DNA of 57,713 nt from Collinsella aerofaciens (lineage in GTDB: Bacteria; Actinomycetota; Coriobacteriia; Coriobacteriales; Coriobacteriaceae), in NCBI RefSeq assembly GCF_015557435.1, contig NZ_JADNOH010000041.1, positions 1 through 57,713 of the forward strand, given 5' to 3'. A program made the position numbers and the translations under genes. Position 1 is the first letter of the stretch; each line of letters starts with the position of its first letter. Below the pieces are notes generated by a model that was given only the letters and a program-made list of their open reading frames with translations, had not been told where the DNA came from and did no database searches. Positions 1-57,713 of this stretch are shown here, piece by piece.

Positions 1-393
1 GAACCGCTCTTTTCCTCCGACGGCGCCTCTTGGATGACCAGCCGCGACGTACAGTTCAAGGCAATCCTGGACTTTATCCGCGCAAACTATGCAGCCGCTA
101 TAGATGTGCCCCAGATGGCATCTGCAGCCGGCGTAAGCGAAAGAGAGTGTTACCGCATTATCGAAACTTGTGCAGGAACGACCCCGGCGGCATATCTACG
201 CGCATACCGTATAAACCGTGCTTGCGAACTTTTGACGCACACCACGCGAACGGTGCAGGCAATCGCTCGGCAATGCGGCTTTGCGACAGCGAGCCATCTT
301 GGGCAGGTATTCAAAGAACAAATAGGCTGCACCCCTTCGAGCTATCGAGCAGCGAGGCAGAATCTCGATAGTACCGGGCAGAAATCCCACTAG
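1..393 (+). CDS. AraC-family transcriptional regulator, C-terminal part (5' truncated by window edge)
   Basis: The reading frame is open from base 1, so the true start lies outside the window. About 130 residues are visible. They form the paired helix-turn-helix DNA-binding domain of AraC/XylS regulators: a first HTH around VPQMASAAGVSERECYRII and the conserved second-HTH region VQAIARQCGFATASHLGQVF, followed by the family-typical end TPSSYRAA. Any ligand-binding domain is upstream and unseen. The target is unknown. AraC proteins classically bind direct repeats phased at 21 bp, and such repeats occur upstream of several sugar operons here, so this gene is one candidate reader of them (inference only). 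Confidence 0.88.
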   Translation, partial: EPLFSSDGASWMTSRDVQFKAILDFIRANYAAAIDVPQMASAAGVSERECYRIIETCAGTTPAAYLRAYRINRACELLTHTTRTVQAIARQCGFATASHLGQVFKEQIGCTPSSYRAARQNLDSTGQKSH

Positions 394-449
394 CCCTTCT
401 TCTGTCACTGCATCAAACTTGCAGGCAAACAACAGATAGGAGCAACCAT

Positions 450-1073
450 ATGAAGCACTTTGACCATATCGTGTTTGACGTTGACGGAACATTGGCAGAT
501 ACAGAAGAAAGCGTTCTGTCATCGCTTGCCCAGATTGTCCAAGAAGAGACCGGCAAAACGCTCCCCCGAAACGAGCTTGAATTTGCCCTCGGCATACCCG
601 GCAAGGATGCTCTTGAGAAACTTGGAATCTACTCGCAAGCAACGTTGGATCGCTGGTGCCAAGTTGCCGCCAGCTTTAAAAGCACCATCAGCGTGTTTCC
701 AGGTTTGCTTGAAGTCATCGCAAAACTCGCCGATAGCGGTTGCAATCTTGGCATTGTCTCCTCACGTGCGCGCGACGAATACGCAGAAGAAATAGCACCC
801 CTTGGCTTCGATAAGTATTTTGAGCACATCATCCTTGTCGAAGACACAACCGAACACAAACCCGCACCCGCACCCATGCTCGAATATCTCCGACGTACGG
901 GTGCAGACCCCAACAGCGTCATCTACATTGGCGACACCGTCTACGACGAACAATGCGCAACTTCAGCAGGGGTCAATTTTGCCCGAGCAGTATGGGGATC
1001 ACACCAAGAAATCCCAAACGCCACCTACAACCTCAAAACCCCCAACGACCTACTAACCCTAACAACCAAGTAA
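450..1073 (+). CDS. HAD-superfamily hydrolase (phosphoglycolate phosphatase-like)
   Basis: A 207-residue HAD subfamily IA phosphatase. Motif I is VFDVDGTLADTE near residue 8-19, with the nucleophile and general acid/base aspartates. Motif II is the serine pair in IVSSRAR near 108. Motif III is the lysine in EHKPAPAPM near 136, and motif IV is GDTVYDEQ near 160. A helical cap domain lies between motifs I and II. The substrate cannot be told; relatives act on sugar phosphates or phosphoglycolate. It starts 57 bases after the AraC gene, on the same strand, and may be co-transcribed with it. The start follows AGGAG at 439-443 (gataggagcaaccatATG). Confidence 0.85.
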   Translation: MKHFDHIVFDVDGTLADTEESVLSSLAQIVQEETGKTLPRNELEFALGIPGKDALEKLGIYSQATLDRWCQVAASFKSTISVFPGLLEVIAKLADSGCNLGIVSSRARDEYAEEIAPLGFDKYFEHIILVEDTTEHKPAPAPMLEYLRRTGADPNSVIYIGDTVYDEQCATSAGVNFARAVWGSHQEIPNATYNLKTPNDLLTLTTK

Positions 1074-1089
1074 CCCCCGCGCCCCATCC

Positions 1090-1274
1090 TTTCCGCCCTA
1101 ACGCCACAAGGGCGATTGAGCAGGACGGTTTGGGCGGGTCCCGTACTTAGTTTCCAAAATCATTCCGCAGCGCGATGACTTCTTATTATTTTCCGCCCTA
1201 ACGCCACAAGGGCGACGACCTCGAGAAGGTCAACTCGGGAGGGACGAGGGCTTAGTTCCCCAATCTTTCCGCAG
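1090..1274. repeat. Two degenerate tandem units with 100-bp spacing
   Basis: An identical 26-base block (1090-1115 and 1190-1215) recurs exactly 100 bp apart and can fold as CGCCC-loop-GGGCG. Each copy is followed by a second related block, CTTAGTTYCC...TTCCGCAG (1147-1170 and 1251-1274). No gene is seen in 1074-1394; this repeat and the nested hairpin next to it fill the gap. Function is unknown; a structured RNA or a repeat element are both possible. Confidence 0.6.
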
Positions 1275-1361
1275 GGGGCAAAAAGCCTCGCCGCACGAAG
1301 TGCGCAGCGAGGCTTTTTGCATGCCCGAGGACGATTGGGGAACTAAGCCCTCGTCCCTCCC
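1237..1361. repeat. Perfect 29-bp inverted repeat enclosing a terminator
   Basis: Bases 1237-1265 and 1333-1361 are perfect reverse complements (29 bp). They enclose a second hairpin at 1278-1320, giving a nested structure. The outer left arm includes the second block of the tandem repeat next to it. Confidence 0.75.
1278..1320. terminator. Bidirectional rho-independent terminator
   Basis: GC-rich hairpin whose arms read AAAAAGCCTCGC and GCGAGGCTTTTT, flanked by A and T runs on both sides. It is placed to end the minus-strand aldolase gene (stop at 1395) and could also stop plus-strand transcription from the HAD gene. Confidence 0.8.
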
Positions 1362-1394
1362 CGGGATATGTAGCGAGTCGGAGTACCCTTGCTG

Positions 1395-2252
1395 TTACTC
1401 TGCTTTGCCCACAGAGTTGAGGTTGGTCATGCGGATCTTAACCAGCTCGGTAATCTCGCGCATGCCCTCCTTGGCCGGCTTCTTGGGGTCGAAGCAGCCG
1501 GGGTTCTCGGCCATGTAGGCCATGAAGCCCTTGGTGTAGGCCTGACGCAGCTCGGTGGCATAGTTGACCTTGCAGATGCCGTTCTTCACGGCCTCGGCAA
1601 CCTGCTCATCGGGCACACCGGAGGTGCCATGCAGGACCAGCGGCACGTCGACGGCGTCGCGAATGGCCTTGACCACGGACTGCTCGATGTGCGGATCGCT
1701 CGTATACACGCCGTGGCTGGTGCCAACGCCAATGGCCAGCGAGGTGCAGCCAGTGCGCTCGACGAACTCCTTGGCCTCGGCGGGGTCGGTGTAGGGGCTC
1801 TCGCCCTCAACCGCGGGACCGTCGTCCTCCTTGCCGCCAACCTTGCCGAGCTCGGCCTCGACGGGCACGCCCATGGCGCGGCCAGCGTCGGCGACGGACT
1901 TGGTCAGGGCGATGTTGTCCTCAAAGGACTCGTGCGAACCGTCGATCATGACGGAGGTGTAGCCGGTGCGGAAGGCCTGCATGCAGCGGTCATAGCCATC
2001 GCCGTGATCGAGATGCAGAGCGACGGGCACGGAAGCGCGCTCGGCGGCAGCCTTGACCATACCGTAGAAGTAGTCCAGGCCAGCGGTCTTGATGGTACCC
2101 GGGGTGGTCTGCATGATGACGGGGGACTTGGTCTCCTCGGCAGCGGCCAGAACGGCCATAACAAACTCGAGGTTCTCGACGTTGAACGCGCCGACGGCGT
2201 AGTGGCCGGCCTGAGCGTCCTTGAGCATCTTTTCGGTGGTAACAAGTGCCAT
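1395..2252 (-). CDS. Class II ketose-bisphosphate aldolase (fructose/tagatose type)
   Basis: 285 residues, the usual length of class II (zinc) fructose- or tagatose-1,6-bisphosphate aldolases. The metal-binding motif ALHLDHGDG lies near residues 78-86, and NYATELRQAY near the C-terminus is family-typical. The start at 2252 (MALVTTEKML) is chosen because GGAGAGGAG lies just upstream; the frame is open further 5' but without a better ribosome site. It cleaves a ketose bisphosphate to dihydroxyacetone phosphate and glyceraldehyde 3-phosphate. Since the lac genes here lack a class I lacD, this enzyme probably completes the tagatose-6-phosphate route (inference). Substrate preference cannot be read from sequence. 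It is divergent from a DeoR regulator. Confidence 0.85.
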   Translation of the reverse strand: MALVTTEKMLKDAQAGHYAVGAFNVENLEFVMAVLAAAEETKSPVIMQTTPGTIKTAGLDYFYGMVKAAAERASVPVALHLDHGDGYDRCMQAFRTGYTSVMIDGSHESFEDNIALTKSVADAGRAMGVPVEAELGKVGGKEDDGPAVEGESPYTDPAEAKEFVERTGCTSLAIGVGTSHGVYTSDPHIEQSVVKAIRDAVDVPLVLHGTSGVPDEQVAEAVKNGICKVNYATELRQAYTKGFMAYMAENPGCFDPKKPAKEGMREITELVKIRMTNLNSVGKAE

Positions 2253-2474
2253 GAGCGTTTGCTCCTCTCCCTCGCCCGCATCTGGACATCGGGCGTCCGT
2301 GTTCGCAAGGCGTTTTACCTTGCGTTTTGCTGCGCCCATTGTATGAAATTCGGCGAGTCTGAATGTGCGGGATGTCGTCGTCCCGCAGGGAAAGACCCTC
2401 AATTTTGAAAAGCAAACGGAAGGGATCAAGGCCAAGCGCGCGTGTTTGATATTGAGTTTTGAGTCTTGATTGCC

Positions 2475-2530
2475 TTTCTTTTATAGAAAAGATAAGTAAT
2501 CGAAAGGTGTTTTCTTACTCAAAAAGAAAA
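2475..2530. promoter_or_regulatory. Possible DeoR operator pair in the divergent promoter region
   Basis: Two imperfect palindromes with TTTCTT/AAGAAA-like arms (2475-2490 and 2510-2530) lie between the divergent aldolase and DeoR genes. Placement fits autoregulation plus control of the aldolase. The region is AT-rich, so chance is not excluded. Confidence 0.35.
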
Positions 2531-2586
2531 TGAACGAAAATAGAGTCAACACAATTCCTGCAAATATTGCCGAGAATGGAGTAGCC

Positions 2587-3390
2587 ATGGTTCAAGCAAC
2601 AACCCGCGCCTTCGCCGACGAACGCCGTGCCGCCATCATGGAAATGCTCGAGCACAACGCCTCGGTGCAGGTGGCAGAAATCGCCCAGACCTTTGGCGTG
2701 TCCTCCGTTACCGCCCGTGCTGATCTGGACGCCCTCGCTGAGTCCGGCAAACTGCGCCGCACACATGGTGGCGCTGTGTCGCTCCACAAACGCCTGACCG
2801 TCTCCACACAGGACCGGCGCATTAACGTCAATGTCGCCGCCAAGCAGGCCATCGCCCAAAGCGCTATTGAGCTCGTCAGCGACGGCGACACGCTGCTCGT
2901 CGACTCGGGCACCACCGCGCTCGAATTTGTCCGCCTACTCGACCAGCGCGACGGCATTACCGTCATCACGGCAGACATTACGATCGCCGATTACATCGAC
3001 GAGAGCATGCCCTCGGTCGATGTTGTTATGCTGGGCGGCGCGCTGCGCAAAGGCCATCGCTATCTGTACGGTCCACTCACTATGCAGGCACTGCAAGTGG
3101 TTCACGCCGATCTTGCGGTTATGTGCCCCGGCGCCTTTGTCCCGGGTTGCGGCTTTACGACCGACTTTCCGCAGATGGCCGAAACCAAAACGGCCATGAT
3201 CTCCGCCGCCCGCCAAAACGTCGCCCTGATGGACGCCAGCAAGGTCAACGGACGCGGCATGTACCGCTTCGCCGAACTTGTCGATGTTGACGCCATCGTG
3301 ATGGACCGTGACCCCAATGGCTCCGTCGCCACCTCAATCGCCGAGATCGCCGGCGCCGGCGCCCCAACCCTCATCATCGCCACCGCCTAA
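2587..3390 (+). CDS. DeoR-family transcriptional regulator
   Basis: 267 residues from the ATG at 2587, chosen for GGAG at 2578-2581; an in-frame ATG at 2530 has no good ribosome site. An N-terminal winged HTH (residues about 10-60, EIAQTFGVSSVTARADLDAL, then RTHGG) is followed by the DeoR sugar-phosphate sensor domain with DGDTLLVDSGTTALEF. It probably represses the divergent aldolase gene and responds to a sugar phosphate. This is typical of GlpR/LacR/FruR-type repressors; the effector is not readable. The gene ends just before a repeated hairpin element. Confidence 0.85.
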   Translation: MVQATTRAFADERRAAIMEMLEHNASVQVAEIAQTFGVSSVTARADLDALAESGKLRRTHGGAVSLHKRLTVSTQDRRINVNVAAKQAIAQSAIELVSDGDTLLVDSGTTALEFVRLLDQRDGITVITADITIADYIDESMPSVDVVMLGGALRKGHRYLYGPLTMQALQVVHADLAVMCPGAFVPGCGFTTDFPQMAETKTAMISAARQNVALMDASKVNGRGMYRFAELVDVDAIVMDRDPNGSVATSIAEIAGAGAPTLIIATA

Positions 3391-3396
3391 AAACAA

Positions 3397-3435
3397 AAAC
3401 CACCACAAAGGGGACAGGCACCTTTGTGGTGGTTT
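3397..3435. repeat. REP-like hairpin, copy 1 (GGGGACAGGCACC loop)
   Basis: Perfect 15-bp arms (AAACCACCACAAAGG and its complement at 3421-3435) around a 9-base loop GGACAGGCA. The core is identical to 4935-4975. It could also terminate the DeoR gene. The loop resembles REP sequences moved by Y1/RAYT transposases (inference). Confidence 0.7.
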
Positions 3436-3466
3436 GAGAGGCACGGTAGCTCACTCCGCCAGTTTG

Positions 3467-3601
3467 TCTCAATCTGTAACAACTAGACCCTTAAAAGCCG
3501 GTTAACTGTTACAGATTGAGATAATCCCGCTCGATTCCGCCCTTAATCTAAATCTGTAACAGATAGAGTCGATTTAGCCGCCCAGATGTTACAGATTGAG
3601 A
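3467..3601. repeat. Array 1 of the 55-bp hairpin family (copies A and B)
   Basis: Two 55-bp hairpins, 3467-3521 and 3547-3601, offset by 80 bp. Each has 14-base arms of the form TCTCAATCTGTAAC and GTTACAGATTGAGA around a variable 27-base loop. The same family recurs at 21753-21888 and 26565-26860. No gene is seen in 3391-3638. Confidence 0.85.
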
Positions 3602-3638
3602 CAGTTGGACGCGAAACGGTCTTGGCAGAAGTGGCCCT

Positions 3639-4754
3639 CTAGCAAAGAGACGCTACATATCGACCGAAGCCCGGCAACGCAAACTCGAAACGTCCCTGTA
3701 AGGGTTCTTCAATCACCCCTGCCTCAATTAGACGTTTTTTATACGTCGAGATCGAACCGGAACTTTTCTTAAGCCGCGCAGCCAATTCTTGCCTGGTCGT
3801 CGTCCCCTCCGGATTCATTGCACGAAGAAAATCCAAGTCCCCCTGTGAAAGTTCCGCTGCAGTCGAGGCAAAAACGCGCGATTCGAGCTCCTCTTGCGCA
3901 AGCTTCGCGCCACGTTCGACGTCTTCAAGGGAAACCTCAGCCGCCTGGCGCGAAGCGTTCCACGCCCGATATCCCACCAACTGGAACATAAACGGAAAAC
4001 CATCGATTGCCTCGGCAGCACGGTCGACCGCCTCATCGGAAATCGTTTTGCCACCGTCTTCAATCGTCAGCCGAAACGCTTCTTTTACCTCAGTCGGCGA
4101 AATAGATCTCAGCGAATGCTGGGCAGCACGACGAAGAAACGATGTCGATTTTCCCGTCAACAACGCCAGCACGCGAAACGGCAGCCCCGCCATAAGCAAA
4201 GCTACCTTTTTGTTCTCGCTCACAAAATGTTGGTAGGTGGTAACGAGCTCCGTCATTTGAGCAAACGATGCATCAACTTCGTCAACGGCGATAAGTACCC
4301 CGGTGCCAGTCGCTTCAAGCTGAGCAAACAGAGCGTTCATCTTAGTACGCCAGTTGGCGCCCTCAAATTCAATATCAACGTTTTCCCAGCTCATACTTCC
4401 TATGGAGGCAATCCCAACACTGTTCACACGCCTAGAAGCGGGCTTTTCGATCAGATGGGCGGCCGATTCGTTGAGGCGCTGCAGAATGTCTTCGAGCATC
4501 CCGTCCGAAGCCGTCACATTCGCCGTAATCCAGCCTTCTTGCTGGGCGCGGTATGACAGATATGCCAAAAGGGCCGTTTTGCCCGTCCCGCGCGCGCCGT
4601 AGAAAATCGAGCATAGGTTGGGGTCGGAATCGGCGCTTTCAAACGCCAGCACCATATCATCAATGATTTGCTCACGGCCGGCCATGTATGCCGGTACACG
4701 TCCAAACATCGGCGTGAACGGATTTGCCTGCCTGTACGCTGTCGCCGCCGCCAT
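3639..4754 (-). CDS. AAA/ORC-like ATP-binding protein with C-terminal winged helix
   Basis: 371 residues. Walker A GARGTGKTA is at about 53-61 and Walker B GVLIAVDEVD at about 152-161. Residues about 280-371 look like a winged helix (TRQELAARLKKSSGSISTYKKRLIEAG), consistent with DNA binding. The architecture matches archaeal-type AAA ATPase/ORC1-like proteins common in accessory regions; the cellular role is unknown. The start at 4754 has a perfect AAAGGAGG upstream; the frame is open to 4784 without a ribosome site. The gene stands alone and is flanked on both sides by repeat elements, including a TTGAG tandem repeat in its promoter region. Confidence 0.75.
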   Translation of the reverse strand: MAAATAYRQANPFTPMFGRVPAYMAGREQIIDDMVLAFESADSDPNLCSIFYGARGTGKTALLAYLSYRAQQEGWITANVTASDGMLEDILQRLNESAAHLIEKPASRRVNSVGIASIGSMSWENVDIEFEGANWRTKMNALFAQLEATGTGVLIAVDEVDASFAQMTELVTTYQHFVSENKKVALLMAGLPFRVLALLTGKSTSFLRRAAQHSLRSISPTEVKEAFRLTIEDGGKTISDEAVDRAAEAIDGFPFMFQLVGYRAWNASRQAAEVSLEDVERGAKLAQEELESRVFASTAAELSQGDLDFLRAMNPEGTTTRQELAARLKKSSGSISTYKKRLIEAGVIEEPLQGRFEFALPGFGRYVASLC

Positions 4755-4805
4755 AAAACCTCCTTTGAACTCACGTAATTCCATTATGCCCTACAGCCCT
4801 TGATT

Positions 4806-4891
4806 TCTTTGAGCCTCCTTGATTTTTTTGAGCATCTTTGAGTTCCTTGAGCATGCTTGAGTTCTTTGAGCATGCTTGAGTTCTTTGAGCG
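4806..4891. repeat. Short tandem repeat (TTGAG every 9-10 bases)
   Basis: About nine TTGAG/TTGAT units at 9-10-base spacing, including two copies of GAGCATGCTTGAGTTCTTT in tandem. It lies directly upstream of the minus-strand ATPase gene (read as repeated CTCAA). It could be an operator array for that gene or a slippage-prone repeat. Confidence 0.6.
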
Positions 4892-4934
4892 AACGGCCGA
4901 CAGCAGAACCAACCGTCCTCTTCGACTAAAAGCA

Positions 4935-4975
4935 AAAACCACCACAAAGGGGACAGGCACCTTTGTGGTGGTTTT
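4935..4975. repeat. REP-like hairpin, copy 2 (GGGGACAGGCACC loop)
   Basis: Perfect 16-bp arms around the same 9-base loop as the element at 3397-3435; the shared 39 bases are identical. It lies just 3' of the flavodiiron gene and can serve as its terminator. Confidence 0.7.
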
Positions 4976-4997
4976 GGCGGTAGAAGCGAGCGCGTTG

Positions 4998-6158
4998 TTA
5001 CTTGGACAGCTCGTCGGCGAGGGCTTCGATCTGGGCGCGCGATGCGTCGTTGAGCGAACCCAGGACGGTCACCTTGTTCTGCGTCAGGGTGATGTCCTTC
5101 ATGCCCTCGAGCTCCTTGGCCATAACCTTGGCAGCGGCGGGCGCCCAGGAGCCGGCCTCGACGAGTGCCACCGTGCGGTTCTGGTAGGCATGCTCGGCAA
5201 GTGTGTGGATAAAGGTGCTCATGCACGGGAAGATCTCGCCCTGATAGGTGATGGAAGCGAGCACCAGACGGTCGTAGCGGAACGCATCCTCAACGGCCTC
5301 GGCCATGTCGTCGCGAGCCAAGTCAAAGACGGAAACCTTCTGGCCGCGGGCCTCGAGCGCTGCGGCGAGCTCCTCGACGGCAGCCTTCAGGTGGCCGTAC
5401 ACGCTTGCATAGGCAATCGTGATGCCCTCGTCCTCGGGCTGATAACTCGACCAGGTGTTGTAGGTGTCGAGGTAGTAGCCCAGGTTCTCGGTAAGAACAG
5501 GACCATGGAGCGGGCAGATGATCTGGATGTCCAGGTCGGCGGCCTTCTTGAGCACGGCCTGCACGAACTTGCCGAATTTACCGACGATGCCAAAGTAGTA
5601 GCGGCGCGCTTCGCAAGCCCAGCCTTCCGGGTCCTCGATGTCGTTGGCGCCGAACTTGCCAAAGCCGTCGGCACTAAAGAGCACCTTGTCGGTGGACTCG
5701 TAGGAGAAGATCACCTCGGGCCAGTGCACGTTGGGGGCGCCGACAAACGTTAGGCTGTGGCCACCCAGGTCGAGCACGTCGCCCTCTTTGACGACCATCT
5801 TACGCTCGGGGTAGTCGGTGCCAAAGTAGTTGACCATCATGCGGAAGGCGCCCATGCTGGCCACAATCTGTGCCTGGGGGTAGCGCTCCATAAAGGCGGC
5901 GATGCCAGCGGAGTGATCGGGCTCCATGTGGTGAACGACCAGATAATCGGGCGTACGACCATCGAGCACGCCCTCGATGTTGCCGAGCCACTCATCAACA
6001 AAACCGCCGTCGACCGAATCGGCGACAGCGATCTTCTCGCCCAAGATAACGTAGCTGTTGTATGCCATACCGTTCTCGGACACGTCGTACTGGCCCTCGA
6101 ACAGGTCAATGTCGTGATCGTCGACGCCAACGTAGCGGATATCCTTGGTGATCTCCAT
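4998..6158 (-). CDS. Flavodiiron protein (A-type flavoprotein, FprA-like)
   Basis: 386 residues. The N-terminal metallo-beta-lactamase-like domain carries the diiron ligands in VVHHMEPDHSAG (His77, Glu79, Asp81, His82), with more ligands at ICPLHGPV. A C-terminal flavodoxin domain begins near residue 263 (ITIAYASVYGHLK). Such proteins reduce oxygen to water, or nitric oxide to nitrous oxide, in the cytoplasm of anaerobes, taking electrons from rubredoxin or F420. No fused rubredoxin is present. The start at 6158 (MEITKDIRY) follows AGGAGG. The gene is monocistronic here. Confidence 0.92.
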   Translation of the reverse strand: MEITKDIRYVGVDDHDIDLFEGQYDVSENGMAYNSYVILGEKIAVADSVDGGFVDEWLGNIEGVLDGRTPDYLVVHHMEPDHSAGIAAFMERYPQAQIVASMGAFRMMVNYFGTDYPERKMVVKEGDVLDLGGHSLTFVGAPNVHWPEVIFSYESTDKVLFSADGFGKFGANDIEDPEGWACEARRYYFGIVGKFGKFVQAVLKKAADLDIQIICPLHGPVLTENLGYYLDTYNTWSSYQPEDEGITIAYASVYGHLKAAVEELAAALEARGQKVSVFDLARDDMAEAVEDAFRYDRLVLASITYQGEIFPCMSTFIHTLAEHAYQNRTVALVEAGSWAPAAAKVMAKELEGMKDITLTQNKVTVLGSLNDASRAQIEALADELSK

Positions 6159-6287
6159 CAGGCAAAGCCTCCTAGATAGACAAAAGAACCCGTCTATCAT
6201 AGCACTCGGCTGCATCCCAACAGCTATCTGCCGACATCCTTACCGTTTGTTATTGAAGCGCAAGATTGAGCCGTTGACCTGCGCAAA

Positions 6288-7319
6288 CTACGCGCGCGGA
6301 GCCGCTGTGGTATGTCGAACGATGAGCTGGCCCGGAATACGGATCGCGACGGTCTTGCCCGGCGTTCCCTCCTTGGGAACCGCATGCTCAAACACCTCGC
6401 GCCCGCGCTGGTGCAGATCGAATCGCACGGTCGTGAGCTCGTTGTGCGCGACAAAATCATCGAGCGAATCGTCGACACCCACCACGCTCACGTCCTCGGG
6501 CACGCGCAGGCCGCTATCGCGCAGCGCGGCGATGGCACCATTTGCCATCTGATCGTTTGCCGCATAGATCGCCGTCATGGCGCGGTCGTGTTCTGCCAGA
6601 TACCTGCCGGCCTCGTAGCCGCTGTTGGCAGACCAGTCGCCCTCGAGCGGTTCTGCCGGCTCGATATGCCTGCGCTCGAGCGCGTCTTGCCAACCAGCGC
6701 GGCGGAACTGCTCGTCCACCGAGAAGGATGGACCGCCGATGTAGCGAATCTGCTCGTGGCCGAGCTCAAATAGGTGATCCATAAGCAGCAGCGAGCAGCC
6801 GTAATGGTCGGAATCGACCGTGGTCACGCGCGGATGCGCATACATGGTGACGATAACCGTGCCGATTCCCGGCAGCGGATCAAACGTCTCAAAATCGGGC
6901 GCCATGCGGCTCATGCCGATGATGATGCCATCGACCGGCAGGGCCGCCATGCGACGCGTGGCCTCGGCAAGCGAAAACTCCTCGGTCTTGGACATCTCGA
7001 CCAGCGTGATGGCACAGCCGTGCTCGCGAGCGGCGCTGGCGATACCGTCGATCATCGTCAGGTTCCCAAACTTGGTGACATCGTTGACGCATAGGCCGAC
7101 CGAATGGTAGCGACCATCGCGCAGCGAACGGCCGGCATAGCTCGGGCGAAAGCCGAGCTCCTGCATAGCAGCCTGTACGCGCTGGCGCGTCTGCTCGTTC
7201 ACATTGGGCAGGCCGTTGGCGACGCGCGAGACCGTCTGCTGCGAAACGCCAGCGGCGCGGGCGACGTCGGCCATGGAAACCGGACGCGAACCCGTGTCGT
7301 TGGAAGGGTGCCTTGCCAC
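6288..7319 (-). CDS. LacI-family regulator, probable galactose operon repressor
   Basis: 343 residues starting at a GTG (7319) with AAGGTG upstream. The HTH is VSMADVARAAGVSQQTVSRVANG (residues about 14-36), followed by the hinge and a periplasmic-binding-like effector domain to residue 343. It is divergent from galM. Three near-identical 20-bp sites (7401, 7524 and 8759) lie in its own promoter, before galM and before galK, which supports autoregulation and control of the gal genes. The inducer (galactose or a derivative) is inferred from context. Confidence 0.85.
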   Translation of the reverse strand: MARHPSNDTGSRPVSMADVARAAGVSQQTVSRVANGLPNVNEQTRQRVQAAMQELGFRPSYAGRSLRDGRYHSVGLCVNDVTKFGNLTMIDGIASAAREHGCAITLVEMSKTEEFSLAEATRRMAALPVDGIIIGMSRMAPDFETFDPLPGIGTVIVTMYAHPRVTTVDSDHYGCSLLLMDHLFELGHEQIRYIGGPSFSVDEQFRRAGWQDALERRHIEPAEPLEGDWSANSGYEAGRYLAEHDRAMTAIYAANDQMANGAIAALRDSGLRVPEDVSVVGVDDSLDDFVAHNELTTVRFDLHQRGREVFEHAVPKEGTPGKTVAIRIPGQLIVRHTTAAPRA

Positions 7320-7400
7320 AAAATCACCTTCGCTCCTGTAGGAAGCCTAAATACCCCATGCGAAATTGCAGGTTACACGGGAGGCTTTGCTATCTATCGA

Positions 7401-7420
7401 TAATGTTAACGTACTCTACT
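7401..7420. promoter_or_regulatory. LacI-type operator 1 (galR-like)
   Basis: TAATGTTAACGTACTCTACT shares the core TGTTAACGTACTC with the sites at 7524 and 8759. It lies next to TATAGT (minus strand), a possible -10 box of the LacI gene, which suggests autoregulation. Confidence 0.6.
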
Positions 7421-7464
7421 ATACCTATCAGCAGTTATGCAGCACCCCCCAACACCGCCTGAAT

Positions 7465-7497
7465 ACCGTTCACGGCTCATTTTCGACCGATTGCAGG
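7465..7497 (+). promoter_or_regulatory. 21-bp-phased direct repeat (gal site)
   Basis: ACCGTTCACGG at 7465 is followed by a second ACCG at 7486, exactly 21 bp later. The first unit matches units upstream of lacA, lacF, the second lacE and the aga PTS. Candidate activator site upstream of galM. Confidence 0.55.
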
Positions 7498-7523
7498 AAA
7501 GCGAAGAAGTCCGTGGTTCCAGG

Positions 7524-7543
7524 TTATGAGTACGTTAACATAA
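7524..7543. promoter_or_regulatory. LacI-type operator 2, before galM
   Basis: TTATGAGTACGTTAACATAA is the reverse complement form of the gal operator, with palindromic ends TTATG/CATAA. It sits 77 bases upstream of the galM start. Confidence 0.65.
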
Positions 7544-7619
7544 GGCGAAAGCACACCGATACCATGGTGGCCTGCGCTCCGGGCGCGCAGGCCATGACGT
7601 CGTATTCGAAAGGACGCTC

Positions 7620-8696
7620 ATGATTACCACAACTCCGTTCGGCACCGCCCCCAGCGGCTCGCCGGTTACGGTCTATAACCTTGTTTGCGCAGGTGCCCGC
7701 GTGCGCGTCATGGACTATGGCGCGACCATCCTTGGCATCGAAGTTCCCGATGCCAAGGGCACTGTGGCCGATATCGTGCTCGGCTTCGACCGCCTGAACG
7801 GCTACTTTGACAATCCGGCATGTTACGGCGGAACCATTGGACCTTCGGCCAACCGAACGGATAAAGGGCAGATCACGATTGGCGATGTCACCTATCAGAT
7901 GGTCCACAACGATGGCCCCGATAAGACCAACAACCTGCACACCGACCTTGAGCACGGTCTCCACAAGCGCATGTGGGACGCCAAAGTCGACGAAATCACC
8001 AACACGGTGAGCTTTACCTGCAAGCTGGACGACGGCGAGCTGGGCCTTCCGGGCAACCGCACCTTTACCGTCACCTATGCCCTGCAGGCTGGTCCGACGG
8101 GAGCCGCTGAGCTCACCTGCACGCAAAGCTGCGCCACCGATGCCGAGACCTTTGTCAACATGACCAACCACAGCTACTTTAATCTTGCCGGACACGATTC
8201 CGGCACGGTTCTGGATCAGGTTGCGGCAATCGATGCCGAGGCATTTCTTCCCCAGCGCGAGGACAACGTGTCCTCTGGCGAGGTGCGCCCTGTGGTCGAC
8301 ACGCCATTCGATTTTCGCGCACCCAAGACGCTCGGCCGTGACATCGATGCGGACGACGAGCAGCTCAAGATTGCACGCGGCTTTGACCACTGTTTCTGCC
8401 TTGATTGCTTTGCACCCGACGCCGAGCCGCGCCATGCCCTGCGCTTGCAAGATCCAAACTCGGGCCGCACGCTCGACATCTTCGTAACCGCACCGGGTGC
8501 GCACCTGTATACCGGCAACTGGCTCGGCGATATCGACGCCAAAGACGGCTGCAGTTACGGTCCTCGCGACGGCGTTGCGTTTGAGCCGGAGTTTTGGCCC
8601 GACAACAACCATCACGCACAGTGGGCACACCCCGTCTGCACGCCCGACCACCCGTTTAGCTCGACGATCGTCTATCGATTCTCGACCGTTTGTTAA
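7620..8696 (+). CDS. galM: Galactose mutarotase (aldose 1-epimerase)
   Basis: 358 residues of the GalM fold. It interconverts alpha- and beta-galactose so that galactokinase can use it. Family landmarks are GGTIGPSANRT near residue 69, the catalytic-histidine region MTNHSYFNLAGH near 181-192, and the C-terminal catalytic glutamate region DGVAFEPEFWPD. The start has AAAGGA 6 bases upstream. It is the first gene of galM-galK-galT and sits behind two LacI operators. A paralogue lies at 29436-30488. Confidence 0.92.
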   Translation: MITTTPFGTAPSGSPVTVYNLVCAGARVRVMDYGATILGIEVPDAKGTVADIVLGFDRLNGYFDNPACYGGTIGPSANRTDKGQITIGDVTYQMVHNDGPDKTNNLHTDLEHGLHKRMWDAKVDEITNTVSFTCKLDDGELGLPGNRTFTVTYALQAGPTGAAELTCTQSCATDAETFVNMTNHSYFNLAGHDSGTVLDQVAAIDAEAFLPQREDNVSSGEVRPVVDTPFDFRAPKTLGRDIDADDEQLKIARGFDHCFCLDCFAPDAEPRHALRLQDPNSGRTLDIFVTAPGAHLYTGNWLGDIDAKDGCSYGPRDGVAFEPEFWPDNNHHAQWAHPVCTPDHPFSSTIVYRFSTVC

Positions 8697-8705
8697 CCCA
8701 CCCTC

Positions 8706-8759
8706 GTCAAGGTGCGAGGGGGCAGCGTTATGACTCCCGCCTACTCCCTCGCACCTTGA
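8706..8759 (+). terminator. Intercistronic hairpin between galM and galK
   Basis: 14-base complementary arms TCAAGGTGCGAGGG (8706-8719) and CCCTCGCACCTTGA (8746-8759). There is no T-run, so it may reduce read-through or stabilise the galM mRNA rather than stop transcription fully. Confidence 0.5.
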
Positions 8760-8778
8760 TATGTTTACGTACTCATAA
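8759..8778. promoter_or_regulatory. LacI-type operator 3, before galK
   Basis: ATATGTTTACGTACTCATAA matches the reverse complement of the operator before galM at 18 of 20 positions. It lies 42 bases upstream of galK, which suggests galK-galT also has its own regulated promoter. Confidence 0.65.
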
Positions 8779-8820
8779 GCAAAGCCCGGTAACTCGGGAT
8801 AACCAAGAAAGGAAGACACC

Positions 8821-10026
8821 ATGACCGCCCCCGACGAAAAGACGCTCGCCACCCTCACCAAGCTGTTTGAGGAGGAGTTTGGCCCCATCGGCGACCGCCA
8901 GGTGCTCTACGTGCACGCGCCCGGCCGTTCCGAGATCAGCGGCAACCACACCGACCACGAGGGCGGCCACGTTATCGCCGGCTCGCTCGATGTCGCCGTC
9001 GACGGCATTGCCGTGGCGACCGATACCAACAAGGTCCGCGTTGCCGACGAGGGCTACCCCACCTTTGAGATTACGCTCGACACGCTGGATGTTCAGGAGT
9101 CCGAGAAGGGCACGTCCGCAAGTCTCGTCCGCGGCATGGCACACGAGATCGCAGCCCTGGGCGTTGAGCCTCATGGCTTCGACTTCGCCTTCACCTGCTC
9201 CGTCCCCTCGGGCGGCGGCCTTTCCAGCTCCGCTGCCGTCGAGGCCGCGTACGGCCGCGCCATGGAGACGCTCTGGGGCGCGCCCGCCATTGAGCCCGTC
9301 ACGCTTGCGCAGATGAGCCAGCGCACCGAGAACAACTACTACGGCAAGCCCTGTGGCCTGATGGACCAGGCCGCTGTGTGCTTGGGCGGCCTCGCCTACA
9401 TGGACTTTGAGGACCAGGCTCAGCCTAAAACTCAGAAGCTCGAGCTCAACTTTGAGGACCACGGCTATGCACTCGTGCTCGTCAAGGTGGGCGCCGACCA
9501 TGTGGCCGCCACCGACGACTACGCCGCCGTGCCGCGCGAGATGCAGGATGTTGCCGCCGAGTTTGGCAAGGCACGCCTGTGCGAGGTCGACGTTGCCGAC
9601 TTTGACGCTAAGCTGCCCGAGCTGCGCGCCAAGCTGGGCGACCGTGCCTGCCTGCGCGCCATTCACTACTGGTACGAGAACGGTCTGGTCGATAAGCGCT
9701 GGGCGGCCCTGAACGCCGGCGACATCGACCAGTTCCTGACCCTGACGCGCGAGTCCGGCGCCAGCTCTGCCATGTACCTGCAGAATGTCGTTGCCAAGCT
9801 GGGCTCCGAGCAGCCCTCCATGTACGCCCTGGCACTTGCCGAGCACGTGCTCGACGGCCGCGGTGCCGTCCGCATCCACGGCGGTGGCTTTGGCGGCACC
9901 ATCCAGGCCTTCGTACCGCTCGACCTGGTCGACACCTTCATTGCCAAGATGAACGGCTGGCTGGGCGAGGGCTCTGCCCGCCACTACGCAATTTCTGACA
10001 AGGGGGCTTACGCGGCATGGCTGTAA
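8821..10026 (+). CDS. galK: Galactokinase
   Basis: 401 residues of the GHMP kinase family. It makes galactose-1-phosphate from galactose and ATP in the Leloir pathway. The galactokinase signature is GRSEISGNHTDHEGG (residues 35-49), a variant of the usual GRVNLIGEHTDYNGG. The ATP-binding motif SVPSGGGLSSSAA is at about 127-139, and the C-terminal GHMP motif is GGGFGGTIQ. The start at 8821 has AAAGGAAG upstream. The last 10 bases overlap galT, so the two are translationally coupled. Confidence 0.95.
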   Translation: MTAPDEKTLATLTKLFEEEFGPIGDRQVLYVHAPGRSEISGNHTDHEGGHVIAGSLDVAVDGIAVATDTNKVRVADEGYPTFEITLDTLDVQESEKGTSASLVRGMAHEIAALGVEPHGFDFAFTCSVPSGGGLSSSAAVEAAYGRAMETLWGAPAIEPVTLAQMSQRTENNYYGKPCGLMDQAAVCLGGLAYMDFEDQAQPKTQKLELNFEDHGYALVLVKVGADHVAATDDYAAVPREMQDVAAEFGKARLCEVDVADFDAKLPELRAKLGDRACLRAIHYWYENGLVDKRWAALNAGDIDQFLTLTRESGASSAMYLQNVVAKLGSEQPSMYALALAEHVLDGRGAVRIHGGGFGGTIQAFVPLDLVDTFIAKMNGWLGEGSARHYAISDKGAYAAWL

Positions 10027-11645
10027 TAACCGAAGTGCGCGAGGCCGCGCAGGGCCTGATTGAGTATGCCATCCATCGATCGATGATCGGTCAGGACGAT
10101 CGCATCTGGGCCTACAACACCATTTTGGAGTGCATCGGCGCCACGGGCCCCGCACTCGACATGGCTTGGGCGCTGCAGACCGAGAAGATTTCGCTCTTGC
10201 ACCCCGATACACTCCCCGACTTTGATCTGGAGGGCACACTCGCCGTGCTTTCCGATGCTGCCGTTGCCAACGGCGCTGCCGAGGACACGGCGTCGGGCCG
10301 CGACCGCATCGCCATGCGCATCATGGGCGCGCTTATGCCGAGGCCTTCGGTTGTAAACGAGGAATTCAACGGCCGCATGGGCGTCAACGAGCCCCGCGCC
10401 GCGACCGACTGGTTCTACGGCCTGTGCTGCGACGCCGGCTATGTGCGCCGCGCCGCCATCGCACGCAACATTAAGTGGAGCACCCCTACCAACTGGGGCG
10501 ACCTGGAGATCACCATCAACCTCTCCAAGCCCGAGAAGGACCCGCGCGATATCGCTGCCGCCGGTGCCGCCAAGAACACGGGCGAAAAGTATCCCGCCTG
10601 CCAGCTGTGCATCGAAAACGAGGGCTACCCCGGGCGTTCGGCAGCAGCCGACGGTGGCGCCCACCCCGCCCGCCAGAATCTGCGCGTTATCCCCATCCAG
10701 CTCGACGGCGAGCGCTGGGGTTTCCAGTACAGCCCGTATGCGTATTTTAACGAGCACTGCATTGCTATGAGCTCCGAGCATCGCCCGATGCACGTGGACC
10801 GCAAGGGGCTGACCTGCCTGCTCGACTTTGTCGACCTGTTCCCGCACTACTTTATTGGCTCCAACGCCGACCTGCCCATCGTGGGCGGCTCGATCTTGTC
10901 GCACGACCACTTCCAGGGCGGCGCGCACGAGTTTCCCATGATGCATGCCGCCGAGGTCTCGCAGTTTAGCGTGCCCGGGTTCGACCAGGTCACCGGCACC
11001 GTGCTGCAGTGGCCGCTTTCGGTGTTGCGCCTGCGCTCGCACGATCGCGCCCAGCTGCTCGACGCCGCCGAGAAGATCATCCTCGCTTGGCGCGAGTGGA
11101 CCGACGAGTCCGTGGGCGTCATCGCGCACACGGCCGACGGCGTGGCCCACAATACCGTGACGCCCGTCATCCGCCGCGTCGACTCCCGCGGTAATGCCGG
11201 TGGCGAGATCTACGAGGCCTACATGGCGCTTCGCTGCAACATCACGACCGACGAGCATCCGCTGGGCGTGTTCCACCCGCATGCCGAGTATCACCACATT
11301 AAGAAGGAAAACATTGGCCTGATTGAGGTCATGGGCCTGGCCATTCTGCCGCCGCGTCTGGTTCCCGAGCTTGGCGCCGTCCGCGAGCACCTGCTGGCAG
11401 CCAAGGTCGACGCGAGCTACGATCTTGCCGCCGCGCTCGAGGGCGACGACCTTTGCCGCAGCCACGCCGCGTGGGCCCTGGACGTTTATGCCCGTCGTGC
11501 CGATGAGCTCACGGCGGATAACGCCATCGACATCCTGCACGAGGAGGTCGGTGTGGTGTTTGGCCATGTGCTCGACAACGCCGGCGTCTTTAAGTGGGAC
11601 GAGGCCGGCCGCGCCGCCCAACAGCGCTTCATCGACTCGCTGTAG
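10017..11645 (+). CDS. galT: UDP-glucose--hexose-1-phosphate uridylyltransferase (class II GalT)
   Basis: 542 residues, matching the larger Gram-positive type of GalT rather than the 350-residue E. coli type. It swaps UMP between UDP-glucose and galactose-1-phosphate. The catalytic motif GGSILSHDHFQGG carries the His-x-His pair. Other conserved stretches are CQLCIENEGYPGR and FHPHAEYHHIKKENIGLIEVMG. The ATG overlaps the end of galK. No galE is present in the window, so epimerisation of UDP-galactose must be encoded elsewhere. Confidence 0.94.
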   Translation: MAVITEVREAAQGLIEYAIHRSMIGQDDRIWAYNTILECIGATGPALDMAWALQTEKISLLHPDTLPDFDLEGTLAVLSDAAVANGAAEDTASGRDRIAMRIMGALMPRPSVVNEEFNGRMGVNEPRAATDWFYGLCCDAGYVRRAAIARNIKWSTPTNWGDLEITINLSKPEKDPRDIAAAGAAKNTGEKYPACQLCIENEGYPGRSAAADGGAHPARQNLRVIPIQLDGERWGFQYSPYAYFNEHCIAMSSEHRPMHVDRKGLTCLLDFVDLFPHYFIGSNADLPIVGGSILSHDHFQGGAHEFPMMHAAEVSQFSVPGFDQVTGTVLQWPLSVLRLRSHDRAQLLDAAEKIILAWREWTDESVGVIAHTADGVAHNTVTPVIRRVDSRGNAGGEIYEAYMALRCNITTDEHPLGVFHPHAEYHHIKKENIGLIEVMGLAILPPRLVPELGAVREHLLAAKVDASYDLAAALEGDDLCRSHAAWALDVYARRADELTADNAIDILHEEVGVVFGHVLDNAGVFKWDEAGRAAQQRFIDSL

Positions 11646-11691
11646 CACGCAGCCTCGGACGCCCACGCTCGACAAATAGCACCCACACGAC

Positions 11692-11731
11692 AACGGCGCC
11701 CGCCGGCAACATCGCCGACGGGCGCCGTTTT
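11692..11731 (+). terminator. Rho-independent terminator of the gal operon
   Basis: Strong hairpin AACGGCGCCCG...CGGGCGCCGTTTT with a T-run, 46 bases after the galT stop. Confidence 0.85.
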
Positions 11732-11741
11732 CTGATGCAAG

Positions 11742-11822
11742 GGTAGCTAATTTGGGACGGGGCCATTTTGACTACTTTTACATTCAAAGTAGTCAAAATG
11801 GCCCCGTCCCAAATTAGCTACC
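11742..11822. repeat. Perfect 37-bp-stem hairpin element
   Basis: Bases 11742-11778 and 11786-11822 are perfect complements around a 7-base loop. The arms contain TTTGGGACGGGGCCA. Stem length and perfection exceed a normal terminator; it resembles a REP or MITE-like element. Confidence 0.75.
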
Positions 11823-11832
11823 TCCCATGAGA

Positions 11833-11888
11833 GTGGAAAATCTCCCACTTGGGGCCCCTTTGCGAGCCCAAAGTGGGAGATTATCCAC
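11833..11888. repeat. Second long hairpin, GTGGAAAATCTCCCACTT arms
   Basis: An 18-bp stem with one mismatch (11833-11850 against 11871-11888) in tandem with the 37-bp-stem hairpin. It lies just 3' of the minus-strand lacC and may terminate it. Confidence 0.6.
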
Positions 11889-11915
11889 GCTCGTTTTGTT
11901 CGGCGCGCCGTAACT

Positions 11916-12851
11916 CTAAAGTTCGGTCACCTCAACGCTGTTGTAGACCTCGTCCCAGCGATCCATGACCAGGTGGCCGGTCTTGGGATCCATGGCGTTG
12001 AGCTTGCCGCAGGTATTGGCGGTCTTGAGCACCGTGACGTCGTCGGCACCAGCCGCAATGGCATGCGCAAAGCCGGCGATGGTCGAGTCACCGGAACCCG
12101 TTGCGTTCACAGCCGCAATCGCGGGCGTCTTGGCGCGGAACGCGCGGCCCTCATGGAAGCCCACCGAACCGGCAGCGCCCATCGAAACGACAACCCAGGG
12201 AATACCGGCAAAGCGGTCATCTGCGGCAAGCGCCTCGCGCAGGGCATCGACATCATCGGTCGTAAAGGACGTACCCAGCAGGCCGTTAATCTCGGTCAGG
12301 TTGGGCTTTACGAGCTCAGGCTTAGCGTCAGACTCCAGCGCGGCCTCCAGCGATGCACCCGAGGTGTCAAGCAGCACCTTGGCGCCCGCCTCCTCGGCGA
12401 TCTTGACGAGCTCGGCATAGTAGCCGGCATCGACGCCGCGCGGCAGCGAGCCCGAAAGCGTCACAACGTCTGCCTTCGCTGCAAGCTCGGCAAACTTGGC
12501 CGTAAAGGCCTCGAGCTCGGCCGGGGCGATCTGCGGGCCGCTCTCCAACAGCTCGGTCTGATTGCCCTCGTGCAGGATATTCAGGCAAATGCGCGTCTCA
12601 CCGGCGATGGGCACAAAGTCGTTCTTGACGCCGTCGGCATCCATAAGCTCAGCCATATAGGCACCCATGTGGCCGCCGAGCAGGCCGGTCGCGAGCACGT
12701 CATCGCCCAGCTGCAGCAGCACGCGGCTCACGTTGAGGCCCTTGCCGCCAGCGGTCTTTTCGGGCGTCACACGGTTAACATCGTCGATGATCAGCTTGTC
12801 GAGCTGATAGCGCGTATCAATCGACGGGTTCATGGTAACGGTCAGAATCAT
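11916..12851 (-). CDS. lacC: Tagatose-6-phosphate kinase (PfkB/LacC family), copy 1
   Basis: 311 residues. A PfkB-family sugar kinase of the LacC/1-phosphofructokinase branch: MILTVTMNPSIDTRYQL start, GGKGLNVSRVL near 35-45, and the anion-hole/catalytic motif NATGSGDSTIAGF near residue 250. It phosphorylates tagatose-6-phosphate to the 1,6-bisphosphate; 1-phosphofructokinase activity is the alternative, but linkage to lacA and lacB favours LacC. The start at 12851 has AGGAG upstream; the frame is open to 12893. It is the last gene of lacA-lacB-lacX-lacC, and closely similar to the copy at 32417-33352. Confidence 0.9.
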   Translation of the reverse strand: MILTVTMNPSIDTRYQLDKLIIDDVNRVTPEKTAGGKGLNVSRVLLQLGDDVLATGLLGGHMGAYMAELMDADGVKNDFVPIAGETRICLNILHEGNQTELLESGPQIAPAELEAFTAKFAELAAKADVVTLSGSLPRGVDAGYYAELVKIAEEAGAKVLLDTSGASLEAALESDAKPELVKPNLTEINGLLGTSFTTDDVDALREALAADDRFAGIPWVVVSMGAAGSVGFHEGRAFRAKTPAIAAVNATGSGDSTIAGFAHAIAAGADDVTVLKTANTCGKLNAMDPKTGHLVMDRWDEVYNSVEVTEL

Positions 12852-12904
12852 GTTGAACTCCTGTTCCGGGGCGGCATAACCCGCCCCAAACATACGATAG
12901 CTCG

Positions 12905-13786
12905 TTAAAGGATCTCGATCTCAAAGCCGCGGGTGACGGTCTCCCCCGGCTTGGCCACCAGGCAGCCGCGCTTGTGCTCCAGAATATCGTCCTCGTCGGA
13001 GCAGGTGGACAGGCCGCCCCACGGTTCCACGGCCACAAAGTCGCCCTCGGGCTTGCTCCACACAATCAGGTACGGCATATCGGGGAACGTCAGGCGCACG
13101 CCCTTGTCCTTGGTTTTCTTGGTCAACGTAACCACGCGGCTCTCGAGCACGTCAAAGATGGTCTCCGCGAAGTCGAAGAGTTCGTGGGTCAGCGGCAGGT
13201 TCTGGTCGATCATGGGGTTCTTGCTGCGATGCTCAACATCAATCAAGCCCGTCGAGGGAACGGCAGTACAGAGCTCAGCGGCCTCGCGCTGCTCAAAACG
13301 GAGCTCGTAGTCGTCATAGGACTCGCCCTCGTCGAGCGGGCACTTAAAGCCGGGGTGACCGCCCACAAAAAACGGCATGTCCTCGGTGCCCTCATTGGTC
13401 ACCTCGTACGAAACGGCCACCTTTTCCGAATCGATCGTGTAACGAGCAACGATCTTAAACGGATACGGGTACTGCTCGAGCAACTCGGCATGGTCGGCAG
13501 AGCTTAAGCTCAGCGCAACCATGTTGTCGCTCTGTTCCTCGAGCTTCCACTCCTGCTTGCGCGCAAAGCCGTGGCGGGCGAGCTTTACCTCGCGGCCGCC
13601 CATGGTCATTGCGTGACCGTCACGAAGGCCACCGCAGATCGGGAAGCAAATAGGTGCCTGGCCCGACCAGACCGCCGGATCACCCTGCCACAGGTACTCA
13701 CGGCCGTTGGCCGCAATAGAAGTGAACGATCCGCCAGCCGTGCTCAGTGCCACGCGAATAGTACCGTTATCAAGAACAAACTCCAT
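12905..13786 (-). CDS. lacX: Aldose 1-epimerase-like protein (LacX family), copy 1
   Basis: 293 residues. The fold is that of aldose/hexose-6-phosphate 1-epimerases: ICFPICGGLRDG near 50, HGFARKQEW near 75, FFVGGHPGFKCPLDEGE near 150, and VAVEPWGGLSTC near the C-terminus. LacX in lactococcal lac operons belongs here and is thought to epimerise a galactose derivative; its exact substrate is not settled. The start at 13786 (MEFVLDN) follows GGGAAGG. It lies between lacB and lacC, and has a close copy at 33412-34293. Confidence 0.85.
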   Translation of the reverse strand: MEFVLDNGTIRVALSTAGGSFTSIAANGREYLWQGDPAVWSGQAPICFPICGGLRDGHAMTMGGREVKLARHGFARKQEWKLEEQSDNMVALSLSSADHAELLEQYPYPFKIVARYTIDSEKVAVSYEVTNEGTEDMPFFVGGHPGFKCPLDEGESYDDYELRFEQREAAELCTAVPSTGLIDVEHRSKNPMIDQNLPLTHELFDFAETIFDVLESRVVTLTKKTKDKGVRLTFPDMPYLIVWSKPEGDFVAVEPWGGLSTCSDEDDILEHKRGCLVAKPGETVTRGFEIEIL

Positions 13787-13905
13787 AGGAGCCTTCCCTT
13801 TCTTACGACAGCCCACCAAGTCAATAGGGCTGATAGAAAACCGGCCCGCGCCCCCTCACAGAAACGCGAGCCGTCAACGGACTAGTTAATTACGCCGGAT
13901 ACCCG

Positions 13906-14430
13906 CTAATCATGGTATTCGCCGCGGTCCCACTTCTCGAGGAACTCGTCAAAGAAGTGCGGGTCAGCCTGAGCCTCGGCGTCGGCCTTATTGCAGGCGT
14001 CGATCTTGGCGATCAGGGCGTCGTGCTCGGGAGTCTTCTCGTAGGGCTCCTCCAGGAAGGCAAGCATGATATCGGCCATCAGGAACTCGCCGGTGATCTT
14101 GCCACCAAAGCCCACGATGTTGGCGTTGAGCTCGCGGCGGGCATACAGGGCCGAGGTCATGTCGCGGACCAGGGCGCAACGGGCGCCGGGAACCTTGTTG
14201 ACGGCGTTGGTGATGCCGATGCCGGTGCCGCACAGGGCCACGCCAAAGTCGGCCTTACCGCTGGCAACGGCCTCGCCCACGGCCTTGCCGTAGATGGGAT
14301 AGTGTGTACGGCTGTGGCTGTAGGTGCCGCAGTCGAGCACCTTGTAGCCAGCCTGCTCCAGGCGGTCGGCCAGATAGATCTTCTCGTCCGTAACGATATG
14401 GTCGCAACCGATTGCGATGGTCTTCTTCAT
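13906..14430 (-). CDS. lacB: Galactose-6-phosphate isomerase subunit LacB
   Basis: 174 residues of the RpiB/LacAB family. IAIGCDHI near the N-terminus and [21 protein letters not shown] near 83-103 hold the catalytic and substrate-binding residues. With LacA it forms the heteromer that converts galactose-6-phosphate to tagatose-6-phosphate. The start has GAAAGGA upstream. It lies 63 bases downstream of lacA and 119 upstream of lacX. Confidence 0.93.
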
Positions 14431-14493
14431 CAGAACGTCCTTTCGTCTGAATTCACAAGTTGAGGTAGAAGTTCGAGTTCTCGGTGGCTCTCG

Positions 14494-14922
14494 TTAGGCC
14501 ATCTTGTTGAGCATGTCGACACGGATCTGGTGACGACCGCCGGCGTACTGGGCGCGCAGGAACTCGCGGGCGATCTTCTTGGCGACCTCGGTGCCAACGA
14601 CGCCCGGGCCCATGGTGACCATGCGCGAACCGTTGTGCTCGCGGGTCATGTAGGCGGAGCGCTCGTCGGAAATGTTGGCGACGACCATGCCCTTCATCTT
14701 GACGGCGGCCATATAGGAGCCAACGCCGTACTTATCGAAGGCAAAGCCCTGGGAATCCTTGTGCTCCAGCAGGTCCTTGGCGACGGCAGTCGCGGAATCG
14801 ACAAAGTCCGCGGCAGGGGTCTCGGAATAGTCGACGACCTCGTGGCCATCGGCGATGAGCATCTCCTTGATGGACTCCTTCATCGACATACCGTCGGCAT
14901 CGGAAGCGATTACAACCCTCAT
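14494..14922 (-). CDS. lacA: Galactose-6-phosphate isomerase subunit LacA
   Basis: 142 residues of the RpiB/LacAB family, partner of LacB. Conserved blocks are VIASDADGMSMKESI at the N-terminus, FDKYGVGSYMAA near 82, and ISDERSAYMTREHNGSRMV near 104. The start at 14922 has a perfect AAGGAGG. It is the promoter-proximal gene of the lac operon; the region upstream carries palindromes of TGTTC/GAACA type and one 21-bp-phased direct repeat. Confidence 0.92.
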   Translation of the reverse strand: MRVVIASDADGMSMKESIKEMLIADGHEVVDYSETPAADFVDSATAVAKDLLEHKDSQGFAFDKYGVGSYMAAVKMKGMVVANISDERSAYMTREHNGSRMVTMGPGVVGTEVAKKIAREFLRAQYAGGRHQIRVDMLNKMA

Positions 14923-15013
14923 GACATCCTCCTTGAGAGATACGCAGGTGCGTAGTTTCTGTTTGGAAGTGTTGAATCGCGTTCAGGTCCGGGCATCTGA
15001 ATGTGCGGTTCTT

Positions 15014-15091
15014 CACTGTTCATGTTTATTTGAACACATTCGAACAGTGACTGCAACAACTATTTGTTTGTCTTTGTTCTTTTTTGAACAA
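15014..15091. promoter_or_regulatory. Palindromic operators upstream of lacA (TGTTC-GAACA type)
   Basis: TGTTCATGTTTATTTGAACA (15017-15036), an overlapping CACTGTTC/GAACAGTG pair (15014-15049) and TTGTTCTTTTTTGAACAA (15074-15091). Likely repressor sites; a DeoR-type LacR such as the one at 28466-29230 is the obvious candidate, since GAACAA also occurs in that gene's own upstream region. Confidence 0.55.
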
Positions 15092-15093
15092 TT

Positions 15094-15126
15094 ACCGTTC
15101 ACGGGCGTTTGCTGACCGTTTGGGCC
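15094..15126 (+). promoter_or_regulatory. 21-bp-phased direct repeat (lac operon site)
   Basis: ACCGTTCACGG at 15094 and ACCGTTTGGGC at 15115, exactly 21 bp apart. It lies about 170 bases upstream of the lacA start. Confidence 0.55.
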
Positions 15127-15161
15127 CGACAGAGGCATAGACGGTCACGCACTCGACAAAT

Positions 15162-15194
15162 AAGGGCGACCGAGAACGCATCTCGGTCGCCCTT
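15162..15194 (-). terminator. Terminator of the 15227-16258 gene
   Basis: Perfect 14-bp stem AAGGGCGACCGAGA/TCTCGGTCGCCCTT with a 5-base loop; on the minus strand it is followed by TTATTT. Confidence 0.75.
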
Positions 15195-15226
15195 CGGCGA
15201 TATGAATCGGTGAAATGATCCTTTAG

Positions 15227-16258
15227 CTACTCAGACTCTCCGCTCTTCTTAGCGTGCCTGGACGGAGTACTTAGAAAACGACCTGTCAGATAGTTCGTCG
15301 GGCCGGAGATATCAATCCCCAGCAGTACGTGCCCCAGCCACAGGAACGCCACGAGCACCAACAGCGGGATCACGCACGAGGTCACGATCATCACGATGAC
15401 GCCTTCGATCAGGTCAGTCACCTGCTGCACAATCTCGTCGGTCATCTGCTTGGCACCACTGGTTACCGACGTAACCAGGCTCGATGCCCCATCGGTCAAC
15501 TGCTCGAGCACGTTTTTGGACTCCGTGGCCTCGGATTTTTTCTTGTTCGACTTTGAGCTGGTCTCACCTGACTTGTCCGTGGCATCAGCCGTCTTTGCGG
15601 CATCGCTCGCCTTTTGCTCAGCTTGCTCAATACTTACGCGATACGTTTCATCGACCTTCTGCGACACCCATACGCTCGCGGGCACGAGCGCCATGCCGAT
15701 CACGGCAACCACCAGCACGCGTGTCGCCACACGGCGCAGAACAGCGCTCGTGCTCCAGCGCCCGTGAATGCCGAGCGACACCGCAAAGAGCACCAACGCA
15801 GACGGGATTAAGATGCCCAGGCCAACCGACCACAAAATCGTGAGCAAATATTTCTCTAGATATAGCACGGCAAGCACGATACCAAGGTTGCCTGAAAGCT
15901 GTGCGAGCTGCTCGGCAACCGGCGTTCCCGTATCACCAGGCAGCGCGGTAATGCCCGCAGATAGAGCAACGCATGAAGCCGTGAGCGCCAAAACGTTGCC
16001 TTTCTTTTGGTCGATAACCTCGATGGTGGAGTCCCAAGTTTTGGTATCGGCGAAATGCGGACGAGCTACAAAGCCCGACAGCAACGCCAGCACCACGAGC
16101 ACAACGATGATACCGATCTGCAGCTTTTTGTTTGCGCACACGACATCGGACAGGCTGGGCTGCAGCTCGGTTACCGTCGTGTGCTCGGTTATCTGGACAG
16201 GACGCCCATGAACTATCTCGTGCGCGCCTCTTTTTTGAATCGATCCATTGTCCGGCAT
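15227..16258 (-). CDS. Multi-pass membrane protein of unknown function
   Basis: 343 residues, no recognised family. There is a cytoplasm-like N-terminus of about 45 residues, then hydrophobic segments near 46-66, 87-110, 122-140, 145-168, 180-200 and 285-312. Residues about 205-270 form a hydrophilic, Lys/Ser/Glu-rich loop with coiled-coil-like character (ASDAAKTADATDKSGETSSK). The C-terminus is basic (SRHAKKSGESE). The start has AGGAGG upstream. It sits between lacF and the lac operon on the same strand but has its own terminator, so a link to sugar uptake is not shown. Confidence 0.6.
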   Translation of the reverse strand: MPDNGSIQKRGAHEIVHGRPVQITEHTTVTELQPSLSDVVCANKKLQIGIIVVLVVLALLSGFVARPHFADTKTWDSTIEVIDQKKGNVLALTASCVALSAGITALPGDTGTPVAEQLAQLSGNLGIVLAVLYLEKYLLTILWSVGLGILIPSALVLFAVSLGIHGRWSTSAVLRRVATRVLVVAVIGMALVPASVWVSQKVDETYRVSIEQAEQKASDAAKTADATDKSGETSSKSNKKKSEATESKNVLEQLTDGASSLVTSVTSGAKQMTDEIVQQVTDLIEGVIVMIVTSCVIPLLVLVAFLWLGHVLLGIDISGPTNYLTGRFLSTPSRHAKKSGESE

Positions 16259-16321
16259 TTGGATACCTCCTCAGTCCGGCCTGTATTGCGGATGGAAGTA
16301 TACCCACCCAGCGAAAAATCA

Positions 16322-16354
16322 AAAAGCCCTGCCGCGAAATGCGACAGGGCTTTT
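16322..16354 (-). terminator. Terminator of lacF
   Basis: AAAAGCCCTGCCGC-GAAAT-GCGACAGGGCTTTT; on the minus strand the stem is followed by a T-run. It lies 29 bases after the lacF stop. Confidence 0.8.
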
Positions 16355-16382
16355 GGAAGGGAACTGAGTTGCGCAAAAAGGG

Positions 16383-16721
16383 TTAGGCGAGCTTGGCCTC
16401 GAGCTCGGCAATGCGCTTGTAGGCGTCGATGGTAAAGCGGGTCTGCTTCTCCAGAATCATGGTAGTCATGAGGGTGTCCTGAGCGTGGGCCATGATGAAG
16501 GTCATCTCCATCTCGCCGCCACCGGCCTCCTGCGAAAGCAGCTTGGTCTGCGTGTCGTGAGCACCGATGAGCGCATCGCTGGCATCCTTGTGCAGCTGCT
16601 CGGCCTTCTCAAAATCACCTTCGCGAGCAGCATCGAGCGCTGCAAGCAAATCGGTCTGGGCGTCACCGGCGTATGCGACGATCTCGAATCCAACCATCGA
16701 GATTTCTTCTTTGGTTGCCAT
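16383..16721 (-). CDS. lacF: PTS lactose/cellobiose-family IIA component
   Basis: 112 residues, the standard length of the trimeric helical IIA of the lactose/chitobiose PTS. The phosphorylated histidine is His79 in FIMAHAQDTLMTT. It passes phosphate from HPr to the IIB domains; as the only lactose-type IIA in the window it probably serves both IIBC proteins (18297 and 23193). The start follows GAAAGGAA. It lies downstream of the LacI gene at 16936-17940 on the same strand, with a 214-base gap carrying a phased direct repeat, so it probably has its own promoter. Confidence 0.92.
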   Translation of the reverse strand: MATKEEISMVGFEIVAYAGDAQTDLLAALDAAREGDFEKAEQLHKDASDALIGAHDTQTKLLSQEAGGGEMEMTFIMAHAQDTLMTTMILEKQTRFTIDAYKRIAELEAKLA

Positions 16722-16847
16722 GTTGCGTTCCTTTCACATATGAACCAATGGAGAGCATCGCGTCCGGGCATACGCGCTGCGCTGTGTATGCTAGAAACAA
16801 TAACATTCAAACAAAAAGGAACAATGCAAAACGCAAATATGGACTAT

Positions 16848-16876
16848 GAACGGTCGATTTTTGCCCGTGAACGGTT
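16848..16876 (-). promoter_or_regulatory. 21-bp-phased direct repeat (lacF site)
   Basis: On the minus strand, ACCGTTCACGG is followed by ACCGTTC exactly 21 bp later (CGGT at 16872 and 16851 on the plus strand). It lies 128 bases upstream of lacF, in the same relative position as the gal copy to galM. Confidence 0.55.
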
Positions 16877-16935
16877 TTTAAACCAATTCGAACAATATCA
16901 AACACGTTTGGCGACAACCCAAACAGGTCCGCGCC

Positions 16936-17940
16936 CTAGCGCAAATCGCGTACCGTATCGCCCTTTACGAGCACGCCGGGAATCAGCATGTGCTCCACGC
17001 CAGGCGCAACCCCCTCGGCGCCGGCGATCTTGTCGACCGCCCACATGCCGACGCGCTTGTTGTTAAAGCGCACCGTGGTCAGACGACGATCGGGCACGAT
17101 CTCGCCCAGGCTGTCGTCAACGCCCACCACGCTCACGTCCTCGGGCACGCGCTTTCCGCGCGACTCGAGCCCGCGAATGCAGCCGTAGGCCATGGCGTCG
17201 TTGGAGGCATAAATGGCCGTACAGGTCGGATCGTCCGCCAGAGCCTGACCGGCAGCATACCCGCTCTGCGCCGTCCAATCGCCACGGATGAATCGCGGCG
17301 GCTCAATACCATGCGCGCGCAAAGTCTCGCGCCAGCCCTCCTCGCGCTGCATGCCCGAAAGCGAGCGTTCGGGACACGAGATAAAGTGCACGGTCTTGTG
17401 TCCCTGTCCGAGCAAGTACTCAACAACCTGGCGCGAGCAATCAAACTGATCGTTATCGACCGTCGAGCACAGCGGGTGCTCCAACATGGTAACGAGCACC
17501 GTCTGCATACCGGGCAGCGGCTCAAAGGTGCCAAAGTCCGCCGGTATGCGATTCATGATCACAACCATGCCGTCCACCGGCAGCGCGCTCATGCGCGACG
17601 ATGCGCTCTCGAGGGTATAGGGGTGTCCATCTACTTTAGTAAGGGTGATGGCATAGCCGTGTTTGTCGGCGGCGGCGGCAAAGCCCTCCATACGGTCGAG
17701 GTTGCCGGTACCGGTAATGTTGAACATGGCGACGCCGACAGTCTTGAACTTGCCGCGACGCAGCGACCGCCCGGCAAAGTTTGGACGATAGCCAAGCTCG
17801 CGCATGGCGGCGCGCACGCGCTCCTTGGTCTCGGGGCGCACACTGGGCGAATCGTGCACGGTGCGCGAGACCGTCTGCTCCGAGACGCCCGCGAGGCGCG
17901 CCACGTCTTTGACGGATACCGATTTTTTAACAGCGTCCAT
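16936..17940 (-). CDS. LacI-family regulator of the first lac PTS cassette
   Basis: 334 residues from the ATG at 17940. The HTH is VSVKDVARLAGVSEQTVSRTVHD (residues 8-30), followed by a LacI effector-binding domain with PEDVSVVGVDDSLGE near 270. An alternative in-frame ATG at 17991 has a better ribosome site (GAAGG) and would add 17 residues. It is divergent from lacE, and two 20-bp operators (18097 and 18217) lie between them. The likely role is repression of lacE-lacG; the inducer is not readable. Confidence 0.85.
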   Translation of the reverse strand: MDAVKKSVSVKDVARLAGVSEQTVSRTVHDSPSVRPETKERVRAAMRELGYRPNFAGRSLRRGKFKTVGVAMFNITGTGNLDRMEGFAAAADKHGYAITLTKVDGHPYTLESASSRMSALPVDGMVVIMNRIPADFGTFEPLPGMQTVLVTMLEHPLCSTVDNDQFDCSRQVVEYLLGQGHKTVHFISCPERSLSGMQREEGWRETLRAHGIEPPRFIRGDWTAQSGYAAGQALADDPTCTAIYASNDAMAYGCIRGLESRGKRVPEDVSVVGVDDSLGEIVPDRRLTTVRFNNKRVGMWAVDKIAGAEGVAPGVEHMLIPGVLVKGDTVRDLR

Positions 17941-18051
17941 AGGAGATCTTTCTATGTCAACGATGCCATTGATGACATCCTGCGCAGTCATGTTAAACGC
18001 CTTCAAGTATATCCAACGCCTCCCCCTCAATACGCTTACCACCCAAAACCT

Positions 18052-18064
18052 ACCGTTCACCGAC
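18052..18064 (+). promoter_or_regulatory. Single ACCGTTCACCG unit (no phased partner)
   Basis: One copy of the ACCGYTYACSG unit between the divergent lacI and lacE genes; the position 21 bp downstream does not match. Possibly a weak or decayed site. Confidence 0.3.
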
Positions 18065-18096
18065 AATCTTGCTTCCCCAAACGGCTTTTGTCGCCC

Positions 18097-18116
18097 AAAT
18101 GTTAACGTTGCCATTG
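18097..18116. promoter_or_regulatory. LacI-type operator, lac cassette 1, site 1
   Basis: AAATGTTAACGTTGCCATTG. Its inverted counterpart at 18217-18236 agrees at 18 of 20 positions, and the 120-bp centre spacing would allow looping. Confidence 0.65.
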
Positions 18117-18216
18117 TGCAAACACAGAGCCACCGGGCGGCTCTAACGTTTACGCGCAAGGAATCGACGGTCCACAGGCACAGGGACCACCGGTTCGTGT
18201 CTTTTTTCGTGTCGCA

Positions 18217-18236
18217 AAATGGCAACGTCAACATTT
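18217..18236. promoter_or_regulatory. LacI-type operator, lac cassette 1, site 2
   Basis: AAATGGCAACGTCAACATTT, the inverted form of the site at 18097, 60 bases upstream of the lacE start. Similar in core to the second cassette's sites (ACGTTGTCATT). Confidence 0.65.
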
Positions 18237-18296
18237 TGGCAAGCTAACGTCAAAAGCTACCATCGTTGCTAACCCACCGACTCTAAGGAGCTTTGC

Positions 18297-20066
18297 ATGG
18301 AGCAACTCATCGCCACCATCGAAAAAGGCCAGCCCTTTTTCAACGCGATCGCCCGCAACAAGTACCTTAAGGCGATCCGCGACGGTTTTATCTCCGTCAT
18401 CCCCATCATCATCTTCTCGTCCATCTTCTGTCTGGTAGCCTCGGTCCCCAACATCTGGGGTTTCTACTGGCCCGATGACATCAACAACGCCCTGTGGAAG
18501 TGCTACAACTACTCCATGGGCATCCTGGCCATCGCCTGTGCCGCCACCACGGCCAAGCACTTCGCCGACGCTCAGAACCGCGACCTGCCCAAGAACAACC
18601 AGATCAACTTTATCTCGTGCATGTGCGCGGCCATCATCGGCTTCCTGCTCCTTTCGAGCGACACCATCGCCACGGACGCTGCCAGCGGCTTCAACACCAC
18701 CTACCTTGGCTCCAAGGGCCTGCTGACCGCCTTCATCGCTGCGTTTGTGACCGGCATCATCTATAAGTTCTTCATTAAGCGCAACATCACCGTCAAGATG
18801 CCCGATCAGGTTCCGCCCAACATTTCGCAGACCTTTAAGGACATCATCCCCTTCTCCGTCTGCATCACGGTCTTTTGGGTCTTTGACATCGTCTTCCGCG
18901 CTGCCTTTGGCTTCTGCTTTGCCCAGGGCGTCATCCAGGTGTTCCAGCCCCTGTTCACCGCCGCCGACGGCTACATCGGCCTCGCTGTGATCTACGGCGC
19001 CATGAGTCTCTTCTGGTTCGTCGGCGTCCACGGCCCCTCGATCGTCGAGCCCGCCATCGCTGCCGCCCTCGTTGCCAACATGACCGACAACCTGGCTGCA
19101 TTCCAGGCCGGCGAGCACGCCTCCGCCGTCCTGACGCAGGGCGCCCAGTACTTCGTCGTCTGCATGGGCGGCACCGGCGCCACGCTCGTCCTGGTCTTTA
19201 TGTTCTGCTTCTTGGCCAAGTCCCAGGAGATGCGCGCCGTCGGTAAGGCCGCCATCGTCCCCGTATGCTTTGCCGTCAACGAGCCGCTGCTGTTCGCCGC
19301 GCCCATCGTGCTCAACCCCGTCTTCTTTGTCCCGTTTGTCTTTGCCCCGATCGCCAACATCTGGATTCTCAAGGTCTTTATCGACTTCTTGGGCATGAAC
19401 GGCTTTATGTACACCCTGCCTTGGACCGTCCCCGGTCCCATCGGCACCATCATGGGTCTGGGCTTCCAGCCGCTCGCCTTTGTGATGCTCGCCATCATCC
19501 TGGTCGTCGACTTTGCCCTGTACTACCCCTTCTTCCGTGCCTATGACGCCCAGAAGTGCGCAGAGGAGGCCGAGATTTCCGACGAGGAGCTCGCCGCCAA
19601 GAACGCCGAGAAGGCCGCTAAGCTCAATGACGCCTTCCAGGGCAAGGCCGACGCCAAGAGCGTTGCCGCCGGCGCCGCTGCCGAGGCTGTGAAGACCGAC
19701 GCCGCTCCCGCTGCTGCCACCACCGAGGCTACGGCCACCAGCGACCTTAACGGCAAGCGCGTGCTCGTGCTCTGCCAGGGCGGTGGCACTTCGGGCCTGC
19801 TCGCCAACGCGCTGGCCAAGGCTGCCAAGGAGCGCGGCATCAATCTGGAGACCGCTGCCGAGGCTTATGGCAACCACGTGGACATGCTCCCCGACTTTGA
19901 CCTGGTCGTCCTGGCCCCGCAGGCCGCGAGCTACCTGGCCGACCTGCAGAAGGACTGCGAGCGCGTGGGCAACAAGTGCGTCGCCTGCCGCGGTAAGCAG
20001 TACATCGAGCTCTCCCAGAACGGCGACAAGTCTCTCGCCTTCGTGAGTGAGCAGCTCTCGAAGTAA
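18297..20066 (+). CDS. lacE: PTS lactose/cellobiose-family IIBC component
   Basis: 589 residues. The N-terminal IIC domain (about 1-415, eight or more membrane segments) starts EKGQPFFNAIARNKYLKAIR and has the family motif AVNEPLLFAAP near 323. An Ala/Glu-rich linker (about 418-485) joins it to a IIB domain with the phosphocysteine Cys493 in VLVLCQGGGTSG. It imports and phosphorylates a galactoside, probably lactose given lacA-C and lacG. The start has TAAGGAG. It forms an operon with the GH1 gene, separated by an attenuator-like hairpin. Confidence 0.92.
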   Translation: MEQLIATIEKGQPFFNAIARNKYLKAIRDGFISVIPIIIFSSIFCLVASVPNIWGFYWPDDINNALWKCYNYSMGILAIACAATTAKHFADAQNRDLPKNNQINFISCMCAAIIGFLLLSSDTIATDAASGFNTTYLGSKGLLTAFIAAFVTGIIYKFFIKRNITVKMPDQVPPNISQTFKDIIPFSVCITVFWVFDIVFRAAFGFCFAQGVIQVFQPLFTAADGYIGLAVIYGAMSLFWFVGVHGPSIVEPAIAAALVANMTDNLAAFQAGEHASAVLTQGAQYFVVCMGGTGATLVLVFMFCFLAKSQEMRAVGKAAIVPVCFAVNEPLLFAAPIVLNPVFFVPFVFAPIANIWILKVFIDFLGMNGFMYTLPWTVPGPIGTIMGLGFQPLAFVMLAIILVVDFALYYPFFRAYDAQKCAEEAEISDEELAAKNAEKAAKLNDAFQGKADAKSVAAGAAAEAVKTDAAPAAATTEATATSDLNGKRVLVLCQGGGTSGLLANALAKAAKERGINLETAAEAYGNHVDMLPDFDLVVLAPQAASYLADLQKDCERVGNKCVACRGKQYIELSQNGDKSLAFVSEQLSK

Positions 20067-20075
20067 GTAACGCGT

Positions 20076-20112
20076 AAAGGCCAGCCGACCACATCAGGTG
20101 GCTGGCCTTTTT
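20076..20112 (+). terminator. Intercistronic terminator/attenuator between lacE and lacG
   Basis: AAAGGCCAGCC...GGTGGCTGGCCTTTTT: a 10-bp-plus stem with a T-run right between lacE and lacG. It probably lowers lacG expression relative to lacE. Confidence 0.7.
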
Positions 20113-20131
20113 ACTAGACGATTGGATCATC

Positions 20132-21571
20132 ATGTCCGTTAACCCCGCCAGCGTCACCAACCCGCCCGCGCAGTTTCCCGAGGACTTTATCTTTGGTGGC
20201 GCCACCGCCGCCTACCAGGTAGAGGGCGAGACCCGCACCCACGGTAAGGGCAAGGTTGCCTGGGACGACTTCTTGGAGGCCCAGGGGCGCTTTTCCCCCG
20301 ATCCCGCTTCGGACTTCTACAACCAGTACCCCGTCGATCTGGAGCTGTGCGAGGAGTTCGGCATCAACGGCATTCGCCTCTCCATCGCCTGGAGCCGCAT
20401 CTTCCCCAATGGCACCGGCGAGATCAACCCCGAGGGTGTGCAGTTCTACCACGACCTCTTTGCCGAGTGCCACAAGCACCACGTTGAGCCCTTTGTTACG
20501 CTGCATCACTTCGACACGCCGCTGCCCCTCTTTGAGAAGGGCGACTTCCTCAACCGTGAGACCATCGACGCCTTTGTGGACTTTGCCACCTTCTGCTTTA
20601 AGGAGTACGCCGACCAGGTGACCTATTGGTTCACCTTTAACGAGATCTGGGCCGACGCCTCCAACACCTACATCGAGGGCACCTTCCCCGGTGGCGTCAA
20701 GGCGCATCTGGCCGAGGCTTTCCAGTGCGAGCACAACATGATGCTCGCCCACGCCAAGGCGGTGCTGGCCTTCCACAACGGCGGTTTTAAGGGCAAGATT
20801 GGCGTTATTCAGTCGCTGGAGTTTAAGTACCCGCTCAACGAGAACGACCCCGCCGACATCAAGGCCGCCAACAACGAGCACGTGTTGCAGAACCAGTTCT
20901 TGCTCGACGCCACCTTCCGCGGCGACTATGCCCCCGACACCCTCGAGTGCGCCAACCGCCTGGCTGCCGTCTCGGGCGGCACCATCGAAATCCTGGACGA
21001 GGACCTCGAGATTATGCGCGAGGCAGCGCTCTACAACGACTACCTGGGCGTTAACAACTATCAGTGCCGCTTCTTGAAGGCCTACGACGGCGAGAACGAC
21101 CTGCACCACAACGGTACGGGCGAGAAAGGCACCGGACGCTGGCGCGTTAAGGGTATTGGCGAGCATGTGAACAAGCCTGGCATCCCCACCACCGACTGGG
21201 ACTGGATCATCTATCCCGAGGGCCTGTTCGATCTGCTCGTCTACATTAAGCAGCGCTACCCCAACTACAAGCAGATCTTCATCACCGAAAACGGTATGGG
21301 TTACAAGGACCCCTACAAGGACGGCTTTGTAGACGACCAGCCGCGCATCGACTACATCGAGCAGCACCTGCGCTGGTTGCTCAAGGCCATGGAGGTGGGC
21401 GTCAACGTGGGCGGCTACTTCCTGTGGAGCCTGCAGGATCAGTTCTCCTGGACCAATGGCTACAACAAGCGTTACGGCTTCTTCTACGTTGACTTTGAAA
21501 CCCAGAAGCGCACGCCCAAGGCAAGCGCATACTGGTATAAGCACGTGGCGCAGACCCGTCGTCTGGACTAG
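20132..21571 (+). CDS. lacG: GH1 6-phospho-beta-galactosidase/glucosidase, copy 1
   Basis: 479 residues, one GH1 domain. It hydrolyses phosphorylated disaccharides made by the IIBC. The acid/base is Glu171 in WFTFNEIW and the nucleophile Glu386 in FITENGMG. GETRTHGKGKVAWDDFL near 32-48 and NGYNKRYGFFYVDFETQKR near the C-terminus, with the lysine/arginine that contact the phosphate, favour 6-phospho activity, and the former stretch is LacG-like. The start at 20132 lacks a strong ribosome site (ATTGGATCATC). Paralogue at 25049. Confidence 0.9.
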   Translation: MSVNPASVTNPPAQFPEDFIFGGATAAYQVEGETRTHGKGKVAWDDFLEAQGRFSPDPASDFYNQYPVDLELCEEFGINGIRLSIAWSRIFPNGTGEINPEGVQFYHDLFAECHKHHVEPFVTLHHFDTPLPLFEKGDFLNRETIDAFVDFATFCFKEYADQVTYWFTFNEIWADASNTYIEGTFPGGVKAHLAEAFQCEHNMMLAHAKAVLAFHNGGFKGKIGVIQSLEFKYPLNENDPADIKAANNEHVLQNQFLLDATFRGDYAPDTLECANRLAAVSGGTIEILDEDLEIMREAALYNDYLGVNNYQCRFLKAYDGENDLHHNGTGEKGTGRWRVKGIGEHVNKPGIPTTDWDWIIYPEGLFDLLVYIKQRYPNYKQIFITENGMGYKDPYKDGFVDDQPRIDYIEQHLRWLLKAMEVGVNVGGYFLWSLQDQFSWTNGYNKRYGFFYVDFETQKRTPKASAYWYKHVAQTRRLD

Positions 21572-21663
21572 TCAACGTCATCGGCTGCCGTGACCATCAC
21601 GCTGCCGTGCACCTTACCATTCCCGATCGCATGGGCGCTGCGTCCATGCACCTCTTTCCGTGT

Positions 21664-21726
21664 GGCGGATACGACCTTCCCGGTGGATGCTTCAGCATCC
21701 TTGGTCGTATCCGCCGTTTTTGTTTT
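21664..21726 (+). terminator. Terminator of the first lac cassette
   Basis: Arms GGCGGATACGACC (21664-21676) and GGTCGTATCCGCC (21703-21715), an inner GGATGC-TTCA-GCATCC hairpin, then GTTTTTGTTTTT. Confidence 0.85.
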
Positions 21727-21752
21727 TGGGCGGGCTGGGCCGCGTTCGTTTG

Positions 21753-21888
21753 TCTCGATCTGTAACATCTAACTCGCTTTTGGCCGTCTAACTGTTACAG
21801 ATCAAGACAAAGATGATGACTGGGTAGACAAAATCTCAATCTGTAACAGCTAGTCGAGTTTTTGGGTCCTAGCTGTTACAGATTGAGA
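21753..21888. repeat. Array 2 of the 55-bp hairpin family (copies C and D)
   Basis: Hairpins 21753-21807 and 21834-21888, offset by 81 bp. Copy D has a 20-bp perfect stem (arms plus AGCTAG/CTAGCT). The array directly follows the terminator of lac cassette 1. No gene is seen in 21572-21906. Confidence 0.85.
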
Positions 21889-21906
21889 TGAACGAGCCGA
21901 GCACGT

Positions 21907-22917
21907 CTACGCCCGCAGATCCCGCACACTCGCGCGCTCGACCAACACGCCCGAGACGAGTGTTCGGCTTCTGGAGCTTGGGGCCTCCAGGCCCGCAACG
22001 ACCTCGTTAAGCGCGCGAATGCCCAGCTCGCGGTGGCGAAACTTCACCGACGTCAGAATCGAATTGGGAATCGTCTTGTAGAGCTCGTCGTCGAAGCCTA
22101 TCACGGACACGTCGCCGGGTACGCTCAGCCCCTTGTCGCGCAAAGCCGTCATCACGCCGTTGGCCATGCAGTCGTTGGCGGCAAGAACCGCCGTGCAATC
22201 GGGCTTGTCGGCGAGCGCAAGACCCGCGGCATAGCCGCTATCTGCATTCCAGTCACCCCACAGCGGCTCAGACGGCTCAATGCCACGCGCCTCGAGTGCC
22301 GCGCGCCAACCTTTCATACGGCACTGGCTCGACAGCGATTCTTCTTTACCGGCAACGAAGTAGACGTTCTTGTGCCCGCGGTCCAAAAAGTACTCGCACG
22401 CCATGCGCGCACCGCCCTCTTGATCGTCGCTGACCGTAGAGCAAGTAGGGTGTTCCATCGGCGTGATAATCACCGTCTTGAGGTCCTTCGGCGCCTCGAA
22501 CGTATCGAAGTCGTCGACCATCTGACGCAAGTTGAAGATCATGCCATCGACAGGCAGTTGCGACATCCTGCGCGCCGCATCGGCAAGGGTCATCTTCTCC
22601 CCCGCCCGCTTCTTGATCATCGTGAGCGCGAAGCCTCGCTCTTCGGCGGCATCGGCGATACCGTCGATCATGTCCACGGCACCGCCTGACAAGTGAAACA
22701 GCACCACGCCGATACACCCGTAACGGCCCAACTTGAGCGAGCGCGCGGCAAAGTTAGTTCGAAATCCGAGCGTCTCCATGGCCGCATGGACCTTCTCACG
22801 CGTCGATTCGCGTACGCTATCGGGCTCATTGATCACACGAGACACTGTCTTAAGGGAAACGCCGGCGGCAACCGCCACATCGTTCATTGAGACGTTTTTC
22901 TTGTCCAACGTTGCCAC
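21907..22917 (-). CDS. LacI-family regulator of the second lac PTS cassette
   Basis: 336 residues from a GTG at 22917, chosen for GGGAGAA just upstream; ATGs at 22929 and 22938 are alternatives. The HTH is VSMNDVAVAAGVSLKTVSRVINE, followed by a LacI effector domain with PGDVSVIGFDDE near the C-terminus. It is divergent from the second IIBC gene, with two operator-like sites between them (23046 and 23070). It is clearly different from the regulators at 6288 and 16936, so the cassettes are probably induced separately. Confidence 0.84.
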   Translation of the reverse strand: MATLDKKNVSMNDVAVAAGVSLKTVSRVINEPDSVRESTREKVHAAMETLGFRTNFAARSLKLGRYGCIGVVLFHLSGGAVDMIDGIADAAEERGFALTMIKKRAGEKMTLADAARRMSQLPVDGMIFNLRQMVDDFDTFEAPKDLKTVIITPMEHPTCSTVSDDQEGGARMACEYFLDRGHKNVYFVAGKEESLSSQCRMKGWRAALEARGIEPSEPLWGDWNADSGYAAGLALADKPDCTAVLAANDCMANGVMTALRDKGLSVPGDVSVIGFDDELYKTIPNSILTSVKFRHRELGIRALNEVVAGLEAPSSRSRTLVSGVLVERASVRDLRA

Positions 22918-22990
22918 TATTTCTCCCATCGGCTTCATGTCACATGTTTTCTGCGTTCTAGCATACACTACCTGCCCGACTGATAAATCA

Positions 22991-23023
22991 ACCGTTTACC
23001 GGACAATATTGACCGCTCACCCG
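22991..23023 (+). promoter_or_regulatory. 21-bp-phased direct repeat (second lac cassette site)
   Basis: ACCGTTTACCG at 22991 and ACCGCTCACCC at 23012, exactly 21 bp apart, between the divergent lacI and IIBC genes. Both units fit ACCGYTYACSG closely. Confidence 0.6.
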
Positions 23024-23045
23024 TTAATCCTTGTTGCGCTTTCCA

Positions 23046-23089
23046 AAATGTCTTACGTTGTCATTAACGAAATGATAACGTTGTCATTT
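23046..23089. promoter_or_regulatory. Two LacI-type operators, lac cassette 2
   Basis: AAATGTCTTACGTTGTCATT (23046-23065) and the near-perfect palindrome AAATGATAACGTTGTCATTT (23070-23089). They share the ACGTTGTCATT core and are spaced 24 bp apart. Confidence 0.65.
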
Positions 23090-23192
23090 CGTAACGCCTT
23101 CCTTATGCAGGAGGGTTTCCGGGCAGTCCTGACCATCCATCGACGACCAGTTCCATCCACATGCATAGCGCACCAAGCAGCAAAGGAGCTCC

Positions 23193-24973
23193 ATGGACGC
23201 CATCGTAAAGATGCTCGAAAAGCATCAGCCGTCTTTGAGAAGATCTCGAGGAACATCTACCTCCAGGCCATTAAGGACGGATTCCTTGGGTGCATGCCCA
23301 TCGTCCTGACCTCTTCGATTTTCCTGCTCATCGCCACGCTCCCCGGCGTCGTTGGCATCACGTTGCCCCAGCCGCTCATCGACTGGTGCAACAAGCTGTA
23401 CAACTTCACCATGGGCGTTATGGGCATCATGGTCGCCGGCACCACTGCAAAGAACTTCACGGCTTCCATGAACCGCCGCATGCCCGCCGGCAAGGTGCTC
23501 AACGACGGCTCCACCATGGTCGCCGCCCAGTGCAGCATGCTTCTGCTCGCTGTTACGCAGTTCACCACCAAGCTCGACGGTTCCGAGCTTTCGGTTTTCG
23601 ATTGCACCAGCATGGGCACGCGCGGTCTGTTCTCGGCATACATCGCCGCGTTCATTACCGTGTGGGTTTATAAGTTCTGTGTGTCGCGCGATTTGACCAT
23701 TAAACTGCCCAAGGAGGTCCCGGGCGCTATCGCCCAGAACTTCCGCGACATCATCCCCTTCGGTGGTGCCGTCATCATCTGCGGCATCATCGATGTGGTC
23801 GTGCGCAACCTCATGGGCGTTCCGTTCTCCGAGCTGCTTATCAAACTGCTCTCCCCGCTCTTTACCGCTGCAGAAACCTATCCTGGCCTTATCCTTATCC
23901 AGGCTGCCACCGCGTTCTTCTGGTTCATCGGCGTCCACGGCCCCTCGATCGTCCAGCCGGGCATCGACCCCATCCGTCTTGCCAACCAGGCCGAGAACCT
24001 GCAGGTTCTGCTGGCCGGTGGCCACCCCGCCCACTCCCTCACCTTTAACATGTCGCTCGTGGGTGAGTTCGGCGGCACCGGCGCCACGTTCATCGTGCCG
24101 CTTCTGCTGATTCTCTTTATGAAGTCCAAGCAGCTCAAAGCCGTCGGTAAGGCCTCGATTGTTCCTGTTGCCTTCGCTGTCAACGAGCCGCTGCTCTTTG
24201 GCGCGCCCATGATCCTCAACCCCTACATGCTCATCCCCTTTGTTGCCGCCGGCTGCGTCAACGTGAGTGTTGCCAAGTTCTTTATCGATAACGTGGGCAT
24301 GAACGGCTTCTCCTTCGTGGTGCCTTGGGCCACCCCCGCCCCCATCGGTATCTTCATCACCACGAACTTCCAGCTTATTGCCCTTGTATTTGTCGCGATC
24401 ATCATCTTGCTGGACGCCGTCATCTACCTGCCGTTCTTGAAGGCATACGATAAGCTGCTCTGCGACCAGGAGGCCGAGCGCGCCGCCGAGCTGGGTCTTG
24501 AGTCCGATGGTGCTGCCACCATCGCTGCCAGCACCCCTGCGCCCGTCATCGAGCCGACCGCCGCTGCCGTCGAGACGACCGTTGCCGCTGCCGTCGACAG
24601 CGAGCCTGTCGCCGATCAGCCCGAGCCCGCCGCCGACGCATCCGCCAAGAAGGACGTCGACGGTCTGAAGGTCCTCGTCCTGTGCGCCGGCGCTGGCACC
24701 TCCGCCATGCTCGCCAACGCCATTAAGGAAGGCGCCGCACAGACCGGCGAGAACATCGCCTCCTCTGCAGGTGCCTATGGTCAGCACACCGCCATCATGG
24801 ACCAGTACGACGTCATCGTGCTTGCCCCGCAGGTCCGTAGCTACTACAACGACATGAAGGCCGATACCGACCGTCTGGGTATTAAGTTGCTCGCCCCGCG
24901 TGGCAAGGAATACATCGACCTTACCCGCGACCCCGCCGGCGCCATCAAGTGGCTCCGCGAGAACCTCGACTAG
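23193..24973 (+). CDS. lacE: PTS lactose/cellobiose-family IIBC, copy 2, with apparent frameshift
   Basis: The ATG at 23193 has a perfect ribosome site (AAAGGAGCTCC) and reads MDAIVKMLEKHQPS, then runs out of frame to a stop at 23307-23309. The family continuation FEKISRNIYLQAIKDGF resumes in another frame at 23234 and runs to 24973. One base is missing in the TCTTTGAG stretch (23232-23239). If restored, the protein is about 593 residues: IIC, the NEPLLFGAP motif, an Ala-rich linker, and a IIB domain with phosphocysteine in VLVLCAGAGTSAML. A sequencing error, a recent mutation or slippage could explain it. Otherwise the organisation matches the 18297 copy. Confidence 0.8.
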
Positions 24974-24988
24974 TTTCCTCCCTCTGTT

Positions 24989-25014
24989 GGTGCCCGAATC
25001 CCCGTTCGGGCACC
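24989..25014 (+). terminator. Intercistronic hairpin before the second GH1 gene
   Basis: GGTGCCCGAA-TCCCCG-TTCGGGCACC, a perfect 10-bp stem without a T-run. It mirrors the attenuator position in cassette 1 (20076-20112). Confidence 0.5.
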
Positions 25015-25048
25015 TCTCCCTATTCGTATCTCACAGAAAGGATGACTC

Positions 25049-26470
25049 ATGACCAACCCCATGCAGTTCCCCGACGGCTTTGTGTTTGGCGGCGCCACCG
25101 CTGCTTACCAGGTTGAGGGCGAGACCCGTACGCACGGCAAGGGCAAAGTGCCCTGGGACGATTTCCTGGCTGCTCAGGGTCACTTCTCCCCCGATCCCGC
25201 AAGCGACTTCTACAACAAATATCCGGTCGATATCGACCTGTGCCAGCGCTTCGGCATCAACGGTATCCGTGTCTCTATCGCTTGGAGCCGTATCTTCCCC
25301 AACGGCACTGGTGAGGTTAACCCCGAGGGCGTCGCCTTCTATCACGAGCTCTTTGCCACCTGCAACAAGGCCGGCGTTATCCCCTATGTCACGCTCGATC
25401 ACTTTGACACGCCCGAGGCCTTCTACCAGAACGGTGGCGAGGGCTTCCTGACGCGCACGACCATCGATGCCTTCGTCGAGTACGCCAAGTTCTGCTTTGC
25501 CGAGTTCACCGAGGTCAAGCACTGGTTCACCTTTAACGAGATTCCCGCGACCGCCGAGGGCAGCTTTATCGTTGGCAACTGGCCGCACGGCGAGAAGTAT
25601 CGCCTGGACAAGGCCTTCCAGCTTATGCACAACATGATGGTGGCCCACGCCAAGGCCGTCATCGCCTTCCACGAGGGCGGCTTTGAGGGCGAGATCGGCA
25701 TTGTCCAGAACCTGGAGCCCAAGTATCCCCTCGACCCCAACAGCGCCGCCGACTGCGAGGCAGCCCGCATGGCCGACGTCATCAACAACCGCTGGGTGCT
25801 CGACGCCACCTTCCGCGGCCACTATGCGGCCGATACCATGGAAGCTGCGACGAAGCTCGCGCATATCGCCGGCGGCGAGCTCGACGTACGTGACGAGGAC
25901 GTCGCCGCCCTGACCGCCGCACTCCCCCACAACGATTGTCTGGGCGTCAACACCTACAAGTGCCAATTCCTGCGTGCCGCCGAGGGCGAAAACGACATCA
26001 ACCACAACGGCACCGGCGACAAAGGCTCCTCGCGCTGGTTCCTCAAGGGCGTTGGCGAGGCATGCGTGCGTCAGGGCATCCCCACCACCGACTGGGACTG
26101 GATTATCTATCCCGAGGGCCTGTACGACCTGCTGCTGCGCATTAAGAACGATTACCCCAACTACAAGAAGATCTACATCACCGAGAACGGCATGGGCTAT
26201 AAGGACGACTTCGAGGACGGCTTTATCGACGACGCCCCCCGCATCGACTACATGCGCCAGCATCTCGCGTGGATCCTCAAGGCGATTGACGGCGGCGTGA
26301 ACGTCGACGGCTACTTTGTGTGGTCGCTGCAGGACCAGTTCTCCTGGACCAACGGCTATAACAAGCGTTACGGCCTGTTCTACATCGACTTTGAGACCCA
26401 GAAGCGCTATCCCAAGGCGAGCGCGTACTGGTACAAGAACGTCGCGGAGACCGGCCTGCTCATGGCCTAG
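25049..26470 (+). CDS. lacG: GH1 6-phospho-beta-galactosidase/glucosidase, copy 2
   Basis: 473 residues, one GH1 domain, closely similar to the 20132 enzyme. The acid/base glutamate is in WFTFNEIPATAEG and the nucleophile in YITENGMGYKD. It keeps the LacG-like GETRTHGKGKVPWDDFL near the N-terminus and NGYNKRYGLFYIDFETQKR for phosphate binding. Differences lie near the acid/base loop (NEIPATAEGSFIVGNWPHG against NEIWADASNTYIEGTFPGG), so the preferred sugar may differ. The start has AGAAAGGA upstream. It forms an operon with the frameshifted IIBC. Confidence 0.9.
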   Translation: MTNPMQFPDGFVFGGATAAYQVEGETRTHGKGKVPWDDFLAAQGHFSPDPASDFYNKYPVDIDLCQRFGINGIRVSIAWSRIFPNGTGEVNPEGVAFYHELFATCNKAGVIPYVTLDHFDTPEAFYQNGGEGFLTRTTIDAFVEYAKFCFAEFTEVKHWFTFNEIPATAEGSFIVGNWPHGEKYRLDKAFQLMHNMMVAHAKAVIAFHEGGFEGEIGIVQNLEPKYPLDPNSAADCEAARMADVINNRWVLDATFRGHYAADTMEAATKLAHIAGGELDVRDEDVAALTAALPHNDCLGVNTYKCQFLRAAEGENDINHNGTGDKGSSRWFLKGVGEACVRQGIPTTDWDWIIYPEGLYDLLLRIKNDYPNYKKIYITENGMGYKDDFEDGFIDDAPRIDYMRQHLAWILKAIDGGVNVDGYFVWSLQDQFSWTNGYNKRYGLFYIDFETQKRYPKASAYWYKNVAETGLLMA

Positions 26471-26492
26471 TTTCAGCCACATACCCCTTGTC

Positions 26493-26540
26493 GGCCGCAT
26501 GCGAATCCTTCCACGGGTTCGTATGCGGCCTTTTTGTTTT
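26493..26540 (+). terminator. Terminator of the second lac cassette
   Basis: GGCCGCATGCGAATCC...GGGTTCGTATGCGGCC followed by TTTTTGTTTTT. Confidence 0.85.
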
Positions 26541-26564
26541 TGGTGAGCTCGAGCAGGCCGTTTG

Positions 26565-26860
26565 TCTCAATCTGTAACATCTAGCAGGGATTTTCGGTCC
26601 TACCTGTTACAGATTTAGATGGACGGGCCCGCCCGGGTCGAAAAATCTAAATCTGTAACAACTAACCCGCTTTTGGCCGCCTACCTGTTACAGATCGAGA
26701 CAAACGCGCAGGCCAATCCGCTTAATCTCAATCTGTAACATCTAGCCGAGCTTTTCGGTCCCAGTTGTTACAGATCGAGACAAACGGAATCGGCCAGGCA
26801 GAAAATCTCGATCTGTAACATCTAACGATCATTTGACCACCTAGCTGTTACAGATCGAGA
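26565..26860. repeat. Array 3 of the 55-bp hairpin family (copies E to H)
   Basis: Four 55-bp hairpins at 26565, 26646, 26726 and 26806, with offsets of 81, 80 and 80 bp. The 14-base arms are TCTYRATCTGTAAC/GTTACAGATYDAGA. The 27-base loops vary but mostly keep TTTTNGG near the centre; spacers between hairpins are 25-26 bases and unrelated. It directly follows the terminator of lac cassette 2. Confidence 0.88.
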
Positions 26861-26933
26861 CAATCAGATGGTCAAATCCTCACTTTCCAGGCAGCTACGA
26901 AGCGCTCCACTTTCCTTATTATTATCGGTATCA

Positions 26934-26986
26934 CGAACACACTTTCGGTATCTTTTAATGCCGAAATGATACCGAAAGCGTGTTCG
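26934..26986. repeat. 53-bp palindrome (CGAACACACTTTCGGTATC arms)
   Basis: 19-base arms 26934-26952 and 26968-26986 match at 18 of 19 positions. A further CGGTATCA lies at 26926. It is upstream of the AlbA_2 gene and could be an operator or a hairpin element. Confidence 0.6.
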
Positions 26987-27073
26987 AAAATACGGTTAAT
27001 TCCATGCGTTAGCCCAATCAAGCCCCAGGCTTACAAACTCCGTTTTTTCAGAATGCCAATGCATTCGCGCTTG

Positions 27074-27187
27074 CGTGTCATTTCACGTCACGTTGACACG
27101 CAAAATGACACGCAAATTTTTTCGTGTCATAATTTTGACGCGTGAAATGACGTGTAAAATTTTACGTGTCATTTTTCATGTCAAATT
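27074..27187. promoter_or_regulatory. Dense array of TGTCA/TGACA half-sites
   Basis: About nine TGTCA/TGACA/CGTCA half-sites in 110 bases in both orientations, including GTGTCATTTCACGTCA and its near-inverse TGACGCGTGAAATGACGTG. The array ends 20 bases before the AlbA_2 gene start, so autoregulation is likely (inference). Confidence 0.55.
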
Positions 27188-27208
27188 GAAGCGAAACGGA
27201 GCATCACG

Positions 27209-28465
27209 ATGCAAGAATCCAAAGATCTTGAATTCAAGGAATGCGTCACTAATTCGTTCCTTAAAACCGTCTCCGCTTATGCAAATGGCACGGGAGGACG
27301 CGTGCTATTTGGAATTAACGACGACGGAGAAGCCGTTGGCCTCGATGACCCCAAGCAGACCTGTCTGGATATCGAAAACAAGATTAACGATTCGATCATC
27401 CCCCAGCCCGATTACTCCCTAAAAATCAACGAGTCCGATGCAACCGTAGAGCTTACGGTCTTTCCCGGCAGATCGAAGCCTTACCTATACCGCTCGAAGG
27501 CATACAAGCGCAATGACACCGCGACCATACCAGTTGACACCCTAGGGCTTTCACGCCTCGTGCTCGAAGGTCAAAACCTCTCCTTTGAACAGCTCCCGGC
27601 AAACAAGCAAGATTTATCTTTCACCGTTTTAGAGAATCGCTTAACGGCGAAGCTTTCGCTTCAGTCGTTCACAACCGACACCCTCAAAACCCTCGGCCTG
27701 CTCGATCAGACCGGGACCTATAACAACGCGGCAGAACTGCTCGCGGACGAGAACGATTTCCCAGGTATCGACATGGCGGTGTTTGGCGACACCATCAATC
27801 TCATTAAGCAGCGCAAAACTCTCGAACATGCATCGGTTTTAACGGAGATTGACGGCGCTCTTGAACTATTTGAAACTCAGTACTGTTACGAAGAGATCAA
27901 GGGAATGGAGCGGGTCCGCAAGGAGCTTATTCCGCTCGAAGCATTCCGCGAGGCCATTACCAATGCAATCGTTCACAGGACTTGGGATGTACCCGCGCAC
28001 ATTCGCATCTCGATGTTTGACGACCGCGTGGAAGTCGCCTCGCCCGGCGGCTTGCCAGCAAGCATGACTGTCGATGAGTACCTATCCGATATGCTGTCCG
28101 TTAGGCGTAACCGCATTCTTGCCGAAGTCTTTTTGCGCCTGGGTCTTATCGAGGCCTTTGGAACGGGCATCATGCGAATTCGCGACACCTATAAAGACAG
28201 CATCAAAAAGCCCCGTTTTCAAGTTTCGGATAATGCCATTGTGGTCACACTTCCCCTACTCATGGATAACCCCGGGCTCGAAGGCGACGAACTTACCGTA
28301 TTCGGACTGCTGAGTAGAGTACATCCTCAATCGGCAAGTGAGCTTACGGCCAAAGTAAGCTTTAGCCGCTCGAAGCTTAATCGCATCCTCAAAAAACTCG
28401 TTGAGACAGGCCTGGCGACAGTTGAAGGCACCGGCAGAGGACAGAAGTATCGCCTGCTGCGCTAG
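27209..28465 (+). CDS. AlbA_2 domain / RecG-like (HATPase_c_4) transcriptional regulator
   Basis: 418 residues. The N-terminal AlbA_2 (Schlafen-like) domain includes LEFKECVTNSFLKTVSAYANG and GGRVLFGINDDGEAVGL (residues 8-50). The middle has the HATPase_c_4 signature PLEAFREAITNAIVHRTWD near 250 and LRLGLIEAFGTGIMRI near 310. A C-terminal winged helix follows (ASELTAKVSFSRSKLNRILKKLVETG). Such proteins are putative DNA-binding regulators; targets are unknown. The start has ACGGAG upstream. Base usage is more AT-rich than its neighbours, which suggests transfer. Its stop codon abuts the stop of the convergent DeoR gene with no spacer. Confidence 0.82.
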   Translation: MQESKDLEFKECVTNSFLKTVSAYANGTGGRVLFGINDDGEAVGLDDPKQTCLDIENKINDSIIPQPDYSLKINESDATVELTVFPGRSKPYLYRSKAYKRNDTATIPVDTLGLSRLVLEGQNLSFEQLPANKQDLSFTVLENRLTAKLSLQSFTTDTLKTLGLLDQTGTYNNAAELLADENDFPGIDMAVFGDTINLIKQRKTLEHASVLTEIDGALELFETQYCYEEIKGMERVRKELIPLEAFREAITNAIVHRTWDVPAHIRISMFDDRVEVASPGGLPASMTVDEYLSDMLSVRRNRILAEVFLRLGLIEAFGTGIMRIRDTYKDSIKKPRFQVSDNAIVVTLPLLMDNPGLEGDELTVFGLLSRVHPQSASELTAKVSFSRSKLNRILKKLVETGLATVEGTGRGQKYRLLR

Positions 28466-29230
28466 CTAGCAGATGACCTGCGTGTGCTCCTCGATGGCGG
28501 CACGGTCCTCGGCGGAGATGCTCGGCTCGCACACTACGGCGTCCAGGCTGTCCAGGCGGCAGAAGGTATAGAAGTCGCGCTTGCCGATCTTGCTGGAGTC
28601 GGCGATGAGGTAGCGCGAGTCGGCCTTGCTAAAGGCGAGCTGCTGGATGCGGCCCTCGTCCATGTTCGACGTGGACACGTCGCCGTCCAGAATGCCGTTG
28701 GCACCGATAAAGGCCGCGTCGATTCCCAGCGCGCGCAGGGTGTCCTCGGCCGTGGGGCCCACAAAGGCGGCGGTGCGGCGACGGTACATGCCGCCCACCA
28801 GACACAAGTCGCAGTCCTCGCGCTCCTCGAGCAGATTAAAAACCGAAAGCGAGTTGGTCACAATGCGCAGGCGAAACGCCGGCAGCATCGAGGCCATCTG
28901 TTCAACCGTGGTGCCCGTACCCAAAAAGATAGTCGAGCCCTCTTCGATAAGCTCCACGGCGCGGCGTGCGATCTGCAGCTTTTCCTCGGCATGCTTGGAG
29001 CGTTTTTCGCTGTGCGAGTACTCGTGGCGGAGCATCGCATGGGGGCGACCCTGCGCGCTGCGGGCACCGCCATGCACGCGCTCGATCTCGCCCAGACTCG
29101 CAAGCTCTTCAAGGTCGCGGCGAATCGTCATGTCCGAGACACCTAATGCATCAGAGATCTCTTTAACCGAGACCGTCCCCTGCTCCTCGAGCAGCTGCCG
29201 AACCTTATCCTGTCGCTCCGCCTTAATCAC
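28466..29230 (-). CDS. DeoR-family regulator, LacR-like
   Basis: 254 residues from a GTG at 29230, with GAGGG upstream; an ATG at 29251 would add 7 residues but has no ribosome site. The HTH is VSVKEISDALGVSDMTIRRDLEEL with ERVHGG, followed by the DeoR sensor domain (EEGSTIFLGTGTTVEQMA near 97). It is divergent from the second galM. GAACAA in its promoter region recalls the palindromes upstream of lacA, so it is a candidate LacR for the tagatose pathway (inference). Confidence 0.85.
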   Translation of the reverse strand: MIKAERQDKVRQLLEEQGTVSVKEISDALGVSDMTIRRDLEELASLGEIERVHGGARSAQGRPHAMLRHEYSHSEKRSKHAEEKLQIARRAVELIEEGSTIFLGTGTTVEQMASMLPAFRLRIVTNSLSVFNLLEEREDCDLCLVGGMYRRRTAAFVGPTAEDTLRALGIDAAFIGANGILDGDVSTSNMDEGRIQQLAFSKADSRYLIADSSKIGKRDFYTFCRLDSLDAVVCEPSISAEDRAAIEEHTQVIC

Positions 29231-29435
29231 GATGAGCCCTCGACATTCCACGCGTACATCAATTCAAACAGTAACGAACAAATTGTATCAGATTCGCGCG
29301 GGCCAAAAATGAGCGCTTCAGCTGCGCCTTCCTCACTTTTTTTGAGAAAAATACCCCCTGCTTTAGTGGGGTGTAGTGATAATCTCGCCTGTTCGCGCTA
29401 CAGTTTGTCCGAAATACCTCGATGTTAGGAACCAA

Positions 29436-30488
29436 ATGATCACTTCCGAGCTTTTCGGCACCGCGCCATGCGGCACCCCCGTTCATCGTTACACCCTCAA
29501 CGGGCCCGAGATCTGCGTTCGCATTATGGACTACGGCGCCACCGTTCTGGGCATTGACGTACCCGACATCCCCGGCAACGTACGCGATGTGGTGCTGGGC
29601 TTCGATAAGCTCGAGGATTACTTTGACAACCCCGCCTGCTTTGGCGCGACTATCGGCCCCGTAGCCAACCGCACTGCAGGCGCCACAATTACCATCGATG
29701 GCACGGACTGGCACATGCCCGCCAACGAGGGCGCCAACAACCTGCATAGCGATCTTGAGCATGGCCTGCACAAGCGTGTGTGGGACGTTGAGCTCGACGA
29801 GGTCCACAATGCCGTGCGCATGACTACCTCGCTCGAGGATGGCGAGCTGGGACTTCCCGGCAACCGCACGTTTACGGCCGTGTTCACCGTGACGCCGACG
29901 GGCCGCTTCCGTATCGAGTACAGCTGCGAGAGCGACCGCGCCACCTACGTGTCCATGACCAACCACACGTACTTTAACCTCGCCGGCCACAACGCCGGTA
30001 TGGACTGCGAGCACTTCTTTGTTGCCAACGCTGCCCACTACCTGCCCATTAACGAGCAGAACATCCCCACCGGCGAGATTGCTTCGGTCGAGGGTACGCC
30101 GTTTGACTTCCGTGAGCTGCGTCCCGTCGCACCCGGCATGGAGGCAGACGATCCGCAGATTAAGCAGGCCCGCGGCTATGACCACTGCCTATGCATCGGC
30201 GGCTACCAGTACGGCCGCAATCTGCGCCGCGCGATGCATGTTGAGGAGATGTGGACCGGTCGTGAGCTGGACTACTACACCACCGCCCCGGGCGTGCAGC
30301 TCTACACCGGCAACTGGCTGGGCGACGAGCACGCCAAGGACGATGCTAACTATGGCTGGGGTGCCGGCTTTGCCCTCGAGGCAGAGATGTACCCCGACAC
30401 GCCGCACCAACCGCTGTTCCCGCAGGGCATTGTGGGCCCGGGTCACCCCTACAGCAATGTGATCGAATACCACTTTATGAGGCACTAA
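29436..30488 (+). CDS. galM: Galactose mutarotase (aldose 1-epimerase), copy 2
   Basis: 350 residues, clearly homologous to the galM at 7620. FGATIGPVANRT near 70, the catalytic-histidine block MTNHTYFNLAGHN near 175 and the C-terminal GAGFALEAEMYPD are conserved. The start at 29436 (MITSELFGT) has TTAGGA upstream; the frame extends to 29376 without a ribosome site. It is monocistronic and divergent from the LacR-like gene. It probably prepares galactose released from phosphorylated or neutral galactosides. Confidence 0.9.
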   Translation: MITSELFGTAPCGTPVHRYTLNGPEICVRIMDYGATVLGIDVPDIPGNVRDVVLGFDKLEDYFDNPACFGATIGPVANRTAGATITIDGTDWHMPANEGANNLHSDLEHGLHKRVWDVELDEVHNAVRMTTSLEDGELGLPGNRTFTAVFTVTPTGRFRIEYSCESDRATYVSMTNHTYFNLAGHNAGMDCEHFFVANAAHYLPINEQNIPTGEIASVEGTPFDFRELRPVAPGMEADDPQIKQARGYDHCLCIGGYQYGRNLRRAMHVEEMWTGRELDYYTTAPGVQLYTGNWLGDEHAKDDANYGWGAGFALEAEMYPDTPHQPLFPQGIVGPGHPYSNVIEYHFMRH

Positions 30489-30513
30489 GCCCATAACGCA
30501 ACATATCGCACAG

Positions 30514-30551
30514 CAGCGCCCGCCGGCACCACCGCCGACGGGCGCTTTTTC
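30514..30551 (+). terminator. Terminator of the second galM
   Basis: AGCGCCCGCCGG-CACCAC-CGCCGACGGGCGCTTTTT. Very similar in sequence to the gal operon terminator (11692-11731). Confidence 0.85.
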
Positions 30552-30595
30552 ATCTTTTGGACTCATTTTCGCTGTGACTGTATGAGTGACATATC

Positions 30596-30747
30596 AAAAC
30601 TATGCCCATTTACTACGTTTAGCCTGGGATGCTCGACCATGCACCGGTTTTTGTTAAACTCTCGAGCCGTCTACCTGCAGTTTTGTTTTTCTCAAATTCG
30701 ACATGCTCGGCGATAGCCGATCAAACGTAGTAAATGGACATAGTTTT
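30596..30747. repeat. MITE-like element with 25-bp terminal inverted repeats
   Basis: Left end AAAACTATGCCCATTTACTACGTTT without the last bases at 30596-30620, right end 30723-30747, differing at one position. The 102-base interior has no ORF. Together with the terminator it accounts for 30489-30814. Confidence 0.65.
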
Positions 30748-30814
30748 TGACAGACGGCATCGCTCGCATCCCTCGCAAGGGCAAAATGATCCGTTTTCCT
30801 CCGTCCCCAAGGGA

Positions 30815-31297
30815 TCACTTGAACAGATTGCCGATGGGGTCGGGATTGGAGCTGGGGAGATAGCGGATTTCTAGCTCTACGCCGAGCGCCTGCAGTTCTT
30901 TGAGGGCAGCGACGTCTGCGTCGCTCACGGCAACCGCGGGCGTTATGGGGCGCTTGCCCTCCCCTGCCTGCATATGGCCGATGCTGATCTTGGTGATCGG
31001 CACGCCGCCCTTAACCAGTGCCAATGCATCCGCGGGCGACGCCACCATGATCAGGATCCATTGGCGCGGCGTTGCCGCATGAATAACGTCAATCGTCCTT
31101 TGCACCGAGAAGAAACGCGTCCACACGCCATCGGGCGCCGCCACCCTCATGGGTGCCCACTTGCGCGAATCCGCCGCAATCTCGTCGTTGACGATGAGGA
31201 CGAGGTTGGTGCCCACGGCCTCATTCCACAGCTCAACATCCTGCCCATAGATAAAGCGGTCATCGATACGCGTGAGAAGAATCTTGGGTTGAGCCAT
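30815..31297 (-). CDS. Mannose-family PTS IIB-like protein lacking the active-site histidine
   Basis: 160 residues, full length for a mannose/sorbose-family IIB. The active-site loop reads RIDDRFIYGQDV (residues 10-21) where the family, including the copy at 40557, has RID-R-HGQV. The phospho-accepting histidine at position 17 is thus a tyrosine (codon TAT). It cannot accept phosphate in the normal way. No IIA, IIC or IID is next to it. It may be a regulatory or decoy paralogue, or a gene losing function; the reading frame is intact and otherwise well conserved. Confidence 0.85.
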   Translation of the reverse strand: MAQPKILLTRIDDRFIYGQDVELWNEAVGTNLVLIVNDEIAADSRKWAPMRVAAPDGVWTRFFSVQRTIDVIHAATPRQWILIMVASPADALALVKGGVPITKISIGHMQAGEGKRPITPAVAVSDADVAALKELQALGVELEIRYLPSSNPDPIGNLFK

Positions 31298-31386
31298 CGC
31301 TGCCCCATTCTGTTTGAGACCCGTAAGGGCAAGACATCACGTCTTGAATATTAGTGCATTTAAAGTGAGAAAAGCCGTCAGAACAC

Positions 31387-31415
31387 TTGCGCGGATTTGC
31401 GATGTCCCGTATCAT
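31387..31415 (+). promoter_or_regulatory. Promoter of the tRNA-Thr gene
   Basis: TTGCGC (31387-31392) and TATCAT (31410-31415) with a 17-base spacer, 39 bases before the tRNA. Confidence 0.65.
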
Positions 31416-31454
31416 AGACAGCCGTTGACGCCTCAGTTGCGTCACCACATGGCC

Positions 31455-31530
31455 GCCAGCGTAGCTCAGTTGGTAGAGCACCGCTCTCGTAAAGCGGGGG
31501 TCACCGGTTCGAGCCCGGTCGCTGGCTCCA
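31455..31530 (+). tRNA. tRNA-Thr (anticodon CGT)
   Basis: Full cloverleaf: acceptor GCCAGCG/CGCTGGC, D-arm AGCTCAGTTGGTAGAGC, anticodon stem CCGCT/AGCGG with loop CTCGTAA (anticodon CGT), T-arm GGTTCGAGCCC, and an encoded CCA at 31528-31530. Confidence 0.97.
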
Positions 31531-31541
31531 TTGCACAAGAT

Positions 31542-31565
31542 AGCCGCCTTCGGGCGGCTTTTTTG
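31542..31565 (+). terminator. Terminator after tRNA-Thr
   Basis: AGCCGCC-TTCG-GGCGGCT followed by a T-run, 11 bases after the tRNA end. Confidence 0.85.
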
Positions 31566-31629
31566 TTGCCGATTTTGCGCACGCCCGCCAATCCAAGCGC
31601 AACGTCGCCGGCAACCCCCTACTCAACAA

Positions 31630-31683
31630 CAAAAGCCCCGCCAACCGCGGTCTCCCAAACGGGAAGCCACGATCAACGGGGCT
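31630..31683 (-). terminator. Probable terminator of the YhcH gene
   Basis: AAAAGCCCCG...CGGGGCT with an inner TCTCCC-AAAC-GGGAAG hairpin; on the minus strand it ends in a T-run. Confidence 0.6.
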
Positions 31684-31739
31684 CAAGCGCGACCCCCTCA
31701 AGGGAATCACGCCAACACACGGCTCAGCCGTGCAGCTCG

Positions 31740-32213
31740 CTACTCCTCCCAGTAGGCGTCGGCAAGTAGCTTGAAGCAGATCTTCTTGACCGGCTGCGCG
31801 CCATCGCCCGGGAACTCGAGCGTGGGCATGTGAGGCTCGCCGGCAACGAACAGGGCAAACTTGTCGTCGGCCAGATCGCCGGCGATCGAGGCGTCGGAAT
31901 CGACCAGATCGTAGTCGTCCTTCTCGTCAAACTCCTGAACCAGCGTCAGGCTGCCCGTGGCGACCTTAAAGGCCTCGCGACCCTCGACGTCGATCTGCAG
32001 GTCGTGATAGCGCTGATGCGTCTCATAGTGAGCCTCAGCCTCGGGACGCGTCGTGGGAGCCATGACGTTCGCAAAGACCTTGTCGCCCAGAATCGGATGG
32101 CTGCCGACCTCGAGCTCCGCCGGGTCGTTCTCCTCGAGCCAATCAATCAGCACGTCGAGGCCCTTGAGCATGCCGCGGTATTCCTCGATATCGCCCAGTG
32201 CACCGTAAATCAT
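31740..32213 (-). CDS. YhcH/YjgK/YiaL-family protein
   Basis: 157 residues, the usual size. Cupin-fold metal-binding residues are in EAHYETHQRYHDLQIDVEG (near 60-78), and DKFALFVAGEPHMP near 115 is conserved. Relatives occur in sialic-acid and beta-galactosidase operons and are thought to act as sugar anomerases or isomerases; the reaction here is unknown. It lies downstream of lacX-lacC copy 2 and a nagA remnant on the same strand and may be part of that transcript. Confidence 0.85.
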   Translation of the reverse strand: MIYGALGDIEEYRGMLKGLDVLIDWLEENDPAELEVGSHPILGDKVFANVMAPTTRPEAEAHYETHQRYHDLQIDVEGREAFKVATGSLTLVQEFDEKDDYDLVDSDASIAGDLADDKFALFVAGEPHMPTLEFPGDGAQPVKKICFKLLADAYWEE

Positions 32214-32245
32214 CTAAATCCCCTCTCGGATCGTCTCTTTGGCAG

Positions 32246-32401
32246 CTACTCGGTAAACGCGTTACCGACGCTGTTGCCGCCCACATACGTCTCGACCAGG
32301 GTAAGGTCGGGATTGAACACGACAAAGTCGGCGTCGCGCCCCGGCATAATGCTACCGCACTTGTCGTCCACACGGACCAACAGGAAGCGAGCAATATCGA
32401 G
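32246..32401 (-). pseudogene. nagA: nagA 3'-end remnant
   Basis: Read on the minus strand, the last 39 codons encode DKCGSIMPGRDADFVVF... to ...NSVGNAFTE-stop, agreeing with the C-terminus of the intact NagA (35113-36282) at 35 of 39 residues. Upstream of that it is degenerate (LDIARFLLVRVD against the intact ADIAIRMATEVPARSAHIE), about 7 residues shorter, and then it ends at the lacC copy. There is no start codon or catalytic part. It marks an old duplication or deletion between the two loci. Confidence 0.8.
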
Positions 32402-32416
32402 GCGCAATCCAAACTC

Positions 32417-33352
32417 TTACAGCTCGGTTACGACAACGCCATTGTAGACCTCGTCCCAACGGTCCATGACCAAATGACCCGTCATCGGGTCCATGGCGTT
32501 GAGCTTGCCGCAGGTATTGGCGGTACGCAGCACTGTCTCGTCGTCCGCGCCGGCAGCGATGGCATGCGCAAAGCCGGCAATGGTGGAGTCGCCGGAGCCC
32601 GTAGCGTTAACGGCAGGGATATCGGGCGTCTTGGCGCGGAACGCACGGCCGTTGTGGAAGCCCACGGAGCCGGCGGCGCCCATGGACACGACGACCCAGG
32701 GGATATCGGAGAAACGGGTGTCGGAGGCAAGCGCCGCGCGGAGCTCGTCCACATCGTCGGTGGTAAAGCTCGTGCCCAAAAGACCGTTGATCTCGGTCAG
32801 GTTAGGCTTGACCAGCTCGGGCTTAATTTCGGACTTAAGGGCGGCCTCGAGCGAAGCACCCGAGGTATCGAGCAACACCTTGGCGCCGGCGTTCTCGGCA
32901 ATGCCCGTGATCTTGGCATAGTAGTCCGCCTCGACGCCGCGGGGCAGCGAGCCCGAGATAGTGACGACGTCGGCCTTGCTCGCAAGCTCAGTGAACTTGG
33001 CGGTGAAGGCATCGAGCTCCTCGGGGGCAATCGTCGGGCCGCTCTCGAGCAGCTCGGTCTGGTTGCCGGCGTGGAGGATATTGAGGCAGATGCGGGTCTC
33101 GCCCTTGATGGGCACGAAGTCGTTGTTGATGCCGTCAGCGTCCATGAGCTCAGCCATGTAGGCGCCCATGTGACCGCCAAGCAGGCCGGTAGCCACGACA
33201 TCGTCGCCCAGCTGACCCAGCACGCGGGCCACGTTGAGGCCCTTACCACCGGCGGTCTTTTCGGGCGTCACGCGGTTGACGTCGTCGATAACGAGCTCAT
33301 CGAGTTGATAGCGCGTATCGACAGACGGGTTCATCGTAACGGTGAGGATCAT
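32417..33352 (-). CDS. lacC: Tagatose-6-phosphate kinase (PfkB/LacC family), copy 2
   Basis: 311 residues, the same length as copy 1 (11916-12851) and closely similar throughout. It keeps TAGGKGLNVARVL near 33-45 and the NATGSGDSTIAGF catalytic motif. Differences are scattered and mostly conservative, which points to a functional paralogue rather than a very recent copy. The start has a perfect AAGGAG. It lies 59 bases downstream of lacX copy 2. Since this copy has no lacA or lacB next to it, it may serve N-acetylgalactosamine use through AgaS-derived tagatose-6-phosphate (inference from context). Confidence 0.9.
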   Translation of the reverse strand: MILTVTMNPSVDTRYQLDELVIDDVNRVTPEKTAGGKGLNVARVLGQLGDDVVATGLLGGHMGAYMAELMDADGINNDFVPIKGETRICLNILHAGNQTELLESGPTIAPEELDAFTAKFTELASKADVVTISGSLPRGVEADYYAKITGIAENAGAKVLLDTSGASLEAALKSEIKPELVKPNLTEINGLLGTSFTTDDVDELRAALASDTRFSDIPWVVVSMGAAGSVGFHNGRAFRAKTPDIPAVNATGSGDSTIAGFAHAIAAGADDETVLRTANTCGKLNAMDPMTGHLVMDRWDEVYNGVVVTEL

Positions 33353-33411
33353 TTTAAGCTCCTTATCTCGCAGGCTTCTTGTGCCTCGCGATACGAGTCG
33401 ACAAAACGGAA

Positions 33412-34293
33412 TTACAGAATCTCAATCGTGAACGAGCGCACGACGGTCTCCTTGGGCTTGGCGATAAGGCAGCCGCGCTTGTGCTCAAGCACATCGTCCT
33501 CATCAGAGCAGGTCGAAAGGCCGCCCCAAGGCTCAACTGCCACAAAATCGCCCTCGGGCTTGCTCCACACGATGAGGTACGGGAAGCCCTCAAAGCTCAG
33601 GCGGACGCCCTTGTCCTCGCCCTTCTTGGAGAGCGTGACCTGACGACTCTCGAGCACGTCAAAGATGGTCTCCGCAAAATCAAAGAGCTCGTGCGACAGC
33701 GGCAGAGTCTTTCCCACCATGGGGTTCTTGGAGCGGTTAGCCACGTCGATCAAACCGGTCGAGGGGACGGCGGTGCAAAGCTCCGCGGCCTCGTCCTTCT
33801 CAAAACGCAGCTCGTAGTCCGTATAGGCCTCGCCCTCGTCGAGCGGGCACCTAAAGCCGGGGTGACCGCCGATAAAGAACGGCATGTCCTCGGTACCCTC
33901 GTTGGTCACCTCATAGGAAACGCGCACGGCATTACCCTCGAGCGTATAGCGGGCAACGAGCTTAAACGGGTACGGATAATCACTCAGCAATGCGGCGTTG
34001 TCCTCCGAAGCCAGGCACATCGCCAACTCGTTCTCGTTCTGGCTCAGCAGCTTCCACTCCTGCTTACGCGCGAATCCATGACGAGCGAGCTTCACGTGGT
34101 GCCCGGCAAACGTCATGGCATTGCCATCGCGCAGGCCTCCGCAGATCGGAAAGCAGATCGGTGCTTGACCGGACCACACGGCAGGGTCGCCCTGCCACAG
34201 ATACTCGCGACCGTCAGCCTCGATTGAGGTGAACGAGCCGCCAGCCGTGGAAACCGTAATAGAAATCGAATCGTTGGAAAGAGCGTATTCCAT
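33412..34293 (-). CDS. lacX: Aldose 1-epimerase-like protein (LacX family), copy 2
   Basis: 293 residues, the same length as copy 1 (12905-13786), with the same landmarks: ICFPICGGLRDGNAM, HGFARKQEWKL, FFIGGHPGFRCPLDEGEAY and FVAVEPWGGLSTCSDEDD. The start has GAAAGGA upstream. The lacX-lacC pair is the unit duplicated between the two loci. It is the first gene of lacX-lacC-(nagA remnant)-yhcH. Confidence 0.86.
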   Translation of the reverse strand: MEYALSNDSISITVSTAGGSFTSIEADGREYLWQGDPAVWSGQAPICFPICGGLRDGNAMTFAGHHVKLARHGFARKQEWKLLSQNENELAMCLASEDNAALLSDYPYPFKLVARYTLEGNAVRVSYEVTNEGTEDMPFFIGGHPGFRCPLDEGEAYTDYELRFEKDEAAELCTAVPSTGLIDVANRSKNPMVGKTLPLSHELFDFAETIFDVLESRQVTLSKKGEDKGVRLSFEGFPYLIVWSKPEGDFVAVEPWGGLSTCSDEDDVLEHKRGCLIAKPKETVVRSFTIEIL

Positions 34294-34453
34294 TGCCCAT
34301 CCTTTCGAACAACTGCTTTGTCATCGCTCGCAAGCACCCATCTCAGTACTGGTTAAAGAGCAAACCCGCGCGTTCATCGATGTGTCCGGTATCCCAGCTA
34401 TCCAACGGGGTACCATATTGACATTGACTTCATTACAGCTGAAGGGCCTTCTT

Positions 34454-35038
34454 ATGCGAACCATCATCCTCTACGCCTCGCGCCACCACGGCAACACGAA
34501 AAAGCTCGTGGACGCCATTGTCGAGGCACATCCCGAAATCGATACCCTCGACGTAAAGGCACTCGGCAAAAATGAGTACCCCGACCTGCACGAGTATCAC
34601 CTGATTGGTGTCGCCACGGGCATTTATTACTCCGAGATCGACAAGGATATGGCACGCGTACTCACCAACGTGCTGCAGCCGCAGGACAAAGTGTTTGGTC
34701 TTATGACCTACGGCGGCAAAAACAAGTGGTACGGCAAGGATATCGATGGCATCTGCCGCATGAGGCAGGCCATCTTTATGGGTGTCTACGGATGCACCGG
34801 CTTTGATACGTGGGGCCCGTTTAAGCTCATGGGCGGCGTTCAGAAGGGACACCCGACCGCCGAGGAAATTAAGGGCGCTGTCGATTTCTTCGATAAGATC
34901 GAAGATGAGTACGGCGACATCATCGTCGAAGAGTACGCCAAACGCGAGAAGCGTCTTGCCTATGAAAAGGAGCATCCTGCGGGAGGCCTGGTGGCCGGCG
35001 TCAAGCGCACGGCAAAGAAGATCGCTAACAAGCTGTAA
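34454..35038 (+). CDS. Flavodoxin domain protein
   Basis: 194 residues. The N-terminus ILYASRHHGNTKKLVDAI is the FMN phosphate-binding loop of flavodoxins. The central ATGIYYSEIDKDM and LMTYGGKNKW segments flank the flavin ring. The C-terminal 30 residues are basic and helical (KREKRLAYEKEHPAGG...). It is probably an electron carrier; the partner is unknown. The start at 34454 has GAAGGGCC upstream; the frame is open to 34229 but overlaps the divergent lacX. It is a single gene with its own terminator. Confidence 0.85.
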   Translation: MRTIILYASRHHGNTKKLVDAIVEAHPEIDTLDVKALGKNEYPDLHEYHLIGVATGIYYSEIDKDMARVLTNVLQPQDKVFGLMTYGGKNKWYGKDIDGICRMRQAIFMGVYGCTGFDTWGPFKLMGGVQKGHPTAEEIKGAVDFFDKIEDEYGDIIVEEYAKREKRLAYEKEHPAGGLVAGVKRTAKKIANKL

Positions 35039-35068
35039 CTGTTAAGGTGCTTTTGAGCGTTAACCCAT

Positions 35069-35107
35069 ACGGCGGGTCCGAGCAAATTCGGGCCCGCCGT
35101 CTTTTTC
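35069..35107 (+). terminator. Terminator of the flavodoxin gene
   Basis: ACGGCGGGTCCGA-GCAAA-TTCGGGCCCGCCGT followed by CTTTTTCT. Confidence 0.85.
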
Positions 35108-35112
35108 TGTCG

Positions 35113-36282
35113 TTACTCGGTAAATGCGTTGCCGACGCTCTGGCCGCCAACGTAGGTCTCAACGAGAGTGAGCTCGTGGTCGAACACGACAAAGTCGGCG
35201 TCGCGACCCGGCATGATGCTGCCGCACTTATCCTCGATGTGCGCGGAACGAGCCGGCACCTCGGTTGCCATGCGAATGGCGATATCGGCGCTGGCGATAC
35301 CCCAGTCGACGATGTTCTTGACGCCCTGGGCAAGCGTGAGCACCGAACCGGCAATGCTCTTGCCGTCGGCGAGCCAGCACAGGTTGTCCTTCATGATGAC
35401 ATCCATGCCACCACTGGTGTAGCTGCCCTCGGGCATACCGCCGCAACCCAGGCAGTCGGTGATGAGCACCGTGTGCTGCCAGCCCTTTGCCTGCAGCAGC
35501 GCCTTGATGGCGGCAGGGTTCACATGCTTGCCGTCGCAGATGACCTCGGCGTAGGTCTCGGGGGTGGTCATAGCGGCACCCACAACACCGGGCTCGCGAT
35601 GATGCAGGCCGCGCTGGCCGTTGTAGGTGTGCGTAAAGCAGCTGGCACCGGCGTTGATGGCGGCGACGCACTCGTCGTAGGTGGCATCGGAGTGGCCGAT
35701 GCTGGTCACCACACCCTTGGCGTTCAGGGCGGCAGCATAGGCGGCGGCACCATCGCGCTCGGCAGCCATGGCGCTCTTAACGATGCGCCCGCCAGCAGCC
35801 TCCTGCCACTGGTCGAAGACCTCCTCGGAAGGATCGATCAGATAGGCGGGGTTCTGTGCACCCACGTGCTTCATGGTAAAGAAGGGGCCCTCCAGGTAGA
35901 TGCCCTGGATGCGGGCACCGCAGAAGTCGGGGCCGCGACCCTCGTCGGCCTGGGCGATGGCGGCGCAGGCGTCCTTGATCTGCTCAACGCCGTCGGTAAA
36001 CGTCGTGGGAAGCCAGCTGGTGGTGCCGCGACGGGCGAGCTCGGTCGAGCTGATATCAATGCCCTCGGGGTCGTTATCGGTAGTCGAATGGTTATAAAAG
36101 CCATGGATGTGGGTGTCAACCATGCCCGGCGCGATCCACGATCCCGTATAGTCCTTAATCTCGCAAGAGGGCTCGTCGGCCTGCCAAGCGCCAAAGACGC
36201 CGTCCTCGACCATGAGATAGCCGCCCAGCTGCGGGCCCGCCGGCAGGAAGAACTTGTCGGCCTTAATTGCGTACGTGCTCAT
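35113..36282 (-). CDS. nagA: N-acetylglucosamine-6-phosphate deacetylase
   Basis: 389 residues of the NagA amidohydrolase family. It removes acetate from GlcNAc-6-P (or GalNAc-6-P in aga systems). Metal and catalytic motifs: MVDTHIHGF near 55-62, GIYLEGPFF near 125, IGHSDATYDE near 192, TYNGQRGLHHREPG near 215, and the catalytic aspartate in LITDCLGCGG near 270. The start at 36282 has AAGGAG 5 bases upstream. It lies downstream of agaS on the same strand, although a terminator-like hairpin separates them. A 3' remnant of a second copy lies at 32246. Confidence 0.93.
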   Translation of the reverse strand: MSTYAIKADKFFLPAGPQLGGYLMVEDGVFGAWQADEPSCEIKDYTGSWIAPGMVDTHIHGFYNHSTTDNDPEGIDISSTELARRGTTSWLPTTFTDGVEQIKDACAAIAQADEGRGPDFCGARIQGIYLEGPFFTMKHVGAQNPAYLIDPSEEVFDQWQEAAGGRIVKSAMAAERDGAAAYAAALNAKGVVTSIGHSDATYDECVAAINAGASCFTHTYNGQRGLHHREPGVVGAAMTTPETYAEVICDGKHVNPAAIKALLQAKGWQHTVLITDCLGCGGMPEGSYTSGGMDVIMKDNLCWLADGKSIAGSVLTLAQGVKNIVDWGIASADIAIRMATEVPARSAHIEDKCGSIMPGRDADFVVFDHELTLVETYVGGQSVGNAFTE

Positions 36283-36343
36283 ATGCACTCCTTGCTTCCA
36301 AAGCAGTTAACTGTGGTGATGCTTATACCCAGCTCACGTAAAA

Positions 36344-36383
36344 CAAAAAGCGCCCGCCCGCCGTTATGAGCGGACGGGCGCCC
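36344..36383 (-). terminator. Hairpin between agaS and nagA
   Basis: GCGCCCGCCCGC...GCGGACGGGCGC; on the minus strand it is followed by TTTTTGTTTT, so it can end agaS transcription or attenuate nagA. Confidence 0.65.
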
Positions 36384-36399
36384 TTACAGGGGGACGCGA

Positions 36400-37566
36400 T
36401 TAAGCGGTGAAGGGGTGAATCGTCACGCCCTTGACCACGCGGTTGACCGTGCCGGTAGGGCTCGGCGTATCGGGCGTGTTGCCCACGCGCACGGAGTTGA
36501 GCAGGCTGATGGTCTGGGCAAACATCACGAACGGCAGAGCAAGGTAGCCCTCGGGAAGCGCCTCGTAGCCCTTGAAGGTGAAGGACTCACCCTCGTAGAC
36601 GGTGTCACCCTCCTGCTGAACGGCGACGGTGTGCTGAGCGATGTCGTCGCCACCGATCTCGTTGAGGATGTCGATGTCGTACTGACGGGTGTAGGCGTCG
36701 TTGTTGACGAACACGAACACGAGGGTCTTGTCGTCGACGAAGGACTTGGGTCCGTGGCGATAGCCCATGGAAGTGTCGTAAGAGGTGGCAACCAGACCGT
36801 GAGCAAGCTCGAGGATCTTGAGCTGGCTCTCCTGGGCAAGGCCACCGAAGGAGCCGGAGCCCAGGTAGGTCACGCGGCTGAAGTCGCCAGCCAGGTAATC
36901 GGCGACCTCGGGCTCACGAGCGATGACCTCCTCGCCCATCTTGGCGATGGTCTCGACCCACTCGGCCTTCTGCTCATCGGAAGCCTCGTCAAAGATGAGG
37001 GTGGAGAGCAGGGTCATGCAGGTGTAAGAACCGGTCATGGCGAAGCCCTTGTCGTTGGCGCGCGGGATGAGCAGCGTCAGCGCGTTGGGATCATCGGCGG
37101 ACTCGACGGCAAGCTTGCCCTCGGGAGCGCAGGTGATGTTGAGGAACTTGACGTTGTGGACGAGCTCCTTGGCAACGGCGACGGCGGCAAGGCTCTCGGG
37201 GCTGTTGCCGGAACGGGCGAAGGAAACCACGAGCGTGGGATCCTCGGCGCGCAGGAAGTCGCGCGGAGCGCTCACGATGTCGGTCGTGGCGATGGGCTTA
37301 AAGTCGTAGAGATCAGTGTTGCCAGCGTGACGCAGGTACGGAGCGCAGGTATCGCCCACGTAGTCAGAAGTACCGGCACCAGTGAAGACAACGGACAGAC
37401 GGCCCTCGCCCATGGCGCGAGCCTCGGCCAGGAAGGCCTCGATGGCCTCCTTGTTCTCGCGGTAGATGTTGAGCGTATCACGCCAAAGCTCGGGCTGCTG
37501 TGCAATCTCGGCCGTGGTGATCTGGGCGCCGAGCTCGGTGAGCTCCTCGACACTCTTCTCGAACAT
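36400..37566 (-). CDS. agaS: SIS-domain aldose-ketose isomerase/deaminase (AgaS)
   Basis: 388 residues with two SIS (sugar isomerase) domains: VVFTGAGTSDYVGD near 59-72 with VVSFARSGNSPESLAA near 112, and VTYLGSGSFGGLAQES near 228 with MGYRHGPKSF near 262. AgaS converts galactosamine-6-phosphate to tagatose-6-phosphate with loss of ammonia, feeding LacC. The start at 37566 has GAGAGG upstream. The promoter carries a GntR palindrome. Together with NagA and the mannose-type PTS it suggests use of N-acetylgalactosamine. Confidence 0.9.
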   Translation of the reverse strand: MFEKSVEELTELGAQITTAEIAQQPELWRDTLNIYRENKEAIEAFLAEARAMGEGRLSVVFTGAGTSDYVGDTCAPYLRHAGNTDLYDFKPIATTDIVSAPRDFLRAEDPTLVVSFARSGNSPESLAAVAVAKELVHNVKFLNITCAPEGKLAVESADDPNALTLLIPRANDKGFAMTGSYTCMTLLSTLIFDEASDEQKAEWVETIAKMGEEVIAREPEVADYLAGDFSRVTYLGSGSFGGLAQESQLKILELAHGLVATSYDTSMGYRHGPKSFVDDKTLVFVFVNNDAYTRQYDIDILNEIGGDDIAQHTVAVQQEGDTVYEGESFTFKGYEALPEGYLALPFVMFAQTISLLNSVRVGNTPDTPSPTGTVNRVVKGVTIHPFTA

Positions 37567-37605
37567 TTCTAATACCTCTCTCTAGAAGTAATCCTCTGAC
37601 GTGCA

Positions 37606-37641
37606 ATTATACACTTCGGTTGGTTATCTGGTAGTAACCAG
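37606..37641 (-). promoter_or_regulatory. agaS promoter with GntR (DasR/NagR-type) operator
   Basis: A TATAAT -10 box (plus strand ATTATA, 37606-37611) lies downstream of the palindrome CTGGTAGTAACCAG (37628-37641), which covers the -35 region. TGGT-N4-ACCA matches the spacing of DasR/NagR operators. The same sequence occurs upstream of the PTS operon at 41917. Confidence 0.7.
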
Positions 37642-37680
37642 TTAAATGCAAAGAATCATCACATGAAAACACTGGAGGCG

Positions 37681-38412
37681 CTAAACGTTGCGCTGGTGAT
37701 AAACCTTGTATTTAAACTGATCGGCACGAGCAACCGAGAGCGTATACTCCACAACCTCGTTTGACTCGTTATACGTAGTCCTGACCAAATCGAGCACAGG
37801 CGAACCCTCGACGATGCCCAAGAGATGGGCGTCGGTGGGACGGGCTATGCTCGCATAGAACTCCTCTTCGGCCACGCGTATCTTTTGCTGAAAGTCTTGT
37901 TCAATCACATCGTAAAGCGGCTTGCGCTCCAGAAGCGGTCGCTTGAGGGATAAGAATTGACGAACCGGTAGATAGCTGCGTTCGACCATCATGGGCATGT
38001 TGTCGGCAGAACGAAGGCGCTTGAGCTTAAAGATACGGTCGCCGATGCGGCATCCCATATGCTCGGCCAGATTCTTATCGGCCTCCATCTCGCAAAACTC
38101 GAGAATCGTAGTCTCTGGATCGCGACCCATCGCACGCATCTGCTCGGTAAAGCTGTAGGACTGCATAAGGTTGGTTGCTTTTGCCGAACGGTCGGTCACA
38201 AAGGTGCCGCGACCGTGCTGCCGAACCACCAGTCCCAAACGCTCCAACTCCTGCAGAGCCAGACGCACTGTGGTGCGCGAGAGACCATAGCGCTCCGAAA
38301 GTTCGCGCTCGGAAGGAATCATGTCACCGGCATGATATTCATGGTCAATCTTTTCGGTCAGAATATCGACCAGCTGATCGTACAGCGGTTGCTTGCGCGC
38401 TCCGATCGCCAT
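37681..38412 (-). CDS. GntR/HutC-family regulator (UTRA domain)
   Basis: 243 residues. The GntR winged helix is DMIPSERELSERYGLSRTTVRLALQELERLGLVVRQHGRGTFV (about 29-71), followed by a UTRA effector domain (residues about 85-240; PMMVERSYLPV near 140). This is the NagR/DasR-type architecture, usually answering to amino-sugar phosphates. The start at 38412 has GGGAGG upstream. It lies between agaS and the PTS operon, both of which carry the palindrome CTGGTAGTAACCA, so it is the likely repressor of both. Confidence 0.87.
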   Translation of the reverse strand: MAIGARKQPLYDQLVDILTEKIDHEYHAGDMIPSERELSERYGLSRTTVRLALQELERLGLVVRQHGRGTFVTDRSAKATNLMQSYSFTEQMRAMGRDPETTILEFCEMEADKNLAEHMGCRIGDRIFKLKRLRSADNMPMMVERSYLPVRQFLSLKRPLLERKPLYDVIEQDFQQKIRVAEEEFYASIARPTDAHLLGIVEGSPVLDLVRTTYNESNEVVEYTLSVARADQFKYKVYHQRNV

Positions 38413-38496
38413 CCTATCCTCCCTTTTGCTCGAATTCAACTAGTACCTAGGGTGTTTAGCATTATCTGACTGCTACACCCGAATCATCAAGAAAAC

Positions 38497-38530
38497 AAAA
38501 GCCGCGCGCTCTTTCGAGCACGCGGCTTTT
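38497..38530. terminator. Bidirectional terminator after the PTS operon
   Basis: AAAAGCCGCG...CGCGGCTTTT with T-runs on both strands, 67 bases after the IID stop. Confidence 0.8.
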
Positions 38531-38596
38531 AACATACACATGGCTTAAGGGGTCGGGGTGTGAGCCGCGTAGGGACACACCCCTCAAGCTAGAGCC

Positions 38597-39679
38597 TTAC
38601 CAGATGCTCGGCCAGAGACCAAGCGGGCCAGCGCCCAGGATGCCCAGGACGAAGAGCAGGAGAATGCCCTTGGTCGGGGTCCAGCTGTGCTTAGCGAACA
38701 TGTAGTAAAGCAGCAGCGTGAGCAGCAGCGGGACAAGCTTCGGGACGATGGTGTTAAGGGTGTCGGCAACAGAGAAGTTGACCGGATCCTCGGTAACGGT
38801 GCCGTAGGTAACGGACTCCATGCCGTTGCCCAGGTCGACGACGCCGCACGGGACAGCATTGCCGTCGGCATCGGTGGCGGTGAGGGCGTCGCCGTCCTCA
38901 TTAGTCATGGCGATGGTACCGGCCTCAGCGGTCTCGGTGTCGATGCCCTCCATACCGGTGAAGTTCTCGGCCTCCTTCTCGGAGACGATCACGGTAGTGG
39001 CGGACAGGCCACGGGTGGTGCCGTTGGGGATCTGAAGGTTGATCTGGGTGCCACCCATGGTGACGACCAGGCAACCGACGACGAAGACGCCCATGATGGA
39101 AGCGGCGCGGGTGAAGGCCTGCATGTTGGCGGTCAGAGCGTCAATAGCGCTGGTGCCAAGCTTGTAGGACCAGTTCATGAGCCAGAAGCGCAGAGCGAAC
39201 TGGACGGCGTTGAAGATCACCAGGAAGATGATCGGCGCAGCGGCGTTGCCGTTGATGGCCATGTTGGAGGTGATGCCGGCCGTGATAGGCACGAGCGTCA
39301 GCCAGAACAGGGCGTCACCGATACCACCGAGCGGGCCCATTGCGGCGACGCGGACGGCGCGGATCGTGGGGATGTCAACCTTGTTCTGCTCGAGCGAAAG
39401 CACGATGCCCATAACAAAGGTGACGAGGAACGGGTGAGTGTTGAAGAACTCCAGGTTGTGGCTCATGGAAGCCGCGAGGTCGTTCTTGTTGGTGTGGATC
39501 TTCTCCAGACCGGGGATGATGGAGTAGAGCCAGCCAGCGGCCTGCATACGCTCGTAGTTGAACGAGGCCTGCAGGAAGCAGGAGCGCCAAGCCATCTTGT
39601 TGAGGGTCTTCTGGTCGAGCTGCGGAGCAGGAGTGAGATCCTCGTAGTGCTCCGGGATCACATACTCATTAGATGCCAT
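38597..39679 (-). CDS. Mannose-family PTS IID component with extended internal loop
   Basis: 360 residues against the usual 270-300. The family start is KMAWRSCFLQASFNYERMQAAG near 28-49, with GPLGGIGDALFWLTL near 115 and a C-terminal membrane hairpin (PLLLTLLLYYMFA, LLLFVLGILGAGPLGLW). Residues about 209-303 form a Gly/Thr/Glu-rich, hydrophilic stretch, roughly 60 residues longer than in typical IID. Within the membrane complex it partners IIC. The start at 39679 has GGAGGTG; it overlaps the IIC stop by 11 bases. Confidence 0.9.
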   Translation of the reverse strand: MASNEYVIPEHYEDLTPAPQLDQKTLNKMAWRSCFLQASFNYERMQAAGWLYSIIPGLEKIHTNKNDLAASMSHNLEFFNTHPFLVTFVMGIVLSLEQNKVDIPTIRAVRVAAMGPLGGIGDALFWLTLVPITAGITSNMAINGNAAAPIIFLVIFNAVQFALRFWLMNWSYKLGTSAIDALTANMQAFTRAASIMGVFVVGCLVVTMGGTQINLQIPNGTTRGLSATTVIVSEKEAENFTGMEGIDTETAEAGTIAMTNEDGDALTATDADGNAVPCGVVDLGNGMESVTYGTVTEDPVNFSVADTLNTIVPKLVPLLLTLLLYYMFAKHSWTPTKGILLLFVLGILGAGPLGLWPSIW

Positions 39680-40469
39680 CTTCGAAGTCACCTCCGTCAG
39701 AAACAGCTGCACCCTTCAGCTCGGTCTGCTGCTGGAAGTCCCAGAAGGCGATGCCGAAGCCGATGAGAGCGAGGATGAGCAGAGCAGGGGTTGCCAGAGA
39801 ATCGTTGGCAACGGTGATGAGCGCGAGGCCAAAGCCCATGAGGAAGAAGCCCCACATATCGCGGTTCATCATAACCTTGAGCAGGACGGCGAAGCCGACG
39901 AAGCGCATCATGCCGCCTGCAGCGGAGAGACCGGTCTGCAGCCAGGTCGGAATGGCGGAAGCGATGGTCTGACCGATGGTGGCGCCAGCGATGAAGAACA
40001 GGGTGACGACGACAGCGAAGATCAGGCCGAGCAGAGCCATGGCGAAGTAGTTCAGACGCTCGATACCCTTGGTGTCAGCGTTGTGAGCCATGTTGTCCGC
40101 GGAGGACATAAGCGGCGACATAAGCGTGAAGACCAGGGTGACGCCGAGCTGGCCGAGCAGAGCGAACGGAATGGCAAGGCCGACAGCCGCGTTGGGCTCG
40201 AGGCCCGTAGCGATTGCGAGAATGGCTGCCATGATGCCGCCGATAACGGCGTTAGGCGGCTGAGCGCCTCCGATCGGCATGTTGCCGATCGTCATGAGCT
40301 GATAAGTACCACCCACGAGAAGACCGGTGTTGAGGTCGCCAAGGATAAGACCGATGACGGCGCCGGTGACGATGGGCTGATAGAGAGACTCGAGGAAGTT
40401 GAACTGGTCGATTGCCGCGATGAACGTGACGACGAAGACCAGAGCGACCTGGATGATCGAGTATTCCAT
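39669..40469 (-). CDS. Mannose-family PTS IIC component
   Basis: 266 residues, mostly membrane segments. Landmarks are QVALVFVVTFIAAIDQFNFLESLYQP, the family signature VIGLILGDLNTGLLVGGTYQLM near 38-58, and GNMPIGGAQPPNAVIGGI. It forms the sugar channel with IID. The start at 40469 has GAAAGGAGG. It is the fourth gene of IIA-yajC-IIB-IIC-IID. Confidence 0.93.
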   Translation of the reverse strand: MEYSIIQVALVFVVTFIAAIDQFNFLESLYQPIVTGAVIGLILGDLNTGLLVGGTYQLMTIGNMPIGGAQPPNAVIGGIMAAILAIATGLEPNAAVGLAIPFALLGQLGVTLVFTLMSPLMSSADNMAHNADTKGIERLNYFAMALLGLIFAVVVTLFFIAGATIGQTIASAIPTWLQTGLSAAGGMMRFVGFAVLLKVMMNRDMWGFFLMGFGLALITVANDSLATPALLILALIGFGIAFWDFQQQTELKGAAVSDGGDFEDGI

Positions 40470-40556
40470 CTTGCTCCTCCTTTCAAAATGTATGTACGCA
40501 CTTGGATTCACGTACAGAATGTCAGGGTTTCATTCCTGACAACGTGGATACGAGGA

Positions 40557-41039
40557 TTACGAGAAGAGCTTGCTCGTGTCCTCAACAGGCGTGCTAGGTA
40601 CGCGCCTGATCTCCAACTCCACCCCCAATTCCTGCAGCTCTTTAAACGCAGCGACATCCTCGTCGTTAACTGCGACGGAGGTGGCGACTTGGCGCTTTCC
40701 TTCCGACATGTGCATGTTGCCGATGTTTACCTTCTTTATAGGCACACCGCCCTTGACGAGCGTAAGCACGTCTTCCGGTGTTTCGGCCACGATGAAGATC
40801 TTCTGGCGCGGGCTCGCCTTGCCAATGACGTCGATGGTCTTCTGCAGAGAGAAGAAACGCGTAGCGACGCCGGTGGGAGCGGCCATCTTCATGAGGTTCT
40901 GGCGCATGGTGTTGGTCGACACGTCGTCGTTGGCGACGAGGATGAGGTTGGAGCCCAGGGTGGAGTTCCACTGGGTGGCAACCTGACCATGAACCAGTCG
41001 GTTATCGATGCGGGTAAGAAGAATGTTGGGTTCTGCCAT
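40557..41039 (-). CDS. Mannose-family PTS IIB component
   Basis: 160 residues. The active-site loop RIDNRLVHGQVATQW holds the phospho-accepting His17, unlike the orphan paralogue at 30815. It passes phosphate from IIA to the incoming sugar, probably an amino sugar given NagA, AgaS and the GntR operator. The start has AAAGGAAG at 11-base spacing. The gap to IIC is 87 bases. Confidence 0.93.
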   Translation of the reverse strand: MAEPNILLTRIDNRLVHGQVATQWNSTLGSNLILVANDDVSTNTMRQNLMKMAAPTGVATRFFSLQKTIDVIGKASPRQKIFIVAETPEDVLTLVKGGVPIKKVNIGNMHMSEGKRQVATSVAVNDEDVAAFKELQELGVELEIRRVPSTPVEDTSKLFS

Positions 41040-41075
41040 GTTGATCAGCTTCCTTTCGTTGATTGCTGACGACAG

Positions 41076-41357
41076 TTACTTGATCTCCTGAATCGCGTAA
41101 CGCGAGACATCTACGACGGCACCGGATCGAACTTTGATTTGGACCTTATCGCCTTCGATGCCCTTGACGGTTCCGTAGATACCGCCGGCGAAAAGGACCT
41201 CCTGACCCGGCTTGAGCTCGGTGTGAAGCTCTTTGAAGTACTTCTGCTTCTTCTTCATGTTGATCTGAGACCAGATGGTGTAAATCACACCCATGATGAC
41301 GAGCAGACCCAAAAGAGCGACCGAGGAGCTTAGAACGCTGGCTCCGAAATCGGCCAT
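41076..41357 (-). CDS. YajC-like protein inside the PTS operon
   Basis: 93 residues: one N-terminal membrane segment (about 9-32), a basic stretch (NMKKKQKYFKEL), then the YajC-type beta domain LKPGQEVLFAGGIYGTVKGIEGDKVQIKV. YajC normally accompanies SecDF. Here it starts at the stop codon of IIA (TAATG overlap), so it is translationally coupled to the PTS. Similar YajC genes are known in mannose-type PTS operons for host glycans in streptococci; their role is unclear. Confidence 0.85.
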   Translation of the reverse strand: MADFGASVLSSSVALLGLLVIMGVIYTIWSQINMKKKQKYFKELHTELKPGQEVLFAGGIYGTVKGIEGDKVQIKVRSGAVVDVSRYAIQEIK

Positions 41358-41800
41358 TAGATGCCGTCCTCGTCGCCGAAGATATCCTCTTCCTCGGCAC
41401 CAGCGACGGAGGCGACCGTCTGGGCGGTGATGCCCGTCTGGCCAACGGTCACGGCCTGCTCGCCAAGCTCGGCGAGCGTGGCATTGCCGCGGAGGAACAG
41501 AAGCTCAATAACCATGGGAAGGTTGGTGCCGGTCAGAACCTCGACGTTGTCGACATCCTGGGCAATCATCATCGACTGATTGAAGGGGGTGCCACCGAGC
41601 AGGTCGGTAAAGACGAGCACGCCATCGCACTCCTCACGCATAGCGGTAATGGCGGCGCGAAGATCCTCACCGTAGGAGGCAGCCTGATCGCCCTCGAAAG
41701 GAACGACGGTAAAAGCGGGCTGGTCGCCAGCGACCATAGCGATAGCGCTCGCAAGGCCGGGTGCGAACTGTCCATGACCGGTAAGAATAAAGCCAACCAT
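41357..41800 (-). CDS. Mannose-family PTS IIA component
   Basis: 147 residues. The phosphorylated His9 is in FILTGHGQFAPG, and LVFTDLLGGTPFNQS near 63-77 is conserved. The C-terminal 25 residues are a short acidic extension (VAGAEEEDIFGDEDGI). The start has GGAAGGGA upstream. It is the first gene of the PTS operon, downstream of a GntR palindrome and two phased direct repeats. Confidence 0.92.
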   Translation of the reverse strand: MVGFILTGHGQFAPGLASAIAMVAGDQPAFTVVPFEGDQAASYGEDLRAAITAMREECDGVLVFTDLLGGTPFNQSMMIAQDVDNVEVLTGTNLPMVIELLFLRGNATLAELGEQAVTVGQTGITAQTVASVAGAEEEDIFGDEDGI

Positions 41801-41916
41801 TCAAATTTCCCTTCCGAAGGTGTGTGCGATCTGAGTTCGATGGTTTTCGGAAGCCAGCGGGCGGATGCCCTTAAAGCTTCTTGAAAAGCGTTCTTTGAAG
41901 ACCAGTGGTCTCTCAA

Positions 41917-41930
41917 CTGGTAGTAACCAC
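41917..41930. promoter_or_regulatory. GntR (DasR/NagR-type) operator of the PTS operon
   Basis: CTGGTAGTAACCAC, identical at 13 of 14 positions to the agaS site (37628-37641). A nearby ACCAGTGGT (41901-41909) may be a second half. It lies 117 bases upstream of the IIA gene. Confidence 0.65.
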
Positions 41931-42003
41931 GTGACGTGTTGTTGTCACTATATCACCACAGAAGAGGTCGCTTTCGTTGATTCATACAGTAAAACGTTTT
42001 TGC

Positions 42004-42036
42004 ACCGCTCACGGCGATAAATCGACCGTTTACCGC
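42004..42036 (+). promoter_or_regulatory. 21-bp-phased direct repeat (aga PTS site 1)
   Basis: ACCGCTCACGG at 42004 and ACCGTTTACCG at 42025, exactly 21 bp apart; both fit ACCGYTYACSG fully. No gene is seen in 41801-42476, which holds this site, a second site, the operator and a terminator. Confidence 0.6.
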
Positions 42037-42225
42037 TCATTAACACTTCTACCTGCGGTTTTGAAACCGTTTCGAAATGATTGGGCGAAAGATCGGGTCT
42101 CACACTGCGTCTAAACAACGCAGGGCGGCTAAAAATGGCGTGTAGAAAAATTGCAGGTCATTATGAAGATTTTTGAATTGGTCTTTTTGACTTAATACCA
42201 GTTTGAACCAGTTTCGAAATTATCG

Positions 42226-42274
42226 GTGAACGGTAGTTTTCGACCGTTCACCGGAGAATTGCAATCGTTTACAG
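42226..42274 (+). promoter_or_regulatory. 21-bp-phased direct repeat (aga PTS site 2) within a palindrome
   Basis: ACCGTTCACCGG at 42243 and ATCGTTTACAG at 42264, 21 bp apart. An inverted copy of the first unit (GTGAACGGT) lies at 42223-42231, making the palindrome CGGTGAACGGT...ACCGTTCACCG. Confidence 0.5.
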
Positions 42275-42398
42275 CCGTTTTCCCAGATGAAATGGGGAGA
42301 CACAATGGAATGCTTGCGCGATCACGAACTCTTCCCTACCGGCCTCGACGGGGACAAATTCATCAGGTAGCGCCTATTCCGCCCCACCCTCTCGACGC

Positions 42399-42433
42399 AA
42401 AAAGCCCGCCAGAACGATCCGTTCTAGCGGGCT
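42399..42433 (-). terminator. Terminator of the 42477-43568 gene
   Basis: AGCCCGCCAGAAC...GTTCTAGCGGGCT; on the minus strand it is followed by TTTTTGCG. Confidence 0.75.
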
Positions 42434-42476
42434 CAATCAGATATATCGGCTACGCGCTCGGTAGCTCGGGCAATCT

Positions 42477-43568
42477 TTACGCAAACAGGCCGTAGATGCT
42501 GATGTTGGCCTTGGCATACAGGCCGTTAGCGTACTCGGTCCACTTGGAGCTGGCGCTCGAGGCCTGCGAAGAGTACTGCTGATAGGCGGTGTAGTAGGCG
42601 GTCATGGCCTGCTTGTAGGTGGCGCTATCGGCGGTAAAGGCGTCGTCGGCGAAGGCCTTGGCGTAGGTGCTGTCCTCGTCCTTCCAGGTGCCCTTCGAGC
42701 TATCCCACTCGTCGCCGGCAAGGTTGATGATGTAGTCGGCGTAATCCTTGCTCGCGGTCTCCTCGTTGCCGTCGGCAGGCTCAGTCGGAGCGGTCGGCAT
42801 GCTTGCAGAGGTGTCGCCTACTTTCTTCTTGTAGAGCTTCTGCAGCGTCGCGGACTGACGGACAATCTGCTTGGCCTGGTCCTTGGACACACCATACTGC
42901 GTGGCCATTGTCTTGTAGTCGGAGGTGCCGATGGAATCCTCGGCGTACTGCTTCATCTCCTTGGAGGAGACGGTAATGCCCTCGTCCTCGGCAGCGTCCA
43001 GCAGGATCTGATTGCGCACGTAGGAAAGGATAACGTCGGCAGACGGAGCGGTGTAGTTGCCGTCGTCATCCTTGACGGTGTCGAGGCTGTACTGGCTCTC
43101 GATGGCCTCGCGTGCGGTGATGTCGCTCTTCTTGCCGTTGTAGCTGTAGCTCGCTACGGTCGAATCGAGCTGGTCCTCGGCGAGGGTTGCCGAGCCAACG
43201 CCCTTGCCGCCAAAACCACCGTTGCCGATAAAGAAGCCGACCACGGCGGCAACCACGATGGCGATCACAAAGGCGGCGATCATCGTCTTCTTGTGCTTGG
43301 AGGCGTGGTCGTCCTCGTCGGAGTCGGCGTCGTCGTCCTCATCCTGCTCCTCGGGCATCAGATTCTCGTCGGCGGCGTCCGCGGCGATCTGAGCCTCCAG
43401 GCGGGCATCCTCTTCCTCGGCGGTCGTACCGGCGGCAATATGCTCGGCAGACGTACCGGCGACCAGGTCGATCTTCTCCTCCTCGTCACCGTCGGGGCCT
43501 TCGCCGCGCTCGATGATCTGGATGCCGTCGATCTCGTCCTTCTCGTCCTTCTTTTGAATCAGACCCAT
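42477..43568 (-). CDS. Membrane-anchored SurA/PrsA-like protein
   Basis: 363 residues. A very acidic cytoplasmic N-terminus (about 1-92, with runs such as EEQDEDDDADSDEDD) precedes one membrane segment (about 95-115). The outer part (120-363) resembles SurA N-terminal chaperone domains: DITAREAIESQYSLD, VILSYVRNQILLDAAEDEGITVSSKEMKQYAEDSIG. No parvulin PPIase domain is evident. It probably binds or folds exported proteins at the membrane surface. The start has AAGGAG upstream. Monocistronic, with a terminator. Confidence 0.65.
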   Translation of the reverse strand: MGLIQKKDEKDEIDGIQIIERGEGPDGDEEEKIDLVAGTSAEHIAAGTTAEEEDARLEAQIAADAADENLMPEEQDEDDDADSDEDDHASKHKKTMIAAFVIAIVVAAVVGFFIGNGGFGGKGVGSATLAEDQLDSTVASYSYNGKKSDITAREAIESQYSLDTVKDDDGNYTAPSADVILSYVRNQILLDAAEDEGITVSSKEMKQYAEDSIGTSDYKTMATQYGVSKDQAKQIVRQSATLQKLYKKKVGDTSASMPTAPTEPADGNEETASKDYADYIINLAGDEWDSSKGTWKDEDSTYAKAFADDAFTADSATYKQAMTAYYTAYQQYSSQASSASSKWTEYANGLYAKANISIYGLFA

Positions 43569-43607
43569 AGTCAGTTACTCCTTGTTGGGAAACATAGTCC
43601 TCAATAG

Positions 43608-43637
43608 AATACGCCCGACGGAGCGCCGGGCGTATTG
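43608..43637 (-). terminator. Terminator of the isocitrate dehydrogenase operon
   Basis: AATACGCCCG...CGGGCGTATT, a perfect 10-bp stem, 59 bases after the stop of the minus-strand operon. Confidence 0.65.
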
Positions 43638-43695
43638 ATTCTTAGGTTAAACGCAAACACTTAAGTACTATTTAGGCGTTTGCGGGCCATTTGCT

Positions 43696-44781
43696 TTAGG
43701 CAAGATGCGCGATAACGGCATCGGCGAAGGCCTGCGTGCCCACGGCGCCCTCAACGGAGCCGGTCTGGGCGCGGCGAACGTCACCGGTGACCTGCTTGCC
43801 CTCGTCGAGCGTGGCGGAGACGGCAGCGCGAATGCGATTGGCCGCATCGTTCTCGCCCAGGTGATCGAGCATCATGGCAGCGGACAGAACCTCCGCCGTG
43901 GGGTTGGCGATATCCTGGCCGGCGATATCGGGCGCGGAGCCGTGCGTGGCCTCGAAGATGGCGCAGTCGGCACCGATATTGGAGCCGGGAGCCATGCCAA
44001 GGCCGCCCACCAGGCCGGCGCACAGGTCGCTGACGATGTCGCCGTACAGGTTGGGCAGTACCAGGACGTCGAAGTCGTTGGGGTTCTGGACCAGGCCCAT
44101 GCAGGTGGCGTCGACGATCTTGTCGTTGAACTCGATATCGGGATAGTTGGCGGCCACCTCGCACGCAACGCGCAGGAACAGGCCATCGGTCGCCTTCATG
44201 ATGTTGGCCTTATGCACGGCCGTCACCTTTTTACGACCGCAGCGGCGGGCGTACTCAAAGGCATACTCCACAATGCGGCGGCTCTTGGCGATGGAGATGG
44301 GCTTGATCGAGATGGCGGAATCGGCGGCAAAGGTCTTCTGGCCCGAGCGCTCGACGAGCTGCGAGAGCTCCTCGACCTCGGCAGCGCCCTCGTCGAACTC
44401 GATGCCGGCGTAGAGGTCCTCGGTGTTCTCGCGCACGATGACCAGGTCGACGTCGCGGAAACGAGAACCGTCGCCCGGCTGCGACAGGCAGGGGCGCACG
44501 CAGGCGTACAGGTCAAAATGCTTGCGCAGGGCAACGTTGACGCTGCGGAAGCCCGTGCCGACCGGCGTGGTGATGGGGCCCTTGATGGCAACTTTGGTCT
44601 CGGCGACCGCGTCGAGCACGTGCTGGGGCAGCGGCGTGCCAAACTCGTCCATGACGCCGGCACCGGCCTCCTGGACGTTCCAGTTGATCTGGACACCGGT
44701 GGCCTCGACCACGCGGCGCATGGCCTGGGTGATCTCGGGACCGATACCGTCACCGGGAATCAGGACTACATCGTGCGCCAT
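43696..44781 (-). CDS. NAD-dependent isocitrate dehydrogenase family protein
   Basis: 361 residues of the isocitrate/isopropylmalate dehydrogenase family. [14 protein letters not shown] at the N-terminus, the substrate-binding [21 protein letters not shown] near 78-98, [16 protein letters not shown] near 114 and the cofactor region [21 protein letters not shown] near 278. The HGSAPDIAG form is usual in NAD-linked members. It oxidises isocitrate to 2-oxoglutarate; homoisocitrate or isopropylmalate are less likely alternatives. It starts 6 bases after the HEAT-protein gene and shares its transcript. Confidence 0.85.
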
Positions 44782-44787
44782 AATCTG

Positions 44788-45486
44788 TTACTCCTCGTCT
44801 TCGGCGTCGTCAGATTTTTTAACGCTAGCACGCTTCTTCTTTTTGGAGAGATCCAGGCCAAAACGTTTAACAAGCATTTCGCAAATCTCGCTCGAGCGGG
44901 CCTTGAGATAGCTGCCCTTGCCGTTCTCGGCATCGAACTTAAGGCGCAGCGCGAGCTTCTCGGCAACCTCGGCGTCGATCTCGCCCTGGCCAAACTCGTA
45001 CAGGCAACCGAGCATGTCGCGATACTCGAGGTCACCGTGGTAACACTGGATGGCCTCGTCCAGGATCGGCCAGGCCTCGCGCGAGCGCTCGACGCTCGTG
45101 GCGCCCCACACGCACAGCAGGCGGAAGGCGGCGTAGCGCAGCGTGGAGGAAAGCTCGTCGAACAGCGCGGTCTCGGCGCCCTCAAAGGCATCGCCCATCT
45201 GCTCGGGGCAGGTGGTAGCGAGCGCCGCCAGGGCATCGAGGGCCTCCCAGCGGGTCTGAGCCTCGGGGCGGTCGAGCGCCTCAATCAACGCGGGCACGCA
45301 GGGCACGACGCGCTGCGGGTCGCGCTCGGCCAGCAGGTGCAGCACGCGGGCGGCAAACTGGCGGATGCGGCGCGTGGGACAGCCGAGCTCCTGAACCAGA
45401 CGGTCGACGGCGTTCTCGTTCTCCTCTGCCAGCTGAAGCTGTGCCAGCTCCTCGTCGGTGAGCTGTTCGTCTTTGTTTTCTGCCAT
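44788..45486 (-). CDS. HEAT-repeat-like protein of unknown function
   Basis: 232 residues, nearly all helical, with HEAT-like pairs from about 25 to 190 (RIRQFAARVLHLLAERDP, ALIEALDRPEAQTRWEALDALAAL). The C-terminus is basic and then acidic (KKKKRASVKKSDDAEDEE). It is probably a protein-protein interaction scaffold; no catalytic motif is seen. It has GAGGT before its ATG and lies between a small membrane protein and isocitrate dehydrogenase. Confidence 0.6.
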   Translation of the reverse strand: MAENKDEQLTDEELAQLQLAEENENAVDRLVQELGCPTRRIRQFAARVLHLLAERDPQRVVPCVPALIEALDRPEAQTRWEALDALAALATTCPEQMGDAFEGAETALFDELSSTLRYAAFRLLCVWGATSVERSREAWPILDEAIQCYHGDLEYRDMLGCLYEFGQGEIDAEVAEKLALRLKFDAENGKGSYLKARSSEICEMLVKRFGLDLSKKKKRASVKKSDDAEDEE

Positions 45487-45498
45487 AGTTACCTCTTC

Positions 45499-45927
45499 TT
45501 ATTTCTTAGCGTGCTTGCCAGCACCCTTGCTGTCATCGGTGACCGAGATAAGCTGTCGGTCGGCAGCGCCGTTGCGACGCGCGCGGCGGCGCTCCTCGGC
45601 GTCGCCCGCATCGGCGGCGGCGCGGTGAGCTTTGTTGACGTTAAAGACCTCGTCATGTTTGCGCCACGGGCCAACGGACTCGCCAAAGCTCATCTTAAGG
45701 CCGGCGATAAAACCGCCGAGCCAGCCGATCGGCGCAAACTGCACCAGCGGGAACAGCGAGAACACCCAGGTCAGCAGGATGACTGCCGCCGCACCCGCAA
45801 AGTTGGCGATCCAGTAGTCGCGCTTGGTGATCACGCGCTTTTCGCAAGCCCACTGGCCGCACAAAAAGCCAATGTAGATCGCAAAGATAAAGAGCACCAG
45901 CGCGAGCACCACGAACGTCCAGCTCAT
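45499..45927 (-). CDS. Small membrane protein of unknown function
   Basis: 142 residues with two membrane segments (about 2-23 and 36-63) and a long basic cytoplasm-like C-terminus (HRAAADAGDAEERRRARRNG...). The start at 45927 (MSWTFVV) has AGGAG upstream; the frame is open to 45963 but overlaps the upstream gene. It starts 5 bases after the upstream reductase gene, so the two are probably coupled. No family recognised. Confidence 0.6.
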   Translation of the reverse strand: MSWTFVVLALVLFIFAIYIGFLCGQWACEKRVITKRDYWIANFAGAAAVILLTWVFSLFPLVQFAPIGWLGGFIAGLKMSFGESVGPWRKHDEVFNVNKAHRAAADAGDAEERRRARRNGAADRQLISVTDDSKGAGKHAKK

Positions 45928-45932
45928 GGGCG

Positions 45933-47012
45933 CTACTCCTCGTGATGATGGCCGCAGCAGCACTCATGGCCGTCATCGTGGCCGTGACCGCCGCAGCACT
46001 CGTGGTCCTCGCCGTGGTGGTGGCCGCAGCCGCACTCGTGGTCGTCGCCGTGTTCACCGCAACCGCAGCCGTCCTCGTGGGCACCGTGCTCCTCGGGGCG
46101 ATACTGCGACCAGTCCAGACCGGCGGCAATGGCGTCGGCCTCCTCCTTGTAGAGCACCGTGATGGCCTGGGTGCCCAGCTTGGCGCCACCGATGGCGTCG
46201 AGCATGTCGTAGAGCGTAAAGGCCACGTCGGCGCCGGGCAGCGCGAGCTCGCGGTCGTCGGCGTAAGCGAGTGCCAGGCGCAGGTCCTTAATGAAGTGCT
46301 CAACCATAAAGCCGGGCTTGTAGTCGCCGTCGAGCGCCTTGGGAGCGAGGCTCTCCATGGCGCCGGACTTGCCGGTACCGCCCAGGATCATCTCGCGGGT
46401 CTTCTCCAGATCCAGGCCGTTGAGCTCGGCAAATGCCATGGCATCGGCCATGCCGACCATGCAGGCGCCCAGCGACACCTGGTTGGCGAGCTTGGCTGCC
46501 TGGCCCTTGCCGGCACCATCGAAGCAGCAGATGTTGGCCGCGAAGGTGGCCAGGATGTCGCGGACCGGGGCGATGTCGTTCTCGGTGGCGCCAACGATAG
46601 CCGTGAGCGTGCCGGCGATCGCACCCGACTCGCCGCCGGTGACGGGGCAGTCAAACGCCATGCGGCCGGAGACCTGGGCGGCCTCGGCAATGTCGCGGGC
46701 GAGCTCGGGCGAGCTCGTGGTGAGATCGATCAGGACCGCACCGGGCTTGGTGCAGGCCAGCAGACCGTCGCCCGCCAGGTAGAGCTCCTCGACTTCGGAG
46801 GGATAGCCCACCATGGTAAAGACGACATCGGCGTTTGCCGCGGCCTCGGCCGGCGTCTCGGCCCAGACGGCGCCGCGCTCGACGAGTGCAGCGGCCTTGG
46901 ACTTGGTGCGGTTGTTGACCGTGACGGGATAGCCGGCGTCCAGGATGTGGCCGGCGATGGGGGCACCCATGATTCCGGTGCCGATGAATGCGACGGAGAG
47001 CTTGTTTGCCAT
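45933..47012 (-). CDS. Beta-hydroxyacid dehydrogenase (GarR/MmsB-like) with a His/Cys-rich tail
   Basis: 359 residues. The Rossmann motif FIGTGIMGAPIAGHIL (9-24), the substrate loop DCPVTGGESGA (121-131) and the catalytic Lys174 in GKGQAAKLANQ define a 3-hydroxyisobutyrate/tartronate-semialdehyde reductase-type NAD(P) enzyme of about 305 residues. The last 53 residues are an added tail with 14 His and 9 Cys (CGCGEHGDDHECGCGHHHG..., ECCCGHHHEE). The tail probably binds metal. The start at 47012 has AAAGGAAAGG. First gene of a run down to isocitrate dehydrogenase. Confidence 0.82.
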   Translation of the reverse strand: MANKLSVAFIGTGIMGAPIAGHILDAGYPVTVNNRTKSKAAALVERGAVWAETPAEAAANADVVFTMVGYPSEVEELYLAGDGLLACTKPGAVLIDLTTSSPELARDIAEAAQVSGRMAFDCPVTGGESGAIAGTLTAIVGATENDIAPVRDILATFAANICCFDGAGKGQAAKLANQVSLGACMVGMADAMAFAELNGLDLEKTREMILGGTGKSGAMESLAPKALDGDYKPGFMVEHFIKDLRLALAYADDRELALPGADVAFTLYDMLDAIGGAKLGTQAITVLYKEEADAIAAGLDWSQYRPEEHGAHEDGCGCGEHGDDHECGCGHHHGEDHECCGGHGHDDGHECCCGHHHEE

Positions 47013-47104
47013 GAAACCTTTCCTTTTGGGTTGGGTGTTGTTACCAGGTTGAATACTCGGCGCCAGCGCTTGAACTGCGGGGCGCCTGTGGTCGTAGCGC
47101 CTGC

Positions 47105-48058
47105 CTACTCGCCACGCACACGGCGCGCGATGCGATCGGAAAGCGAGGCCTTCTCGGCGCGGTTCTTGCCCCAAAACGCGCAAGCCACCATGCCGGGGCC
47201 CACGTGCGAACCGATGGTGGGGCCCACGGAGCTGCGGATGATGGTGATGTCGGCGCAGCCTTCCTCCTTGCGGATGGCGGCCTCGAGCCAGTCACCGTCC
47301 TTCTCGGCGTCGGCCGTCATGATGGCGATGGGCATGGTGCGATCGGGCACGTAGTTCTCGCGGAACGACTTGAGGATGGACTTGAGCGCCTTCTTGCGGC
47401 CGCGGTTGACACCGATCAGCGACAGCGAGCCGGCAAGGTCGTAGGAGAGCTCGGGCTTGACATCGAGCTTTGCCGTGAGCTGCGCCGCCGCGGGCGGAAT
47501 GCGGCCGCCGGCAGCCAGCGCGTCAAAGCTCTCGAGCGTAAAGTAGCCGTGGACATAGGTCTTGGCCTCGTTTGCCCAATCGACCAGCTGCTTGGCGGTC
47601 AGTCCCGCCGAACGCTGGCGCACGGCCTCGAGCGCCAAGAGCGCGCCGGTCGCGCAGGGCAGAGCGTTGTCGACCACGTAGAGCTCAAAATCGGGATACT
47701 CGGCGCGCACGGCGTCCGCCGCCTGGCACGCGGAGTTGTAGCTCGACGACAGCGCCGAGGTAAAGCACAGGTAGACCGTGGGCGTGCCCTCTTTGGCGCA
47801 CTCGGTAAAGAACTCGATATAGCGACCGAGCGACACAGCCGAGGTGGACACGCGGGCACCGGCGCGCATCCGGTCGTAGAACTCCTTGGGTGTGATGCTC
47901 GACCAGATGTCGTCCGTGCGCTCTTCGCCATCGATAATGAAGGGGAAACCCAGGATATCGACATCGAGGTTCGCGGCGACCTCGGGGCTAAAGTCGCAGC
48001 AGGTATCGACGACGATGCGGCAACGGTCCGAATGACCGGCGGATGCGGCCTTGTCCAT
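47105..48058 (-). CDS. DegV-family fatty-acid-binding protein
   Basis: 317 residues from ATG 48058 (AAGGAG upstream; a TTG one codon earlier is possible). DegV landmarks: RIVVDTCCDFSPEVA near 14-28, GARVSTSAVSLGRYIEFF near 67, CFTSALSSSYNSA near 98, and ASLSDRIARRVRGE at the end with GSHVGPGMVACAFWG near 285. DegV/FakB proteins bind fatty acids, in some species for FakA kinase. No fakA is seen here. Confidence 0.88.
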   Translation of the reverse strand: MDKAASAGHSDRCRIVVDTCCDFSPEVAANLDVDILGFPFIIDGEERTDDIWSSITPKEFYDRMRAGARVSTSAVSLGRYIEFFTECAKEGTPTVYLCFTSALSSSYNSACQAADAVRAEYPDFELYVVDNALPCATGALLALEAVRQRSAGLTAKQLVDWANEAKTYVHGYFTLESFDALAAGGRIPPAAAQLTAKLDVKPELSYDLAGSLSLIGVNRGRKKALKSILKSFRENYVPDRTMPIAIMTADAEKDGDWLEAAIRKEEGCADITIIRSSVGPTIGSHVGPGMVACAFWGKNRAEKASLSDRIARRVRGE

Positions 48059-48076
48059 CAAAGCGACTCCTTACGT

Positions 48077-48108
48077 AAAAAGGCGGCCACCCGCATGGGA
48101 TGGCCGCC
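48077..48108 (-). terminator. Terminator of the hibernation factor gene
   Basis: GGCGGCCA...TGGCCGCC; on the minus strand it is followed by TTTTT. It sits between hpf and degV. Confidence 0.75.
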
Positions 48109-48137
48109 AACCGTTAACTCATGCAAGTTAACGTATT

Positions 48138-48722
48138 TTACTCGTCAAGTGTTTCGATGCGGGGCTTGATGATGCCATATCCACCATTCTTACGGTGATA
48201 CACCACATTGATGAGGCCAGTCGTCGCGTTCTCGAACACGTAGAAGTCGTGGCCGAGCAGATCGGTCTGCACCAGCGCCTGCTCCTCAGTCATCGGGGTG
48301 ACGTCGATGACCTTCTCGCGGACGAGCAGGTCGTCCTCTTCCTCGGGCAGCAGCAGGTCGGCCAGATCCTCGACGCGCTCGACCGGTGCGACATCCGCTG
48401 CGCTGGCACCGCCCTGGCGGTTGTCCACGACCTTGGTCTTGAACTTGCGCAGCTGGCGGGTGACCTTATCGGCGGAGAGGTCGATGGCGGCGTACATATC
48501 TGCACCGTGCTCGGCAACGCGAATCACCGAACCGCGAGCACGAACCGTAACCTCGACGATTGCCGGGTTGGGGTTCGAGGGGTTCTTCTCATAGCGAAGT
48601 ACAACGTCGACCGTCATGGGCTCGATATCGAAAACCTTGAGCGCCTCGCCGATCTTCTCATCCACATGCGCACGCAGAGCATCGGTTACCGTCGTCTTGC
48701 GTCCAGAAACCTTGATATCCAT
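48138..48722 (-). CDS. hpf: Long-form ribosome hibernation promoting factor
   Basis: 194 residues. The N-terminal RaiA/S30AE domain (1-105) starts MDIKVSGRKTTVTDALRAHV and includes ADMYAAIDLSADKVTRQLRKFK. The C-terminal dimerisation domain (about 135-194) has VIDVTPMTEEQALVQTDLLGHDFYVFENATTG. It pairs 70S ribosomes into inactive 100S dimers in stationary phase. The start at 48722 has TTGGAG upstream; the frame extends to 48782 without a ribosome site. Confidence 0.93.
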   Translation of the reverse strand: MDIKVSGRKTTVTDALRAHVDEKIGEALKVFDIEPMTVDVVLRYEKNPSNPNPAIVEVTVRARGSVIRVAEHGADMYAAIDLSADKVTRQLRKFKTKVVDNRQGGASAADVAPVERVEDLADLLLPEEEDDLLVREKVIDVTPMTEEQALVQTDLLGHDFYVFENATTGLINVVYHRKNGGYGIIKPRIETLDE

Positions 48723-48940
48723 ACGTGGCTCCAATCTGCCTCGGGGACTTACTGTACTGGCTATGTACCCATTGCCGTGCATTTAATCACGCGGATTCCT
48801 AAAGACCCGAATAACGATTGCTTGATACCGCATACCGAAGTCTCGCACTTTTCTGTGGCAAAGTGCGCTATAGGAGGGGGCCGGCGGCTTTGTATTTGGT
48901 CCCGAAAATTGGCTTTGACCTGCTAGTTTTATTGGGATGA
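48723..48940. other. Upstream region of hpf, no gene seen
   Basis: No convincing ORF. It contains one hairpin, CGCACTTT...AAAGTGCG (48845-48867), which may lie in the hpf leader. No clear promoter could be assigned. Confidence 0.4.
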
Positions 48941-48973
48941 AAAAGCCGGGCTCCCCCATCGGGGAAGCCCGGC
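48941..48973 (-). terminator. Terminator of the solute-binding protein gene
   Basis: GCCGGGCTCCCC-CATC-GGGGAAGCCCGGC; on the minus strand it is followed by TTTTTCATC. Confidence 0.8.
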
Positions 48974-49039
48974 AGTGCGTGTTGAAACCGTGAAGAGATG
49001 TCCTTTCCAACGTATAGGAGACACCACCCCTAGCAATAA

Positions 49040-50065
49040 CTAGCTATTGAGTTTGTTAATGTCGTCGTCGGTGATGGTGCCTTCCTGGCTGGACGAGTTG
49101 TCCTCGGAGGATGCGGTCTCATTGTTGGAATCGGAGGACTCGCTGCCGGAGGACATGGTCTCACTGGACTCAGAGTCACCCGGCTGCACGTTAGCGCCCG
49201 AAACCGTCTTAGTGGTGAGGTCGTAGGGCATCGTGCCATACCAGACAGAGTGGACCGCCTCGAGCGTGCCGTCGGCCGTAATACCGTCGAGGGCATCGCT
49301 CACGGCACGGCACAGTTCGTCATTGGACGAGGCGCCCGCAACACCAAGCGTCGAGGGCGCCTCGAGCGCACCGACATAGGAGACCTCGCTCATCAGGCGT
49401 GCAAGGTAGCCGCCGGCCGTGGAGTCGCAGATCACATAGTCGACCTCGCCGGACTCGAGCGCCTCAAAGCACTCGTTGATGTTGGAGTAGGTCTTTTGGT
49501 TGGCGGTGATGCTCTGCTTAGCAAGCGCCTCCTGCGAGGCCGAGGACATTTGGACACCCAGAGTAGACGCGTTAAGAGTATCGGTGGAAACGCTTAGCGA
49601 CCCACCATCGCTAGTTTTACCGAACACGGAAGTGGCATCGTACAGGCAGGTGCCGAGCGAGCTAATGTCCCCGTCCGTGGAGTTAATCTCGCCGATAAAG
49701 ATATCGGCCTTTTTGTCGCCGAGCACGGAACCTACCGAGGACGCATCGACAAAGGCGACCTTAAGGCCCATGCGGCTTGCGAGAGCGCGGGCGGCGTCAA
49801 CCGCATACCCCGTGAGCTCGCCGTCGGCGTCCTGCATGGCCTGCGGCGCATCGGAAGTATCGAGGGCGACCGTCAGGGTTCCGGGAGTGACCAGGGCATC
49901 GTCCGACACCGCCGGCGTGACGGTCTCGTACTCGATCTGGTCGATCGTGGGAGTCGTGAACGTAGACAGCGGGTTGAACGCGCATCCGCTCAGGCCCAAA
50001 ACGGCGATGACCGCTGCGGTCCCAGCACCTAACCGAGCCGCGTGCATCAAGCTGCCCCTCACCAT
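49040..50065 (-). CDS. Amino-acid ABC transporter-type solute-binding lipoprotein
   Basis: 341 residues from ATG 50065. A lipoprotein signal peptide ends in the lipobox VLGLSGC (Cys near 28). The bacterial extracellular solute-binding family 3 domain follows: LTVALDTSDAPQAMQDADGELTGYAVDAARALASRMG and VDYVICDSTAGGYLAR. The last about 50 residues are Ser/Glu-rich and disordered. No permease or ATPase is adjacent, so it may be an orphan receptor. A second ATG at 50047 has a better ribosome site (GAGGGG). The frame stays open about 73 codons upstream with protein-like sequence. Confidence 0.78.
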   Translation of the reverse strand: MVRGSLMHAARLGAGTAAVIAVLGLSGCAFNPLSTFTTPTIDQIEYETVTPAVSDDALVTPGTLTVALDTSDAPQAMQDADGELTGYAVDAARALASRMGLKVAFVDASSVGSVLGDKKADIFIGEINSTDGDISSLGTCLYDATSVFGKTSDGGSLSVSTDTLNASTLGVQMSSASQEALAKQSITANQKTYSNINECFEALESGEVDYVICDSTAGGYLARLMSEVSYVGALEAPSTLGVAGASSNDELCRAVSDALDGITADGTLEAVHSVWYGTMPYDLTTKTVSGANVQPGDSESSETMSSGSESSDSNNETASSEDNSSSQEGTITDDDINKLNS

Positions 50066-50284
50066 GTCCACTACCCTGCCTTCTGTGTCGTATACGATCC
50101 GTGCGTTGCGCGGAATATCAGGTTGTTCCCACCAGCTGACCTGGTATTTGACCCCACACTTGCGCACCGGGGTGTTTGCTCGGGAGGCCGCAGCCACCTT
50201 CACGACTGGCCCGCTCGCCCGCGAGGCGGTATTGCCCCAAAGAAAGTAGAACGGACGGTGCGGCTTACATCTAGGACGCGCCAT
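50066..50284 (-). other. In-frame upstream stretch with protein-like sequence
   Basis: In the frame of the solute-binding protein, the region from a possible ATG at 50284 reads as plausible protein, including VKYQVSWWEQPDIP and RNARIVYDTEGRVVD. It has no good ribosome site at 50284. It may be a leader ORF, an N-terminal cytoplasmic extension, or chance. Confidence 0.3.
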
Positions 50285-50497
50285 GATCGCGCCGCGCGCA
50301 CGCGGTCGCTTACGTGGATCCCTTTGACCGCGTCTGTCTTGGACTAGGACGGGCATTTCGTCCGTCCGCAACCACAGCCTGGTAGGAACGAAGCGCATTA
50401 TAGCTAAGTTCAAGCTAAAGTTTAAGGTTAGGGGCGTCATTCGCATCGCGAGTACAGATTTTGCGGGTCGGAGCGGACCATTCGTGCCCCTATGAAG

Positions 50498-50544
50498 CCC
50501 GGAGCTTCCCTACGGGGAGCTCCGGGGCACCCGTCTCAGGGTGC
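50498..50544. terminator. Two tandem GC-rich hairpins
   Basis: CCCGGAGCTTCCC-TAC-GGGGAGCTCCGGG followed by GGCACCC-GTCT-CAGGGTGCC, immediately left of the MITE-like element. No T-run. Confidence 0.45.
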
Positions 50545-50546
50545 CG

Positions 50547-50763
50547 TGTGCAAAAAACGGCAAATATGAGTACTGTTACCAATTTAGTAGCAGCGTATTA
50601 CCGCCTCACGAGCCCTTTTTGAGTTCCGCACAGCCTGCTTGGCGCCAAGATATTCCACATTCGTTTATTATCTCTTCGCTGAATCCAGATTATCGGCCCA
50701 AGTTTCTTTGTTTTTGCTGTCACTAATCTAGTAACAGTACTCATATTTGCCGTTTTTTGCACA
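50547..50763. repeat. 217-bp MITE-like element with 33-bp perfect terminal inverted repeats
   Basis: Ends 50547-50579 and 50731-50763 are perfect inverted repeats (TGTGCAAAAAACGGCAAATA...). The similarity extends imperfectly to about 47 bases. The interior has no ORF of note. Its right end lies 35 bases from the stop of the nuclease-like gene. No target duplication could be identified. Confidence 0.75.
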
Positions 50764-50798
50764 GAGCATATAAACAGACCCCCTATAAAGCCATAGTT

Positions 50799-51908
50799 TT
50801 ACGCTGGTTTGAGCCCAAAGCACGCTCGGAGCGTATTCAGCAGAGCATCTTGCCTCTTTCGACGAGCCTCTACGCGATTCTGATATCGCTTACCCATACG
50901 CTGGTGGATGCGCCATGCGAGTGCTTCCATCGCTTCCATGTCACAGAGCATTTCGTTGTTGACCGTCGCGACCTCGATTCCCATAGTAATCAAGCCCGTG
51001 TTGCGCTTTTCATCATGGATACGTCCCCTCCGAGAGGAATGGCCCAGCTCACCGTTGTATTCCAAGTCAAACCGGGCTGCTTCCTGAAAGGCATCGCAAA
51101 CCGCATGCGGCATCCCCGAGATCGCCTGTGCACGGTCGTTGAACTCGATCTTGTAGTCGGTCTTAAAGGGACCACAGGCAAATCCGCCATAGGAAAACGG
51201 AAGCGAAAACATGGCAAGCATGATGCACTCCATGGGTGAACGCAGGTTTTCCGACAGATAGGGACACAGCCGCCGCAGCTGCTTGGCCGCGCTCCCCTTG
51301 CATGCCGCGAGGTAATCTACCAGGCAATCGGGTGTCAGCACGGACTCGACCTCAAAGTAACCGACATCTGGCGGCTGGTCTTTGTCCTTTGCCAATTTGT
51401 TCACGACAGGCGAGGTGTAGGGAGGCAGATACTTCCCGCGGTCACTCAGTGAAATCTTAGAACACAGCTCCTGGGCCAGGGCAAATGCCTGGATGCAGCC
51501 GACCTCGCGCGCGACGGCTACGCAAAGGGCCTCGGGAGATAGACTGTACACCCCCGGTTCCACCTCTAGAATCGAGCCGGCGGGCAACTCGGAGCATACG
51601 GACCAGCTCACGCCAAGAATACGGCGGCGCTGCGCTGCAGACCCTACCAGCAAGCACAAATCCTCTTGCACCTCGCCGCTTGCGGCCCCAATCCGCACCA
51701 AATCGGGAAGATAGATGTCCTCGGTCGAGGGCGACGATGTGCGCAGCACACGGCGCTCTTCATCGGGATTAAGGTCCTTCCAGCTGATATAGCCCATCTG
51801 CCGGCGCTCGGCGCGCATCATGCGCAGCGCCGAGGCGCCGGTCAGAATTATGGAAGCCGCTAGCTGTTCGCCTGTCGGCTCGTTGCGCCGCTCAATCTTT
51901 ACTGCCAC
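50799..51908 (-). CDS. Putative PD-(D/E)XK nuclease-like protein
   Basis: 369 residues from a GTG at 51908 (GGGGTGG upstream). The C-terminal part FDLEYNGELGHSSRRGRIHDEKRNTGLITMGIEV (about 300-335) fits the DUF559/Vsr-like pattern: acidic residue, D/E-x-N/D-G, H, then D..R...L...G. The N-terminus has SALRMMRAERR, as in AbiEi-like proteins with DUF559 tails. No catalytic activity can be assured; the first motif is weak. It starts 10 bases after comFC ends and is probably co-transcribed with it. Confidence 0.5.
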   Translation of the reverse strand: MAVKIERRNEPTGEQLAASIILTGASALRMMRAERRQMGYISWKDLNPDEERRVLRTSSPSTEDIYLPDLVRIGAASGEVQEDLCLLVGSAAQRRRILGVSWSVCSELPAGSILEVEPGVYSLSPEALCVAVAREVGCIQAFALAQELCSKISLSDRGKYLPPYTSPVVNKLAKDKDQPPDVGYFEVESVLTPDCLVDYLAACKGSAAKQLRRLCPYLSENLRSPMECIMLAMFSLPFSYGGFACGPFKTDYKIEFNDRAQAISGMPHAVCDAFQEAARFDLEYNGELGHSSRRGRIHDEKRNTGLITMGIEVATVNNEMLCDMEAMEALAWRIHQRMGKRYQNRVEARRKRQDALLNTLRACFGLKPA

Positions 51909-51918
51909 AAAACCACCC

Positions 51919-52725
51919 CTACCAAACGCGTGCGATAGCGAGGCCATCAACGGCCGTGGCACCGGCGCGCTTGAGTTCCGCCGAAGCCGCTGCCATCGTC
52001 GCACCCGTGGTGATAACGTCATCGATAAGCAGCAGGTGGCGGCCGTGCACGTCCTCAACCGTCTCGTACATGCCTTGGGCACGCTCGCGGCGCTCCTCAC
52101 GACCGAGTTCGCGCTGGTCGCCATGCCCGTACTTGACGAGAGCATCGAGCAGAGGAACACCCGACAGCTCGCAAAATGGGCGCGCAATAGCCTCCATATG
52201 ATCAAAACCACGCCGCCGAAACGCTGCCGCCGTCGCAGGCACAAACACCACCGCATCCGCACCGGACAGCACGCCTCCGTAGCGATCGGGCGCTACGACC
52301 TGGGCATGCAGGGCGGTGTCGTAGAGCAGCTCCGCCAGATACGGAGCCAGACGTCGCTCGCCCGCATCCTTGTACGCTTTAATGATGCGCGGCAGCGGAT
52401 GCGCATAGACGGCGCACGCCAGGCAGCGGTCGAGCGCCTCCGCCATTGCCGAGGACGTGCCCTCGACCGAACACTCAGTGCACAGCAAATCCCCAAACGG
52501 GGCGCCGCATCGGGTACAGCTATGACGTGGGTCGATGAGCGTGAGCGCGGCCAGGCAGTCTTGGCAAATAAGCGCATCGGCGCGTTCGCAGCCGGCACAT
52601 CGTGTTGGCGACAATGCCTCGAGCGCCTCGTACGTCGCGCGCTCGGCAAACGGTAGCAATTCGTCCGCAAACGGTAGGGCACCGGCACTCTGCAGACGGC
52701 TCAATATGTTCAGATGGCTCTTCAA
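51919..52725 (-). CDS. comFC: ComFC-like phosphoribosyltransferase-domain protein
   Basis: 268 residues from a TTG at 52725, supported by GGGAGGG 8 bases upstream. A zinc-finger N-terminus has Cys43, 46, 54, 57, 70, 73, 82 and 85. The PRTase domain has VVFVPATAAAFRRRGFDHMEAIA and the PRPP-loop motif LLLIDDVITTGATMAAA near 230-246. ComFC helps internalise or process DNA during natural competence. No comFA is seen. The ribosome site lies inside a hairpin stem (52730-52762), which suggests translational control. Confidence 0.87.
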   Translation of the reverse strand: MKSHLNILSRLQSAGALPFADELLPFAERATYEALEALSPTRCAGCERADALICQDCLAALTLIDPRHSCTRCGAPFGDLLCTECSVEGTSSAMAEALDRCLACAVYAHPLPRIIKAYKDAGERRLAPYLAELLYDTALHAQVVAPDRYGGVLSGADAVVFVPATAAAFRRRGFDHMEAIARPFCELSGVPLLDALVKYGHGDQRELGREERRERAQGMYETVEDVHGRHLLLIDDVITTGATMAAASAELKRAGATAVDGLAIARVW

Positions 52726-52729
52726 GACA

Positions 52730-52762
52730 CAACCCTCCCTACGCTCGATCGCAGGGAGGGTT
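52730..52762 (-). promoter_or_regulatory. Hairpin covering the comFC ribosome binding site
   Basis: Read on the minus strand, AACCCTCCCTGCG-ATCGAG-CGTAGGGAGGGTT forms a near-perfect 13-bp stem whose right arm contains the comFC Shine-Dalgarno AGGGAGGG. No T-run follows. It may mask the ribosome site or end ricT transcription inefficiently. Confidence 0.55.
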
Positions 52763-52827
52763 GTTGATTCGGCGCTATGATACCCCGATGCGCTCGGGGC
52801 AAGGCGGGTTAAATCCGCTCGCGGGCG

Positions 52828-54519
52828 TTATTCGCCGGCGGGCGGTTGTGGTGCGGACGAAGACGGGGTCGAGCCCTCGCCACCATCCTGGCGCGGCTTG
52901 CGGGAACGACGACGGCGACGGCGCTTTTGACCCTGGTCGGCCGAGCCCTCGCCACCGCGCGGCTCGCGCTCGTCACGAGCGGCGCCATGCGAAGCCTTGG
53001 CAGCCGCTCCCCCGCCATCTCCGGGACGACGGCGCGTGACCTTGACCTCGCCATCCGAGACCTGATCGGCCACGGAGGGCACTGAGGGCTTCTGCTGCGC
53101 GCCCGAGGAATGGCGACGGCGCGGACGCGGCGCGCGCTCCTCCTCGCCACGTGGCTTGCCGCCCTTGTCGACAGGCGCATCGGAGGCCGAGGCGCCCTTG
53201 GAAGCGGCACCGGCCTCGCGAGCAGCTGCGGCGCGGAAGGCGTCCTCGCGCTCCTCGCTCGACAGATGACGGCGGCGGCGACGTGTGGGGTTCATGCCGC
53301 CGCCGCGATTCTGCTGCTGGGGCTGCTGAACCTCGCGCTCGCGAGAGGCGTTCTTGCCCGCGGCTGCAACCTCGGTAGCATCGCCCGAGCCCGCGCGCTT
53401 GCGACGGCGACGGCCATCGGCCGCCCCCTCGGCCTCGGGTGTCTCGGCCTTACCGCGGCCCTTTCCGCGGCCACGGCCCTCGCCCTGACCCTGACCGGCG
53501 CGAGCATCGGATTCAGCATCGCGACGACGGCGCTTGGGCATCGACGTGCCGGCCAGACGGTCGGCACTCGACAGGCCATCGCCCACATCGACGCCGTTCT
53601 CGCGGTCGAGCTCCATGAGCGCCAGGCGCATCTCGGGCGACTCGATGCGCTCGAGCACGTCGCGCGTCACGCAGTCGGGGCGGCAGCTGCAGCCCTGCTC
53701 GGCGGCCTTCTTTTTGCAGCCCTCCGAGCACGTCATATCGGCCAGGTTGACCTTAAAGACTTTACCGTTCTCCAGGCGCAGCACCAGCTGCTCACGCGGC
53801 GTGTCATACTCCTGAATACGCGCCTTGCCAAGCGGCGTATCGATGAGCGTCTTCTTTTTGGGCGCACGGCTCTTAAAGTCCTTGTACGCCTCGAACTCAT
53901 AGCGCAGGCAGCACATCAGGCGGCCGCATACGCCGCTGATCTTGGACGAGTTGAGCGGTAGGTCCTGCTCTTTTGCCATGCGAATCGAGACGGGCTCAAA
54001 CTGTCCGCCAAAGCGCGTGCAGCAGAGCTCCTGTCCGCATTGGGCATAGCCGCCCACCAGGCGGGTCTCGTCGCGCACGCCGATCTGGCGCATGTCGACG
54101 CGAATGTGCAGCGTCGAGGACAGGTCCTTGACGAGCTGACGAAAATCGACGCGCTCCTCGGCCGCAAAGTAGAACACGGCCTTCTCGCCGCCAAACAGGT
54201 ACTCGACGCCGACCGGCTTCATCTCGAGGTCGAGCTCCTTGACCAGGCGACGAAAATCGACCATGGCCTCGTCGCCTTGGATGGCCAGATCATCGGCAAG
54301 CTGCAGGTCGATGTCGCTCGCCACGCGCAGCACGGGCTTGAGCGGCTGACCGATCTCGTCCTGCGGCACCTCGAAGGGATCGGCCGTAACCAGGCCGATC
54401 TCGGTTCCGCGCTCGGTGGAGCAGATAGCGTAGTCTGCCTCGAGGATATCCAGATCCTGCGGGTCGAACCACAGGTCGCGCGAGGCGTAGGTAAACTTAA
54501 CGGGTACGACTAACGGCAT
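52828..54519 (-). CDS. ricT: PSP1-domain protein (RicT-like) with long Arg-rich tail
   Basis: 563 residues, twice the usual RicT length of about 275. The PSP1 core (1-300) has the cysteine clusters CGQELCCTRFGG (161-172) and SGVCGRLMCCLRYE (195-208), which in RicT take part in iron-sulphur binding, plus five more Cys at 264-283 (CSEGCKKK..CSCRPDC). From about 327 to the end it is disordered and rich in Arg, Gly, Ala and Glu, with repeated RRRR blocks. RicT helps control RNase Y and competence or biofilm in Bacillus. The gene overlaps holB by 10 bases. The tail suggests RNA binding (inference). Confidence 0.87.
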   Translation of the reverse strand: MPLVVPVKFTYASRDLWFDPQDLDILEADYAICSTERGTEIGLVTADPFEVPQDEIGQPLKPVLRVASDIDLQLADDLAIQGDEAMVDFRRLVKELDLEMKPVGVEYLFGGEKAVFYFAAEERVDFRQLVKDLSSTLHIRVDMRQIGVRDETRLVGGYAQCGQELCCTRFGGQFEPVSIRMAKEQDLPLNSSKISGVCGRLMCCLRYEFEAYKDFKSRAPKKKTLIDTPLGKARIQEYDTPREQLVLRLENGKVFKVNLADMTCSEGCKKKAAEQGCSCRPDCVTRDVLERIESPEMRLALMELDRENGVDVGDGLSSADRLAGTSMPKRRRRDAESDARAGQGQGEGRGRGKGRGKAETPEAEGAADGRRRRKRAGSGDATEVAAAGKNASREREVQQPQQQNRGGGMNPTRRRRRHLSSEEREDAFRAAAAREAGAASKGASASDAPVDKGGKPRGEEERAPRPRRRHSSGAQQKPSVPSVADQVSDGEVKVTRRRPGDGGGAAAKASHGAARDEREPRGGEGSADQGQKRRRRRRSRKPRQDGGEGSTPSSSAPQPPAGE

Positions 54520-55637
54520 TTCAGTGCCTTCCTGATATCGAACAGCATGACCTCGATGGCCAGCTGGGGAGTAACGTTTCTGGCGATGTTGCGCTCGGCG
54601 GTCGCGACTGCCTCGAGCGCCCGCGTGGCACCCGCAACATTGGTCGCGGCGGCAAGCCGACCGATCGCGTCGCGCACGTCTTCGTTCACCACGTCGGCTG
54701 CCTCGTCCTGAAGCGTCAGCAGCACGTCGCGCATGAGCGTCCGCGCGCTCGCCAGCGCTTCCATGATACCCGAACGCTCGCGCGCGTTGAGTTCGCGCTT
54801 GTTGCGGTCCTCAAGCTGCTTCAATGCTCCACGCGACAGGTAGTCGGCGTTTTGCTCGAGCACCTTTTCCTGTGTGGACTTGACCTCGGCGAGCGGCGCC
54901 TTAACGGCGACGATGAGTGACTTGGCGCGGCTGAGCACGTCGGCCTCGTCGGCGGCGATAAGCGAATCGATGGCGCGAACCATCTGACGGCGGGCGTCCT
55001 GGCGCTCGGCGCTCTTGAGGAACTCGATGCCACGCGTGGGGCTTCCCGCCACGGCGACGGCCATGCGGCAACGCGCAGGGTCCTGACCGGTGGCGCGGCT
55101 CACGGCCTGCGCGGCGACGGCGGGCGATACCAGCCGAAACGGCACGCACTGGCAGCGGCTCACGATGGTGGGCAACATCACGTCTGCCGAGGTGCCCAGC
55201 AGGATGAACATAACGCCCTCGGGCGGCTCCTCGAGTGTCTTGAGCAGCGCGTTGGCGGTGTTGGCGCGCAGTTGCTCGGCACGGTCGATGATGTAGACCT
55301 TGGCCTTGGCACGGATGGGCGCCAGAGGCACGTCATCGAGCAGCTCGCGGGTCTGGGCGATGAGGTAGCCCGTGGCGCTCTCGGGCGTGTAATAGTGCAC
55401 GTCGGGGTGCGTATGGCGGGCGACGCGCACGCAGCTATCGCATGAGCCGCAGCCATCCTGCTCGCACAGGAAGGCTTGGGCGAGCGCCCACGCGGCGTCG
55501 AGCTTGCCCGCGCCGGGCGCGCCCAAAAACAGGTAGGCGTGCGATGCGCGACCGCTGGCGACGGCATTGGTCAAAAAGTCGCGCACGCGCTCTTGGGTGT
55601 CAAGCTTGGCCAGCAGGCTTGTCTGAGCGGGGGCCAT
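54510..55637 (-). CDS. holB: DNA polymerase III delta' subunit
   Basis: 375 residues. Clamp-loader ATPase fold: P-loop GAPGAGK (39-45), zinc ligands in CEQDGCGSCDSC (58-69), KVYIIDRAEQLRANTANALLKTLEEPP near 120, and the SRC motif in TIVSRCQCVPF. The P-loop ends GKL rather than GKT/S, in line with delta' having lost ATPase activity. The start at 55637 follows the tmk stop by 1 base (GAGTAACATG), with GAGG upstream. It is the second gene of tmk-holB-ricT-comFC. Confidence 0.93.
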   Translation of the reverse strand: MAPAQTSLLAKLDTQERVRDFLTNAVASGRASHAYLFLGAPGAGKLDAAWALAQAFLCEQDGCGSCDSCVRVARHTHPDVHYYTPESATGYLIAQTRELLDDVPLAPIRAKAKVYIIDRAEQLRANTANALLKTLEEPPEGVMFILLGTSADVMLPTIVSRCQCVPFRLVSPAVAAQAVSRATGQDPARCRMAVAVAGSPTRGIEFLKSAERQDARRQMVRAIDSLIAADEADVLSRAKSLIVAVKAPLAEVKSTQEKVLEQNADYLSRGALKQLEDRNKRELNARERSGIMEALASARTLMRDVLLTLQDEAADVVNEDVRDAIGRLAAATNVAGATRALEAVATAERNIARNVTPQLAIEVMLFDIRKALKCR

Positions 55638-55638
55638 G

Positions 55639-56322
55639 TTACTCGGCCTCCTGGGCAAGCGCGGCGGTGACGGCGTCCTGGGAAATGTCGAGGCCGTAGA
55701 CGCGAACCTGCTCGACCGTCCGCGCGAAGACGTCCTCGATGGACGCGGTCGCGTCGATGAGCTTTACGCGGTTTGGTTCCTCGGCGGCGATGGCGCAAAA
55801 TCCCTGGTAGACACGCTCTTGGAAGGCCATGCCCTTAGCCTCCATGCGATCTGCCGCGCCACGGGCTGCCATGCGCAGCGCCGCCTGCTCGGGCGTGATG
55901 TGATAGACGAGCGTGAGCGCCGGGTGCGTCCCCGCGACGGCCAGGTTGTTGGCATCGCGCACTATCTGGCGATCGAGGCCATCGGCAAACGCCTGATAGC
56001 AAGTTGTGGAATCGTAGAAGCGGTCGCACAGGACCACCTTGCCGGCAGCAAGGGCAGGCGCGATGACCTCGTGCACCAACTGGGCGCGCGCGGCCTCGTA
56101 GAGCAACAACTCGCAGGTGTCGCCCATCGCCGTATTGGCGGAGTCGAGCAGCAGAGCACGGATCTTTTCGCTGATGGCGGTACCGCCCGGCTCGCGCAGG
56201 GTCACAACCTGGTAGCCGGCAAGGTCGAGCGCACGGGCAAGCAGGCGCGCCTGCGTAGATTTACCGGCGCCATCGACACCCTCGAGCGTAATGAAGCTAT
56301 GTTGAGCGGGCTCAAAAGCCAT
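55639..56322 (-). CDS. tmk: Thymidylate kinase
   Basis: 227 residues. P-loop FITLEGVDGAGKSTQA (10-25), the TMP-binding DRFYDSTTCYQAFADG near 94-110, and the lid region ADRMEAKGMAFQERVYQGF near 160. It makes dTDP from dTMP. The start at 56322 follows GGAAGGGG. It is the first gene of the tmk-holB-ricT-comFC transcript, a familiar arrangement in Gram-positive bacteria. Confidence 0.95.
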   Translation of the reverse strand: MAFEPAQHSFITLEGVDGAGKSTQARLLARALDLAGYQVVTLREPGGTAISEKIRALLLDSANTAMGDTCELLLYEAARAQLVHEVIAPALAAGKVVLCDRFYDSTTCYQAFADGLDRQIVRDANNLAVAGTHPALTLVYHITPEQAALRMAARGAADRMEAKGMAFQERVYQGFCAIAAEEPNRVKLIDATASIEDVFARTVEQVRVYGLDISQDAVTAALAQEAE

Positions 56323-56414
56323 GGGCGCAGCCCCTTCCTACAAGGCGCGTAAATGCGAGTTATAGCAACCAAGCCATGATACCCCAGGGGCAGGCGCGTC
56401 CCAAACCCCACCTA

Positions 56415-56466
56415 GTCATTGGGGACGTTCTTGAATGACTAGTCGTTTAAGAACGTCCCCAATGAC
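56415..56466. repeat. Perfect 18-bp-stem hairpin with GGGGACGTTC arms
   Basis: GTCATTGGGGACGTTCTT (56415-56432) and its exact complement (56449-56466), with a 16-base loop. It belongs to the window's GGGAC hairpin group. Confidence 0.7.
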
Positions 56467-56496
56467 CCCCACAACCTAGCCATCGAGGCATCCCCG

Positions 56497-56565
56497 AAGT
56501 TGCGGTGAAATAGGGACTGATTGAAGCTCTGAGACCGCCAAACAGTCCCTATTTCACCGCAACTT
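56497..56565. repeat. Perfect 23-bp-stem hairpin with TAGGGACTG arms
   Basis: Bases 56497-56519 and 56543-56565 are exact complements around a 23-base loop. In tandem with the 18-bp-stem hairpin, both in the 56323-56633 gap between the divergent tmk and zinc-ribbon genes. No gene is seen in that gap. Confidence 0.72.
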
Positions 56566-56590
56566 ATGATGGAGAATTTTGGACGCTGGG

Positions 56591-56596
56591 TATAAT
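56591..56596 (+). promoter_or_regulatory. Possible -10 box of the zinc-ribbon gene
   Basis: TATAAT 38 bases before the start codon. A matching -35 box is not clear. Confidence 0.4.
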
Positions 56597-56633
56597 CGTC
56601 GTATTGCATTGAAATGTGGCGAAAGGAGTGGCA

Positions 56634-57617
56634 ATGTCTCGGTATTGCGCCTCGTGCGGCAAGCTTCTTGCAGATAATGCCAAGTTCTGCACCTCGTGCG
56701 GTGCACCCGTTGAGCAAACAGCCGCGAGCGATAGCCAGCCCGCTTTCGAGCAGACCGGTTCCCTCGATACGCCGCAAGCCAAGGCGGACGACCCCCTCGC
56801 CTATCGCCCCGACCCCGCCGCAGGCCCCGCGGCCGTCGAGACCACGCAGCGCATACCCGTCGCGAGCGGCTCGTCCCAACAGGAGCCGGCTCCCGCATAC
56901 GCGCCCGCTTCGCCACAGACCCCCGCCCCCAAAAAGAGCGGCACCGGGCCGCTTATCGCCGTTATCGTTGTGCTGGTGGCAATCATCATCGCCCTGGTCG
57001 TTTTCTTTGTGATCAAGCCTTTCGACAACGCCGCCACGCAGACGACTGCCGAGGTAGCTAAGCTGCACCATGACGTCGACGACGATGACCTAAAGCCTCT
57101 CGGCGATCCCAACAGCCTGTACGACGATGATGACGATGACGACGAGGATGGCGGCGAAGCAACGCTCTCCGAGCAGAACCTCTACCGCCGACTGAGCGAA
57201 TACTACGACTTGCTCGAAGATCTCGACAACTACGTCCGTGGCTGCGCGCAGAACTTCAACGGCAGCTATCTGGAAGAGGATCGAACCACCCGTCAAAATC
57301 TCGCCGACGTCGCCGAGCGCACGGAGGACACCATCGAGCAGTATTACGACATCGTCGAGGACCTAGACGTCCCGACGAGCTCCAAGAACTACAGCTCCTG
57401 GAAGGACATCATCGCCCTGTACGACGACCTGGATCACCGCATTGACGCAATCTGTGATGCCTGGGAGATCAGCCTGAAATACGCCAAGCCTGCGGACCAC
57501 AAGAATGAGATCGTGGCGCCGCTGTCACGCGACAACGTGGCGGGCACCAATGACAATAAGTATCGCTTAGACTTTGAGGAGCGCTATCCCGGCGCCAAGC
57601 CCGTCGAAGTGAACTAG
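56634..57617 (+). CDS. Zinc-ribbon, single-pass membrane protein
   Basis: 327 residues. A rubredoxin-like zinc ribbon at the N-terminus (Cys5, 8, 19, 22 in YCASCGK and FCTSCGAP), then a Pro/Ala-rich linker (about 25-100), one membrane segment (about 105-127), an acidic run of Asp residues (near 160-168), and an outer helical domain (about 175-300). Function unknown; such zinc-ribbon membrane proteins are common in Gram-positive bacteria. The start has GAAAGGAG upstream. Confidence 0.72.
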   Translation: MSRYCASCGKLLADNAKFCTSCGAPVEQTAASDSQPAFEQTGSLDTPQAKADDPLAYRPDPAAGPAAVETTQRIPVASGSSQQEPAPAYAPASPQTPAPKKSGTGPLIAVIVVLVAIIIALVVFFVIKPFDNAATQTTAEVAKLHHDVDDDDLKPLGDPNSLYDDDDDDDEDGGEATLSEQNLYRRLSEYYDLLEDLDNYVRGCAQNFNGSYLEEDRTTRQNLADVAERTEDTIEQYYDIVEDLDVPTSSKNYSSWKDIIALYDDLDHRIDAICDAWEISLKYAKPADHKNEIVAPLSRDNVAGTNDNKYRLDFEERYPGAKPVEVN

Positions 57618-57634
57618 CGCTTTGTCGTTCCCGA

Positions 57635-57668
57635 GCCGGCAGTTAGGGACGTTCCTAAACTGCCGGCA
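57635..57668. repeat. Hairpin with TTAGGGACGTTCC centre
   Basis: GCCGGCAGTTAGG and CCTAAACTGCCGGC, 13-bp stem with one bulged A. It contains GGGAC, as do the elements at 3397, 4935, 11742, 56415 and 56497, and lies just after the zinc-ribbon gene. Confidence 0.6.
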
Positions 57669-57713
57669 GAGACGATATGAGCAGGACATAAAAACATTGA
57701 GAGCCCCTGCTGC

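Follow-up and report, generated by a model that had tools for sequence, protein, structure and literature searches.

A conserved His/Cys-rich, putatively metal-binding tail on a beta-hydroxyacid dehydrogenase of Coriobacteriaceae and Atopobiaceae

Introduction

The GroES protein of Helicobacter pylori (HspA) has a His/Cys-rich C-terminal tail that binds nickel, and deletion of this tail leaves cells with less intracellular nickel and greater sensitivity to the metal (PMC3856676). Escherichia coli SlyD binds up to seven Ni(II) ions, and this binding reversibly inhibits its isomerase activity (PMC7055735).

We analysed a stretch of 57,713 nucleotides from Collinsella aerofaciens (contig NZ_JADNOH010000041.1, hereafter the window), which encodes a beta-hydroxyacid dehydrogenase with a tail of this kind. 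Coriobacteriia are common gut and oral anaerobes, and to our knowledge metal storage in this class has been little described. The literature search found no paper describing a tail of this type, either for this enzyme family or for Collinsella.

Results

Gene and enzyme core

The dehydrogenase is encoded on the minus strand of the window by a complete coding sequence of 359 aa (45933..47012), which runs from an ATG at 47012 to a TAG stop at 45935-45933 and has a ribosome-binding site (AAAGGAAAGG) just 5' of the ATG. It is present as one copy in its own genome, and its closest public relatives, with 96–98% identity, are from C. aerofaciens and Collinsella sp. Translation recovered exactly the 14 His and 9 Cys in the last 53 residues that the initial annotation had reported. 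Its coordinates (45933-46091) located the tail but counted the stop codon and were offset by one codon; the tail (residues 307–359) occupies 45936..46094 on the minus strand. With the His and Cys frequency of the core (7/303) as expectation, the binomial probability of at least 23 such residues in 53 is 7e-24. Since the same tail was read in nearly all Collinsella species genomes (see below), it is no sequencing or frame artefact, and the observation is confirmed as correct and biologically real.

The enzyme core (residues 1–306; 46095..47012, minus strand) consists of a Rossmann and a helical domain and matched the Pfam domains NAD_binding_2 (E 2e-46) and NAD_binding_11 (E 3e-27), both above the curated cut-offs. 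These two domains, together with the PV[TS]GG motif (here PVTGG), the catalytic Lys and a nearby Asn, place the protein in the beta-hydroxyacid dehydrogenase superfamily. Gly126/Gly127, Lys174 and Asn177 were invariant in 16 homologues, and AlphaFold2 pLDDT was >90 across most of the core; conservation and predicted structure both indicate that the core and its active site are intact. The best PDB match was the NADP-bound L-serine 3-dehydrogenase of Pyrobaculum calidifontis (about 40% identity in the structural alignment), and Lys174 aligned with the lysine mutated in structure 3w6z (K170M). The NNRTKSK segment is similar to the NRT of the NADP-bound enzyme, a resemblance by which the dehydrogenase is probably NADP-dependent. 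No curated NCBIfam cut-off was reached for the GarR, 3-hydroxyisobutyrate dehydrogenase (HIBADH) or threonate dehydrogenase equivalogs, the best equivalog score being 198 bits against a cut-off of 341 (tartronate semialdehyde reductase). Pfam detected no FKBP domain in the tailed dehydrogenase, which does not belong with SlyD.

Repeat structure, predicted disorder and selection

The tail is predicted to be intrinsically disordered (AlphaFold2 pLDDT <50 exactly over residues 308–359, with the onset at 308), and it had no match in Pfam and no sequence match among solved structures. Tandem Repeats Finder identified a 36-bp tandem repeat of 2.8 copies (45952..46052, minus strand) that encodes a 12-residue unit around HECxCGHxH. 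Across tails, the spacing of Cys motifs peaked at 12 residues, and HECCGGH, HECGCGH and HECCCGH were the commonest units. Tail length ranged from 30 to 103 residues among relatives, shifting in units of ~12 residues with the composition kept. The mean composition of 106 tail sequences (loci with >50% identity, some of them redundant) was 24% His, 22% Gly, 14% Cys, 14% Glu and 12% Asp, with 3% hydrophobic residues.

Across the close group (24 distinct coding sequences), dN/dS of the tail was 0.04, equal to the core value, and synonymous divergence was about twice as high in the tail as in the core. Twelve of the 23 His/Cys codons of the tail showed only synonymous variation, nine were invariant, and two were changed in single sequences. 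The tail, including its His and Cys positions, is under strong purifying selection, which makes it a His/Cys-rich, predictedly disordered terminal extension maintained by selection. Some relatives had His-only or Cys-only tails, as would be expected if the metal ligands were interchangeable.

Distribution and origin of the tail

The tail was present in 42 of 43 Collinsella species genomes, the exception being G028, and in 17 of 18 loci of other Coriobacteriaceae genera, with a reduced form in G188. In Atopobiaceae (Atopobium, Olsenella, Tractidigestivibacter and others) it was common but patchy, and His-only, Cys-only and tail-less forms occurred. The listed genomes of family f3 (by inference Eggerthellaceae) had no orthologue at E 1e-30, and the tail was missing from orthologues in the class's other orders as well as in Bacillus, Gemella, Selenomonadales and Proteobacteria. 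The initial annotation had called the tail unusual for this enzyme family and had proposed a search across Coriobacteriia: the statement holds for the family at large but not for Coriobacteriaceae and Atopobiaceae, whose close orthologues carry the tail as a rule.

In a quick tree of 139 cores with many weak forks, a clade of the two families comprised 82 dehydrogenases with His/Cys tails, six with His-only tails, three with Cys-only tails and 15 without a tail. Its deepest branches were also tailed, and parsimony gave 14 changes. A single deep gain followed by several losses or reductions appears most likely from this tree, and the repeated loss suggests that the tail is not essential in every niche. 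In deeper families of the order, dehydrogenase orthologues or paralogues (L203, L212, L215–L218) ended in a shared C-terminal motif like [FY]FSxN, preceded by a linker that was acidic and in some cases His-rich.

Gene neighbourhood

The gene order HPF, DegV, dehydrogenase, often a membrane protein, and HEAT-repeat protein was kept among relatives, which argues for vertical inheritance of the locus. The upstream DegV-family gene (47105..48061, minus strand) is a conserved neighbour. The downstream gene (45502..45927, minus strand) begins 5 nt past the dehydrogenase stop and encodes a predicted small membrane protein of 142 aa with no Pfam match; it is conserved, in the same order, in most relatives. 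In genome G120 the stop codon was lost (TAG to GAG compared with L140), and the tailed dehydrogenase and the membrane-protein ORF were fused in frame into one ORF of 489 aa (L145), in which a sequencing error is possible.

Neither metal genes nor known metal-responsive elements were found next to the dehydrogenase gene, and the upstream DNA of 15 relatives, compared by eye, contained a ribosome-binding site and no obvious common operator. No riboswitch or RNA family was found near the gene; the only matches in the window, to a raiA RNA and to a tRNA, lie away from it. The raiA RNA (RF03072, 145.9 bits; 50127-50387, minus strand) shares its strand with the HPF, DegV and dehydrogenase genes and precedes them by a few genes.

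Similar repeats on other proteins

In Collinsella genomes, a DNA motif for HECxCGHxH had no match outside the dehydrogenase gene. A looser motif searched over the class matched two further proteins, an MBL-fold hydrolase and a P1B-type heavy-metal ATPase. Other motif matches in the own genome (C59) and in the tail-less G028 (C16) fell in unrelated or unlikely reading frames and were rejected as chance. The MBL-fold hydrolase is nearest to hydroxyacylglutathione hydrolase, far under the cut-off of that family. It bore an N-terminal Cys-rich extension in 16 Atopobiaceae genomes of eight genera, usually rich in His too and with CCGGH-type repeats. The loci with this extension were L272, L273, L274, L279, L286–L291, L293–L296, L310, L312, L314–L316 and L320. 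In genus g24 the extension was found where the dehydrogenase tail was absent; complementarity between the two gave no phylogeny-aware association. The P1B ATPase had a long His/Cys-rich N-terminus, a feature of a familiar kind on such ATPases, at L270 and L271 (G336 and G180) in genus g35, whose dehydrogenase is tail-less.

The three carriers are unrelated, have their repeats at opposite termini, and two of the three are metal proteins. Because a similar repeat occurs on the unrelated MBL-fold hydrolase, the module does not depend on the chemistry of a dehydrogenase. The repeats of the hydrolase and the ATPase may share descent with the dehydrogenase tail or may have arisen in parallel, origins that are hard to separate at such low complexity.

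Association with nickel genes

The initial annotation had also named nickel and a metallochaperone fusion among the readings of the tail, with a check for co-occurrence with metal genes; the nickel and metallochaperone part found no support in HypB, in LarC or in the gene neighbourhood. Among 58 genomes, HypB was encoded in 21 of 35 tailed and 15 of 23 other genomes (p=0.79), LarC was commoner in tail-less genomes (p=0.002, uncorrected), opposite to the proposed direction, and 14 tailed genomes had neither gene. Phylogeny-aware pairs, which were few, gave no link of HypB or LarC to the tail. The own Collinsella genome has both genes. Given the lack of association and the 14 tailed genomes with neither gene, nickel enzyme maturation via HypB or LarC routes does not explain the tail, and the link to nickel enzymes or maturation genes that would mark a nickel metallochaperone was not found through these two genes. 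Substitution for SlyD by the tailed dehydrogenase was considered and rejected: SlyD-type FKBPs were tail-less in 30 of 30 cases checked, in tailed and untailed lineages, with no complementary pattern.

Discussion

With modest confidence, we propose that the tail is a metal-buffering extension, most likely for zinc, on a carrier enzyme. It would be a selected, disordered and multidentate metal-binding extension on an intact dehydrogenase, and would buffer or store a borderline or soft divalent metal inside the cell, with zinc the likeliest and nickel, cadmium and copper possible. The 12-residue units (HECxCGHxHGED) would provide Cys thiolates and His imidazoles, Asp and Glu would keep the tail soluble, and each chain could hold several ions, to be released to apo-metalloproteins or kept harmless, with the enzyme serving mainly as carrier. 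The general metal-binding reading of the initial annotation thus keeps the support of composition, selection on His and Cys, predicted disorder and a similar module on another enzyme, but loses its nickel part. From these features we infer metal binding, the metal and the buffering role; zinc seems the most plausible remaining metal, given the mixed Cys/His ligands, the universal need for it and the membership of the MBL carrier in a metal-hydrolase superfamily, and partly because nickel lost support.

Two other functional readings are, in our judgement, unlikely. The tail could be a nickel reservoir or chaperone for nickel enzymes, as SlyD and HypB are with [NiFe] hydrogenase, or for the LarA pincer cofactor; its composition is like that of nickel-binding tails and its own genome encodes HypB and LarC, but across the 58 genomes HypB was indifferent to the tail, LarC was commoner in tail-less genomes before correction, 14 tailed genomes lacked both genes, and the few phylogeny-aware pairs gave no link. 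Metal or a disulfide in the tail could instead switch the dehydrogenase or its assembly, which would parallel the reversible inhibition of SlyD by Ni(II) (PMC7055735) and suit the many thiols in an obligate anaerobe; against such a switch, a similar module sits at the other terminus of an unrelated hydrolase, and tail length varies freely, or the tail is lost, while the core remains conserved. A detoxifying role, in which the tail would take up Cd, Cu or excess Zn much as a metallothionein does, is more doubtful still. The several Cys-containing units per tail and the His/Cys-rich P1B ATPases of the tail-less genus g35 agree with it, and by sequence it is hard to tell from buffering, but the carrier is a housekeeping enzyme in a conserved neighbourhood without resistance genes.

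It is very improbable that the tail serves localisation or the binding of a partner such as the membrane protein encoded downstream: the 5-nt spacing and the G120 fusion would fit, but in several genomes the tail is present with no recognisable homologue of the downstream gene, and in some the reverse holds. A neutral, functionless expansion of a low-complexity repeat would leave a 36-bp repeat and tails of differing length among species, but it is scarcely compatible with the low dN/dS, the retained His and Cys and the persistence of the tail across most of two families.

If the tail does bind metal, some of the zinc (or nickel) of a very common gut genus would be stored on an enzyme of metabolism. 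The comparable repeat on the MBL-fold hydrolase, which is unrelated, hints at a cassette for metal binding that different enzymes can carry. It is a tentative extension of this idea, and one we consider less likely than not, that Coriobacteriales use a transferable 12-residue His/Cys cassette on different housekeeping enzymes as a distributed cytosolic metal store, replacing tailed SlyD or stand-alone metallothioneins. In practice, nickel columns may retain the recombinant tailed dehydrogenase even when it has no tag.

The Collinsella enzyme shares its fold, cofactor domain and catalytic Lys and Asn motifs with described beta-hydroxyacid dehydrogenases (the NADP L-serine 3-dehydrogenase 3w6u, GarR and 3-hydroxyisobutyrate dehydrogenase), but its His/Cys tail had no counterpart in the homologues seen outside the order. 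What is probably new is the carrier, a dehydrogenase whose His/Cys-rich, putatively metal-binding extension is conserved across two families; extensions of this type are already known. SlyD, an FKBP with a His/Cys/Asp/Glu-rich C-terminal tail, is similar in the type of composition, the position and the variable length of the tail, but its FKBP domain is absent from the dehydrogenase, and the SlyD-type FKBP of the own genome is tail-less. The His-rich C-terminus of mycobacterial GroEL1 is likewise a flexible, metal-binding tail on a housekeeping protein, but it is short, has no Cys repeat in the peptides studied and was examined with Cu(II) (PMC10170517). By analogy, the closest parallel appears to be H. 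pylori HspA, which likewise has a C-terminal extension rich in metal ligands on an ordinary housekeeping protein; there the carrier is a chaperonin, whereas here it is a dehydrogenase with a tail of 12-residue repeats and no nickel-enzyme link found through HypB or LarC.
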